This document shows positions 1 to 64,000 of a DNA stretch of 64,000 bases, in pieces (the first letter of the stretch is position 1; every line of letters begins with the position of its first letter). The stretch covers positions 20,212,001 to 20,276,000 of the forward strand of contig OY540812.1 of NCBI GenBank assembly GCA_961205875.1, read 5' to 3'. Both the position numbers and the translations under genes were made by a program. The notes below the pieces were generated by a model. It had not been told where the DNA came from. It was given only the letters and a program-made list of their open reading frames with translations, and searched no databases. The DNA is from Sialis fuliginosa. Its lineage: Eukaryota; Arthropoda; Insecta; Megaloptera; Sialidae.

Positions 1-1101
1 CTTTTCTATAAAAACAAAACATTATTATTTTTTATCATTTGACAGTTTTTATAATATTGTTGTTTTGTCCTGTCTGATGTGTGTGGAATCAACCTAAATG
101 AAATTGGTTTCTTTCGGTTTTATGCGTTAACAATATTACTACATCCGAAGACAGGTAGTAGAGTATTGAAATTCGTTAAAAAAGAACAGACGTATGCAGT
201 TTCAATCTGCTAATCATTTTTTGTCCTTTACAATATCTTTAAAAGGTTATTTTTTTTTGTTTTAACTTTCAACAATCTACATAGCTTAATTTTCTTTGGT
301 AGCATGGTTAGAATTTTTTTCATGTATAGTCAAAAGTCTTTATTATTTTGTTTACGTATTCTTTACTTTTCGCGAGGATGGAATATCGAATTTTGTGTTC
401 CAGTTAACTCAATGGTAATTTATTTTAAATTCAAATTAGTTAAATTCTTTGATATATAAAAATACTTTAAGCAAATGTTTACTGTGTAAACATTTAAACC
501 TTTTACCTTTCTAGAATAAATACTTATTTTATTCATGACTTTTTTATAGAAAATATATGTACATACAATAATAAATACATATTGTAAATTGTTATGTCTA
601 ATGCATTAACTTTGTATTTATCGTATTTATAATAATAAAAGCCAGATTATCGAGTACATCAACGTTATATGACAAAGAATTTGTTTAGTCCAATTGTCCT
701 CACATAAAAATAACTTTTTACTACATGTATTTGCGAATGGAGCAATACTCTACCCAGCCTATACTTGTAGCCCGTTAAAAATTCACAAAAAAAATGTATC
801 CACTATTTAATAGACCAGTGATCTTCCAATTGTGTTCCGTGAGTCAAAATAAAAATTCGAAAAAAATTATAAAGCACTCTCACTAGTTGATTAGTGTTTA
901 TTAGCTAAAAAAATATAAAGATACATTTAGTTATATTTGAAAATTAATGCATTCCAAGAAGTTACTAGTGTGTGTAAAATTGTTATAAGTGAGTTTATGC
1001 TTTTATAGCTAATCCCAATAGGGAAGGAGTTCACCGGAAAAATATTATAGTTCTAAGGGTTTCGTGAGTCAACAAAGTTTAAAAATAAATATATATAGAT
1101 A
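1..1101. other. A+T-rich non-coding DNA
   Basis: I see no gene, RNA or clear repeat boundary. The stretch is A+T-rich with short homopolymers, and all six frames are broken often. Confidence 0.6.
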
Positions 1102-1728
1102 ATGAAAGGAACAAATTCGTTTAAAATTCAGGTAATTATTTTGTGGAAAAATGCTCGGACACGTCGATTAGTATTTTTATTTTCGGATTTTTTGACATAA
1201 GAAAATTGTAAACTCGGTGTCTCAAGAAGAATATATGCAGTCATCATTGATTTTTTTAAATGGAACATCCTGTATATTATGCCATTTTTTAATTGTACTG
1301 TAAATTCTGAATTAAATTGAACAAATACACCTTGAACATTTTTTTAAAAGCCAACAAAAACAACCTGGTATGGCAAAAAAACATTGAAGTTTTATTATTT
1401 TTTTTTTGTTCAATTTAAACATTTTATTTGACTTGTGTGTATTCCAAATATCAATTTTCAAACGTCATTATTCTGAAAATCGCTGATTTTAGAGATATGG
1501 TATGTTATACAAAAAGTGTTCAGAATTTACAGTACAATTCAAAAATGGCATAATATATAGAGTGTTCCATTAAAAAAAATCAATTATGACTGAATATGTT
1601 CTTCTTGATACACCCTGTATACCATATTCTTTAGTCAAAAAATCCGCAACTAAAAATACAAATCGACATGTCCGAGCGTTTTTCCACAAAATAATTACCT
1701 GAATTTTAAACGAATTTGTTCCTTTCAT
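1102..1728. repeat. Foldback (long inverted repeat) element
   Basis: Two arms of about 210 bases face each other. The left arm (1102-1312) starts ATGAAAGGAACAAATTCG and the right arm (1517-1728) ends with its reverse complement. The arms stay alignable along their full length with scattered substitutions, and include the inverted pair around 1261-1310 and 1517-1569. The loop is about 200 bases. No target duplication is obvious, so the outer limits may be wrong. The 62-codon minus frame at 1570-1758 lies in the right arm and is not a gene. Non-autonomous DNA element is the likeliest class (inference). Confidence 0.8.
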
Positions 1729-3381
1729 CATGAACGTATAATACAAAATATTTTTCACTACATATTTATAACGTTACGAAATATTGGTTTTGGTCGAAAA
1801 TCTTTATGTTTCAAGACCTCTTGAAAAAAAAATATTTTTAGAGAAACGTCAGTCTGTTGTCAAACTGAAAACAACCGTATAAAAAAACAACTTGACATTT
1901 GATATATGTGCCAATATCTTAAACGTTGACCCCATTTGCATTGGCGTGTTATACAGCAGGCACTTTAGGCAACTGCTCCGAGGAGAAATAAGGCCTCGAG
2001 CTGAGGAAATAAGTAAAATATTGTTTTTTTATTCAACAAAAAGGAATCTCAAATATTAATTCTGCCTGAGGCCTCCGTCAAACATAACGCGCAAAACAAA
2101 CACAAATAAAAAAACAACACAAAATCGAGATAAATTCGCGTTCGAGACGAGACATTAGTTACAAAAACCGAAACGAGTCGTGACTTACCTAAGTAACTCT
2201 CATCTCGTCTTATTATATGTTATCTTAATCTTACTTCTGGATTTACCGAAAATAGAACTTTTCTATTTTTAAATACAAACCGATAATTTTTTTGTTAGAA
2301 ATTGACAGAACAAGTCGTCCTGATTTCAACTACACTAAATTTAAGTCTTTCTGTCTGTATGTCCAGCTAATTAATCGAATGATCTCAATATTGACAGGAT
2401 AAAATAATTTAAAATTTATGTTTGTTCCTTGCGTCGACTTTATGATATGTCATAATATGTTATTTTAATCCGACTTCCAATTTCAATGGAAATAAATTGT
2501 ATAATTTTTGTCTATAATTCGATAATTCAATTGCTAGAAATTAGAAGAGTATTTTCTTTGTGTTTTAAATAAACTTGTTAATATTAGTTGGAAAAATTAA
2601 ATAATATATTATTGTAGTAATTATCTTTAAGTAAATTGGAACCACGTGAATGAACAATAGTCAATGGAAAATACTAAACTAAAATAGACAATGACAACGA
2701 TTTATTTTCTTTACTATGCTTTCAATAATTTACTCTACCTGTTTTAATACAAAGCATCAATGATAATTCAGTTTTCATTTCAAATATATCTGCAATGCAG
2801 TACTGACTACAAAATTCACAATTACACAAAATTGAAAATTCTTTTTTTATTTAAAATTGTGTATTTGAATTACGTTTTATTAAAATTAGACTCGAACGAT
2901 CCATTTACGTACCTATTATTTATTATATTTTCCATATAGTACACTTTTAACAAAATTACGTTTATTATTCATCAATATAAACAAAACAGTTATTTTATAA
3001 AAACCTTCATAATTTTCTATTCTATTCGTTTTTTTTTACTTTTCATCACGTCAGCGTTAGGAATAGTATTAATTTTAGTTGAAAAGTGACCCTACTCAAT
3101 TTTGATGAATATTTTTAGAAAAACAGTCTGTCTGTGTGCTTTCTGTAAAAAAAAATTTGTCATTAATAAAAAAAAATTTGTCATTTTTTTTTATTTTTAC
3201 ATAAAAATTGATATAAAAAAAAGTTTCGATAACAAACGAACTAAATGAATGTTGGTATGTAACTAGTCAAATGATCTAAAAAATGGTTTGAAAAAAATTG
3301 AAATTTGGTGTCTTTGTTCCATCCAAAGGCGCGGTAAAAAATATTAGGTAGTATATGTTTATCAATTAGAGTCCGCGTATA
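1729..3381. other. A+T-rich DNA with decayed repeats
   Basis: There is no convincing gene. A G+C-richer patch at 1940-2085 has weak inverted ends (GGCGTGTTAT and ATAACGCGC) and may be a decayed transposon. Two blocks, about 2219-2310 and 2458-2550, are imperfect direct copies of one another (shared TGTTAT, CTTC, GATAATT and TAGAAATT landmarks). The stretch 2140-2212 shares TTCGAGACGAGACAT and a following TCTCGTC with 20064-20104, so it is an old dispersed repeat. Confidence 0.45.
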
Positions 3382-3468
3382 TACACGGAGAAAAATGAAG
3401 CATGAAATATATACAAATATAGCTGTACCATATGATCAAAAGTTACTAAAAAATATAGTAATTCCAAA

Positions 3469-3708
3469 ACACTTTTAAAATTTAGTGAAATATCTGAAGC
3501 ACGAAAGATACATTACTAACAGACGTATAGTAATCATTAAAGATAGCCATGTTTGAAAGCCTACTATTCAGTTAGTAAAAATGATTATACACTTTAAGAA
3601 TCAGCGAAATATCCGAAGCAGAAAAGATAAATTACTAACCGACGTATAGTAATCATTAAAGTTAGCCGTGTTTGAAAGCCTACTATTCAGTTAGTAAAAA
3701 TGATTATA
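3469..3708. repeat. Tandem duplication, 2 x 120 bases
   Basis: Units 3469-3588 and 3589-3708 agree over most of their length. Each carries GACGTATAGTAATCATTAAAG and ends with CAGTTAGTAAAAATGATTAT. Each also has a TTACTAAC...ATAGTAA inverted pair. The position, just inside the left terminus of the 6.2-kb unit, fits subterminal transposase-binding repeats (inference). Confidence 0.8.
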
Positions 3709-3912
3709 CTTTGTATAATAATATCTTTTAACACTCATTTATGAATATTTATTATTTGCTTAGTAAATGTTATTATTTAGTAGCTAATAAAATTACCTAA
3801 TCTGATTGCAAATTAAAATATATATATAATAATATATATAGCAGTAGTTATTATTTAATATTAGTTTTCTCAATTTTAGAATTTAATTTTGATTATTTTT
3901 TTTTATAATTAT

Positions 3913-4217
3913 TATAATGTATATATATCTGGATTTATTAATTAATAGTAGATTTAGCTTGTAATTTAGTATATATGTGACAAGAATATATATTTGCAAT
4001 ATTTTTAATGCCTCATATAGTAATAAACAATTTATTATTATTGGCTACTAAGTTTATTGTATGTAACAATAAATAATTTATAGTCAATGAAACCAAATTG
4101 GTTAATACTGTTTGAAACATTGAAAATATTGCAAATATACATTCTTGTCACCTATATACTAAATTACAAGCTAAATCTACAATTAATTAAAAAATACAGA
4201 TATACATTTTATAATTT
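3913..4217. repeat. Hairpin repeat inside the 6.2-kb unit
   Basis: The arms 3913-4009 and 4123-4217 are inverted copies. Both hold the run GATTTAGCTTGTAATTTAGT or its complement and the ATATTGCAAATATA core. The loop is about 110 bases. It may be a separate small MITE or part of the host element. Confidence 0.7.
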
Positions 4218-5414
4218 ATGAGCAACTTTATGTATTTATTAGTGATGCACATGATATGTTAAAATAAATATTAAACAAAGGTTAAATTAAATACAATAAT
4301 ATGTAGGTTATACAAATATATTTTATTACGACTATTAAACCTAATTAATGAACAAATAAAAAAAATTACAAAATTTAATAATAATGACTTTAGTTAGACT
4401 TAAAAATGAAATAAGATAACATAAAAATTAAATGTTTTTAAAATGAAAAAAAGTAATTTTTTAATTAAAATTGTAGAAAATATATTTTTCATAAAAATTA
4501 TATTTCCAACCTTTAAAAAAATATATTGTTTCAACTGTTAATCTACAGACAACAGAAGTACAATTTATTGTTTTATAACCATTTTTTGGCTATGTATTCA
4601 TTGCCATTGCCAAGGGGTGTTTTGTATGTTATAAAACCATTACAAATTTTGGGCCATGATAGGCACTTAAATTTTTGAGTTAAAGAATCTATTACTTGAT
4701 AACATTGAAAGTGCTCACTTATACAACATGAAAGTTTTTACATACAGAATGTCCCAAGACTGTGTCAAAGTTCAAGATTTCATTACAAATAGAAAAAAAC
4801 TTTAAATACAAAAGTAGTCATGATAGACAAGCAGCATATTTTTAAAATAGTTACATTTATATAGGCTGTCCCATAAGTGTGTTACAAATCAAAGTTATAT
4901 TTTTTTATATACAATTATATTATTGCGATATTACATCAAACATTTACAAAATTGTATTCTTTGTACAGGTTGTATCAAAACTCTTAACTTAATTTTTTTC
5001 AAAATTTTCAAATAGAACAGCCTATATATTTTCACATTTTCGAATTGTCTATTCAATTCTAAACACATTTTATAAACTATGTACTATACCTAAATCTAGC
5101 CTTTAAATAATTATTTGGAAGATTTTTAAAATCTTAACATGTTTTATAAAAACAATACAACTTTATTATAATTCATAAAACAATTCGTTAGAACTAACAA
5201 ACTTTAAAAACATAAAAATCTAGGAATTAAATAAACAAAATGGTACAAAAAAGTTAATTTCTTTGTTCAAAATGCCCACCAGCGGCGTTAATTGTTTTCT
5301 GTTAAAAATATTTTTGGCATATGCTCTATTATTGCATTATTACATCAAACATTTACAAAATATAAAATAACAAAACTAAACCTTTTTAATAAACTTAATG
5401 TAAAGTATCTACTG

Positions 5415-5810
5415 CAGCGTTTCTCAACCTTTTAGTATTTACGACCCAATTTTCAATCACAATTCTCATCGCCCCCCCCCCCCCCCCCTCGCCCCTCATA
5501 CAATAATTTCCACTGAAATCGTGCTGTAATTGTAATATAATATTGAAAATATAATAATAATTTAATATTGATAAGTTAATTATGAAATACATTGTGCAGT
5601 AAGTACTGATACAACCCTTTTTATAAGTGTATTATATCAGTGTAAATGTAAACGTGCAGTTTATTTTTTATTATGTCAGAATGAATTTTATTACTTTTAT
5701 TTCAATAATATTTTTTTAAATTTTTTCTCGATATGCTCGCGCTCCCCATTTAGTTTTATCACGCCCGGCGCCCCCTTTGAGGGGCGCGTCCCACAGGTTG
5801 AGAATCGCTG
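5415..5810. mobile_element. Non-autonomous hAT element (Buster/SPIN-like)
   Basis: The ends CAGCGTTTCTCAACCT and AGGTTGAGAATCGCTG are inverted copies with one mismatch. A perfect 8-base direct duplication ATCTACTG flanks them (5407-5414 and 5811-5818), with TA in the middle as is usual for Buster-type hAT insertions. Ends of the form CAGNGNTTCTCAACC are typical of SPIN-like elements (established knowledge). There is no transposase. A C-homopolymer of 17 bases sits at 5472-5488. The perfect duplication shows that the copy inserted into the 6.2-kb unit after that unit was in place. Confidence 0.92.
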
Positions 5811-6039
5811 ATCTACTGTAAAGTGCAAGTATAATTTTTATTAAGTATTTTATCTATTAAGACTTTTTGTACTTATTTGTTATAAAACGTTTAATTTATT
5901 TAATTAATAATAATTTAATTTCTCAAAAACACAAACATTTATTTTAAAATAACAAATGGTTATTGCTAAACAAACTAATAAACGAAATAGTTAGATAATT
6001 AGTACTAATTTGACAAGTTTAACCAAATAAATATAATCA

Positions 6040-7604
6040 TTAAAAATAACTGGAAACGTATAAATCTTCTATTGCTTTCAGAGTACCAACAAATATTGGA
6101 AATGGTTGCAATGGTAGTCTTAGTATATCCAGTTCAATTCTCTTTTGTTTTATAATATTGTCAATAATTCATCGTTCTGCAACAAATTAAAATCGCATAT
6201 TAATATCTTAAAACATCGAAATAAATATATTGTGGTGGTTTCTTAATTATTATAGTTATAATTACCGGAAAAACTAGGAAAAGTCCTTCTCTAGCCACTT
6301 GTACTGTTGCTCGACGTTTTTTATTGATTATTTTTCTCTTTACCCTGTTTTCGCTGCTAACGGTTGATTGTTCATTGTTTGGAATATCTATGTATGTAGT
6401 ATACATCAATGTCGGTAAAATATATAAAACAAGAAAATCTTGTGTAACTGAAAAATTAATTTTCATGAAAATTGCAAAATGTGAAAGAAGAGTGACATTA
6501 TGAAGTAAGCTAATATAGAATACCTGGTTGAAGAAATTCCAACAACTCTATCAATTCACGATCATTGTTATTTGCATTTATTTCGTTACTTCTTAGTAGT
6601 TCGATCAATTTGTATTTTATAAATGGCCTCCTTTTTAAGTTATTTTCTATTTCACAGTAATTCTTTGAAAAATCATATGTTAACTGGAAAGATCACAATT
6701 GATTTAATAGTAAAAATTCAAGAACGGTTCCATTATAATTTTATATAAAAATATTTTACCAGTAGGTGTCCAACAGGACTTTTTAAGCATCGAAATTTGT
6801 TAATGTACTTTTGGACACTCTAATTTTGTGTACTTAATAAATTACGTCTCGTTTCATAGGTTTTATTTATTTTTGAGTGTTTCAGTAGGTTGTAAATTAT
6901 TTTGCAGCCTCTGCATCCTGTTTGCAGTATCTGAAAAAGGTTTTTATCGAGATTGATGAATGATAAATTAATGAAAGATTAATAAATTAACTAATAATAT
7001 TATTACCTTCATTAGAAGATGAATTACTTTCAATAACGGGTAAATTCAAATCATTTGAAGATCATTGAGAATCTTGAATGATACCGTCTTTACGCAAAGT
7101 TTTTTTATAGTTATAATGCTGGCATAGTTTCCTTTTAGGTAAAACTCTGTCGTATCTGTTGCATTCGTATGGTATGTAATATGTGTATTTATAATGTTTT
7201 TCTTTTTGAAAACATTTGTTCTCATCTTGTTTAAGAAGCAAAGCACGATCTTCAGTGGTACTTCTTAAAAAATTGCTCCAAATTCTGTTAAGCACAAAAG
7301 TTGTATTTTTTTACCTTAAATTAAAATTAAAATTTTAATTTCTTACTAATTCTGAAATATCTTGATCTGTGATATTTTCACCCGCATCGTCATCATCATC
7401 AGAGTCTATATTTTCTTTTGCATTATTATTTTCTAATTCGCCGCAATCAACTTTAAAATTGTTTGAATAAATTTAATTAAATTTAATTATTTTCTTTATT
7501 TACGAGCCACTCCCTTAAATAAAAACGAAACAATTATAGGTCTACCTCGTCTGTAATAATATTCTCCACTTCGTAATCATCAAATAAGTCACATGAAGGT
7601 ACCC
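6040..7604 (-). pseudogene. Decayed multi-exon gene of the 6.2-kb unit, family unknown
   Basis: Read on the minus strand, seven blocks have exon character: 7604-7546, 7450-7347, 7284-7007, 6930-6760, 6683-6524, 6447-6266 and 6176-6040. Most are bounded by TTTCAG-type acceptors and GT donors. The joins of the last five keep frame across introns (1-2, 0-0, 1-2 and 0-0 phases), which chance would rarely give. Visible protein features are an acidic run (SDDDDDAGE), a lysine-rich stretch with two cysteines (ECNRYDRVLPKRKLCQHY), a basic block (NRVKRKIINKKRRATVQV) and a C-terminus ending YVSSYF before TAA at 6040-6042. Lesions: an in-frame TGA at 7062-7064, a frameshift plus stop in 6760-6930, a frameshift in the last exon, and phase clashes among the first three exons. 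A good donor (AG followed by GTAAGT) at 7980 hints at an upstream exon; the start codon is not found. I recognise no transposase motif; it could be an accessory or transposase gene of the element. Confidence 0.55.
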
Positions 7605-9608
7605 CTGTACAAATAGAAAAAAAATAGAACAATAAATAATAATGCGAAAGAAAAAAAAACTAAGTACCTACAAAATTAATTATAGTTTTATGTATTAATA
7701 AATTAATAAAATGTAAGTACTAAATTTGTAATTAATATTTTTATTATTAAATTATTAGATCAACAAAATACACTTTCGTTTCAACTGGCGGTGTCTATAT
7801 TTCTAAACACATAACATACATAGATATAATGTATTAATAATATTAATCAGTGGTGATGCGTGATATTTTTACTTATTGTAACTGAAGCATATTTTATTAA
7901 ATTAAATTAAACACACATTGCAGTATAGAAAAATATTTTTTTTGTCAAACGAGTCAAACAAGAAAAACAAAATACTTACCTATAAATATGGTTTTTCATT
8001 TATTAATATTTTTCTATTACCGAAAAATATTATTTGTAATAAACTATATATTATGCGTTTCAGTTACTAAAAAAGTATTTAATTATTAATACAACATAAA
8101 GCAAAAATTATCATATTTATTTTCAAGAGATAAGAAACATTACAATACAACTGTTTGCAAGTATGTGTGTCTGTCTCTCTCTAGAGCGAAATCACTTAGA
8201 CGCGGCGTCTCTCTCTGATTCGGATTATATGAAAGCTTCATCACTGATTTCAATACTGTATAATTAATGATAAATAATTACCTTCAAATTATGGAATTAA
8301 ATGTGCTTAATCCCATGACTTTAGTAACTTTATTATATCGACTTCCATAGTAATATTAGTAAAAATCACTTCACTCTTATTGTAAGAAAAAATGACCGTT
8401 GAAGAACCTGGTACCGACAGACAACAGGAATATAAAATATTATAAATATACAATGAAACTGTTCTAATATTTAATATTCGAAATCACTTTCATCAAAGTA
8501 AAACTAACCGTTAAAGCACGCTATACTGACAATAAAATATAAAATATTATAAAAAACGTATTTTTTTCAAGACAAACAAATAGGTACATCACTATAATGC
8601 CAGTCAAAACGATACTGGTTTGTTGCTATGCATTTAGGCGCGCGCGAACAAAGGAATTCAATTTTACTAACTAGATAGTAATAAGTATATGCATTTTATT
8701 AAATAATTGCGAATAATAAATGTAGTATTAATATAGAAATCCATTAGTACATACACTTCGTACTAACGCATATAAGAATTTATTATATAATTTGGATGTA
8801 GTAATTTAACCGAAAAAAAACAGTGTTTTTAAAATAACATCGTCGAACTAATTGTAAATATCAAATGAAGATTCTACAATATTTTTATTCTGCATTACAA
8901 AGACTGTGCGTGGGTATTGATGAGATGAGACCAATTGTATAGATAATATCCATACATATAATATGTTATAAACATTATTTTAATTACAAATCATACTCAT
9001 ATAATTTTTTATTGCAATACTGCCACAACAAAAATTAACATTTTAGGAGAAATATATATGATAAAAACCTCTTGTAATTGAGTATATTTATAAATAATAT
9101 TACAGATAAAGAACGATTCATTAATTATCACTATAATATATAACAAATGTTTATTAAATTGGCTATTTGACAAGTACAACTTATTAACATTTAAAAACGT
9201 TACTCGTGTGCTGAAATATATTTACTGACCGTAGTCAAGAATTTATTAAACGGTTAGTAAAATTTCTAGCACAGTTTATGAACCATGCTGCGGCTTTCTC
9301 AATCACAATATTTATTACATATTTTGACTATACTCATACTTGTACTTTTTACTATCTGCTATATAGTAAAATGTATATACTACTGCATACGAATAGTTAT
9401 TATAGTTTATTGTGAGATAGGAAAAATTACTGAGCCTTCAAGTAATTAATAAAATTAGAACTGTACTTTATAAAATTTTGAATTGTGAACATTCCTATTT
9501 TATAAAATTTACAATCCTTATTGCAATAATTTACAGACGAATTGTAATTTTTAATTAAATATTATAATTTATAATTAGGAATTGTAATTTATCCTAAAAT
9601 TCGAGTCC
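7605..9608. other. Right part of the 6.2-kb unit, mostly non-coding
   Basis: I find no convincing exon beyond a possible one ending at 7980 on the minus strand. A short CT-rich patch (8168-8215) and a GCGCGCGCG patch near 8640 lie upstream of the minus-strand gene and could hold its promoter (inference). TTACTAACTAGATAGTAA at about 8665 and GGTTAGTAAAA near 9240 echo the left-end motifs. Confidence 0.4.
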
Positions 9609-9627
9609 CATTTTTCTCCGTGTACTA

Positions 9628-10536
9628 CAGACTTTTCATCGGCCGATAGTTTGAACGGGTTCGAGCTGCAAACCGATTAAACAATTAATTAAATAATCAC
9701 ATATCCTTCGTAACTTCTATAGCCAATGACAATCCTACGTAATGACATTTCATTAACTATCGGCCGACTAATAGATTGGTAATGTGCGTATTCATATAGC
9801 ATGCCAGTCGGCCGATAGTTGGCCAACTTCTTAATCAAATGGAAATCGGCCAACCCTTTTATTTAGTCGGCCGACTTTCAATCGGTAGATGTGTGCAGTT
9901 CCATATATCTTCATCAGTGCCGGCTTTAGCGAATCTGGCGCCCTGGGTGAGATTTATTTTTTCGCCCTCTCTCCCCCTAAAAAAATGTTAAAAAATCACC
10001 AAAAATGTCAATTAAAATTGATAAATTAACAAATAAGTTGAATAAGTCATATCTCAGCTTGGCGCGATCCTACAGACTCAAACTTTTTTTTTAAATATAG
10101 CTTACATCATTAACTTTAAGACTATCAAATGCCCTAAGACCGTCGAGACCTCCTTCCCCTATTATGAACAAATTAAAATTGATAAATCAACAAACAAGTT
10201 AATTAGTTAGTATCTCAGCTAATACCTTATTAAAGGTTTTCTGGGTTGCTGAATAAGTATTAGTTAGTTAGCAGCTATCAAATAATCGATTTTTTTACAA
10301 ATTAACATTGTTTATATTTAGCTATATTTTTTGCTTAATCTGGTTTAACTGATCGACAAAAAATTTAAAGAAAAAAAAGTTTACTCAAAAAAGTGATTTA
10401 TGCTCCATTGTGCGCCGCCTCACCTAGCCTGGTACTTCGGGTGGTCGCACTGGTTCACCCCCTCCCCCCTAAAGCCGGTACTGATCTCCATGCCAATTGT
10501 CAAACAGATCAAGCTATCGGTGGACTAAAAAATCTG
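9628..10536. mobile_element. MITE with TCGGCCGA motifs, split by a hAT
   Basis: The ends at 9628 (CAGACTTTTCATCGGCCGATAG) and 10536 (reverse complement of CAGATTTTTTAGTCCACCGA) are related inverted repeats flanked by TA on both sides (9626-9627 and 10537-10538), as for Tc1/mariner-type insertion. Without the hAT inside it would be about 330 bases. The palindrome-like motif TCGGCCGA or a close variant occurs about five times (near 9640, 9759, 9810, 9848 and 9869). The left end lies only three bases from the 6.2-kb unit. Confidence 0.65.
9915..10483 (+). mobile_element. Non-autonomous hAT element, copy 1
   Basis: The ends CAGTGCCGGCTTTAG and CTAAAGCCGGTACTG are inverted copies with one mismatch. 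The flanks ATCTTCAT (9907-9914) and ATCTCCAT (10484-10491) are an 8-base target duplication with one difference. There is no coding capacity. A second copy in the same orientation lies at 36869. The insertion is inside the MITE 9628-10536, hence younger. Confidence 0.88.
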
Positions 10537-10538
10537 TA

Positions 10539-11819
10539 ATATTATATTAAGATATTTAAATAATTTTGGCAAATACCTCAGCCATTTTGTTTTTTGCTAT
10601 GTTGAATTATCTGAAAACACGAGTGGGACGTAATTAATGTTTATGTTGATAAAATGAAGCGGTATTGTTATATTGTATCAATTTATCGGAAAACATCTTT
10701 TATTTTTTAGTACATTAACAACATTTTTCTATCTACATTTTACTAGTATGCTTTTTTGCAAAATATATTTAATCGTTTTAGCTTCTGAATGGCACTATAA
10801 ACATAAATACACCTATAAACAAGGTACATGATATTAAAGGCAAAAATAATTTCACAACAAAGAAAATCAATAATCAAATTTAAAATTCCAATTTACCCTT
10901 TACGATAATTTTATTAACACGTCTAAAATAGCTAGAAATTCCCTATTTACATCACGTTATAAAAGACACGTAGAAATCAATAATTGGAACACGCGATATT
11001 ATTGAGTTTGAACCAATATCTGGAGCAAAATGTTTCATTCAACTTTTGTATCAACAAAGTTTATGCGTCCAAATAAAAATATAGGATTCGAACTATTGAA
11101 ATACGGTACGGCTTCGACAATGCGAGCCAGAACTTAAACATCTGAGTTTATTATAACGACATAAAAATAAATTGATATCATAAATTGAATTACTGTGCAA
11201 TATCAATAATGTGAAGTAGAAAGAGAAGAAATCAAACAAATATTCGAATTGTTTTAGTAGATACTATGACAATTTTATATTTGAAATCAGATCTTTTTTA
11301 AACACATTTTATTAGGAAATATTAATTTATTGTATTTTAATTTTCTTAATACGTGCCTAACCTAATTATTCAATATCCGTTTTTAGTTTAGTTACATCAA
11401 CATCATAATTTCAATTGCTTAACCTTTTCAATTTTATACAATTTATAAAATATCAATTATAAATTATCCTTTATACGAACTTGCCTTCGTTTAATTATCA
11501 CAGCCTAAACCAAACCTAGTGTCCTAGATATTTGAGCAGTCGCTTCAAATTCGGTTTATTTGTTTTTTTTTCTTACACATTTTACAGTTAAAGTTTCTTT
11601 GAACAATTAATTTCCGAGGAAAATCATAAAAAGATTATTTTTTTGCTATTTTAAAAGTTAAATATTTTTTATCGTAAAAACTATTGATTTAAAAAAAATT
11701 ATGAGAAAAAAATGTTTATTTTAATCCAATGAAGCTTACTTTTTTTTATAGACATTTATATTTATAAAACAAATAATAAATGTTCACACCTATTAAAGGA
11801 CCGCATAAAAAATATCATG
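10539..11819. other. A+T-rich non-coding DNA
   Basis: I see no gene, repeat boundary or RNA in this stretch. Confidence 0.5.
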
Positions 11820-11821
11820 TA

Positions 11822-12332
11822 GGGTCGAGCGGGGTAAATACGAAACACAAAAAAATGGGGTAAAATCATTAAAGATTTGTTAAAGCGACCTGAAAATATG
11901 AATTGCCTAATAAGTGATGTGTCACCCCTACAGATTTCCCTGTTAGTCGATGTCAAAACGTCTGAATTAAATTTTAATTCTTTGTACATAACTTTCTGTA
12001 TAGCTCAGATATTAATTAAAGTTACAATTTCACATTGATATGCCACAAAGAAGATAAATCAAAGTTGCCTTTGTAGCTTTTCTTTTAATTTTTCGAGAAA
12101 TATTTTCCATTAGAGGCTTGTTTCACTTGTTTTCCAAATTAGAGGTTAAAAATGAAACACACTTTTTTCATTTTTAAAGTCCGTGTTGTATCGTACAGTT
12201 CAAATGACCTAAGTATTTAAAATGGTTATTCATAAGCGCATCTAGTAGAAAAAAATTAAAGTATGAATTTGTATCGTTAACTGTCAAAAACATGAAAGAT
12301 TTGTATTTTGTTTCACTTTTACCCGTTGACCC
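11822..12332. mobile_element. MITE with TA duplication
   Basis: The ends GGGTCGAGCGGGGTAAA and the reverse complement of GGGTCAACGGGTAAAAG are inverted copies, flanked by TA (11820-11821 and 12333-12334). The likeness continues for about 30 bases (ACGAAACAC against GTGAAACA). The small open frames inside (11762-11989, 12174-12383) follow from the repeat and are not genes. Tc1/mariner-type mobilisation is inferred from the TA duplication. Confidence 0.72.
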
Positions 12333-12334
12333 TA

Positions 12335-13406
12335 TATATAGATGTTTTTTCTCAGAAAAATATAAATAATTTAACAAAGTCATTTTTGGTCACTAGAACA
12401 TTAATGGTCGGTTAGTGTATTCGAAGTAGAAGTAATCCACTCTCCTAGACTTAATCGCTTTAGCTAAAAAATGACAATTATTATGTTGGAAATAAAAATT
12501 CAGTATATTTTATATTATGTTAATTGAAAATTTGTAAATGTGTATACCTTTGTATATCAAAGACATATTTTTTTAACGACGTGCACGGTATTAGTAAGTA
12601 ATCTTTCATTAATTAATTAATGAATTTATAATATTAATTAACACGAGCAGTCAAATGGTATTTTCCTGGAAATTTTTTATACAGATTTTACTTTGTGATC
12701 TCCCAATGTATTTATTATTTTTATGCTACGTGATATAAAATAATCTGTATTTATTAATTTATTAATACCCAATTATTATGGTACGGGGTCAATGGGGTCA
12801 TGTAATACGAAAAAAGACAAAGGTCCAAAGTATATGGAATCTGTCCCCACGTTAAAATTTAACGAGACATTTTTTTATGAAAATTCATGAAAACCATGTA
12901 AAAAAATTTAAAACATCAGCCCTTACTCGTTCATGTTCCAGCTGTTCCAGGAAGATAAGCAACTCTTGCAAAAAAATAAAAAAGGTGTAAACTTGTTCCG
13001 CAAAAGCTTTTTAAAATATTTCATTAGTTTGTTTCCGAGGTTTCTTGAGTTCCTCGTTTCGAATTTGAAATCCAAAATGTGATTTTCAAAATCAATATAA
13101 TGGACTTTGTACTGAATGAACGTTTTTTGTAAAATAGTTCTTAGATCTTCGTGACGCTCCTTATTTATAAAAATATTTTTCTGATATAAACCTTATTAAA
13201 ATGTAGAGTGTTTATTAAAAAAAAACATTTTTTGTAAATAACACAATGGTTCATGACTTTAATACAAGAAATAAACGTAATAACAGCTAATAGCTCTCAA
13301 AATATGATAATACAATAAATGATAAGTATAAGAAAATACAACACAACAACATTAAATAACTACTAACCAAATTATTTAAATAAAAATAATATGTGTATAC
13401 AGTAAA
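12335..13406. other. A+T-rich non-coding DNA
   Basis: No gene is seen. The patch 12780-12850 (GGTACGGGGTCAATGGGGTC) resembles the GGGTCNACGGGGTAA end of the neighbouring MITE and may be a fragment of that family. Confidence 0.4.
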
Positions 13407-13602
13407 CAGGGTTAGTCAAAATTATGTCAATACTTAAATGTAAAAAATTGCAGAAATGACAGGCATCCAACCTGATATTATCTGATGGCGTTTAGCAATT
13501 AAGCCATGAAAGATAACTTCATCGCTGAACGCCAATGCCAGATTGGATGTTTGCCATTTCTGCATTTTTGCATTTAAGTGTTCAAAATTTTCACCAACCC
13601 TG
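13407..13602. mobile_element. Palindromic MITE, about 196 bases
   Basis: Nearly the whole unit is two arms of about 90 bases. The left arm begins CAGGGTTAGTCAAAATT and the right arm ends with the reverse complement of CAGGGTTGGTGAAAATT. Both carry CTTAAATG, TGCAGAAATG and CATCCAA in mirror order. The target duplication is unclear, so the class is unassigned. Confidence 0.8.
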
Positions 13603-14021
13603 TGGAATATAAATAGCTTATATTTTCTTCATAAATAATTTATTAGTTTAAATGTAACGATCAAATGGAATACATTTACATTAGTATATTTATTATTTCT
13701 CATAAATGTTATCTCTAACGTGCAGATAGACAAAATGACTAGAAAGAAAAAATATAGAAGGGAAATTTTAATTTATACAGAATACAAAATATAAGTTTAT
13801 ATTTAAAATTTAGGAAACTTGTACAATAGGATATATTTAATATTTATAGTATTCTGACAACTTGTATTGTTTGAATTCGTTTTGTGTATAACCTATAGAA
13901 ATAAACCTTTTTATATATTCAAATAGACAATGATTTACGTCTTTCTAGACGCGACACGTGTGTACATAATTACACGTATGTACATACATATAAGCGATAG
14001 AATATTCTAAATATTTGACAG

Positions 14022-14089
14022 CAGTGGCCCTGGAGAGTGTGCTTAAAGAATCCGAGCAGGCTGTGACCGCATGCGTTAGAGCTCTGTAA
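14022..14089 (+). CDS. Candidate 3'-terminal coding exon, unknown gene
   Basis: A G+C-rich patch stands out sharply from the A+T-rich surroundings. It follows a branch-like TTCTAAAT and an acceptor TATTTGACAG (ending 14021). With two bases completing a prior codon it reads 21 codons, starting VALESVLKESEQAVTAC, then TAA at 14087-14089. AATAAA follows at 14141 and a GT-rich stretch (GATGTGTGG) at 14154, an order that fits a last exon and poly(A) site. A GTAAAG donor-like site overlaps the stop (14086), so an internal exon ending at 14085 is also possible. The protein is not recognised and no preceding exon was found within the window. The reverse strand is open here as well, so the strand is an inference. 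Confidence 0.35.
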
Positions 14090-14140
14090 AGCTTCCCGCG
14101 CTCTCACAAAGCTCGTACCGTTAGCCGCTCGCCGTGAAAT

Positions 14141-14146
14141 AATAAA
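14141..14146 (+). promoter_or_regulatory. Possible poly(A) signal AATAAA
   Basis: AATAAA lies 52 bases after the stop of the candidate exon 14022-14089 and just before a GT-rich stretch. AATAAA is common by chance in such DNA, so it counts only with the exon context. Confidence 0.3.
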
Positions 14147-14956
14147 GCTATTCAGATGTGTGGATTATGACACATACATATCTATGTTTAACCCAATTGT
14201 GTCCAGCGTTGCATATATGCAACAGATTGCTTTTGTTAAGATTTTGCGTTGCTGTTAGATTATTTGAATTCAAATGAGTTTGAAATCATATTTATTTTCA
14301 ACTGTTGGACTAAATACTAAACTATAGTTATTATTAAAAAAATACCTGGAGTTTTAGTATACTTAGATAGGTATGAATTGATGACAGAAAAATCAGCAAT
14401 ATCGGTAACAAAAAAAACCTCGGTCACGATTGTGTTAATATGTATATGTAAACATTTTTGTATAGTTTTACTTTAACTTGGATGGATTTATTTTATATTT
14501 AGTCAGTTTAAATGGTGCGATTTTTAACTAAAAAAATATCATGTTTGATATTTTTTTATTTATCAGCACATATCGAAAAATATATCTACTAAACTGTAAT
14601 TTTAGTGATAGATATATGAATTATATGATAGATATAAAAATTCAACATTTTGTACCTTTCATTTGCAAAATTATCCATTTATTTTGAATAAATAAATTGA
14701 TTTAATTAACAATCGTTATTTATTTAATTTATGTAACCATATATTTTCGTAAAATGCGTTATCTTTTTGTTACTATATTATATTTTTAATAACTGAGTCT
14801 GTTTGAAAAGAAAATAATCAATATGATAATCAATATGATAATTTTTATATTTTCTAATAAAATTGTATAAACACGAAATGGCTAATCAATAATAAAATCA
14901 GGCGTATGTATTAAAAAAATAATATAATAATACATAAAAATATTTGTCAATGAATT

Positions 14957-15744
14957 AAAAAACATCTGCCAAGTAAATGCACAGTGCTTCCTCGTGCTAA
15001 ATTCACTAAAACCGATAGTGTTCAGTTAAATTGCCAGGCATTGGTTAACCATTTAATTTTTATACAAATTTTACTAAAAAATCTTAGTTCGAATTTTTTC
15101 TTAAAACGCACCTGAATATTTTTTCATATATTTTTAATTTTTTGACAATTTCAATCTAAATATAAATTTATGCAAATGTCAAAATGACATTTAAAACGCC
15201 AAAGTGACATTTAAAACGTCAAAATGACACTTAATATATCCAATCAAATATCAATTTAGAAAAACAAAACACGAATTTTTAAAATTAATTTAGATAAATC
15301 TTTGTAAGGGAATATTTTACAACAAACGTAGTAGACCCATATTATAGGAAATTTAATTCTCTACAAAAAATATTCTATAAAATTTTCTCGTAACATGTGT
15401 CGTTCTTGAGATATCTTGAAAAAATAAATATTTTGGGGTGTCACCCCTCCCCCTTACACACGATTTTGATGATTTTGAAATGGGACCGTCCTCAAACCAA
15501 ACCCAACCATCCGACCAAGTTTCAATAATATCGGTTCAGTTGTTCATGAGTTATGCGTGTGACAAGGATTCAGGGGACAGACGGACGGACGGACGGACAG
15601 ACAGACAGACACGGAACGAAAAGTGTTTGTCTTGACGTGAAACGGATAAATAAATTTAAAATTTTGAAATTGGAGAACTTTTTTTTTGTCTCAATCTGAA
15701 ACGATCACATAGCTTCTCGTATCTTCGATATTGCGAGGAAGCAA
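14957..15744 (+). repeat. Dispersed repeat family (ACATCTGCCAAG ends), copy A
   Basis: This copy starts AAAAAACATCTGCCAAG and ends with a hairpin of the form GCTTCTCG...CGAGGAAGC. The motif GCTTCCTCG near the start is the inverse of CGAGGAAGC at the end. Inside are a minisatellite of about 19-base units (15177-15236, TGACATTTAAAACG core) and a GGAC/CAGA microsatellite (15575-15612). The 65-codon frame at 15438-15635 reads through the microsatellite and is not a gene. Copies B (38046-38775) and C (47212-47503) are related over their length. Non-autonomous, class unassigned. Confidence 0.8.
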
Positions 15745-18700
15745 AACATTTTAGTATTTCTCATTTAACTAAACGTACTTCTCGATTGTTTGGTAAGTAA
15801 ATTAGTCGTTTTGTCTTTCGGACGACTTACTAAAGATAAAACAACACATCACTAAATTCAATGTTGTTAGTTATTCATCATGTATCAATCAAATAACAAA
15901 CACTCAATTGTTTGCTGTTTGATTGGCAGTATTCCCCTATTGAAATGTCCCATGTATTTATTCAATACACTTCCAATACAATAAAGTGTCAGAGCTGAAT
16001 TCAGTACACAGTAAAAACAGAACATCTTTATTTAGTAAAATAATAATATAACTTTGCATATAGTAATAATAAAGGGTTATAGAAATAATAGTATATTATA
16101 AATATGTTTTTGTTAATTATAATTTCACAGTTTATAAAAAATAATATATATTTTTTATATAAAATTTTATTATTTCATTTAATAATTGTTTATTTAATTA
16201 CAATTATCACAAAATAAGTTCCGCAAGCCTTTAACATGGGCCTCTTTATTGCATTTAAGAACGTCCGTTTCAATGCACGAACTTCTTTCCGTTTAAATGT
16301 TTATAAATAATAAAATTGTTTGACAATCTTCATCTACACAGAATTAAGATTTGAAAAGTAATTTACCATTAATGTTTGACTCAAATATATGCAATATGAC
16401 TCAAAACATCTAAAATACAATAAGATAATATCTACATTTGGAATCTTTTTCAAAATACTATTTTTTAGTGTTTTACGACGAAAACTATATTGTCAATACA
16501 AACATAGCACATGGCGCTAGACAAATGCCATTATTATGGCCGTCTATGGAGCTTACAATTAGTGATACTAACAACAAAATTTAATTAAACAATAATAATA
16601 AATTTAATAAAATATTGTCTGTTTCAACAACTGTCCGTTTCAATATATTTTCTATATCTTATGTGGTTTCTATAATATATATTTTCAGAAAAAAATCTTC
16701 AGAGTATTAAAATTATCTAATAAAGTAGAGGAGAACGAAGTAATTTATTTTATTTACATTTACATATAAATAAATATTATTATTTTATTTACATATAAAT
16801 ATTAATAGTAAAAAAATGTTTTATTTTATAAATAGGTATTTCTATTTGTTATTTAACCAAGTATACAATATTTTTATCTGTAGTTCAACAAAAGACAAGA
16901 AAAATCGATAAATAAATAAAGAACAATGTCTCTTTGAAACACAGCACGCTAGAGCTATTAACAAAAACAAGTATTCATAACAAAGACAATACACATTTTT
17001 TCATAACGTTACTTTCTATACAGCACCTACTACATCTAAAAATAAAAGTAGTAATTACTTTTTACAAACGCACACATATTCATTGACGTTTTTAGTCTAT
17101 AAATAAAACAGTAAACAGTCAATATATTATTAAAAGTGTTTGTTTCATAAGTAATTACTCAAAAGAGTAATATGTAAATAAGTCATGAAATTTTCTACAT
17201 TCAATAATATTGAGTTTTGGTTCAAGTTATTATAAAATCTTATTTGTAAAAACAAGTTACGGGTTACTAAATAAAAGAGAACATGTTTTGTTAATTCTTC
17301 TATACATATTTTTTCTTTACTGTTTACCCCTTTGTTTTGATAGCCTGATGTTAAATACTCTGTTACTCAGGAATTAATCAATTCTGTACTTTTTAAGATT
17401 AACTTAAACAGATAAACTGCTTTTTCTCTAAGGAAAACATACTTACTATTCTATTATCATAAATTAAATATCTGTACATAATATACCTAAAATAATACAA
17501 AACGCAATAGATATGTTATAAATATATTATAAAAACATATAAAAGTATTAAGTTTATAATCAATTGAACAGTGGGAGCAATGGTAGCTATGTACAATACA
17601 TATATGAAGATAAAACACAATCGTTTATACTGACAAATGAAACAAAAACTGGCACAACAAAGGAATGTAATTATAACAAAACATGAATAGTTCAGGTTCA
17701 ATGTTAGCGGGGATAAATTAACAAGTGTTAATGGTGATATAGAATTCGCGTGGATTTGAAGAATTACCACAATGTATGTATACTAATCTACTGTTCGAGA
17801 CAATGAAACGAGCTTTGCATACATATATTATGATATAGTCATACATTATCGTATCGTAAGTATATAAATACATATGTATGTGTAAATGTGTATTAGCACA
17901 CCCAAAGCATGCTTTGCAGTGTGGTATTACTCTCGTCCCATTATTTTTTTCGTATGAAATTTGATAAAATGAGCATTATATATTAAATTTCTTCAGTAAC
18001 CCCTTTACATTTTTACATTTTATAAATGAGAACATTACAGTCTCCATATTCACTTAATTTAATATCGATTGGTTTTAATTTTCTGTCATAAAAATATAAA
18101 CAAAGTTCAATTTGTCGTTTTCGGCCCATTTTTACACCACGGCAACAAACTGCAGCTCGCAATACGTAATAAATTAACATCAAACCTTTTGAATTCGCGT
18201 CATCTATTTGCAGAAGAACCCTATTAAAACAGCCAAATCGGATAGCTAGAAGTAAGGAAATTTGCGGTTTATTTAAATATTTTTGAGTATTTTAAAGAAA
18301 ATTTTGAAGGCAAATATATATAGTGGTTCGGGGAAGTTCGATAAATATCCGCAGCGCCACTATAGTTACTAAGCTTCATTGTATATGTTCTGTGGCTTCA
18401 TTTGCCATATTATATTATTATAATTTATACGTCGATATGTTCTGTATTTTAATTTTTTTATTCAAAGTGAATCAATGACTTTTTAAACAAGATAAAATCA
18501 GGTAAGTTAATTTTTAAAACAAAAATATAATATCATATAATATAACCTATAAACATTATTTTTATTTTAGATCAATGTATGTTTTTGTAAACGCCAGACA
18601 TTAGGTGAATACAGCTGTTATCGTTGTAATTTAAAAATATGTGGATGTATTTATTTTAGCTTTTTAATTATTATTAATTGTTTTATACATTGTCATATTA

Positions 18701-20477
18701 ATACAATTTACGAAAAATTATGTATCCATTTTATATGTCATTTAAAAAAATGTACATTTAAATTTTGTATTGTATTAAATTATGTTATTGTCACTTATTG
18801 TTTGATACATTTTTCTATGAAAATATACGACGGTAATGAACATCTGGATATTGTTCATACTTTTCATTGTTGGTATGGTATGTTTTTTAAAAATTTTGAA
18901 TTGTCTGTTGAAATTTAATGTTAATTCCGAAAGAATATAATTGTAGGATTAACGTATTATGATAAATTAAAATGTATTATTTATTATTTGTGGAATATGT
19001 TTTTCAGGTTCTGTATTTATTTATTATTTTGTGACAAATTGTTTTATGAAAATATACTACTTGAAAGTGAGGTTATGTCATTTATTTATTGTTTTCAAAT
19101 GAACTTAAAAAACTACTATTATTACTATTAATATCAATTTAGACAAGAAATGAGAGTAAAGATAAGAAAATTAACATTTTTTAAAAACAATCTTAAAAAA
19201 ATAATAGTTTCAAAAGTCTAAAGTCTAAGGGGTGTGCTTTTTATGGCCAAGCCATGCAATTTTATATTCATGTATGTATGCATGTATGCAGGCCCAGATA
19301 GAGGTGAGGGGCTGCCCGGAAATTATTTATATTATACAAATTTATTTAATTCTTATACTATTTCTAATACTAAAATAACATTAGAAAGTTATAAGAAGCT
19401 TACGAGTTTAAACTAAAAAGGATAACAGGGAATTTGTTAGGAATTTCCTTAGGCTCGCGAAACGGAGAGATATGGACTCCCTGAAATGTCGTTTGGTCGG
19501 GACCCTATTGAAGCTCTCTCAGCCCTGTTAAAGTATTCATTTCAACTTATTCGAACATAGTTAAATTCGACACGATTTTATATTTAATTATCAAACATCC
19601 AGATGAAAAATGTTGTATACGATCATATGTATAACGTATAAGGCTATATGGTATCGGAAAATTGAGAAAAAAATTACCAATTTTCATGCACACAGAATCG
19701 TATATGGGGTTAACATATTTAGCGAAAAATGAACCCAATTAGGAAAAAGATATAATTAATGGTAAATACAGTGTTTGTTCAATTTCTCATAGATCAAAGA
19801 AAGAAGTTCACATTATAACTAGAGTTTCTACGGTTAAAAAAATACTTTATTTCTTAGTCTCGTCGAGCTATTTCAATATGATTCTAGGTTCGTTGATGAC
19901 TGTAAAAAACATATTAAATAACACTTGTTGTATGTTTTAATTAAAATAATGTTTGAGTGTATAAAATAAAATAAAATTAGCATAGAACTAGCTTAAACTT
20001 TGATGAGATTGCTATTATCACGAAACGAGAATAAACTAGACTTTCAGTTCAAATGTAAAATTCGAGACGAGACATACCTAAACCTAGTCTCGTCCCGTCC
20101 CGTGTGAAGTCCTTACTTCAATAAATAGTTATGCTTGCAATAATTCAAACAATACATAAATATCCATTTTTGAGTACGTTTGGTTATTTTATTTCAGTCG
20201 TATTTTTTAAACAGAATCGTACAAGGATTTGCTATTATAGTACACATATTTTTTAATAACATTTACAATGTTTTTCTAGCCATAAACATTTTAAATCCGC
20301 GCGTTTATTTATATCATAACACCTTCCAACATTCAGATAACAGTGTTATTTATCAAATAAAATAACATATACATATATGCCATTACGTGACACTACACGA
20401 CTACACCCACCTATTCAACTATTCAGACAAATAAACATATATGTATTGTATATAATAATAGTTATATACACAATTTT
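15745..20477. other. A+T-rich DNA with minor repeats
   Basis: No convincing gene is present. A 14-base perfect palindrome CAAAGCATGCTTTG sits at 17903-17916. A G+C-richer stretch at 19281-19535 begins CAGGCCCAGATAGAGG and ends CAGCCCTG; it resembles a hAT relic but lacks matching flanks. The stretch 20064-20104 shares TTCGAGACGAGACAT with 2140. Open frames at 17516, 19234, 19547 and 20180 show no family features. Confidence 0.45.
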
Positions 20478-20636
20478 TTAAAATAAATGGGATACTCTGG
20501 TCTATAAGTTTTTTTATTTTATTTATTCTTATTCTTTACGTGTTCATAATTTGTTGTCGATGAAGATTATATTGATCGAAACGTAAGAATAAATAAAATA
20601 ATAAACTTATAGACCAGAGTATCCCATTTATTTTTT
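20478..20636. repeat. Palindromic repeat with hammerhead-like loop
   Basis: The arms of about 50 bases are near-perfect inverted copies: AAATAAATGGGATACTCTGG on the left and its complement on the right, each continuing to an ATTTTATTTATTCTTA run. The loop holds GTCGATGAAGAT...GATCGAAACG. The order CGATGA then CGAAACG resembles the core of a hammerhead ribozyme (CUGAUGA...GAAA), as found in Penelope-like elements, but the first bases do not fit the consensus. The hammerhead reading is speculative; the palindrome is certain. Confidence 0.75.
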
Positions 20637-20691
20637 TTAAATATAATCCAAATGGTAATTTACTCCAACATAAATGTTATATACACACATA

Positions 20692-21570
20692 CAGCGTGTC
20701 CCCGTACCAACGCATGTGAATAGGTGTAAAAGATAAACAAACATTGACTTTAGTTTTATCCTTATGAATAAAAGTCAATTTTTGTCATAATTTTAATTAA
20801 TCAAAATTAAATAAGCCTTGATAATAACAAAAAAAATCTAATATAATTCATGGAATGTAGTGTTTTTGTTTGCAAAATAACAAAATTTTACTAAGAAAAT
20901 TTGTTTAGAATGTGATGTTGTACTTCTGTTCAAAATTTCATAAATATTGGATTTGTATCTAACAAAATAATTCGAGATTTTGAATTTTTAAGAATTTTTT
21001 ACTTAGAAACCATAAACTTTAGAAAAAAATTTAAAATACAAAAAAATGTTTATTTTGGTCTAGTAAAGCTTGGAGAATTATTTTAAAACTTTTAAAAACT
21101 TTTTATATTTATTTTATTTTAGCAAAAACAAAAAAAAATACGAAATATTAAAAAAAATTCTAGAATAATTCTGCAAGTTTCGTTAAATCAAAATAAACAT
21201 TTTTTGTATCTTGTTATTTTTCTCTAAAGTTGATAATTTCTTACAATTAGTAAAAAAATTCTTGAATGTTCAAAATCTCGAAACTATTTTGTTAGATATC
21301 TTGTAAAGTTTATGATGTTCAAAAAAAAGTTTTCAATGAAAGATTTGTGTTTTTTAATGTAGAATAAGATTACTAAATAAAAACTATAGATTCCTATTTA
21401 AAAAAATGATGTTGGCCTTCAAATATTCATGACGGCATCGCTAAAATAACAAATAAATATTACTATTCGATTACCCCCTCACAACCAAACATTTTTTGGT
21501 TAAAACATTTTTTTCAAATATGCGATGGTTCTGAGATAAATATATGTAACACTTTAAATGCCCCACCCTG
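20692..21570. mobile_element. Foldback element, 0.88 kb, TA-flanked
   Basis: The ends CAGCGTGTCCCC and the reverse complement of CAGGGTGGGGCAT are flanked by TA (20690-20691 and 21571-21572). Internal inverted landmarks are TATCTAACAAAATA...CGAGATTTTGAA, ATAAACTTTAGA/ATCAACTTTAGA and AAAAAATGTTTATTTTG, in mirror order on the two sides of about 21110. The arms are clearly diverged, so it is old. No coding capacity is seen. Confidence 0.7.
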
Positions 21571-21572
21571 TA

Positions 21573-22378
21573 TATAAGTATGACTGATTACTTTCATTCA
21601 CGATCACGTGTACATTGACGATATAAGTCTTCAGAATTCCTCACACTGTATTATAATTAGAACAGTGTGTAATTTAATTTGAAAATTGATTTCCCAAAGA
21701 GTTTTAGGTAATTGTGTTTCATACATAAAATAAATTAACAGTGAATATATTATCATTTCACTTTGTTTAATCCTACCAGATTAAAGTTTCAAATTAAATA
21801 TGATCTTATGGAATTAAATAAGTTTTGTGTTACAAACTTATGACTAATTGCTGCAATATTTTTTATCCTTGTCTTATCAATGTTGATGGAATTTTAATTA
21901 GTATATGAACGAGTCTTGAAGAAGTTAGTTTTTATTAAAGGTATTAAATTGTTGAATGTGTTTGGAAAACAGTTAATCAAAAGTAGTGTTTATTAATAGT
22001 TTTACTTGATATGACCTTTATCCTATTATAGTTAAAATAGAGAAAATATTATTATTGGACACTGTTATATTTTTATCACAAAATACTTTAGCTAATAATA
22101 AGATTTTTTTAGTGTAAAAAAAAAATAGTGTAGAAACCAAGAGTAAAAGAGTACGAAAAATAACCTGGATACCGGTATTGTACTCACTGTAATTATAAAT
22201 ATTATTTGCGGTTTAGTCAAAATCTCAAAATGCGTCTTTAATTACTAATTTAATCTAAATAAATTAATTTCTTTTAAGCTTTCGAGATTTCATGGATTTA
22301 AAAATCATTAAACATTTATAGGAAAATTGTTAATTTTATTGATTGCATCATACAACTAGTGTTTCTTAATTGATTGTA
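21573..22378. other. A+T-rich non-coding DNA
   Basis: I see nothing beyond low-complexity A+T-rich sequence. Confidence 0.5.
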
Positions 22379-23166
22379 TTGGGTCGTCGGGAAAGTCATT
22401 TATTTATAAAAAGAGTAGAGATCAATCAATGATATATTGTCCGTTTGTTTCGATAACCTTTTGCCATCTTCCAGTGAGTTCATAGAAAGACCTATTCTTA
22501 TTGACGTAAAACTAAACAAGATGCTGATTTACGGCCGGCTTCATCGGAATTGAACTTTATACCACGCAAGGAGTTTTTAAGAGCGCGAAACAAGTGGTCA
22601 AACAAGCGAGTATGGTGGGTATGGCAACAAATCCCAACCAAACTCCAACAATTTTTGAAGGACAATTAAAATAATTTTTTGGTTTGGTGATGAAACACTT
22701 ATTTACTATTAACGGGCTCTCGACGTTTCTGGATGATGGATTCGTCTAAACTATCCAATTGTATTCGAATTGATTGTTTAGTTACTTGGTAGGAACTCAA
22801 AAACACGACACCGTTAAAATCCTATTTCCTGACTGAGGAATGTCGTTAAGATCAAAATCACCAGTAAGATTTTTTTAAACTATCGTTGGCACTGACGCTC
22901 TTGTAGAGCATTGTCACCGTAAACTTTATACAACTTTACATAAGCTTGTCGCTTGTTTTCCCTTTTACGGAAGTAAAACAGTAAAATATGGCGAACATGC
23001 ACGGTTTGGTCTTCCATCTTTCCATTGTTGTAAATTCTCCAAAATTCAACCAAATTCGTTCAATTTTTTTAATGAAGCTAAACGATCAATTGTCAAATAA
23101 CATAACAATAACATAGATACAAATGATATGTTGCCAAAAATGCGTTATGACTTCCGACAACCTGAT
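22379..23166 (-). mobile_element. Decayed mariner element
   Basis: The inverted ends are GGGTCGTCGGGAAAGTCATT on the left and the reverse complement of CAGGTTGTCGGAAGTCATAA on the right, in the style of mariner ends. At about 790 bases it is well short of the usual 1.3 kb, so it carries internal deletions. Remains of the transposase read on the minus strand (next entry). TA flanks are plausible on the left and blurred on the right. Confidence 0.82.
22400..23025 (-). pseudogene. mariner transposase remnant
   Basis: From the N-terminus near 23025 the minus strand reads TVHVRHILLFYFRK, then KVYGDNALQERQCQR (about 22870-22925). This matches the start of mariner transposases, in the helix-turn-helix region. 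Further on, EFLPSN followed by TINS (about 22765-22800) matches the conserved LLPxxxTINS region. Near the C-terminus LEDGKRLSKQTDN (about 22435-22480) matches the LxxRWQKVIxxNG tail. Frameshifts, stops and a central deletion break it. The DDD/DD34D residues cannot be followed. It is inactive. Confidence 0.8.
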
Positions 23167-24165
23167 TTTATTGCCAATTTACAAATATATGTATTTGTTT
23201 CTCGGAAATAAATACGTTATTATTTCTTCTTAGAGTTTATTCAGGTATGTTTCGGGTTACGCAGGAAACGTATTCCTTAGAACCCTAGTACAGCAAAAAT
23301 ATGGTTTTAATTTTCTTTTTGTTTATAAATCGTTCAACTTTAAAAAAAATATTAAATACACGTATGTATAAAAGAAAACTGACAGTTAGATTTTTTTCTT
23401 AAGTTAAGAAATGTTGTACGTAAATCTTAGTCGTTACTTAAATAACAGAAACAATTTGAATAATTAATTATATATTTTTTATTTATTTAGGTGTGTTTTG
23501 TCTATCGAGTCGCTAGACTCATTTAGACAGCCTTTTAGCGTTATTGTTTATTTAATTGTTTGTGAGTTAATTAATTATAATTAAGTATCTTATTTATCAT
23601 TATTTTACAAGTACTTTTCTCTTGTTTTCATAATTAATTCAATATTTACTTTGCTTTACTTTATTTTATAATTTATTTGTATTTTGCAAATTATTGTTTA
23701 CATCATAAATATAACAGGTAATACTGAAGTGTTGTTATATAAAATTAGAACACGGAACAATGGTATTACTCTAAATACATATGTATATTGTGGTCGTAGA
23801 AAATTACATTAAAGCAAACATTATTCTGTGAATTATTATACTCTCGGAACAAATACATAATTTAATTGTATAAAGTTTCAAAGACCCAATCACCTGATAA
23901 TAAAATTACAATACAATCACAAATGCTCGATACCTCGGACACTCGTTTCCTCTAGATTTGTTACTCATGAACATATTTCCAACTAATATTGATAGTTGAC
24001 TGCCACTGGCGCCGAAACCAATTTTTTTCAAGGAGGGCAATACGAACCTCAAAAATTAAGCTGACCTAATTTTGCATGGCGTTCTTAAAATTCAAAATTA
24101 ACTTCAATTTCTTTAGCTTGATTAATATCGTATTATTTGTTAAAAAATAAAAATAAATAGAAATG

Positions 24166-24436
24166 CAGTGGAACCTGTTAGTACGTTTTTAAAGGGACTG
24201 GGAGAAAACACGTACTAAAGGGTCGATTACATTACAGTTTTTTTACAAGCTGGCTTGTTAGCTAGTGAACATGATTACACTGAGCGAGTTTACAAGCAGC
24301 TTGTAAAAAAGCTGGCTTGTTAGCTTGTAAACTCGCTCAATGTAATCGACGCTTAACGAAATATTTTAACATGGGGTCTTATGGAAGAATGCCGGGACCT
24401 AAAAAAATAAAACAAAGTACTAACGAGGTTTTACTG
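24166..24436. mobile_element. pogo/Tigger-like MITE
   Basis: The ends CAGTGGAACCTGTTAGTACG and the reverse complement of CAGTAAAACCTCGTTAGTAC are inverted copies. CAGTGGAACCTCG-type ends are characteristic of pogo/Tigger elements (established knowledge). The right flank is TA and the left TG, so one base of the TA duplication has probably mutated. It is inserted in the hAT element and itself split by the palindromic MITE 24219-24353. Confidence 0.72.
24219..24353. mobile_element. Palindromic MITE, PIF/Harbinger-like, copy 1
   Basis: The unit is 135 bases and almost wholly self-complementary: AGGGTCGATTACATT at the left, the inverse of AGCGTCGATTACATT at the right, and GAGCGAGTTTACAAGC repeated in mirror order. 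It is flanked by TAA (24216-24218 and 24354-24356), the usual 3-base duplication of PIF/Harbinger elements. Copy 2 is at 56482. Confidence 0.75.
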
Positions 24437-25049
24437 TACTCACTTTTTTTCTTTATCTCTGACTAGACTCATGGTTACATTTTATAATTTTTTTGTGAGT
24501 TTTAATATCAGTTTACAAAAATTAAAGAATTAGAAGTAAAAAAATTACAAAAAACATATTTTTATAATTGCACGTCCGCGTCGCTTCAAACCCGCCCTAA
24601 AAAAACAGGATCCAAATTTTGGGGGGACAAAAAGTAGTCATTTCCCTCACTGAAAAACTGCCCCATACCCCCCCGGCTCGGGCACCAATGTTGACTGCAT
24701 ATAGATGGATAAGATGAAAAAAAATAATTAGTTAATATTTTTTAATGTATTTTATGAAATTGTGTGTCACAAAATAAAAACGTAACAGGTTAATCGAAAA
24801 GTTGATAAGAGAAATGGCTTAAAACTCGTATCGCGCTTAGTACCAAACAATATTTTTTATTTTTCTCAAATGAAAACCAGACCAAATGGAATCTATAACC
24901 CGACCGTGAATCAAAGGGTTAAGGTTATGATATTTTATTTATAAAGACATTTCAATGCATTGTTTTAATCAAAGTTTGTTTTTGTTTGTTTTTTGTTTCT
25001 TAAGTGTGATTTTAAAAATGGCGGAAGATAAAGTACCAGACCAGACCTG

Positions 25050-25140
25050 GCAAAATTGGTTGCAACTTAGCTGGGATGTTTTACCGTATTTCCTGACCTT
25101 GCACCTCCAGATTATTCTTCATCAAACGGAAACTTCTAGG
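25050..25140 (+). pseudogene. mariner transposase fragment
   Basis: Around 25065-25125 the sequence reads LSWDVLP and, after a frame change, PYFPDLAPPDY. This matches the WxxLPHPPYSPDLAPSDYHLF block of mariner transposases, where the PDLAPSDY aspartate is the third catalytic residue. Frame breaks and the absence of ends nearby mark it as a relic. The 66-codon open frame at 24955-25155 overlaps it in the wrong frame for most of the motif. Confidence 0.6.
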
Positions 25141-25159
25141 CAGAAGTTAACTTAAATAC

Positions 25160-28100
25160 GGAGAAGGTCTTGGAATAACGCCTTGGCAAATCATACAGGG
25201 TTAAAACGTCGCAGTGTCAAACCATGTAAATGAATGAACAACCCAGCGCTGACTACAATACCAGATTCACTCATTTACACGATTACGACGCATCAACGCT
25301 GTGTTATTTACAAAAGCTCAAAGGTAGATATGAATATTAAAATATCGTGGTCTAATTTACCTTTAAAATCCCTAAAAAAATTTCGAACAACCCAATGTAG
25401 GTGCATTTATACCGTAATATAAACTGTAATAAGCACATATATTATAAAAGATACAGAATTGCTATAGTAGCAATAGAACCAATTATGATATTTATAATTA
25501 ATTCGTTTTGTATATTCATAACAATGGCCATGGAAGCCGTAGGATCTATTTAATTATACATTCATATTGCGATACTAGGTAATTTTATAAAATAATCATT
25601 CAAAACATGCTGTAATTATTGAGTAGATAATGAAACTAGTCATTTTTATTTACAAGCTTTTATTTATTACAAGCTTTTAATTAACTCAACTTCAAAATTT
25701 GCAACCGATTTTTAACTAACTTCCCGTCGTCCGATTTCCTTCAAATTTTGGAATCTGGTGTATTCTCCGTGACAATGCACTTTTTTATCATTTTCAAAGA
25801 TATTTTATGTAATATAAGGTCTTTTTTGGTATATCTAATAAATCAAATAACATGGCTGCTCGATCCTTATATATCGATACAATTATGAATTTATAGTAGG
25901 AATGTAATTTTTTCTTTATTGACCTTTTAGACATTTTTTCTATTTCTTAATATTACACGTTAAATGAACGCCACAAGCTTTTTAGTCATATGAATTCTGG
26001 AATACTTTGTGGTAGCTGGAAAATACTGTGATAGTTTGAAAATTTACTTTGTACTTTTTAATGTAAATGTATATTATACTATTATACTATATATTATATA
26101 TAAAAGCTTGTTTTTAAAAAAAGTTTATTTTCATATTTTTATTATTGATCATTTAATTTTCTTTGATACATACTTGATACATTTTCCTCAAAGGTTAAGC
26201 AATCTGCGAATATGTATGTATGTATATATTTATCGACTCGATTACACAAAACCGACAAAAATACCCTAAATATAATAAAACACATACATCATAAATCTAG
26301 TATCGTTCCTTGAATAAATCCTCCAGTAACTTTTTACAAACACGGGAATGATAAAACTTTTTAAGCTGTAACCCGGGACCCGCGTAAATTCAACAAGAGA
26401 GCATACAAGCTAGAGAGGATGTATTGAGAAAAATGTGATTTATCCTGCCGATGAATTCGTCTTTTGTGATCAAAATCGCAAAGCGACTTGATTCAATACA
26501 CTCGTAAATAATGTCACCTTCGATATTCCATTGTACATTATAATCTAATCCTGATATCCTGATGTATACCTAAATGTATAATTTTAATTATTTAATTATA
26601 TTATAAAATAATTATAATAATTTAAAAACAGACAAAAAACTTGATTTTGAGAAAACCGAATTTAAAATTTTCTCTTCTATTAAAAAATATTCAATAGATG
26701 CAGTGCCCTGCAGTGGAAATATATTTATATTCACATTAAATACCTGACAACATGAAAATCGTTATTTCAGACTTATTGTTAGCAAAAACCTAGAAATATA
26801 GATTTCAGTATTAAGGTGAAATATACAACTTCGTTAGACCAATCGGTAGAACGGAAAAACTCTTATAGGATAGTGTACCTACATAAGTCAAAATCGGTTT
26901 AATGTTTTTTTCTTGTAAGCAGACGAAATATTGTTGCAAATTTAACAAATACTTGAATTTTTCATTTGCTCCAAAATAAATAAATTTTGTAAAATATCCT
27001 TAAAGCACAGCGTAAAATTTATTCGGGTATATATATGTATATGTTTGTTCATACAAGAAATATGTATAGTGATGATTGTTCTTTGTGTGTATTATTTTTG
27101 TAAATAATAATAATTAAACGAAAATTAAATTTTAATTACCATGAAATGGGTAAGTTACTACCATCCATAATTATTCGTAGTATAATATAATATTTAAAAT
27201 CTACTTCGAATAAATAATTTAGATCGCAGGTAATTTTTTTCTTTTTTCAGAAGTTATTATTCAATAAATAATTTTAAAATGGACGAACATATCGCTGCCT
27301 GCATGCATTAAAATGACAGGCCATTTGAAATACGTTCAAAATACGTATCAAAGAGAAAACAATGTCTCTGATGTGATGAACAAGTTGCGGTTAAAATTCG
27401 ATTATCCGTAATAGAAATGAACAACTAAGTTTTTTGAACAAAAAATCATCACAATCGATCTATTGAAGATTGATTGAACTTTGAACCTAGAAACTAAATA
27501 CTTAATTTCACGGTACCTACTATAATAAATATTACATTCTCGTCATTGTTAAGTAAATATAAATAACACTATTTAAAAGAAAATTATCTTTTATGATATT
27601 TATATAACATTGTTTATTTCTTCTTCTCTTTATGATCTTTGATCACGTCAAAATATTTATTTGGTAACGTATACAAATAATACTTTAGATAATGAGAATT
27701 ACCCTACTATACCCTAATAAATTTACATAATTATTTCTGTGTGCCGTTATAATTACTAATACATCAAACAACATAAAATTTAAACATAGTTAAGTCGTAG
27801 AGCACCAAGTCAAACAGAACTTCCAATTCCCAGCCGAATTGACTTCCAAACAAAACAAACATAATTTAAAATTAACCCTAGATTCCTACTAGCTTCGTAC
27901 GAAACAATTTTTCAGCTGTCTTCACTAATCCCAACATAAAGCAACCACTGTGAAAGGTCAAATGAAAAAAAGTTTAACACCACGTACAAAATAAATACGA
28001 GAGAAAAACCTGTATATAATAAAAATAAGTCGGCAGACATTGAGCTCATTTAATCCTGGCAACAATATCCTTTTTCATGATGTTTTTGAGATTTGTAACT

Positions 28101-28350
28101 GTCCTGTATGGAAGATCCTTCCAACAATTAATTCAATTATGTCTTTGTTTATTTAGATTCCCGTCTTGTTTCTTTATTTGCTATGTGATGGCAATAATGA
28201 GAAAACTGAAAGCTTCTACAGAATTTTCCCAAACTTTCGGTCCATTCTATTGTTGTTACTATGAACACTTATTGAAGGCTTGGAATTGTAAAATTTATAA
28301 ACTGAAAAATATTTTGTGTCCCCAAACAGAAAATGTGTATGTGTATGTAT
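25160..28350. other. A+T-rich DNA, no supported gene
   Basis: Open frames at 25234, 26009 and 28077 have no family features and A+T-driven composition. The stretch 25690-25790 (CCGTCGTCCGATTTCC context) resembles the phrase found in several dispersed insect repeats but has no defined ends. A short G+C-richer patch at 26365-26480 holds a 24-codon frame that I regard as chance. Confidence 0.45.
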
Positions 28351-28985
28351 CAAAGACTTGAACCGGAATTTATTTATGGTTCGGGTTCGGTTCGGGTTTG
28401 GGTTCAGCATGGTGCAAACTATTAAACTATTTGACTTCAAGAACCGTTATATTTGCAAGGTTCAGGTTCGGGTTCAAGTTTGTAATTGAAAGAAAATTAT
28501 TTTGTTCGAAAAAAAATATTATAATTAACAAATAAAGCATTTTCTGAAGAAAAAAAAACATTAATAGTCATTAAAATAATGCTAGAAAAAAGGGCAAAAT
28601 ATAAAACTAAATTTTAAAGATTAAAATCTACTTGTCAGATTATTTTTTGTAAATTCAAATATAATTCAGTTATAGAATTAAAAAATAAAGTAAAAATATT
28701 TAAATTTTAGTAGTGGACTTGATAAGTCACAACATACCAAAAAAACAGATTTCTAGTAACTACATTTTATAATCTCTTTTAAAAATCACTGGAGAAAATT
28801 ATTGGAATATTAAAAATAATTTATTGAACCTTTTAAAAATATATGGTTACCGGCTATCCATAAAAAAGTTTGCATTCAGATTCAGATTCGTCGTCTTTGA
28901 AATATAGCGGTTCGGTTCGAGTTGAGGTTAATGATAAATATGAGGATTTTCGGGTTTCGGGTTTGGTTTCAGGTTCAGATCCCTG
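28351..28985. mobile_element. Possible hAT element with GGTTCG-rich ends
   Basis: The left end reads CAAAGACTTGAACCGG and the right end is the reverse complement of CAGGGATCTGAACCTG (10 of 14 bases agree). Both subterminal regions carry repeated GGTTCGGGTTC words, near 28380-28480 and 28905-28985. The possible flanks GTATGTAT and GTGTGTGT differ at two of eight bases. No coding capacity is evident; the antisense frame at 28216-28440 is not a gene. Confidence 0.4.
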
Positions 28986-30179
28986 GTGTGTGTAACACTT
29001 CGTCCAAAATATTTCGAGCTATATTTGAATTCACTGTATAATTTACTATTTCTAATTGAAATTAGAAATAAATGAAAGTAAAAAAACGTGGCTGGGTACG
29101 TTTATATATATCTCATTTTTCAGTTAGTAAGATACGCTTTTTTACAACAAAGGTAAAGAAAGGATAAGTAACCATAAAAATAAAATATAAATACATAGAA
29201 GGATACCTACTAAAAAGCAGAGCAAACAAAGGGATATAGAAACCCAAATCTATATCTATTCGTCCTACTATTCAAATATTAGTCTTTAATGTTTATAGAA
29301 AAAAGAATATAGAACTGTTGATATAATCCAATCATAACTGTAGACAAAGCGACGTAATTGTCCCTATTTTCTTTACCCTAGAAGGAATTTTTTTTACACC
29401 GAACAGCGTTCCAACAATATTACATTTCTATATAGCATGGGCGACCAAATAAAGAGTGATCTCAAAGATAGTGGGGTTTTCGCCTGTTTGGAGCATTACA
29501 AGTTTTGAATAATTGATGAGACGTTAATCACACACACATTTTAAGTTGAGGATATAAAAGGTTTCAGAGATGATAGATAATTAATGAAACATTGTATTTC
29601 AAGGACACTTGAAAGTAGCGTAACCAGGATTTTTTAAGAGGACCAGAATAATTATTTTACCGATTAATTCCAAATAGCCATTTTTAACCGGGGAAAAAAA
29701 TACTACTAATCGGTTTCATAAAATTTCTAGTTTTTGACAGCGATATTAGTATTCGTCATTTTGAATATTGGTCATTTTTTTTAAATAGAGATACGAGAAA
29801 CTTTTATGTAGGTACACAATTTTTTAATTCATCGAAATTTTAAACTAAAAATTTTGGTGTGATTAATATTAATGTCACATTTTAAGGTATCATTTAGACT
29901 TTTTAAACCACAATTGAATTTAATACTTGAGGGGCTCTAAAACTAAATTTTTTTATAAGTGTTTCGTTGCACATTATTTAAAAACGACTAATAAAAATAT
30001 AATTTACTGATTTTAAAATTCATATTTCTCAATTAAAATTAATGGCAATCAACCCAAATTAATCCTGATCCATTTTATTTTTATGTATACCTCAATTAAT
30101 AGTTGGCTCAAGAGTCATTATTGCATTTTACACCAATAAACTCATTTAATTTATAAAATTCGTAATTCAACTATATACA
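28986..30179. other. A+T-rich non-coding DNA
   Basis: I see no gene or bounded repeat. CATGGGCGACC near 29437 looks like a lone hAT-type terminus without a partner. Confidence 0.4.
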
Positions 30180-30335
30180 AAAAGCATTGCAATCATCCAC
30201 AATCCCCACATCTAATCACTTAAGAAAGTTAATTTGAGTTCACAAAGCTGAACTGTCGCAGACGGGAATCGAATGCACCAACTTCAGGACGATGGCAGCC
30301 CCTAATCACCGATTTAACTAATAGCTATAACCGCA
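30180..30335 (-). repeat. tRNA-derived SINE remnant (or dead tRNA gene)
   Basis: The minus strand reads TTAGTTAAATCGGTGATTAG, close to a tRNA A-box region (TRGCNNAGYNGG with changes). About 35 bases on comes GCATTCGATTCC, close to the B box GGTTCGANTCC. CCTGAAG between them is common in tRNA-derived SINE heads. The cloverleaf is not intact and acceptor ends do not pair, so it is not a functional tRNA. The tail continues to about 30180 as a G/T-rich body. Class and length are inferred. Confidence 0.42.
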
Positions 30336-33300
30336 CATTGACAATTACTAACTTTCGTAGCATTTTCATAGACATGTTTTTGGATTCTGAATATTTTTGT
30401 ACACAATATTATTTGTTGTTTTTATCGTGCTTCAAATTATTTGTCGGTTCGTTTAATTTTTTAATGTAAATCATCGGTTTTGCCTTCAAGATCTTAATAG
30501 TCCAAACTCGTTGAGTTAAACGCGCTGCTGACGCGCCTGGTTGCAAGATTTTGAAGGCTGATTATGATAAAAGGGGTTTTTACTTAGTATACTGCTTACA
30601 AATAAATTTTCAGATTTTATAAAGTAGTTGCAACATTTTTACAAAAATAAAGCCGCCCCTGCGCCAAACGCTAACGAAACTAGCTGACTGACGGCAGGCT
30701 GTATCTCTACACCACAAATGTGACGTAATATAAAAAAATCAGCCTTTATAAAGTAGTTGCAATTTTTGGCGCTCATCTCCCCGACTATAACATTTGTAAT
30801 TTTTTTAGCAGATATTTTTTAAATCCTTTAATATTAGCACTTTCATCTTATGACATTAGTGGTGGTGCCAAGTCTGTTAGATCCACGTATATTTATTTTA
30901 TATTATATAAATTTTCGGGGCTATTGAAAACAGTCATTATTATTTTTAAATTCTACAAAAATAAATAAAACAAAAAATAATATTTTAAACATGAAAAAAA
31001 CTTTTATATTACTATGATTGATAAAATATTTTAATAGATTTTATAAGTTTTCGAAAAAAATTAATACAAGCATTCAACTGTGGTGCTATGGTGATAGGCT
31101 TTCAGCAATACTTAATACTAAATACTAATACTAATACAATACTAATACTAAATACTAAAGTTACAGAAAACAATGCAAATATTCATAAAAATAAACAGCT
31201 ACTCAAAGGAATAGGTTTCTTGCACTTCCTCCACTCTAAATTATTTAAAAAATTGATTGAACCATGAATATGATATTACTATTAAAATTACCAAAAATAC
31301 ACTGTTTTATGTTAAAAGTGAGTTACTCATTTACAACTCTTTATCGATTTGCAAATTTTACTACTAGAATACTTGGCTTGTGAAAACCAAAAAAATCGTT
31401 CAATATTTTATATTTTTCCAACGATTGAGAATAATTTTTCTATAACCTAATTTAACTTCATGTTTATAAAACTATATTTTCTCAATTAATCAATGTGTGG
31501 ACTTAATCATTGTGGCATCTGAATAACTTAATTGTGTCTGTATAGAAAGAAAAGCATGTAAAATAGCTTTTTAATTTAATTTAATAAAATGTTATTAATT
31601 AGAACTAAGCTTTAGTTTACATTATTTTTTTAAATTATATAACTCAGCAGTGCACAAATAAAAAAGCAAAATGATGCCTTGAAGGAATTAGTGAATTAAT
31701 AATAAGATTTTGAGAATCTCATTCATTTGTGTAATTTTAAAATGGTTTTTACTTCAGTAAGTTTTACTACTCTTAAATTTTTTTGAAGATAAGAATTTAT
31801 CCATTTATACAAGAACGTAAAATACAACAATATTTTTATGTTGTGATATGCTTCAGAAACTATTGATTTACGAATGATATAAAAAAGACATTTATTTTTT
31901 TATTACCAAGTTTACTTTGCATTTTTAGAAAATCATACTAGCGTATAAGAGTTTCTATGAGAAAAAAGCAAAGGAAATAATAACGTAAATGTTTATAGAT
32001 ATTGCAGACTCGTGTACAGAAGATTTTATATCGCGCAGTAAAAATCAAGTATATGCTGATATGAAACACAGATATTAGTTTATATTCAAAAAAAATCATA
32101 ATGTCATTATTTACAAAGAAGTTTTGTTGAATATAATTTTTTTAAATAGGTCAACAATACATCAGAAATGTTAGAACTGAAACCGTAATATATTTATAAA
32201 TCGGAAATTTTTAAGTTACGGTATTTCATCATAATTATTCATTTTTTTAATGAGTTACACATTATTTAAAAAATATGTATTTAATTAATTCAATTATATT
32301 GACAGTAATATAAAAATAAAATTAACTCGCATCGCTTTAGTAAATTAGCTCATTTAGTTTTCGAATATGGCGTTTTAATTTATTTTACAATGTGCTGGCT
32401 GTAACGACTTAACAATGAGTCGAAATGATTTGAAACTATAAAAAGTAAAACTAGATTATACAAATATACTCACTTTTTAAATTTTATTTTGCTATGTTAA
32501 TTTAAACTAAATATAAATGAACTCATAAGTTGTTTTTAAATTTATTAAACTAATGTTTTGAGCACATCATACAATAATAAAAAATATGGTGGAGGTGCAA
32601 TGTAAAAATGTATATGTCAAAACTAATACGCACAAATGGGATAATTTGCAAAAAATCCGGCTTAAATGCAAATTATACAGACGTCTCGGATAATACACGA
32701 ACGCATTCAAGTTTCGCACATTTGCCTTCACTAACCTAACCTTAACCTAACAGAAACTAACCATTGTATATTATTAGAGTCCGTTTTTAACCTAACCTAA
32801 CAGACACTGTTATGTTTTTCATACCACATTATCTGGTTGCCTTGGTTATTTTGTATATTTGCGTCTAAAATGCATAATACTGCATTTCGTCTATTATCCG
32901 TATAGACATTATATTTTACAATAAACATTTCTAATGCATTTCAAACTCAAGATATTAAAAGACAATAATGGGCTCGAATGATTTGCATCATGTAGGACAC
33001 TTTGCTAATTTCAATATTTTATTTATTTGTAAAAAAAAAAGATCCCCGACCCGAAAGTTAAACAAATTCAAATACTTTGGGAATATATAGAGGAGGGTGA
33101 ACTAAAAAATATTTTTTACTGCAGTAATGTATCTTATTGTCCGATATGACTAAAACCTGTTTGTATTATATTCAATGTACTTTTCCATAAATATTGTGCA
33201 TACATTTATTTTCACATCCTATAATCTATTTGAAAGTTCATACAACTTACACCATCGTGAATCGTGATCCAAAGCTCATACAAGCTCCGTTGTCTAATGT

Positions 33301-33576
33301 ACATATACTACAGACGCTTAACTCGATCAATTTCAAATTTAATCACAACAACACAATATGATCACAGTCAATGAATGGCATTTAATTAAATTTGGTGTGA
33401 ATATTGGCAATGTATGTACAATGTACATACATAGTGGTGCATATCACTGATAACGTAAGATCTAGTTACAATTAAGCAGTGGCGGACTAAATCATTTACA
33501 TATTTAAATGGATCCAATTAATTGATTTCAAAGAAAATGTTTAGAAAATATCCACGGAACTTTCTTTAATGTAATA
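30336..33576. other. A+T-rich DNA with small repeats
   Basis: No gene is supported. Direct repeats of about 25 bases sharing TTTATAAAGTAGTTGCAA lie at 30615-30633 and 30734-30752. A tandem (AATACTAAT)-like tract is at 31106-31160. A near-perfect palindrome ATGTATGTACAATGTACAT lies at about 33413. A CCTAA-rich tract is listed separately. Confidence 0.5.
32731..32802 (+). repeat. CCTAA-rich (telomere-like) tract
   Basis: CTAACCTAACCTTAACCTAAC and, 40 bases on, AACCTAACCTAACAG are short arrays of CCTAA, the complement of the insect telomere unit TTAGG. Both are followed by CAGA-A/C-ACT, so the second may be a copy of the first. They are too short to be a telomere. Confidence 0.6.
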
Positions 33577-33584
33577 CTGACAAG

Positions 33585-34331
33585 CAGGGCCGGATTAACA
33601 ACGTAGCAGGAGTAGCAAATGCTACGGGCCTCGCGTCTCTGGGGGCCCCGCGACTTTCGCGGAAAAATATCTCTTATTGGACTTACCACTTACCGTCCAA
33701 TGGTTGATACGGGGTGTCCAAATCTACAATAATTAATAATTTAAATTTAGGGTTTCCGATCTCGATTCGATTTAATCGAAAAATCGATTTTTGAAGCTCC
33801 GATCTTTGATTTTTTTAATCGATTTTTCTAAATTTGCTCAAATCAAGAAAATTTTGTTTGTAAAAGTGGTGTTTTATTATACACACCTCAAAAAAATTAA
33901 AGGATAATTAAAAAAAAAGCAAAACAAAAAATTCAAATTTTCAAACAGTTATATTTCCGCAAAAATTAATTTAATTTACGTGTTCCAAAGCACATTTAAA
34001 AGTTTGTGCTTTCTAATTTTTGAATAAAAATTTCAACAAATTTTATCATCCCTTTCTGTTCTTTGCCAAGGGTTAAAAGGGTTCAAAAAAATACCCCCTT
34101 AATTTTTTATTAACTTATCAATTTTTTTAAGGATTGTATATTCTAAATCAAGTCAGTCAGCGGTGTGACGCCCGCTTAATGTGCAAAAAAAATCCTATTG
34201 ACTTTTTTCGGGGGGAGTGGGTGGAGAAATCGATTTACTCCCCGAGTTCCCCCCCCCCCCCCCCGACGCCACTACCAAGGGCCTCTTTATAACATTTGCT
34301 ACGGGCCCCGCGCTTGCTTAATCCGGCCCTG
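33585..34331. mobile_element. Non-autonomous hAT element, 747 bases
   Basis: Perfect inverted ends CAGGGCCGGATTAA and TTAATCCGGCCCTG, with perfect 8-base flanks CTGACAAG (33577-33584 and 34332-34339). Both ends hold GCTACGGGCC-type G+C-rich words. A C-homopolymer lies at 34249-34264. The transposase is absent. The right flank coincides with the tip of the foldback element 34335-34937, so this copy landed on that tip. Confidence 0.92.
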
Positions 34332-34334
34332 CTG

Positions 34335-34937
34335 ACAAGTAACACTACCCAACTGTAACTCACCGATTTGATTAAAACTTAATATACTTATTAAACATCG
34401 AAAAATATTAAATACGTGTTTTTTTGTTTCGGCTAAATACGCTTTTTAGGGGTGGAAATCACCTGGAGGTGGAAACAGTTATGGCTAATTATTTCTGAAA
34501 CGATACATTTTCTGAAAAAAGTGCTTAGGACCAAAGTTGTAGAGTTCAAAGTGATGCACTTGATGGCGACCTTGAGGTCGATTTTCAAGGTGAATTAAAT
34601 TTGTAAATAATTAGCCGTTGCCGGATTTTGACCACATCCTGTAAAGGGAGCATGAAATGATTTTCAAATGACCTTGAAAATCGACCTCAAGGTCGCCATC
34701 AAGTGCATCACGTTGAACTCTACAACTTTGGTTCTAAACACTTTTTTCAGAAAATGTATCGTTTCAGAAATAATTAGCCATAACTGTTTCCACCTCCAGT
34801 GGTTGAAGGGTGATTTCTACCCCTAAAAAGCGTATTTAGCCGAAACAAAAAAATACGTATTTAATATTTTTCGGTGTTTAATAAGTATGTTAAGTTTCAT
34901 TCAAATCGGTGAGTTACAGTTGAGTAGTGTTACTTGT
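34335..34937. mobile_element. Foldback element, 0.6 kb
   Basis: The arms of about 260 bases (34335-34595 and 34665-34937) are highly similar inverted copies, beginning ACAAGTAACACTACCCAACT and ending with its complement with one change. They include GACCTTGAGGTCGATTTTCA in mirror order around a 70-base centre. No coding capacity. High arm identity suggests it is younger than the foldback at 20692, or has been gene-converted. Confidence 0.88.
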
Positions 34938-34984
34938 GAGAGTGACAATATACATTGTACGTGTCTCTAATTTTTTTTTTAATC

Positions 34985-36160
34985 TGACATATTAATAAAA
35001 GACAGAATAAAATGAATGGAACTTAAATGAAAGATAGTAATATTTTCTACACCATGTATCAAATGATTTTTTTTTAAATTTGATAACGAATTGTCAATTT
35101 TTAAATTTTTGAAATATTTTTGATATGATACGAATAAGAAAGATATGTTTTAGAAAAAAATTGTCGAGTATATTATTATCTATAATTTATGTCTCTTTCA
35201 TTTGTTTCCATCATTTATTTTTTAGCCAGAATTTTTATAAAATAATTAATTAAAATCACCCACATTGTTCACTCTCAGTATTACGTACATATAAGAAACT
35301 GCCAGGGTACACGTGCACTGTTCGATCTCAGTAATACATATAAGAAAGTCTTATAACACTCATGGCAGATATTTCTTCTCGAAATATAATTTAAACTTTT
35401 TTTTTAAATGAATAGTAATCTATTATAGATAATAATATTACCTACAATGTTTAGCTTGATCATTTCTCTGTAATTCGCATTGTATCAAAAATGTATGGGG
35501 CATAAATCATAGAATTCTTATACTCTATATACTAATAATTTAAGTAAGTATAGTGAAGCCGTTTTTTTTCGATTTCCGAATTTTGATGGAATTTTCATTT
35601 TGACAATTTTCGCCATGATGTCTGTGTGTCTGTATGTTAGCGCTGGAACTCAAATATGACAAATCGTAGAAGGATGAAATTTTATATTTAAGATTAATTT
35701 TTGTCTGGGAGAAAAACGTCCTATTTTTGAAAACGATCTATCAACCGGATACGGATGTTTACTGATGAAGATTTTTAAATTTAAAAATTCGGTCTGATTA
35801 AATCATAAGTGTTGGAAAAAATGTATGAGACATTAATAATAACATACTCGATAATTTTTATCTGAAATTTTTTTTTCTTATTTCAAAAATAATTCAAAAA
35901 TTGACTGGAGTAAAGCCCGTTTCTGGTTTAGTGATCGTTATAAAATGTAGGTGGTTGTTTTCCCAGACGAAAATTAATCCTAAATATAAAATTTCACCTT
36001 TCTATCATAAGTAGTTAAAAAAATTCATTTTATACATGTTGTTAGAGAATATTATTTTCTTTAATTCATGTCCCATTCATTTTATTCTATCTTTTATTTT
36101 TTTTCTCAGTATTACGTATAAGAAAGTTCCGTGGCTCCCATGGCAGATATTTGTGTTTTT
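34985..36160. repeat. Complex inverted repeat family, copy 1
   Basis: Blocks are shared with 50935-51835: the words AAAATGAATG, CAAATGATTTTTTT, GTCGAGTATAT, ATTACGTATAAGAAAG and CATGGCAGATATTTCTTC recur in both. The block GTGAAGCCGTTTTTTTTCGA at 35540 appears inverted at 51800. The phrase GTCTGGGAGAAAAACG...GAAAACGATC (35695-35745) is mirrored at 35920-35975. The family is thus built of repeated and inverted modules. The frame 36036-36275 crosses a module and is not a gene. Confidence 0.6.
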
Positions 36161-36868
36161 GTGCACAGCTCTGTTACCTTGCCTATTTTATAAGAAAAGA
36201 ACTTGCCTTGTCTCTCGATTTAATGTAAACCATCCCGAAGTACTACATCGCCAAAAAGGGTACATTTTTTTATAGTTTTTAATCTTGTATGTGAAGTATT
36301 TTATAACCACCTATATATTCATATTATCACTCACTTCACAATACAAAACTGTGACGATTAGGTACAGCAATTTTGCAAAAATCTAATTACGTTCATGGTG
36401 ATTTGTATTTGTGATAAATCATAATGCACTGCAGTTACAGCGTACTGCCAACGAGGTGTTAATATAAATGGCTACAGATTTGTACATGTTCGTGTTAAAT
36501 TGCAACGTCATGAACTGTATCACTCATGTATCGAAGGTTAGCATGTTACAGTAAAAGGATATGATTTCTGATTTGTGAGCGATGGAAAATCGAGCTTAAA
36601 AATAGTTATCGTTTTGTGCTTTGTTATGTTTCAATAGTGAATGAAATTTAAACATAATTGAGCATAAAAGTAAAATTGAACGTACCTAATAGTTATTTTT
36701 TCATGTTTTGTTAGGTTAATACAATAGGTGCTCAATAATTTGTGAGAAATAGAATAATTTTTTTTGACAATTTAACAAAAGCACTCCAAATGTAAGAGTT
36801 TAAAAAATATATATGATTCATAATTGATACGCTTTCCTTTTTATTTTTATTACCTTAATTAGGCGAGT

Positions 36869-37370
36869 CAGTGCCGGCCTTAGCAAATCTGACGCCCTGG
36901 GCAAGATTTATTTTTCCAACCTCTTACCCCCTACAAAAATGTTAAAAAATTACCGAAAATGTCAATTAAAATTGATAAATTAACAAATAAGTTGAATAAT
37001 TAATATCTCAGTTTAGCACAATCCTACAGACTCAAACTTTTTTTTTAAATATAGCTTACATCATTAACTTTAAGACTATCAAATGCCCTAAAACCGTCGA
37101 GACCTCCTTCCTCTATTATGAACAAATTAAAATTGATAAATCAACAAATAAGTTGATTAGTTAGTATCTCAGCTAATACCTTATTAAAGGTTTTCTGGGT
37201 TGCTGAATAAGTATTTGTTAGTTAGCAGCTATCAAATAATTGCTTAATCGGGTTTAACTGATCGACAAAAAATTTAAAGATAAAAAAAAAATTTACTCAA
37301 AAATTACACTGATTTGAACCAAAAAAGTGACTTATGCTCCATTGTGCGCCGCCCCGCGGTCGCCCTGGTT
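36869..37370 (+). mobile_element. hAT element, copy 2 (3' truncated)
   Basis: It begins CAGTGCCGGCCTTAG and follows copy 1 (9915-10483) closely, including the CTTACATCATTAACTTTAAG and GCAGCTATCAAATAAT words, with small deletions. It stops near GGTCGCCCTGGTT without the right inverted end, so no target duplication can be seen. Confidence 0.85.
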
Positions 37371-38045
37371 ATATATATTTTTATAATCAAAAAATATACC
37401 TATTTTTGAAATTTATAAATATCCGCAAATATTTTAAACGATTACAAATCTCTCCCTCTGTGCCCCATTGCTAGTTTTGTATTGAGTTAGAGCTGTTTTG
37501 TATCATAATGTTATCGCACAACGCTTTTGTTTATTTTCATAACACGCAGAGAGGATTTGAAAGGTTTTCGTTTTGCGCAAAAAGCGTCTTCTGAGTCGAA
37601 TTCAGCCTACGGGATGTAATTGAACGTGTTGAAATATACCTGTTATAAATTGAAAGATAATAATCTTAATTTCTTCTAAACACTACCGAACATCATAATT
37701 TATTTTAAATGATGAACATTATATTGCGTTGTTTTCACGTAAAATTATTTATGAAAAGCATAGAGAAAATGAATTATATTTTATTTTTATGGTTTTAAGA
37801 ATGACTTTATTTTTTTACATTCAAGAATGGTGTTCAAAAGGTCTTATACTCGATTTTCGACAGAATTTTTCGAAAATATATAATTTATGAATCTTTTATG
37901 TTTATTGTTCCAAATAAAAAATTGCGACCTATAGGAGTATGGCCAGGGAGGTCATTAAAAAATTGTATTTCATTGCGGTAGCTGCAGTGGCGGCATTTTG
38001 TTTTTAAATAATAAATAAAATAAAATTTTGTGTATAATAATGTAT
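37371..38045. other. Non-coding DNA
   Basis: No gene is seen. A mildly G+C-richer patch at 37545-37625 has no open frame of note. Confidence 0.4.
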
Positions 38046-38775
38046 AAAAAAACATCTGCCAAGTAAATTCACAGTGCTTCTTCGTGCTAAATTCACCAAA
38101 GGTAGTTAATTATTCAACAATTTAAATAAAAACCGATATTGATTATATAAATTGCCTGGAATTGGTTAACCATTTAATTTTTATACAATTTTACTAAAAA
38201 ATATTAGTTCGAAATTTTTCCACCTGAATATTGTTTCATATTTTTTTAATTTTTTGACAATTACAATCTAAATCTAAAATTATGCAAACGTCAAAATGAT
38301 ATTTAAAACGTCTAAATGACATTTAAACCACCAAAATGACATTTAATATATCCAAGCAAATATCAATTTAGAAAAACAAAACACGACTTTTAAAAATAAA
38401 TTGATAAAAATCTTTGTAAGGGAATATTTTACAACAAACGTTGTAGACCCATATTATAGGAAATATAAATATTTTGGGGTGTCACCCCTCCCTCTTACAC
38501 ACGATTTTGAAACGGGACCGTCCTCAAGCCAGACCCAACCATCCGACCAAGTTTCAATAATATCAGTTCAGTGGTTCATGAGTTATGCGTGTGACAAGGA
38601 TTCAGGGGACAGACGGACGGACGGACACACAGACAGACAGACACGGAACGAAAAATGTTTGCCTTGACGTGAAACGGGTAAATCAATTTAAAATTTTGAA
38701 ATCGGAGAACACTTTTTTTGTCTCAATCTGAAACGACCACAAAGCTTCTCGTATCTTCAATATTGCGAGGAAGCA
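38046..38775 (+). repeat. Dispersed repeat family, copy B
   Basis: It starts AAAAAACATCTGCCAAG and ends GAGGAAGCAA like copy A, with a 3' GCTTCTCG...CGAGGAAGC hairpin, the TGACATTTAAA minisatellite (38290-38346) and GGACGGACGGAC at 38620. An extra 30-base segment near 38100-38130 and the loss of a segment before 38465 distinguish it from copy A. The 88-codon frame 38401-38667 runs through it and is not a gene. Confidence 0.82.
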
Positions 38776-39109
38776 ATATTTTTTCAGTAAATTGTGATAC
38801 CTTTCATTAATAAATCGAGAAAATTACGCTCACAATTGCCCTTAACACATTTTATTACAAACTGCGGGTCTTTCTTTATAAAAAACAACAACATAGTTTT
38901 GTTTCCAAAATTTGAATAAAAACAGTTGCCAATTTTGAAAGAAAACTAAAACTCCGTTGAGATTTTAATAGCAATAGTCTTTCAAAAGTTGCGGATTTTT
39001 CTAAACTTCTCATGCCCTAAAATACATAGTAAATATAATTAAAATTATAATAGATACATATATTATATTTACACATCTACAAACTCACATACGAGTACAA
39101 AATTAAATG

Positions 39110-39450
39110 ATACAATTTAATACGCTCATTTGAAACAAAAGAACACACTAACGATGGCAGACACAGAAGCTCACTAATGTTCCACATACATACACACACA
39201 TGTGTTGGTCGAGCACTTTGTGGGTCACAGAGAAAAGCTCTCGTTAGAACGACAGTGCTGTACCTACATGTATACGTAGGCGGGTGTATGTATGTATGTT
39301 TCTGGCCATTCGCTTGGACCAATGGATCTCACATTATCATCACATTAAACACACCAATTTCACACTAACGGAGCAAGCGTGTGGTGAATGTTGGTGCATG
39401 AGATTCTGCATCGTATGTGGGTACAGTGTTCGAGGTGGGCGTATTCAAAA
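39110..39450. other. G+C- and CpG-richer patch, function unknown
   Basis: The stretch has many CpG pairs (for example TGGTCGAGCAC, GTTAGAACGACAG, TTCGAGGTGGGCG) in an otherwise CpG-poor window. Open frames exist on both strands (39077-39322 minus; 39177-39368, 39284-39505 and 39388-39651 plus), which is what G+C-richer DNA gives by chance. I cannot choose between an old repeat, a regulatory or first-exon region, and a coding relic. ACAC and GTAT microsatellite bits flank it. Confidence 0.3.
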
Positions 39451-40112
39451 GAGTGCTTCAAAACAAGTATTAATATACTACAAAGTTGGGAAATACATTA
39501 TTTGAAAGTATACTTTCAATTAGAAACCCTAATGAGAAGTAAAATTCCGATTTGTCATTTTTTATTAGGATTCCAAAGCAACTATATTAAACTCACTTTG
39601 TCGTCGTCCTTATCAGTCAAAGCAAAATATCTCGTAAGCTATATAAGCTAAAAACTTGAAATTTTTACTGAATATGTAAAATGGTACCCTCTAGTAAAAT
39701 ATGTACTTTTTTGTAAAAATAATATATTTCAGAGAGGGTGCGAAGAGGTTAAAGTAAGACAAAAAAATATTTTTTAACAAGGCATGTGGCACAAACCAGT
39801 GGAATTTGACACTTTTCTTATTTTTTTCTTAATCAAAAATAGCGTCTGCCCGAGGCTTTAAAGCAAATCCAAAACAAAAAAAAAACAAAAAAAATTGTAT
39901 ACCAAGACGTTTGAGGTATCGAAATATAAATCTCAATCAGTAGAATTTGAACCTATTTTTATATTTTTTTCTAACTCAAAAATGCACCTGTGTCTCCAAA
40001 CAGTCAGCGTAGTACGTACTTCGGAACCCTAATGGCATACACCCGTGTACATACACGTGTATGTCTTGACCGAATTATTTGTATAATATTATGTAACAAA
40101 TCAATAATTACT
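39451..40112. other. Non-coding DNA
   Basis: No gene is supported. A palindromic CACCCGTGTACATACACGTGT patch lies near 40040. Confidence 0.4.
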
Positions 40113-40400
40113 CAGCCACCCAGAAAAAGGTACAGAACTTTTTCGGAGACCATTGTATTTTTATGTATTTTGAGGCGCTGAATCCGAACGAGGTCAATAT
40201 AGCACCTTATTTGATTCATTTTGAAAATAACCTCAAAAAACTAAATTTTCGAAAATACCAATTAGGTTTTTCCAAGTTATTTTCAAAATGAATGGGATAT
40301 GGTGCTATTGTAGCCTCAAATTCTAACTCAACGCCTCAAAATATGTACATAAAAATACAATGGTCACCGAAAAAGTTATTAACTTATTTTTGTGTGGCTG
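40113..40400. mobile_element. Palindromic MITE, 288 bases
   Basis: The left arm begins CAGCCACCCAGAAAAAGG and the right arm ends with the complement of CAGCCACACAAAAATAAG. In mirror order both carry CATTGTATTTTTATGTA, TTTTGAGGCG and TAGCACC...TTCATTTTGAAAATAAC. The centre is about 30 bases. The target duplication is not clear. Confidence 0.78.
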
Positions 40401-43400
40401 TGTTATCAAAGGGTAGTATTCAGAAAAAAAATATTTGAGTTTAGAAAAACATTTTATTATACAATTTTCGGAAAAAAAATTTCAATAAAAACATTTTTTA
40501 ATGGGGATACAATTTAAATAATTTTTAGTAATTTTTTACTATTATTTAATTTATTGTTTATAATTTAATATTACTAACTTTTATCAGTTTATTGTATTTT
40601 TAATTAAAAATCTACAAATTATTAGTGTGAATTATATTAAACTTTACTTTGCACAAATAAAATTCATAATAATACATATATGTTATTGATTCTGACTCCC
40701 GAATTATATCAATTTTGTGCTCCGAATTCAAAAACACAGAGTACTAATATATAACAGCGTACATAATATTATATCAAAGTTTAAATATATAATATTATGT
40801 AATTGCTGATCTAACATAAGTGCCAATGTTTACATTACATAACATTAACATAATCATGAAAGTAAAAAGGAGTTAATCAAAACTACAAAATACCTCCATA
40901 TATTACATAAATATGTAAATTTGTTTTATCTTCTTGATTAGAAGAGTTCAACACCTACTTTTATTTAGCAACATACATTAAACAAAGAAATGTCAACGTG
41001 TAGAGAAACCTTTGATAAATTTACTCTAATATATGTACGCAGGCATAGTATATAGTGTGCAAAAAAGAGTCACCTGACATATTCAAATAATTCCTTGAAA
41101 ACGTATATTAAATTATTAAAATCCACTTGAAAATAATTTTTTTTAACATAAATTTTACAAAAGTATAGTTACATATCTATGGTGTGGGGGCAAAGAGTCA
41201 TAAGTCAATTTTTTTCAAAATTGACATATTTACACTATTGTATTGAAAAATTCAAACTCTCTGCACAGGTAAAAGATCATATCTCTATGAATAATACTTC
41301 CAAAGATATGAATATGTTCAAATGATCATATCTACTAATTTGTATGTTTGTTCAAAAACAAAAAAACAGTTAAAATTTATTTGTATTACGGCTTAAAAAA
41401 TGCATGTTTTTAGCCACTTTTTTTAGTGTACTGGACAAACAAATCATTTTTTTTTTCAAAATGGAGGTTGTAGGGAATTTTATAGCGAACAACTTTTTTT
41501 ATATAGTACTTATTTAGACCGCTATTTAGCAAAAATCAGAAAATCTGATGAATTTTACAATTGAACCATTGACGCGGACAACTAAAATCGGAACAAACTT
41601 AGGGTCTTATTGTAAACCACATTTTTATAATAAATCCTGTGAATAACAAAACTGTACCTAAAAATTCCTATTTTGAGTACTTTTTAGCCTAAATAGCCTG
41701 GACTATAAAAAATTTTGTCTAGTATTATTTCTAGGAATTTCACATTATTCACTATTTTAAAATCACCGGAGTAAAGTAAATTGAAAAATTGTAGAGAATT
41801 GTTTTTTTTTAAATTATAATTCGAGTTTCATCGTCATTTAACTTTAAGGAGTTATTATCAAAAGTAAAGGAATAACTAAAAATATTTGGCTACATTGAGG
41901 GAGGTAGTGCTACTTGGAATTTCCAATTACAACTGGGGCACAAAATTTAAATCTCGCCTAGGGCAAATAAAACCTTTCCGCTGACCCTGCGTATTTGGGT
42001 AAACATTTTATCAAATAAATTATGAATACTGTTTGTATTCTATCAGTTTCGGAGTTGATGATTTTGAATACACGTCTTTTCTCTTTCATATTTTAATACA
42101 GTATATGTCAGTGGTGTATTCTTCATGAATGAATGCTACAGCACATCCAACAATAAGAAAATAAGAAATATAATTTCTGTATCTATAAATAAACGCATAT
42201 TAAACTATCGAATTAATTTTGCAAATGCACTAGATTAGTTAGACAATCAGTGTCACTGAAGCTGTACTTTATGGATCACACAATAATTTAAATTACTCAT
42301 GCTAGGAATTAATATAAATTATAAATGTCAGATAATGGCGCAATTTAAACAATATTAACACGTGCGGGAAGTAGGGCACACAGTGCATCTCTAAAAGAAT
42401 TTGAGACACAAAATTTTCATATTGAATATATTTCCCCAAAATTTTATTAAAATGTATTTTGGTTAAGTTAAAAAAATATACTAAAAATAATTCATGGTTT
42501 TTATTTTTTTAGGTTATCTAATTAACTAACAAGGTTTGACAATTCAGTTTAATAGGGAAACTGATATCAAAGGAAAGGATGTTTTATTTTTGCAATACGG
42601 CCAATAAAACATGATATATATTTTTTTAAATCGCCAGTTTTTTTAAGAAAGTTAAAAAAAACTTCCGGAGGTCGCCCAATATAAATATTTAAGTTACATT
42701 AAAAATAAATTACATTAAAAAATAAATGCTTCTTCCCCTCCAGTTGTTTATTCAAAAAAAATTTCGCTAATATTATTATTATTTATATGAAACGAGTTTC
42801 ATATTACATGTTCCTTTAGTGTGCGGCTTCCCTAATGAAAATATCCAAATCTCAAAATTTCAATATTTCCTCTTAACAGAATATCACATCTTGATATATA
42901 TGTATATACGACATGTACTTACACCTACATATGTACAATCTATATGCAAGCGTGTTTTCTTATTCTCAAAGGAAATGTGATACTTCAGAAATACAGATAT
43001 ATATTGAAATTTTCTTTGATCTATTAAATCCTGATAAGAAAACTAATACTATCGAAGTAGGGATGAAATTTATCTGAGTTTTAATTAAATTATTGACGAT
43101 ATTAATATAGAGTTTGTTAGTCTACATTTCTTTATGGATTATAAAATAGCAGTAGTTAAAAATTAAAATTAAAAATAAGGTACTGACACCAGTAATGGCT
43201 ATTTTTTAATTAAATGTACTGAATTAGAAATATTTGTTAATATTTTATTAGTACCATTTCTGAATATTAATACATAAATAACTGTCTTACAGCGTGATTT
43301 GATGACAATCGGCCAATAGGTGTCAAAATGGCGGACATTTAATCTAATTATTAATATAATTTATATATTAATTATTATATGTATTATCATAGCAACTGCT

Positions 43401-43601
43401 TTACATTTTCAAATTTGACGATTTTTTTTATATCTTTTGTGTCGTAGTACTTATCATTTTGTAATCATTAGCAAGTGTCCATCACTACGTGCTCATTACT
43501 GGTTTTACTTTATCCATTACTGGAGAAAAAAACATAAACAAAATAAAAGATTATTATTTAAAAAACAAACTATATTTGCGGACTTTGGTAATTAAATTGA
43601 T
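40401..43601. other. A+T-rich DNA, no supported gene
   Basis: No open frame, RNA gene or bounded repeat stands out. A patch at 41925-41995 (CTGGGGCACAAAATTTAAAT, then CTAGGGCAAATAAAACC) resembles the end of a hAT element but lacks a partner. Confidence 0.45.
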
Positions 43602-43604
43602 TAA

Positions 43605-45455
43605 GGGCCGGTATTATAAAAGGCAGATAAGTTTACTCGATGAATAAATAGCGACAGTACTAGGTAGTAAAAATAGTATTGTTGTTTCACTTGCTACAGA
43701 TAAGTTCTTCTCTTTCTGATGTCGACTAGTTCAACATTCGGAACGAAAAATTACTAAAAACGGAATAAAAATAACAAATTCACTATAAATATCACTATAT
43801 CATACCATTAAATTTATTCCCATCTTTTTGCAAGGAATAAATATTTACTTGGTCACGTGGTAATTAGAATAAATTGTGGCAGCCATAGTCATAGGTCACA
43901 GCTGTTTTGTGGAAATATGCTTACCTACAATTCACACGTAAATGTCAAATTTGTTTTGTGTATTATTTAAGGAGTAATATATAATGTTATGAAGATATTG
44001 AAACTGCGACCAGCTAGGAATGCTTTAATAATAATTTTTCAAAAACATGGTAACTTAATTAATAATTATTTGTGCTTATAATAATGTAGATTTTGTGCTA
44101 GTTTTATATTTTTATAATTTTTAGAAACAAGCCTGTTTATTTATATGTACATAGTACATATATACAAATATCCATACATTGTACATATGTATGTGATATG
44201 ACTCAAGCAAAAGAAACATAAAAAAAGACGAAAGAGATTTTTTCATTTGAAGCACATACGAATATACAAAAAACTAAACCAAAATTACTTTGCAGTTTGA
44301 TACGTAAAGAAATTAATGTTTTGTAAAGGTTTGTACCGAACAAAATAACATCGTATTTATACGAATAAATACAAAAAACTAAACCAAAATTACTTTGCTG
44401 TTTGTTACGGAAAGGAATTAATGTTTTCTAAAGGTTTGTACCAAACAACATCGTAAGTACATATAAATTTTTTTAAAACTAGAAATCATATTTATTAATA
44501 GTTTCACAAGAAAAATATTTTTGTTTCTTGTACATTGTTTTGAAAATTAATGTATAATTATAATCAATAAATTTTTTTGCATAACTATTTACATTTTTAT
44601 TTCATACCCGAAGCTGTACTCTACGATAACATCAATAAGAAATAAAATAAAGTATTAAATCATTCCTGTTTCTTTTAACTGTAGTCTAATTTTAATAAAC
44701 CAGCAAATTTTAAATGATAATGTAATACGCAGTCAATTATACCTGCGATTGCAAGACATTATCGATTCTAAAATCTTTTTGGACATTTATATGGGGAAAA
44801 ATTGTATAAATTTAGATCGAAGGAATACAGTAATATAGAAAATTAAAGACCTAAAGATACCGAACTGTCTTATGGATTTTCAAATACATTCAAGTTTTTA
44901 TTTTATCAAACCTTTTTTTTAAATAATTTTCTGCATGTTTTATACCATCCCATCTAAAAATGAAGAAATATGTGCCAATATTGTTGTATTATTATATATC
45001 AATAAAATTTAACCTTCATTTTGAGCACATAATAAAATTCATAAGAATTTTAAATACTGTAAAAATTCAAATTTCATGTTATGCGTTATATGCATTTACG
45101 TATGAAGTTTTAGGTTATTTGTTTGATGCACATAAGTTTGACGTTTCAATATGTACATAGATAAAGAAATCATATAGACGTTATTGGTTGCAATATTTTC
45201 AAATGTAAAAATTTATTAGAAATCTCCATAATATTGAATTAAAAATTGATATTTTGGAGTTTTTATATGTATATAATCACTTTTTACTTTGTATTTAATA
45301 TGTCTCAACATTATTTTGTGTAAAAAAACCGAAATCGATATGACATTTCTGACAATGACATTTCTCAAATAAGGACCTCATAGAATGTGTAAACTATTTG
45401 TGGAATAAATTTATTCCCTAGAGTAAAAGTTATCTGGCTTTTATAATACCGGGCC
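43605..45455. mobile_element. PIF/Harbinger-like element, 1.85 kb, non-autonomous
   Basis: The ends GGGCCGGTATTATAAAAG and the reverse complement of GGCCCGGTATTATAAAAG are inverted, with likeness continuing through CAGATAA and TTTACTC. TAA flanks both sides (43602-43604 and 45456-45458), as expected for PIF/Harbinger. The open frame at 44960-45160 (66 codons) has no transposase or Myb-like motif, so the copy is taken as non-autonomous. An internal tandem duplication lies at 44268-44453. Confidence 0.78.
44268..44453. repeat. Internal tandem duplication in the Harbinger-like element
   Basis: Units at about 44268-44352 and 44364-44453 share AAACTAAACCAAAATTACTT, AATTAATGTTTT and AAAGGTTTGTACC with a few differences. 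Confidence 0.8.
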
Positions 45456-45970
45456 TAAATAAAGTTACTTGTTTTATTAGTAACATGAGTTCATGAGAAT
45501 TACAAAAAAGTAACCCATCAATCACAAAAACAGTAAACTTTGCTCTTATATAGCGGCCATAACTGGTACCAGTACCTTATCAGGTACTAATTATTCATTA
45601 TCGAATCAATGAAATCAAATATGTTTTGGACTCCTCTCACTAAGATCAAAGTGTAATTGCTTATGATTTTCCGATATAAATATCGCCAGCTTGATTGCAC
45701 ATTTCATAATGTATTCCCTTTTTCACTAACAAAGAATATTCGTTTATAACAGACATGATATTTTACTGCTAAAAATTCCACATGGCACTGTTTTTAATAA
45801 AAAGTAGTACTTGATCCTTTTTGTTGAAACATTTTCCCAGTTTCCGATTCCAAAATTTAGACTTATCTCGTAATTTAAATAATATACGAAATACTTTTAT
45901 AAAGATATAAACGAATATACATATATGTACATTTAAATATCCTTTGATATGTTACAGAACAGTGACGTCA

Positions 45971-46192
45971 TTATCCTTGGAAGGAAAATTTCAAGTCGAC
46001 TAAATTCAAATCCGCATCAGATTCTGAAGCTATGTTACACGCTTCTGAAATTACGTAACATATTTTATTGAAAATTAATGAAGCAATGAAATCGATAACT
46101 CTGTTGTCGATGGGGGTCAGAAGCGGTAATAGAGCACGAAAGATGGGATACCGGACCGATGGACTGTGACCATGGGCGTGGCAAATATTCAA
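45971..46192 (-). other. Open frame of uncertain meaning next to a lone hAT-like end
   Basis: A 73-codon minus-strand frame of above-average G+C ends SESDADLNLVDLKFSFQG before TAA. An acceptor-like TACGTAATTTCAG lies inside it. The upstream side (about 46171) meets CATGGGCGTGGC, a hAT-type terminus like that of 63152-63852, with no right partner found. It may be an exon relic cut by a transposon; I do not recognise the protein. Confidence 0.25.
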
Positions 46193-46695
46193 GCTAGGGA
46201 GAGTTTAATGTTAATAAAATTTGCATGCATGTAAGCCTATTTGGACTATATTTTGCACGTATGTATCAACCCACCACACAAAGCCCATTTCGATGTATTT
46301 TTGATGCAGATAAAGAAAAATACATTTGTGATTTTGATACATTTATTCTTATTGGAAAAAAGTAATTTGACATTTGGTTGGTTAATTAGATACATATTCC
46401 TATAAAATCTAAAAACTAAATTTTGTTTACAACCATTCGCCCATCAACCAAACCAAAAAGAGATTTTGCATGAACTATCTTCGTTAAATTATATGTATGT
46501 AATTAAAAAAAATTAATAAATATGAACATTTTTCTGTAAAACTGTAAACATTATATGAATAACTCAATAATGATATTTCTTTAAGTTGATTTGATACATT
46601 ACTTCATTCGTGGAACAATTTTTATCAATTTATGTTAAATGGAGTTAATTAATTAAATTTGCTTAATTCCGTCTCCAAAAATCTATTATTTTTAG

Positions 46696-46890
46696 CATAT
46701 ACATACATATATTATAACATTAATCTTAGATTATTCTGCCATCTTTATATTTTTCAATGACGCCTATGAGGCTATCAAAAGCATGGAGTACATCGGAAAG
46801 TGCCTGTTTGCAAATGCCAGCAGATATTCTGTCACGGACCTTTTGGTGATTTTACGGCCGAGTGCCCAAAATCAGATACGGTTTTTTACG
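46696..46890 (+). CDS. Candidate coding exon, unknown gene
   Basis: From about 46753 the plus strand reads FNDAYEAIKSMEYIGKCLF, then NASRYSVTDLLVILRPS, then AQNQIRFF, with ordinary codon use and G+C well above the flanks. The frame is open from 46696 to TAA at 46888-46890. A donor-like TTTTTTAC|GTAAGA overlaps the end, so it could be an internal exon. A weak acceptor (CTTAG) sits at 46729. The opposite strand is open for only about 35 codons, which favours the plus strand. No family is recognised and no joining exons were found. A short relic of a processed copy is the main alternative. Confidence 0.38.
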
Positions 46891-47035
46891 TAAGACGTAA
46901 AATTTTATTATACACCCATATACTTTCATGCTAATGTGTTCTTATCACATTTATTTTTAAGGTGTAAAATGTTTCGTTCCTTTATTTAACTGGATCTGCT
47001 TTATATGCAAAATAAAGAACTTTATAGTTGTAAAT

Positions 47036-47085
47036 AGGCATTGCTTCCTTGCCATACCCGAAGAAAAACGGGAAGCTATGTAGAG
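47036..47085 (-). repeat. 3'-end fragment of the dispersed repeat family
   Basis: Read on the minus strand it gives CTACATAGCTTCCCG...GGCAAGGAAGC, a diverged form of the 3' hairpin end of copies A and B. Confidence 0.5.
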
Positions 47086-47211
47086 TAAAACTATACATTA
47101 CGCCTCAGTTTTAAAGAATATTCAATAAAAAATAAAATATCAGATCTGTCAAAAATTATTTTAATAAATCATCATAAACTGTCTTTTGTGTATACAATGG
47201 CAAATTCATTT

Positions 47212-47503
47212 TGCTTCCTCGCAATATCGAAGATACGAGAAGCTTTGTGATCGTTTTAGAATGAGACAAAAAAAATATTCTCCGATTTCAAAATTTTAAA
47301 TTTATCTTTCCGTTTCACGTCAAGACAAACACTTTTCGTTTCGTGTCTGTCTGTCCGTCCGACCGTCCGTGTGTGTGTGTATCCGTCTGTCCCCTGAATC
47401 CTTGTCACACGCATAACTCATGAACCACTGAACCGATATTATTGAAACTTTGGTGAATTTAGCACGAGGAAGCACTGTACATTCAATTGGCAGAAGTTTT
47501 TTG
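47212..47503 (-). repeat. Dispersed repeat family, copy C, internally deleted
   Basis: On the minus strand it starts with CTTCTGCCAATTG, keeps GCTTCCTCGTGCTAAATTCAC, then jumps straight to GTTTCAATAATATCGGTTCA and runs on to the 3' hairpin. About 400 bases present in copy A are missing. The junction (CACCAAAGTTTC) fits a deletion between short ACCAA repeats seen in the longer copies. A TCCGTCCGACCGTCCG and GTGTGTGTGT tract is at 47350-47380. Confidence 0.82.
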
Positions 47504-49044
47504 TTATTGATTCCGTTACGTCATAATACAATACGCAAAATGGCTTCAATGACCATAGCGCAATATCCATAAATATTAATTAATATTCAAGGGTAATAAA
47601 TGAAATATGTGCATTAAATTAATTATATCAAAATTACTACATACCTATTCTATCTATTGTTTGATGTTTTCAATTAATAATCAATGACTGAACTACCAAA
47701 TGAATGTATTAGCTATACTGATTACCAACTAAATGGGGGAAGAATTTATGATGCACTATAATTGACTCCCCGCTCTAAAACAATTGTTAACTAAATGTTA
47801 TTATTATCTCCCCAAAATACTAATATTGCTGGGACCCGAAAAATACTCAGTTTTGGCAAACCTGTTTGTATCCTTCATGAAAACAAACACTGAAAACAGT
47901 ACAACAAACAAGTTTTGAGTTATCAGTTGTTAATTAAATAATATATTAGTCGTTTTACGTCCAAAATTTCCCATTTTTCACCATTTAACAACTTGTCAAA
48001 AAGATAATGTTCCAAACTTATGTGAGGAACGAAATAAATGATAATTGAAATCGATAATTTTTTTTATAAATTATTAGTTTTTCTATAGTTTTGAATTGTG
48101 CAATCTGTTTTGAGTGTTTTCCATATCTAAAATCCATAGAAATAAATAAAAATTTCCAGTTTTCATTTTTTTTAATATATCATATTTTAGTATTTATAAC
48201 ATGAATTAATGCCAAAGTTTATTAATTAAAATCCTCATTTACTAACCTAATTTTGAAATGAAAATATTTATTTATTATTATTAATAATAACTTCGAAGAT
48301 TACGGCATCGAAAAACAGTGTACAGGATATCAAATTTTAATAAGTTGTGTGATATTTATTAATTAATTATTTAGCATATAATTACTTATTGTTAGTAGAA
48401 ATCAGCGATCTAAAAATAACGATGATTGGTGAACATCATAGAATGGATGGTAGCAGGCAGGGCCAGAGGAAGGCGGGTACAATGCGTGATTTTCACGCAG
48501 GCGCCAGTCACCGAAGGCGGCAAAATTTGAATAAAATGCGTGAGAATAGCACTAGCAGGATTAAGTAAAAAGTGATATAAAGAGTAAAACAAAAAAAGAG
48601 AGCGCAAAAGTGAATTTAAAGGGCGGTAAAATCGTAATGACAACCAAGAAAATAGCAGCGGCGCAAAAGTGTGGAAAAAAGGCGGCAATATGAATTTTTC
48701 ACACATCTGAGTCCTTAGCGCAGGTCCGGGCTGCAGGACTGCTAATTATGTAGGCCGACTAGGCCCGCCATAAGAGGGCCTCCTTTAAATCGTAATTGAT
48801 CAAATATATATAATATAAAGTTACAGAAATATGAAAAAATAAGAAAAATTGATATTATTTGAAACTTTTTTAATTTAACGTATATTTATAAATTTCAATT
48901 TCTCGGTCATTACTAGGTATAAGATTATATAACGCTCTCCTTAAATGGGTCGCTACCAAGTCGTGCTTAGTGACCTCAATCTACCTTAATTAATGTAAAA
49001 ATGAATACAAACCTATATTCAACACAAAACCTATTCCACACCTT
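47504..49044. other. A+T-rich DNA with a hAT-like G+C-richer patch
   Basis: The stretch 48455-48790 has CAGGGCCAGAGGAAGGCGGG at one side and GCAGGTCCGGGCTGCAGG at the other, and GGCGGCAAAAT/GGCGGCAATAT words inside, as in hAT relics. The ends do not pair well and no 8-base flank repeat was found. The antisense 98-codon frame 48410-48706 crosses it and is not supported as a gene. Confidence 0.35.
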
Positions 49045-49047
49045 GTA

Positions 49048-49244
49048 GACAGAGTTACACGATAATTCTGTCATTCCATTCCATCAGTTCAGTCCGTGAC
49101 CTTGATCAAGACTGAGCGTGTAATGCATTGAATGACGGACTGATGGAATGACAGAATGATCGTGTAACCTCTATCTTACTTGATCAAGGTCGCGGATTGA
49201 ACTGATGGAATTGAATGACAGAATGATCGTGTGTAACCTCTGTC
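49048..49244. mobile_element. Palindromic MITE with an extra arm
   Basis: The left arm (49048-49111) reads GACAGAGTTACACGATAATT. The right arm (49178-49244) is its inverse. Between them lies a second partial inverse arm (49133-49175, GACGGACTGATGGAATGACA). Flanks GTA (49045-49047 and 49245-49247) may be a 3-base target duplication. The CCTTGATCAAG core is itself a palindrome. Confidence 0.72.
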
Positions 49245-49327
49245 GTAGAATGATTTTGATAGCGAACAAATTATTTATAATATCGGGTATAAAACAAATA
49301 AATAATAACTTAACTAAATAATATATT

Positions 49328-49671
49328 TTGTTTTGTTTTCTTCGAGGTTTTAGGTCAATGAAATATACGAGATAAAAGAAGAATCAATGAAATATATGAG
49401 AAATTACATCAACAATACAAAAATGAAGAAAACACATTCAAAGAAACAAACAAGTTAAAAACAAAATTAGCAAAAGCAGAAACAAGAAAAATATTTCTAT
49501 TGAAGTGCAAGAAAGACAATATCACACCAAAATTTTTGACAATTACTGAGGAATCTAAAATGACGAAACGTTTAAATAAATAATATTATAACACGTATAA
49601 CTGTTTTAATGACCTAAAACCTCGAAGAAAACAAAACAAAATAAAATCTAAAATGGTCATTTTCTTAAATT
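49328..49671 (+). mobile_element. Retroelement-like insert, possibly Penelope-like
   Basis: A 14-base exact direct repeat CTAAATAATATATT flanks the insert (49314-49327 and 49672-49685), the length expected of target-primed retrotransposition. Inverted copies of GTTTTGTTTTCTTCGAGG and TTTTAGGTCA lie at 49325-49357 and 49610-49642. Between them a frame of 66 codons from 49383 to TAA at 49581 reads lysine- and glutamate-rich text including KLKTKLAKAETRKIFLLKC and KKDNITPKFL. The FLLxCKKxxITPxFL pattern recalls the N-terminal part of Penelope-like element proteins; this is from memory of the family and tentative. CTGAGGA...GACGAAACG near its end is hammerhead-like, as Penelope-like elements often carry such ribozymes, but one core base differs. 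Confidence 0.42.
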
Positions 49672-49685
49672 CTAAATAATATATT

Positions 49686-50934
49686 ATGTTCCATTGGTTT
49701 TATAGTAATAATATCCAGTTTTGAATATAAACACTAAGTACATTTTACAATATTATACATAAGTATGTCATCACTTTTTTCCAGTGCTACTTTTTACATG
49801 AAAAAGAAAAGGGTAAGTGAAATGAAACTGGAAGATGCTATGCTTTAAGACAGATGTGTCTCCTCATTCATCAATACCGGATACATGCAAAGACCAGAAA
49901 TCGATAAATATTTCAACTTCTGACAGGTTCATCTTGTTTTAATATATTCGGGATTTCCTGTGAGACAAATTCGACCAAGTTTATGAGAAAGTTTTTTGTA
50001 ATTGTAAATCGATTTAACACTCTGCAGTCACCAATGTCGTGCAGTTAATAATGTACCTAGATGTCGTTTAATATTCTATACATTAAATTTTAGTATTTTA
50101 ATTTTTATAAACTTAAATTAGCGTTTAATTAATTATCAATAAGCACGGGTTACTGTGATCACATTTATTTTTAATTTTCGATCAATTTAGGACATTACCA
50201 CGGAAATGTGTTTTAAACGCTAAAATTGGATCTACATATACTAGAAATAATGAACTATCAATGTTGTGTTATTTAACCTGCGGACAATATCAACCAACAT
50301 AGCAGTCATTTGATTGTTATTTATTTATCAAAGTAAACTGATAAAAAAATAACAAAATTTCGATAGTTATAAGTTATTTTTAAAATGAAAAATTTCAGTG
50401 TTTGTTAGATACATACATAGACGATGTTGCTATAGGTACAAAATATGTGAAAAATTACTTATATGTGTACTCACTAAGGCAAACATATTTTACAAAAAAA
50501 AGTCAAATCGGTACATTTTTAGAGAATTTCGCGTTATCAATTAATATTTTATAGACATACATAGAACTCATGTGGAAAACACTTTTCCTTACATTTTGAA
50601 GGTAGTACAAATCCATTTGACATAAAACCCATGAATAAGAAGAAGACTTGAATTAATTAATAATATAATTATTTTTCGTACCTTTCACCATATTTCCATT
50701 TCCTTCTGAAAATGGAAATTTTTTTTATAAGAAAAAAAATCAATACACGTTTGCGTTTTTATAAATTTTAGAACCACTAAACTAAATTCCAATACAAATC
50801 CATAGAGAATATTAAAGAATTAATACCCCGTTCAAAGTGCTTGTTGCTAACAAATTTTCTTTATAATATAAAATAGAAATTTATAATATATAATATAAAA
50901 TATAATTTTTCTTTATAATACCGAACATAAATAT
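49686..50934. other. A+T-rich non-coding DNA
   Basis: I see no gene or bounded repeat. Confidence 0.5.
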
Positions 50935-51835
50935 TTCATACTAAAATACCCGCCATGGGAGCCACGGGACTTTCTTATACGTAATACGGAGAGTAAATAG
51001 TGCACGTGATTCTAATTTTATTAAAAAATATTCCTGACAAGCTAATAAGAGATACAATAAAATGAATGAGACATAAATTATTATAGATAATAATACTCTA
51101 TATGTGTATCAAATGATTTTTTTGAACGTAATTACTAGACCGGAAACGGATGTTTGCTCTTATCAATTTTGGAATTTTTGAATTATTTTTGCAACGGAGG
51201 GAATAAGAGAAAAATATGTTAAATAAAAATAGTCGAGTATATAATTATTTATAATTTATACCCCATTCATTTTTTCAACCACTTCTGATTTAGCTAGACA
51301 GACTTTTTTTACATAATTAATTAGAATCACCCTCACTCTCACTATTACGTATAAAAAATGGTCCGATGGTAGGTACCTATGGCAAATACGTACACTGTTT
51401 AATCTCTGTAAAACGTATTAGTAAGTCCCATGACACTCATCATGGTAGATATTTCTTCTTTGTTATGAACCATTTGAAATATACATAATTTTTAATTATT
51501 TTTTCAATTTTTTTAATTAATATAACCTAAATTATAGATAATAATATTATTGATCATTTTTTCCTTATTCACACCGTTTCAGTAAACATCCGTTTCCGGT
51601 TCAAAGATTATTTTCAAAAATAGGTTTTTTTAGTAAAAATTAATCTTACCTAAATAAAAAAATAACATTTTCCTCTTTTACGATTAGTCGTATTTGAGTC
51701 TACAGACAGACCGACCGACCGACAAGCCAACATACATAATAATCAGAATGGATTCAGCAAAGGAAAAAATGGATAATTCCATTAAAATCCAGAATTTAAA
51801 AAAACGGCTTTACAATACTTACTTATACTATATGT
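50935..51835. repeat. Complex inverted repeat family, copy 2
   Basis: It shares modules with 34985-36160. Its own left block (50945-51100, with GGGACTTTCTTATACGTAAT) is inverted at 51235-51370 (ACTATTACGTATAAAAAATGG), so the copy can fold. A GACC tetranucleotide run lies at 51708-51723. The right end (AAACGGCTTTACAATACTTA) is the inverse of AGTGAAGCCG at 35540. Confidence 0.6.
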
Positions 51836-52586
51836 ATGTATTTCATACATAGGTATAAGAAAGTAAAAAAGGAAATCCACAGCATTGAATGTAAAATGAT
51901 ACACTATGTCATTTATAAATATTAATAAACTTCTGCGAATGCCTATGAAAAATATAAAATATTATTTCAGTTTTAATTAAAACACAAACTCATTGAAAAG
52001 TTTGTCCTCATCCCAGTTGAAAAATAATATAGAATAAATAGAGAATTTCAAATCTATCAATATTATTTCAGTTTTAATTAAAATACAATAATATTAAAAA
52101 ATAATGTCTCTTTCCGGTTGAAAAACAGTTGAAGTATGTACATATATCAAAAACATTTTCGTGGAAGTATTTTCCATCATTTGATTTTCTAGGGATAATA
52201 TATTCAGAAATTACCGCACCGAGACAAATTCAAATAAATTTGGGAAACTTATATTCGAAATCGATTTCACCTCTCTATCAACGCAATAAAGTTCATATAA
52301 AGCTTCAGAATTCTCTAATCTGATTAGGGAAGCTTAACGAGCAGCTTTCAAAGCTAACATGAGCTTTTGTTGAACTTGCTATACGACTACATTTTTAATT
52401 TAATAAATACTTTTAATTGCTTTTCATTTCTTAAATTAAAAGATAATTATGTAGATACAAACTTTGCGTTTTCGGTCAAGTAATAAAAGTGCGACGTAGG
52501 ATAAAACCCGAAAATGTAAGCAAATTAATATAAAATATGTAGATAATTTTTGTTTAAGTTAACGTTTACATATATCTGTTTATGAA

Positions 52587-52800
52587 CTAGAAATTACTCG
52601 CGGCTTTGCTCGCATTTATTTCGAAATCAAATCTTTTCATTGATATTCATTTTAATATGACAATTTACATTGATCATTATTTTCTTTTTTATAAATTTTT
52701 ATTACAAAAAATGTATACATTTTTCCTTTTATGTGCCTATATTGTAATATCGACATCATTACTCTATTTTGTAATCAACATTATTGTGAAAATCTAATAT
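52587..52800 (-). mobile_element. Helitron-like 3' end, copy 1
   Basis: On the minus strand the end reads GCGAGCAAAGCCGCGAGTAA, then TTTCTAG and T. A GCGAGCNAAGCCGCGGGTAA hairpin-like region shortly before CTAG, followed by T, is a common 3' end of insect Helitron-like repeats (established knowledge). Related to the end at 59273. The body to the right has no certain limit, and the 63-codon frame 52606-52797 within it is not a gene. Confidence 0.45.
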
Positions 52801-52861
52801 CGGAAAAAAACAAACTAACATATATAAACTCAAACAGATCAAAATTGGATTATGGATTATA

Positions 52862-53760
52862 CCGGGTGTTTTTTTTAACCTGAAACTTTCAAATATCTCG
52901 AAAAATAAGCACTCTACGGAAAAAATGTCAATAATCAAAATTTAATCGTTCCGCGGGGGAAATACATTAGTGCAAAAAAAATAGTCCCCCACCCCCCTCT
53001 TTGTAGGTTGGGGAGGGGGTATCTTTGAATCTTAAATAGGAACCTCAATTTTTTATTGCAGATACGGATTCTACGGCTAAAATTACGTACGATTTGACTG
53101 AACTATTTTGTTCGATTCATAATAGATGGCGCTGTAATCGACGAAACAAAATTCATAATAAAACAAAAAAAAACGGAAAAAAAAAAAAATCGATCGCACC
53201 GAGGATCAACCAAGCCATTCTCGGTTGTCGGTCCGTATCGCAAACCACCGTCTACAGTACGTGATGGGCTAGTTTTCAACTGAATTGATACATAAGTTAT
53301 GCGAATTTACAGAGGATTTTCATAATTTTTTTTCTCGGTTGTTTACGAGTTTCCGGTCAACCGGCTTGGTGTGTATGTTTGTCTATGCCACTACTACAAC
53401 CCTATTTTTTTTAAACAAATTGGTGCAGCTGATATCTGGTTGTCCCGTTGTTAGAAGAAATCGAAAAAAATTGAATTTTGTTGATTACAGCGCCATCTAT
53501 GATAAATCGAACAAAATAGTTCAGTCAAATCGTACGTACTTTTAGCCGTAGAATCCGTTTCTGCAATAAAAAATTGAGGTTCCTATTTAAGATTTAAAGA
53601 TACCCCCTCCTCAACCTACAAAGAGGGGGGTGGGGGACTATTTTTTTTGCACTAATATATTTCCCCCGCGGAACGATTAAATTTTGATTATTGACATTTT
53701 TTCCGTAGCGTGCTTATTTTTCGAGATATTTGAAAGTTTCAAGTTAAAAAAAACACCCGG
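52862..53760. mobile_element. Foldback element, 0.9 kb, TA-flanked
   Basis: Inverted ends CCGGGTGTTTTTTTTAAC are flanked by TA (52860-52861 and 53761-53762). The arms of about 300 bases (52862-53158, 53462-53760) are very similar, with CCCCCACCCCCCTC and TAGATGGCGCTGTAATC in mirror order. The 300-base loop holds an open frame (53285-53545) with no known motif that runs into the right arm. Confidence 0.88.
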
Positions 53761-53919
53761 TATTAAAAATATTTTCATTGTATATACCTACAGAGCCTAT
53801 AGATTTATATATTTACACGTATATTGATATTAAAATTAAATTGAAAAGTATCTTTTATACAATGAAATAAATAAATAACCGAGGAAGAATGAACAGGAAT
53901 TTGTTTATTTCCGGAACTA

Positions 53920-54161
53920 CAGTCTAGTTATTAAAATTTGGTAGCTTGCAAACACCTTTCAAACGGAGTATCAAACTTATATGACAGATAGTTGCATGCG
54001 TAGTTTTTACTAGTAGTAAATATAATCTTTACATATACCTTTATTTTTACTTACTATGCATGCAACTATATATCGAAAACTCCAAGAGAACTGTCATAAT
54101 ATACAAGTTTGATATCCCGTTTGAGTGTTTGCAAGCTTGCAAATATTTGTTAGCTAGGCTG
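53920..54161. mobile_element. MITE, Tc1/mariner-like
   Basis: The ends CAGTCTAGTTATTAAAATTT and the inverse of CAGCCTAGCTAACAAATATT are flanked by TA (53918-53919 and 54162-54163). The arms share GCTTGCAAACAC, TCAAACGG, ATATCAAACTT and AGTTGCATGC in mirror order. Confidence 0.83.
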
Positions 54162-54163
54162 TA

Positions 54164-56478
54164 CTATCGGACATTAAATTAATTAATTAGTTTAAATGAA
54201 AACATTTCCCTCTATAATTGCACAAAATGATAATAAAACTATTAATTTTTTAGCACTTTGACAATTATTCGTAAGTAGAAAGTTTCGTAATCACATTTTT
54301 TCAACCTTTTAACAATTTTTAGTGAAAAATCAGTTAAGTGAAAAGCTTTAAAGTAATGAAATTTTAATGATGCGTAAGGAAAAAGGATAAAATTTCGGAT
54401 AAACCCCGACCTATATTAAATCTCTGAGTAATTCTCGTATACCAAGTTTCAAAAATTTAGTATAATATTGTCTTATCATTTTCATAAAGCTATAAATCAC
54501 AGACATATTCTTCTTTTCTATTACCACTTATCCAAAATGTGTTTTTCATGTCTTGCTAAAGTATAACCCTTTCGCTGCAAAAACTAGATATATCCAGAAA
54601 TAATTTCATGTCAGCAGTATGGAATCCGGAAAAATAAAAAATAAAATAATCAAAATATGAAAAGGTCCGTTGCTAAAATACAAACCTTTACTTTATTACT
54701 ATAATAGGTGAATGCCTTCGCAGCACGTAGTAGATTCCCATCTCCACCACAGTGGAACCTCTCTCAATGAAAATTCCAATAAAATCGGTTTAGTAGCAAC
54801 TTACTAATTCTCCATAGATACGGGTTTAATGTTACTGCTCAACCCCTTAATGAAGAAGCGGGATAATATATTACCTAAACTAATTATTGTCATAGACATT
54901 CTAACAGTTGATTTCGTTAGCTCGTGTTCTCATTTCTTTTTAACACGTTTTTATTAACTTGACCTGTAACTTCCTAACACTGTAAGCAAATCTTACAACT
55001 CACTTTTCACCGATTTCTAATTGTCGTATAGATTTGAAACTCTGCGAACTTATCCAATTCTGGTGACAATACAATAATATGGTACCATCAAACTTGTAGG
55101 ATGATGTAGGTACGAGGTAGTCATAGGGACTCCTCTATTGCTAACAAAAAGCCTCAAGCATGTTTTTTTTAGTTTTTAACTATAGAATTTATTTTAATGA
55201 AATGATAAAAATTTAAGTTTCAAAACTAGTTCCCATACGTTTATTGAGTAAAATTAATCATGAGCCATTATTTAAACAACAAAATGTTCTAAACTAAAGG
55301 TGAAAATTACCTTATATTTTCATATAGGACAATACCGGTCGGTGACTGGTGTTACTGGCTTCGAATGACTAGCATAACCTCATAATGACTAAACAATTTT
55401 CATATTTCATTGGTTTGTCACGAAAAACAAACTAACCAGTTTGAACTCCATTATATGCACTCACACATTTGTAATAATTGGTAATTTGAAAGATATATTT
55501 TAGTGTAAAGTAAAATTATTAGCTTACCTTTGTTTGAATAATCCAGTTTATTACAACAAAATATGACTCAACACATGCACAACTGTCACTCGCACTGCAG
55601 TTGATGCAATGTGGTGTTACTTCGTGGATTAGTTCATTCGGCCGTACACTATGTAAATGACAGTACTCGATATTTTTATTTAAGTATTCTCGGAATTATA
55701 TATTTAACAGTGACCGATATTGCCCACTGATCGCCATAAAAATATTTTATTATTATTTCAAAAAATATACATTATACGTTTTCACGTAAATGTATATTTA
55801 CATAATTTATATATTTAGATAAGATTGCATAAAATAAGAATATGTATAACACATTCCACAAATTACATTTATGACCTATAAATACAATATCTCCTTCCTT
55901 ACACGTAATAATTATTAATAGCATATACTAATCATAGACAATTAGCAAAGATCTGTTACACTAAATCTATTGACAGTAATGTATCCAAGCCGCAAATTGT
56001 AATGAATATTACAATATATGTAGTTCCTATACTCAATTAGTTTAGAAATTTCGATCGGTATTGTGCAGCAATATAGTATCATTTGCTAAACCTGCCGCTT
56101 CAAACACAAAATCCTATTTACATTCTTTTGTGAAGATCAGGTGTACTTAATATTAATTAACGCCCTCGTCTTATGTTTCCCGACTTCGTATGTTGCTTGT
56201 GGACGAAGAGCGTGGAAAGATGGGTGTTATTAGGGTGATCGACAAACCCATCTAGTTAATTCAGATGGTAAGATTTTTTTATATTAAAATTTTAAATAAA
56301 CAGTTATTAAAAGTCATTCTGTAAAAATTATGTTTTTTTCAAAATATGAAAAGAATCAACGAGTATGAAATGTTAATATAATATAAAATTCTAGTTCAGC
56401 TTTTCCCAAAGTATGGTCCAAGGTATTTCCAAAAACAGATCTGTTTTATAATAATTAAAATAAACAATTAGTTCCTTT
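54164..56478. other. Mostly A+T-rich DNA, no supported gene apart from 56160-56255
   Basis: CAGTGGAACCTCTCTCAAT at 54752 resembles a pogo/Tigger end, but no inverse partner was found. The rest has no bounded repeat that I can see. Confidence 0.4.
56160..56255 (+). other. Short G+C-rich open patch, possibly coding relic
   Basis: The plus strand reads SSYVSRLRMLLVDEERGKM, then GVIRVIDKPI and TAG at 56253-56255. G+C is far above the flanks. No acceptor lies just upstream. A strong donor-like ATG|GTAAGA at 56267 lies beyond the stop. AGATGGGT and AACCCATCT form a possible 8-9-base stem. It is not recognised and could be an exon relic, an RNA or chance. Confidence 0.25.
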
Positions 56479-56481
56479 TAA

Positions 56482-56668
56482 ACGTCGATTACATTGAGCG
56501 AGTTTACAAGCTACAAGCCGGCGTGTTTACTAGCTGCTAGTAAAACTCGCCCAGTGTAATCACGTTCACTAGCTAACTAGCTAACATGATTACACTGGGC
56601 GAGTTTTACTAGCAGCTAGTAAACTCGCCGGCTTGTAGCTTGTAAACTCGCTCAATGCAATCGACGCT
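56482..56668. mobile_element. Palindromic MITE, PIF/Harbinger-like, copy 2
   Basis: The unit is 187 bases and nearly wholly self-complementary. CGTCGATTACATTGAGCGAG at the left is mirrored at the right, with a CTAGCTAACTAGCTAAC centre. TTAA or TAA flanks both sides (56478-56481 and 56669-56672). Copy 1 (24219-24353) has the same ends and is flanked by TAA. The centre differs in length between the copies. Confidence 0.77.
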
Positions 56669-56955
56669 TTAATCTACGAGTTAGATAGGGCCACGAAATG
56701 GAAAAATTACTCATCATGTTTACTATCAATATCTATTGTAGGTATGTAAAAACAAGGTAGTCTCAGTAGCTCCTTGGCCAATCAATTTTTGCGTAGGAAT
56801 TATATACGTCACCACGGGGATATATTCAAATATGTATTATAAATGTATAATTAGTACAGTAAAAAATATATTTTTCGAACACAATAATTCCTTTAACGAA
56901 ATTTAGTACAGATAGATACTTTAAGAAACCGATGAGTGTAGTTGCCATTTTGTAG

Positions 56956-57105
56956 TTATTCGCGTAAAAACAGTTTTTCGTTGCTTTCACCCCCTGCAAA
57001 ACTACCTTTGCACCTCTTGGTCGACTACACACTTCGATCTATCCGTTCAGTTGAAATGCTCTCAACCTCGGCTATCTTAAGCACTTTTCTCGACAATCTG
57101 CCCAT
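56956..57105 (-). other. Open patch cut by a hAT end, possible coding relic
   Basis: The minus strand from ATG at 57105 reads MGRLSRKVLKIAEVESIST, then ERIDRSV and TAG (57025-57027). The same frame goes on for 21 codons (STKRCKGSFAGG) to TAA at 56956. The plus strand is also open (56942-57130), so the strand is uncertain. The hAT fragment at 57111 abuts the start. No family is recognised. Confidence 0.25.
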
Positions 57106-57110
57106 GGACT

Positions 57111-57490
57111 CAGCGGCGTATTTACGTTAAGTGCCGCCCTGGGCAAAAAAAATTGCCGCCCCTCTATCAATAGAAAATATAACCTATTTTTGATATAAGT
57201 TTCAGAATTATCATATGAACTGAGAAGTGATAACTGTTTTTATAAGTAGACTTAACTGATGTATTATTAATAATAATACTCGTATATCAATAATTAAATC
57301 AATAATACATCAGTTAGAACGCTTGAAAAGAAATAAACGTACTCTTACTGAGGACAACCGAAATCGTCAGAAAATTTTTACAAGATGAGTAATTTTTTGT
57401 ATTCCTTTTTTTTAGAGTGTTGTGTATTAAACTAAAAAAGTTGGGCTCTCCCAGAATCTTCCGCCCCCAAAATGTTGCCGCCCTGGGCAG
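57111..57490 (+). mobile_element. hAT element fragment
   Basis: It begins CAGCGGCGTATTTACG, followed by GCCGCCCTGGGCA, a combination typical of hAT ends in insects. GCCGCCCTGGGCA recurs near 57475. The right inverted end is missing, so it is truncated or rearranged. Confidence 0.6.
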
Positions 57491-57595
57491 CAGCTCATAA
57501 TACCATAGTAAAATATCGAAAATAATTGCGTTGCTACAGAGAATTTTTGATCAAGTCTATACCCAAAGCCGTCTATACAAATTATTACACTCTTT

Positions 57596-57883
57596 ATTTT
57601 ATGACTAAACGCTTCGACAGATTTTGATAAAAAACTACCAAATAGTAAAAGGTTATTATTCTAATATATGATAAAAATTCCAAATGATTTACCGTTTTGT
57701 TTTTGAAATACAATTGTATTTCAAATACGAAACAGTCAATCATTTTGTTTTTGAAATAAAAGGTGTATTTCAAAAACAAAACGGTCAATCATTTGGAATT
57801 TTTTTACCACATATCAGAATAATAAGCCTTTACAGTTTGTTAGTTTTTTTATTAAAATCTGTCGAAGTTTTTAGTCATGAAAA
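57596..57883. mobile_element. Palindromic MITE, about 288 bases
   Basis: The outer arms (ATGACTAAACGCTTCGACAG and the inverse of ATGACTAAAAACTTCGACAG) run in mirror order through AAATTCCAAATGATT and CGTTTTGTTTTTGAAATAC. The centre holds three more copies of the TTTTGTTTTTGAAAT word in alternating orientation. Frames on both strands here are by-products. Confidence 0.82.
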
Positions 57884-58370
57884 TGGACATAATACGAACT
57901 TGATATAGCGGAATACGTACAAAAGTGCCAAACTTTAATGACAATTATCTCGAGTTTAAAACGGTCGATCTCTTTAAAATTTCACATTTAGATAGATATC
58001 ATTATTCTTTTTATGTCCCGATTTTTTAAAAATTCTATCGAAATGACGTTTGCACGAGAACTACCTTAATATGGTATTTCATAACAGCGCAGAGCTCAAA
58101 GTTTTCCATGTTTACGCAAATCACTCGATACACTCATTTTTACAAGCTACAACTCAATAACCTACAATTTCAGTTCAGTTATACATAAAATCAAATATCA
58201 ACATGGCAAAAGTAGACACCAATTGGAATACGAGTATATGATAGACCACAAACTTTTCAAACGTTCCTAGTATATGTACATTCATGTTGTTTAATTTCAC
58301 CATTTTAAAGACTTTCAGCTTTTAAAGATTCTTCCCATTCGGTTAAACATTTTATTTACACTGAAAGTTT

Positions 58371-58660
58371 CCGTACCTTTTTACTTCGCGAAACCTCTAC
58401 ACGTGTATTATCCAATTCAGTGGTTCCAAAACTTTTTTATTATCAAAATTCCCAACAAGCATAAAAATAAGAAATAACCTATACAAAAATTTACATTGTG
58501 ATTTCTAGCCACGATTTCAATTTCTGTATCTTTTTGCTTCGTGAAACCTTCAATTAAGAAAACATCTAAACGTGTTTTATCCAATTCAATGATTAAATAT
58601 AAAATGTTTTTATTATCAAAGTCGACAAGCGTAAAAATATAAACTAAAACCAAACCTACA
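58371..58660. repeat. Imperfect tandem duplication, about 2 x 140 bases
   Basis: Units at about 58371-58485 and 58525-58660 share TACCTTTTTACTTCGCGAAA/TATCTTTTTGCTTCGTGAAA, ATCCAATTCA, TTTTTATTATCAAA and ACAAGC. The minus-strand frame 58417-58653 runs through both and is not supported. Confidence 0.65.
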
Positions 58661-58759
58661 ATAAAAAGATATTCAAAAAAATAATGTGTATATTAACAAT
58701 ATCTGCCACACTAATTTTCAAAATATACATCAAATAAATAATAACTTAATTTACATCTG

Positions 58760-59273
58760 GTCACAAAATAGAGCTGTTATTGTCTGTCTGTCCGTTAGTG
58801 CGTTGATAACTTGAGAACCACTTATCCAATTTACGTGTTTTTTTTTAATTCATAGATATGTTATCTGGCCAGGTTATAGGATATATTTTGTTACGTTAGG
58901 TAACATAAGGAATAGGCAGTGACGATAATAGTACATCAAGTCGGCAAAAATTTTGCCGCCAGCACGTTCTTTTGTAATACGCTGCCTAAACCGTTAAATA
59001 TTGAAACATATAATGTAGTAAAGAATTGTGTGGAATCAAAAGATATAAATAAAGTCCGCGATACCATGTATATCTAACATTTATAATAAGCCACAATAAC
59101 TGCTTTTAATTTTTGTATTTTTTGTTCTGGTTCGTTTTTGTTAGGTAATTTAGGTATTGATTAATTATTTTTATAATAATAACTAATCGTGTTTTTACTT
59201 AATTACTATATTTTTGAAAAATCCTAAACAATAATTCCGTAATCCACGCAAGCGAAACCGCGGGCACAGCTAG
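58760..59273 (+). mobile_element. Helitron-like 3' end, copy 2
   Basis: It ends CACGCAAGCGAAACCGCGGG, then CACAGCTAG followed by T, the style of insect Helitron-like 3' termini. Upstream, TGTCTGTCTGTCCGTTAGTGC and GATAACTTGAGAACCACTTA are phrases usual in such bodies. The 5' end is not found, so the left limit is approximate. Confidence 0.5.
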
Positions 59274-60559
59274 TTAAAAATAAAATAAGAAAAACGTAAA
59301 TGGTCGTGTCCACTAATTCCTGATCGAATCCCACTCTTTAATTCAATCCTTAACAAAACATATCAAAACAGGATTCGCTAGGAAATTGTTAGGTTTATAT
59401 AAAGAACCTAACCATCTATTCGATTTCCCGCATCCACGTCCTGTGTTCCAGACACTTCCGGTCCTGGTGAAAAGATATAGCCCTGTTTATGGAGTCTCCC
59501 CCACCCTTCGCAACGCCTAACGCGTCACTCGTGAACTCAAATACAGACGATGTGTTAAATTATTGGGGCATGTATTTCTCAATTTATGTTTCAAGGTAAA
59601 TATGCAGGAAGAAGACAAGCTAAAGTGAAATAGAATTCAAGAAATGTTTAGGTGATTAAAGTTTATAATGTCGACGAGTACGTTATATGTAGTTTAATAA
59701 AGTACATATTATTATATTAAACATTTAAAATTTCACCACTTGGGAATTAGAATCTTGTCCCTATTTTTGACTTCACAACTTTTTATAGTTGATTTTTTTA
59801 TAGAAGAACTTGGCCTTTTTACATATATGTTTTTGATGGGATATTTAAGAACATATAAACATAAGTTAATATTTTACAATCAGATGTTCAATATATATAT
59901 GTACGTAAAGTATTGATCGTCTTTTTAAGACTTCATGAGACTTCGTTTAGATAAATAATAAATTTTGAGTTATACCTGGTACGCCTTTATTTGCTGTTAG
60001 CAGATACAAGCAGTTCTCGATTCAGGAACGTCAGATTTACGAATATTCGCTATAACGAATGTCACATTCTTATAATACTTAGGCCATTAACGTGATACAA
60101 AATTGAGTATAACGATCTAAATATATATTTTAAAAAAAATCTAAAACCTGTGTCAATTTTTACACCAATTTTAAATCCTTAAAATTGCTGGCTTTAAAAT
60201 GTTTTACATATTTTTTTCTACAATTTCTCTGATTTAATCAATAATACCAACTTAGAGAAATTATATAGAAAATCAAAATATAATAACAAAACCTTAAATA
60301 TACTCTTTTTAAGAACAAAATTCTCATAATAAAAATTAATAATTAACACAAAATCGTCCAACTCCAAAGCAGTAATCGTACTGTAAAAATTGTTGACAAT
60401 CGTTAAATTTACCAAAAAATTGACGGAAAATTTAACAAGTTTTATTTTATGTTGTACATATAGCATTAAGGCTTTACTTGAGACATTTAATTATTTGTCA
60501 TTTATAATCAATTTGTATATTAACTCAAATAAACTGTGTAAAAATAAGATGTGCTCAAT

Positions 60560-60751
60560 CTAGTTCTCTTTCGTCAACACATTTATAAACGCTGTGTCAA
60601 TAAATCGACCGCAGTTTACCGGACACATAAACGTGCTGCTGGTATTGGCAGTAACGATGGATAGTCCTTCCAAAGATTCTAAACTATATTGATTGTTAAT
60701 TTCCACACCTATCTGATCGTGCCCTCGCAGCCATTTACAACATTAGTCTTC
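60560..60751 (-). CDS. Candidate terminal coding exon with one frameshift
   Basis: The minus strand has a good acceptor (CTTGTTTTTATAG) ending at 60752. The first frame reads KTNVVNGCEG. After one missing base in a GGG run (about 60718) the text continues HDQIGVEINNQYSLESLEG, then LSIVTANTSSTFMCPVNCG, then RFIDTAFINVLTKEN and TAG (60560-60562). G+C is well above the flanks and codon use is ordinary. Three cysteines and a CPVNCG motif suggest a secreted or extracellular protein (inference). The frameshift means a dead copy or a sequencing error. I do not recognise the family and see no neighbouring exon. Confidence 0.45.
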
Positions 60752-60895
60752 CTATAAAAACAAGATCACTGTACTTAATCAAGTCACCGTTGAAATAAAA
60801 CTATGTAGGTTGAAACATGATGAATACAAATATGAATAGTTTATGTAATGTTTATGTAATGTAGTAGATAACAGAATGCAATAAAGGTATGTATG

Positions 60896-61099
60896 CAGTG
60901 GCGTAGCGAGGGGGGCAATTATTTAATAAATAAGATTTGAGAAATTAAATACTCAATACCTTTTTTTTTTTTTTTTAGTCACGTCAATTTCAATTCAAAT
61001 TTATTATAAAAAAAAATATTATTATTTTTTTTAAATTATTTTTGAGGGCGCCAAAAAGATATCGTGCCCCGGGCGCCAATTATGCTTACTACGCCACTG
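60896..61099. mobile_element. hAT MITE, 204 bases
   Basis: The ends CAGTGGCGTAGCGAGG and the inverse of CAGTGGCGTAGTAAGC are inverted copies. Perfect 8-base flanks TATGTATG (60888-60895 and 61100-61107). The interior has GGGCGCC-type words and T/A homopolymers. Confidence 0.93.
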
Positions 61100-61387
61100 T
61101 ATGTATGTTATGATGTATTCATAAAGCTTTTACTTTTAGGTATTATAAATGATTTATAATACCTAACATAGATTGACAGAAAATTGCTTTTCAAGGTTAT
61201 TCAATTAAAAACTCATTCATATTGTCATAATTTCATTATCTAGCCTACGAATTTATTTTTATCATAAAGTTCAATAACGAGTGTTTCCCACAATACATAA
61301 GACTCGGACCTTGAGTAAAATAATTTAAATATGGAAAAATTTGTTTAAAATATAATGTATACAATATATGTATTACATTTCCTTGTA

Positions 61388-62833
61388 GTCCAGTACATTT
61401 AGACGAAAAATAGCTGTGTCTGGGGAAAAATTCGCAATAAGCTGAATTTTTGTATACACCTTCATTTTGTCTTTATAAATAAGGTACCAAAAGTCCCCAA
61501 CAATCCCATGCGAGCATACTTTTTTACAGCCCACAAATTGGTTCTATGACTAAAATAGTTATTATCAAATATAAAGTTTATAAAATTATCTACAATAAAG
61601 ATCTTACAACTTTTTTCGTACAAGTAATCATTTTCGCTTATTAAGAGGGTATTCTAATCTAAAAATGTGAAAATATCACAAATTTTTTTTTGCATTTTAT
61701 CAATAAACAGGGTTTCAAAAATATGTCTTCAAAACCCTATGCCTCAATTCCAAAAACTGACGGAGTTACAGCGATTTGAAGATGATGCGTAGCATTGAAT
61801 AGCCAGCTATGTATAAACTTGGAACGCGTTTTTCTCGAAACTGAAAACTAAAAATGGCTGTCATAATATCACAAGATCTACTGAACCAATTGACTCCAAA
61901 TTTGCTGTGCACCTTCAGTACACATGTTTTTACCACCGTTAGCAGAATTGAGTCAAAAATATTTTTATTTATTGTATAGATAGCGAAAGATTAAAAACAT
62001 AAAAAAAATTAAAATTAATTGTATGTAGGTAATTTTTATCGTAATTATATCAGTGGCCAACAAAACCAATAGTTTTCTTTATATATATAAGTTGGGCTAT
62101 AGTGGGTTGCAAAAAAAATAGTAATAATAATTAAAATAAAAAAATGGCGGTATTTTGAAAAGTGACTATTCATTTTTATTTTTTTAATGTTTTTAATCTT
62201 TCGCTATCTTTACAATAAATAAAAATGTTTTTGACTCAATTCTGCTAACGGTGGTAATAACATATGTACTGAAGGTATCTACACAGCAAATTTGAAGTCA
62301 ATCGGTTCAGTAGATCTTGTGATATTTTGGCAGCCATTTTCAGTTTTCAGTTTCGAGAAAAACGCGTTCAAAGTTTATATATAGCTGGCTATTCAATGCT
62401 ACGCATCATCTTCAAATCGCTGTAACTCCGTCAGTTTTTGGAATTGAGGTATAGGGGTTTGAATACATATTTTTGAAACCCTGTTTATTGATAAAATGCA
62501 AAAAAAAAATTGTTATATTTTCACATTTTTAGATTAGAATACCCTCTTAATAAGCGAAAACGAATACTTGTACGAAAAATTTGTAAGATCTTTATTGTAG
62601 GTAATTTTCTAAACTTTATATTTGATAATAACTCTTTTAGTCATAGAACCAATAGATACAGAGATATTTACCTAAAACTAATTGTTAGCACCTTTTATGG
62701 GCTGTAAAAAAGTATGCTCGCATGGGATTGTTATGGACTTTTGGTACCTTATTTATAAAGACAAAATGAAAGTGTATACAAAAATTCAGCTTATTGCGAA
62801 TTTTTCCTCAGTGAAAACCTAATGTTCCTGGAC
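61388..62833. mobile_element. Giant foldback element, 1.45 kb
   Basis: The arms of about 600-650 bases (61388-62020 and 62165-62833) are inverted copies of high identity. The tips are GTCCAGTACATTTAG and the inverse of GTCCAGGAACATTAG, with TA outside (61386-61387 and 62834-62835). Both arms carry GAAAAATTCGC, TAAGGTACCAAAAGTCC, CTGACGGAGTTACAGCGATT and CCACCGTTAGCAGAATTGAG in mirror order. The centre is about 145 A+T-rich bases. The 65-codon frame 62510-62707 is in the right arm. No protein is encoded. Confidence 0.88.
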
Positions 62834-62835
62834 TA

Positions 62836-63143
62836 TTGTTAGTAACTATTTATTTAATTTCAAAGTTTATTGTTATTTAGGTGACAATATATTTTTGAGT
62901 AAAAATAAATTATTTTGTTGAAACAAGGAAACAATTTTTGGCAGTAAAAGTAACAATAGAATTTATTCTTTATCCTTTAAATGTTATCTTTTCAAAATAT
63001 CTCAAGTATGATAGCATATTACGTGAATATTGCATAAACATTAAATGTTCTATTAAAAAGTTTATTACAATTACATATGTAGTTAAATATTCTATTACAG
63101 AAACATTTAACTATACATATATTTCCTTTTTCATAATTTAACT
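62836..63143. other. A+T-rich non-coding DNA
   Basis: The 67-codon plus frame at 62938-63141 is A+T-driven and unrecognised. Confidence 0.4.
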
Positions 63144-63151
63144 GGAAGAAG

Positions 63152-63852
63152 CATGGGCGTACCTAGAATTTTGTTCAGAAGGGGGGAAATATTTTTTTAT
63201 AAACTAATTTAGTAGGCGTGATGGGAGGGGAGGACTCAAAAAGATGGGTAGTTAACCTTTTCGGGTGTTGAAGAGAAAACAAGTTGTATAAATGGGCATT
63301 ATTGTAAACAAACATTGCGTAATTTTTTCTTTTTTTCTTATTCGATTGTTTTCATATTCGATTGTTTCTGTGCTTCGCGATTGCAAATTTGTAACTATAA
63401 TACCTTCGTGAAATTCCGCGATTTTTGTCAACTCAATAACTATTACTCTAAATCAATTTTTCGGTGTGTTACCTAAACATATCGAAAAATTGTGAAAATG
63501 TAATAAAAATTTTTTATCATTTCCATTGTTTATTTTACATGTGTGCGAAAAGTAACAACAAAAAATATTCACTTTTTAAATTATTTTTGATTTTTTTTCA
63601 ACCATAAAATCTGTCTGTATCTTATAGAAGACAAAATCATTTACAAAACACAAATGTATTCTACCTAGTTATCGATTTTAGTGGGTTTCATTTATTTTAA
63701 TTTTTTTCTATTTTAGGTAAAAAATCGATCTAATTTAACTGGTCTATAAGATAAAATAAATAAAATAATAAATGTACGTTTTGTCTAGAAATATCCCTGT
63801 TTACTCAATATACTAATCCCCCCACCTCCCTGCCCCCTTGGATACGCCCATG
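63152..63852. mobile_element. hAT-type element, 701 bases, non-autonomous
   Basis: Inverted ends CATGGGCGTACC and the inverse of CATGGGCGTATCC, with 8-base flanks GGAAGAAG (63144-63151) and GAAAGAAG (63853-63860), one difference. G-rich and C-rich subterminal runs follow the ends. It sits in a fragment of the ACATCTGCCAAG repeat family. Confidence 0.82.
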
Positions 63853-63892
63853 GAAAGAAGCACTGTGCCATCACTTGGCAGATGTTTTTATA
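63853..63892 (-). repeat. 5'-end fragment of the dispersed repeat family
   Basis: On the minus strand it reads AAAAACATCTGCCAAGTGAT and GGCACAGTGCTTCTTTC, the start of copies A and B. The rest has been lost or separated by the hAT insertion. Confidence 0.7.
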
Positions 63893-64000
63893 TATGTCCG
63901 TTATGTATTTAATTTATAATTGAACGTATTTCGCGTCTACGAATATGTTAAACACGATTAGTTTGAAGAGTAACAGGCTATAAAAAGGTTAATAACCACT
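63893..64000. other. Non-coding DNA to the window edge
   Basis: Nothing recognisable. Confidence 0.4.

Follow-up and report, generated by a model that had tools for sequence, protein, structure and literature searches.

Relationship to known transposons

The En/Spm transposon has CACTA ends and a 3-bp target duplication, and dSpm elements are its deletion derivatives. Transib elements duplicate 5 bp of their target, unlike the TA found in this study. According to PMC12730594, the CMCT clade comprises EnSpm/CACTA, Mirage, Chapaev, Transib, Plavaka, ESTA, and Lanisha, together with RAG1, and is marked by the residues D-D-C(2)C-H(3-4)H-E, by CA..TG ends, and by 2-5-bp duplications. ESTA are described in the same text as fungal EnSpm-like transposons with TA duplications. 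SmTRC1 and its animal CACTA relatives have CCC ends and 2-bp repeats (PMC1636069), and Repbase files Chapaev and Mirage under EnSpm (PMC4455052).

Here, we analyzed a stretch of 64,000 nucleotides from Sialis fuliginosa (hereafter, the window), which contains a 6.2-kb element with terminal inverted repeats (TIRs). Very probably, this element is one of at least three genomic copies of a DNA transposon that kept its ends and a broken accessory gene, in which the transposase core is not detectable, and for whose movement a related transposase of the CMC clade, with a predicted RAG1-like fold, likely acted in trans. The element resembles the CMCT clade in the residue set and RAG1-like predicted fold of homologous transposases, in its 5'-CA..TG-3' ends, and in its 2-bp TA flank, and is unlike it in the predicted C-terminal BAH-like domain. 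With ESTA, compared by its published description, the element shares TA at both ends and an EnSpm-like transposase, whereas that description reports ESTA from fungi. It also shares an animal CACTA-related transposase and 2-bp direct repeats with SmTRC1 and its relatives as presented in that source, but their ends begin with CCC and those of the window element with CACGG.

Element boundaries, target site, and genomic copies

The preliminary description reported perfect 16-base inverted ends, and these were found to be exact at 3382-3397 (plus strand) and 9609-9624 (minus strand), the sole exact matches within the window; perfect pairing between the two ends breaks off after 16 bases. When up to 3 mismatches were allowed, the 16-mer had 4 matches in the window versus 1.16 expected, so the two additional 3-mismatch matches are at chance level. 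The boundaries are as follows.

3382..9624, no strand: whole element, 6,243 bp including TA at each end (exact inverted ends and two further full-length copies)
3384..3397, plus strand: left TIR, CACGGAGAAAAATG (exact-match search, end comparison)
9609..9622, minus strand: right TIR (exact-match search, end comparison)
3382..3383, no strand: left TA, likely target duplication (TA flanks in paired elements)
9623..9624, no strand: right TA, likely target duplication (TA flanks in paired elements)

The 16-mer occurred exactly 135 times (63 forward and 72 reverse) in the 392-Mb assembly of 20 contigs, and a control pattern made of the same letters read backwards occurred in neither orientation. 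Among the 100 of these 135 places that were listed, two further pairs of ends lay 6.24 kb apart, besides that of the window copy on contig C4. They bound L017 (contig C6; 6,242 bp), which aligns along the whole window element at 99.66% identity with 21 differing positions, and L018 (contig C8; 6,244 bp), which does so at 99.92% identity with 5 differing positions. The preliminary description had proposed a search for copies with both ends 5-7 kb apart; L017 and L018 are such copies among the listed places, so that three copies is a minimum. The flanks of different copies (1.1-1.5 kb) had in common only pieces of up to 43 bp, at E values of 0.03 or worse, which indicates that similarity stops at the element ends. 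Thus, the same two ends enclose the same interior in unrelated flanks, and the earlier claim that they delimit one unit holds: 3382-9624 is a real TIR element with at least three near-identical copies in the genome. In L018, a 342-bp tandem duplication (positions 916-1590, 99.7% identity) takes in its left flank plus the initial 187 bp of the element, and is either a real local event or an assembly artefact.

We compared 17 paired elements, consisting of the window copy, L017, L018, four members of the L019 family described below, and ten others. TA was present on both sides in 16 of the 17, at places located by a pattern that itself contains TA. Beyond the TA, one pair (L109) had a 5-base match, and no 3- or 4-base match was found in any of the 17. 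TA is more likely to belong to the target than to the TIR, and the TIR is therefore more likely 14 bp, CACGGAGAAAAATG. From the earlier proposal of a 16-base TIR with a TA duplication, the TA target is retained as the likely reading and the TIR is shortened by the TA; we infer a TA duplication at the element ends. Of the 16 other paired elements, 15 have the termini CACGG..CCGTG seen in the window copy. In L040 the first base is altered at one end, and in L035 one end reads CATGG, which still begins with CA.

An inverted partner lay up to 9 kb inward for 25 of the 40 exact ends tested (with up to 2 mismatches over 15 bases), compared with 0 of 40 for the reversed pattern and 3 of 40 in direct orientation; 15 of the 40 had no inverted partner at up to 2 mismatches. 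The 100 listed exact ends were divided into B type (36), A type (35), other types (15), ends closest to the window right end (six, of which three are the three copies and the rest are weaker), ends like the window left end (four, one being the L018 duplicate), and ends like the L019 left end (four). Ends without this interior, which the preliminary description had regarded as evidence against a single element, do occur, but they leave that element intact since several families share the ends. One set of ends is therefore common to several families.

Six short elements with the same ends (L020, L021, L022, L041, L042, and L046; 164-457 bp) form at least two subfamilies, of A and B types, and are probably MITEs belonging to the same transposase system. 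Among the A-type MITEs, L020-L022 (217-221 bp) match the final 57-59 bp of the window element at 88-92% identity. The shared ends link a set of short repeats in this genome that might otherwise be filed as unrelated. The 16-mer had 8 single matches in viral contigs, which were treated as chance, Rfam and tRNA scans of the window gave no match, and a text search of the literature for the end sequence returned papers whose listed titles look unrelated.

Transposase remnant and classification

A profile built from the C-termini of 36 homologous transposases had a single match past the inclusion threshold among the 1,436 open reading frames of the window.

4576..4737, minus strand: last transposase exon, end of the BAH-like domain (profile of 36 homologous C-termini, E = 4.3e-10)

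With a profile of the whole transposase, nothing else in the window reached the inclusion threshold, and no catalytic core was found. The tie of the window copy itself to the transposase thus consists of this 54-aa exon and of an accessory protein 30% identical to that of L019, another element with the same ends.

L019 spans 5,846 bp. Its reverse strand encodes the accessory protein and, after it, the latter half of the transposase, which does not include the part bearing the first two catalytic residues. An extent of 8,806 bp for L019 was considered and rejected, as its sister copies L107 (4,138 bp), L108 (5,875 bp), and L109 (4,250 bp) end at the inner site. L107 and L109 have kept the ends and lost the transposase, and L108 gave no transposase match either. 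As a query, the transposase fragment of L019 found 12 proteins at E <= 1e-3, and a 13-row profile matched 250 proteins. The 120 listed of these 250 include proteins of aphids (the pea aphid among others), of parasitoid wasps, and of a thrips, a longhorn beetle, and a fish; the nearest named proteins were mostly from insects.

Among the proteins found, the one closest to the L019 fragment (positions 2405-3184, minus strand) came from the gall fly Eurosta solidaginis, at 68% identity. In a quick tree of one region, from which no support values were read, L019 grouped with the Eurosta protein, followed by wasp and metagenome sequences. The likeness could reflect kinship or transfer, and we make no claim of horizontal transfer.

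Catalytic columns were counted in 53 aligned homologues, with rows chosen for coverage. The two Asp columns held D in 48 and 51 of the 53 and the two Cys columns C in 50 and 51 of them, whereas the pair of His columns and the final Glu column were invariant (53/53). The homologues therefore carry the full set of D, D, and E, in which C(2)C and H(3-4)H stand between the second D and the E; the window copy does not contain this region. Pfam Transposase_21 gave sub-threshold matches in two of ten homologues scanned (P0092, 24.7 bits against a cut-off of 28.6; P0072, 19.6 bits) and no match in ten other homologues, and a PDB sequence search with the 13-protein alignment also gave no match.

The element is placed in the CMCT clade through the transposase of its relatives, and represents a new CMC-like family. 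We did not file it as strict-sense CACTA because its ends read CACGG and Transposase_21 stayed below the Pfam cut-off; strict-sense EnSpm/CACTA elements would show a CACTA core at the ends and a 3-bp match, both of which were absent from this set of paired elements. An orphan repeat has in this way become a member of a RAG1-related transposon group.

The preliminary description presented an unclassified TIR element with its own spliced gene, and suggested that it may belong to a DNA transposon group that is undescribed or poorly known. The single TIR element and the remnant of a spliced gene were borne out, but a position outside known superfamilies is very unlikely: although the ends read CACGG and Pfam scans of the window pieces and of L019 gave no family above cut-off, the remnant retains the final exon of a transposase family that bears the catalytic signature of the CMCT clade, and whose homologues carry the full residue set and a RAG1-like predicted fold. 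Another superfamily with a TA target, such as Tc1/mariner or a Harbinger relative like PHISTA, might have captured a piece of a CMC transposon, which would agree with the TA flanks and with the TA duplications given for PHISTA in PMC12730594. This origin is highly improbable, given that the L019 family joins the same ends to a CMC transposase fragment and the same accessory protein, and that Pfam scans of window pieces, L019, and homologues detected no mariner or Harbinger domain, the core of the window copy itself being missing.

Predicted fold and BAH-like domain

RAG1, the recombinase by which vertebrates assemble antibody genes, was the top structural match for the predicted models of two homologues. 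The transposase family is thus predicted to adopt a RAG1/Transib-like fold, and it differs from Transib and RAG1 in sequence, with identities of approximately 10-13%. The structural lists rank only Foldseek matches, and absence from them was not counted as exclusion. The C-terminal part of the transposase is predicted to be a BAH-like domain, its model having the BAH fold. A role as histone reader would call for an aromatic cage that binds methyl-lysine; aromatic residues were conserved at positions 595 and 628 in the 36 C-termini, but could not be superposed on the cage positions.

As far as the literature was covered, which was incomplete and provides weak evidence, no link between a BAH domain and a CACTA/EnSpm-type transposase was found, and the papers checked that combine bromo-adjacent homology with transposon terms concerned no transposase in this connection. 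Of all features of the new CMC-like family, this domain is the one of greatest interest. If real, such a domain on a RAG1-like transposase would offer a testable case of direct chromatin sensing. More tentatively, and in our view less likely than not, the family might represent a widespread animal CMC lineage in which fusion of a RAG1-like core with a BAH domain yields a transposase that itself reads chromatin and inserts at TA, with the window element as a recent passenger. A BAH-bearing transposase of this kind would be a one-protein parallel to RAG1 with the PHD finger of RAG2.

Accessory gene

The remaining coding sequence of the element lies on the minus strand and is arranged as follows.

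6040..6173 (approximate), minus strand: accessory exon G, one in-frame stop (homology to L019; stop identical in three copies)
6267..6395 (approximate), minus strand: accessory exon F (homology to L019)
6526..6684 (approximate), minus strand: accessory exon E (homology to L019)
6758..6918 (approximate), minus strand: accessory exon D, one in-frame stop (homology to L019)
7006..7280 (approximate), minus strand: accessory exon C, one in-frame stop (homology to L019)
7346..7452, minus strand: accessory exon B (open frame and splice-like signals only)
7546..7605, minus strand: accessory exon A (open frame and splice-like signals only)
8284..8358, minus strand: tentative first exon, two in-frame stops (likeness to the L019 first exon by eye only)

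From 6040 to 7280, the exons align collinearly with the L019 accessory protein, with a BLASTP E value of 8e-19 at 30% identity and a phmmer score of 56.2 bits, compared with at most 7.8 bits for 100 shuffled sequences. This collinear homology argues for the gene remnant with several introns noticed in the preliminary description. The five in-frame stops in the accessory exons were identical in the window copy, L017, and L018, and across the exon DNA tested, the three copies differed by a single change, located in exon E of L017.

In a protein database search, none of 1,675 candidates matched the joined accessory protein at E <= 1e-3, and a Pfam scan assigned it to no family above cut-off. A host gene captured by the element, with an incidental match of the transposase exon, would account for such a protein; this is nevertheless most improbable, since a homologue of the accessory protein adjoins the transposase fragment in L019 and also occurs in L107, L108, and L109.

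Mobilization of the element

The window copy is a non-autonomous derivative, with five in-frame stops and no catalytic core found. Because these stops are common to all three copies, the copies were already defective when they spread, which points to a transposase acting in trans; together with the lack of a detectable catalytic core, the common stops make mobilization in trans likely. The low divergence among the three copies indicates recent movement, and hence that a RAG1-related transposon group has moved recently in this genome. We suggest that the catalytic exons were lost before this recent spread, that a full-length relative encoded elsewhere may recognize the CACGGAGAAAAATG ends, and that it would cut and paste the element at TA sites, duplicating the TA. 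Among the loci examined, none was found to hold an intact autonomous element.

By analogy, the window element likely behaves as a dSpm-type deletion derivative of a CMC-clade transposon. Like dSpm beside En/Spm, it kept its ends, lost transposase exons, and was likely moved in trans, and an accessory protein accompanies the transposase as in En/Spm, but this protein has no shown relation to TNPA. Similar behavior was seen in the L019 family, in which L107 and L109 keep the ends without a transposase.

An autonomous element still moving itself would fit the few positions (5 and 21) at which the two other copies differ from the window copy, and is exceedingly unlikely in view of the five in-frame stops in all three copies and the absence of a catalytic core in the window. 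For the window copy itself, these same two findings rule out autonomy, except in the case that the missing exons are located beyond its ends. It is scarcely credible that the three copies are not mobile and arose by segmental duplication or assembly error, as the local tandem duplication of left flank and end in L018 might suggest, because, in the flanks that were compared, similarity does not extend past the ends, and because elements with other interiors, 217-bp MITEs among them, have the same ends.

Other features within and beside the element

Two further features were identified within the element.

3474..3709, plus strand: subterminal 119-bp tandem duplication (91-93% identity)
5407..5818, no strand: nested hAT-type MITE including its 8-bp duplication, the MITE itself at 5415-5810 (ends and duplication checked)

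The tandem duplication agrees with the subterminal repeats mentioned in the preliminary description. The nested MITE has the ends CAGCGTTTCTCAACCT and is flanked on either side by a perfect 8-bp duplication, ATCTACTG. It lies inside the full-length alignments of L017 and L018, indicating that it was inserted before the copies spread. Near the left end, positions 3911-4215 form a large imperfect inverted repeat of approximately 305 bp, which matches its own reverse complement at 81.6% identity and may be a nested foldback element. To the right of the element, at 9640-9890, there are several occurrences of cggccgat and closely similar motifs, as judged by eye, and this region looks like another repeat.
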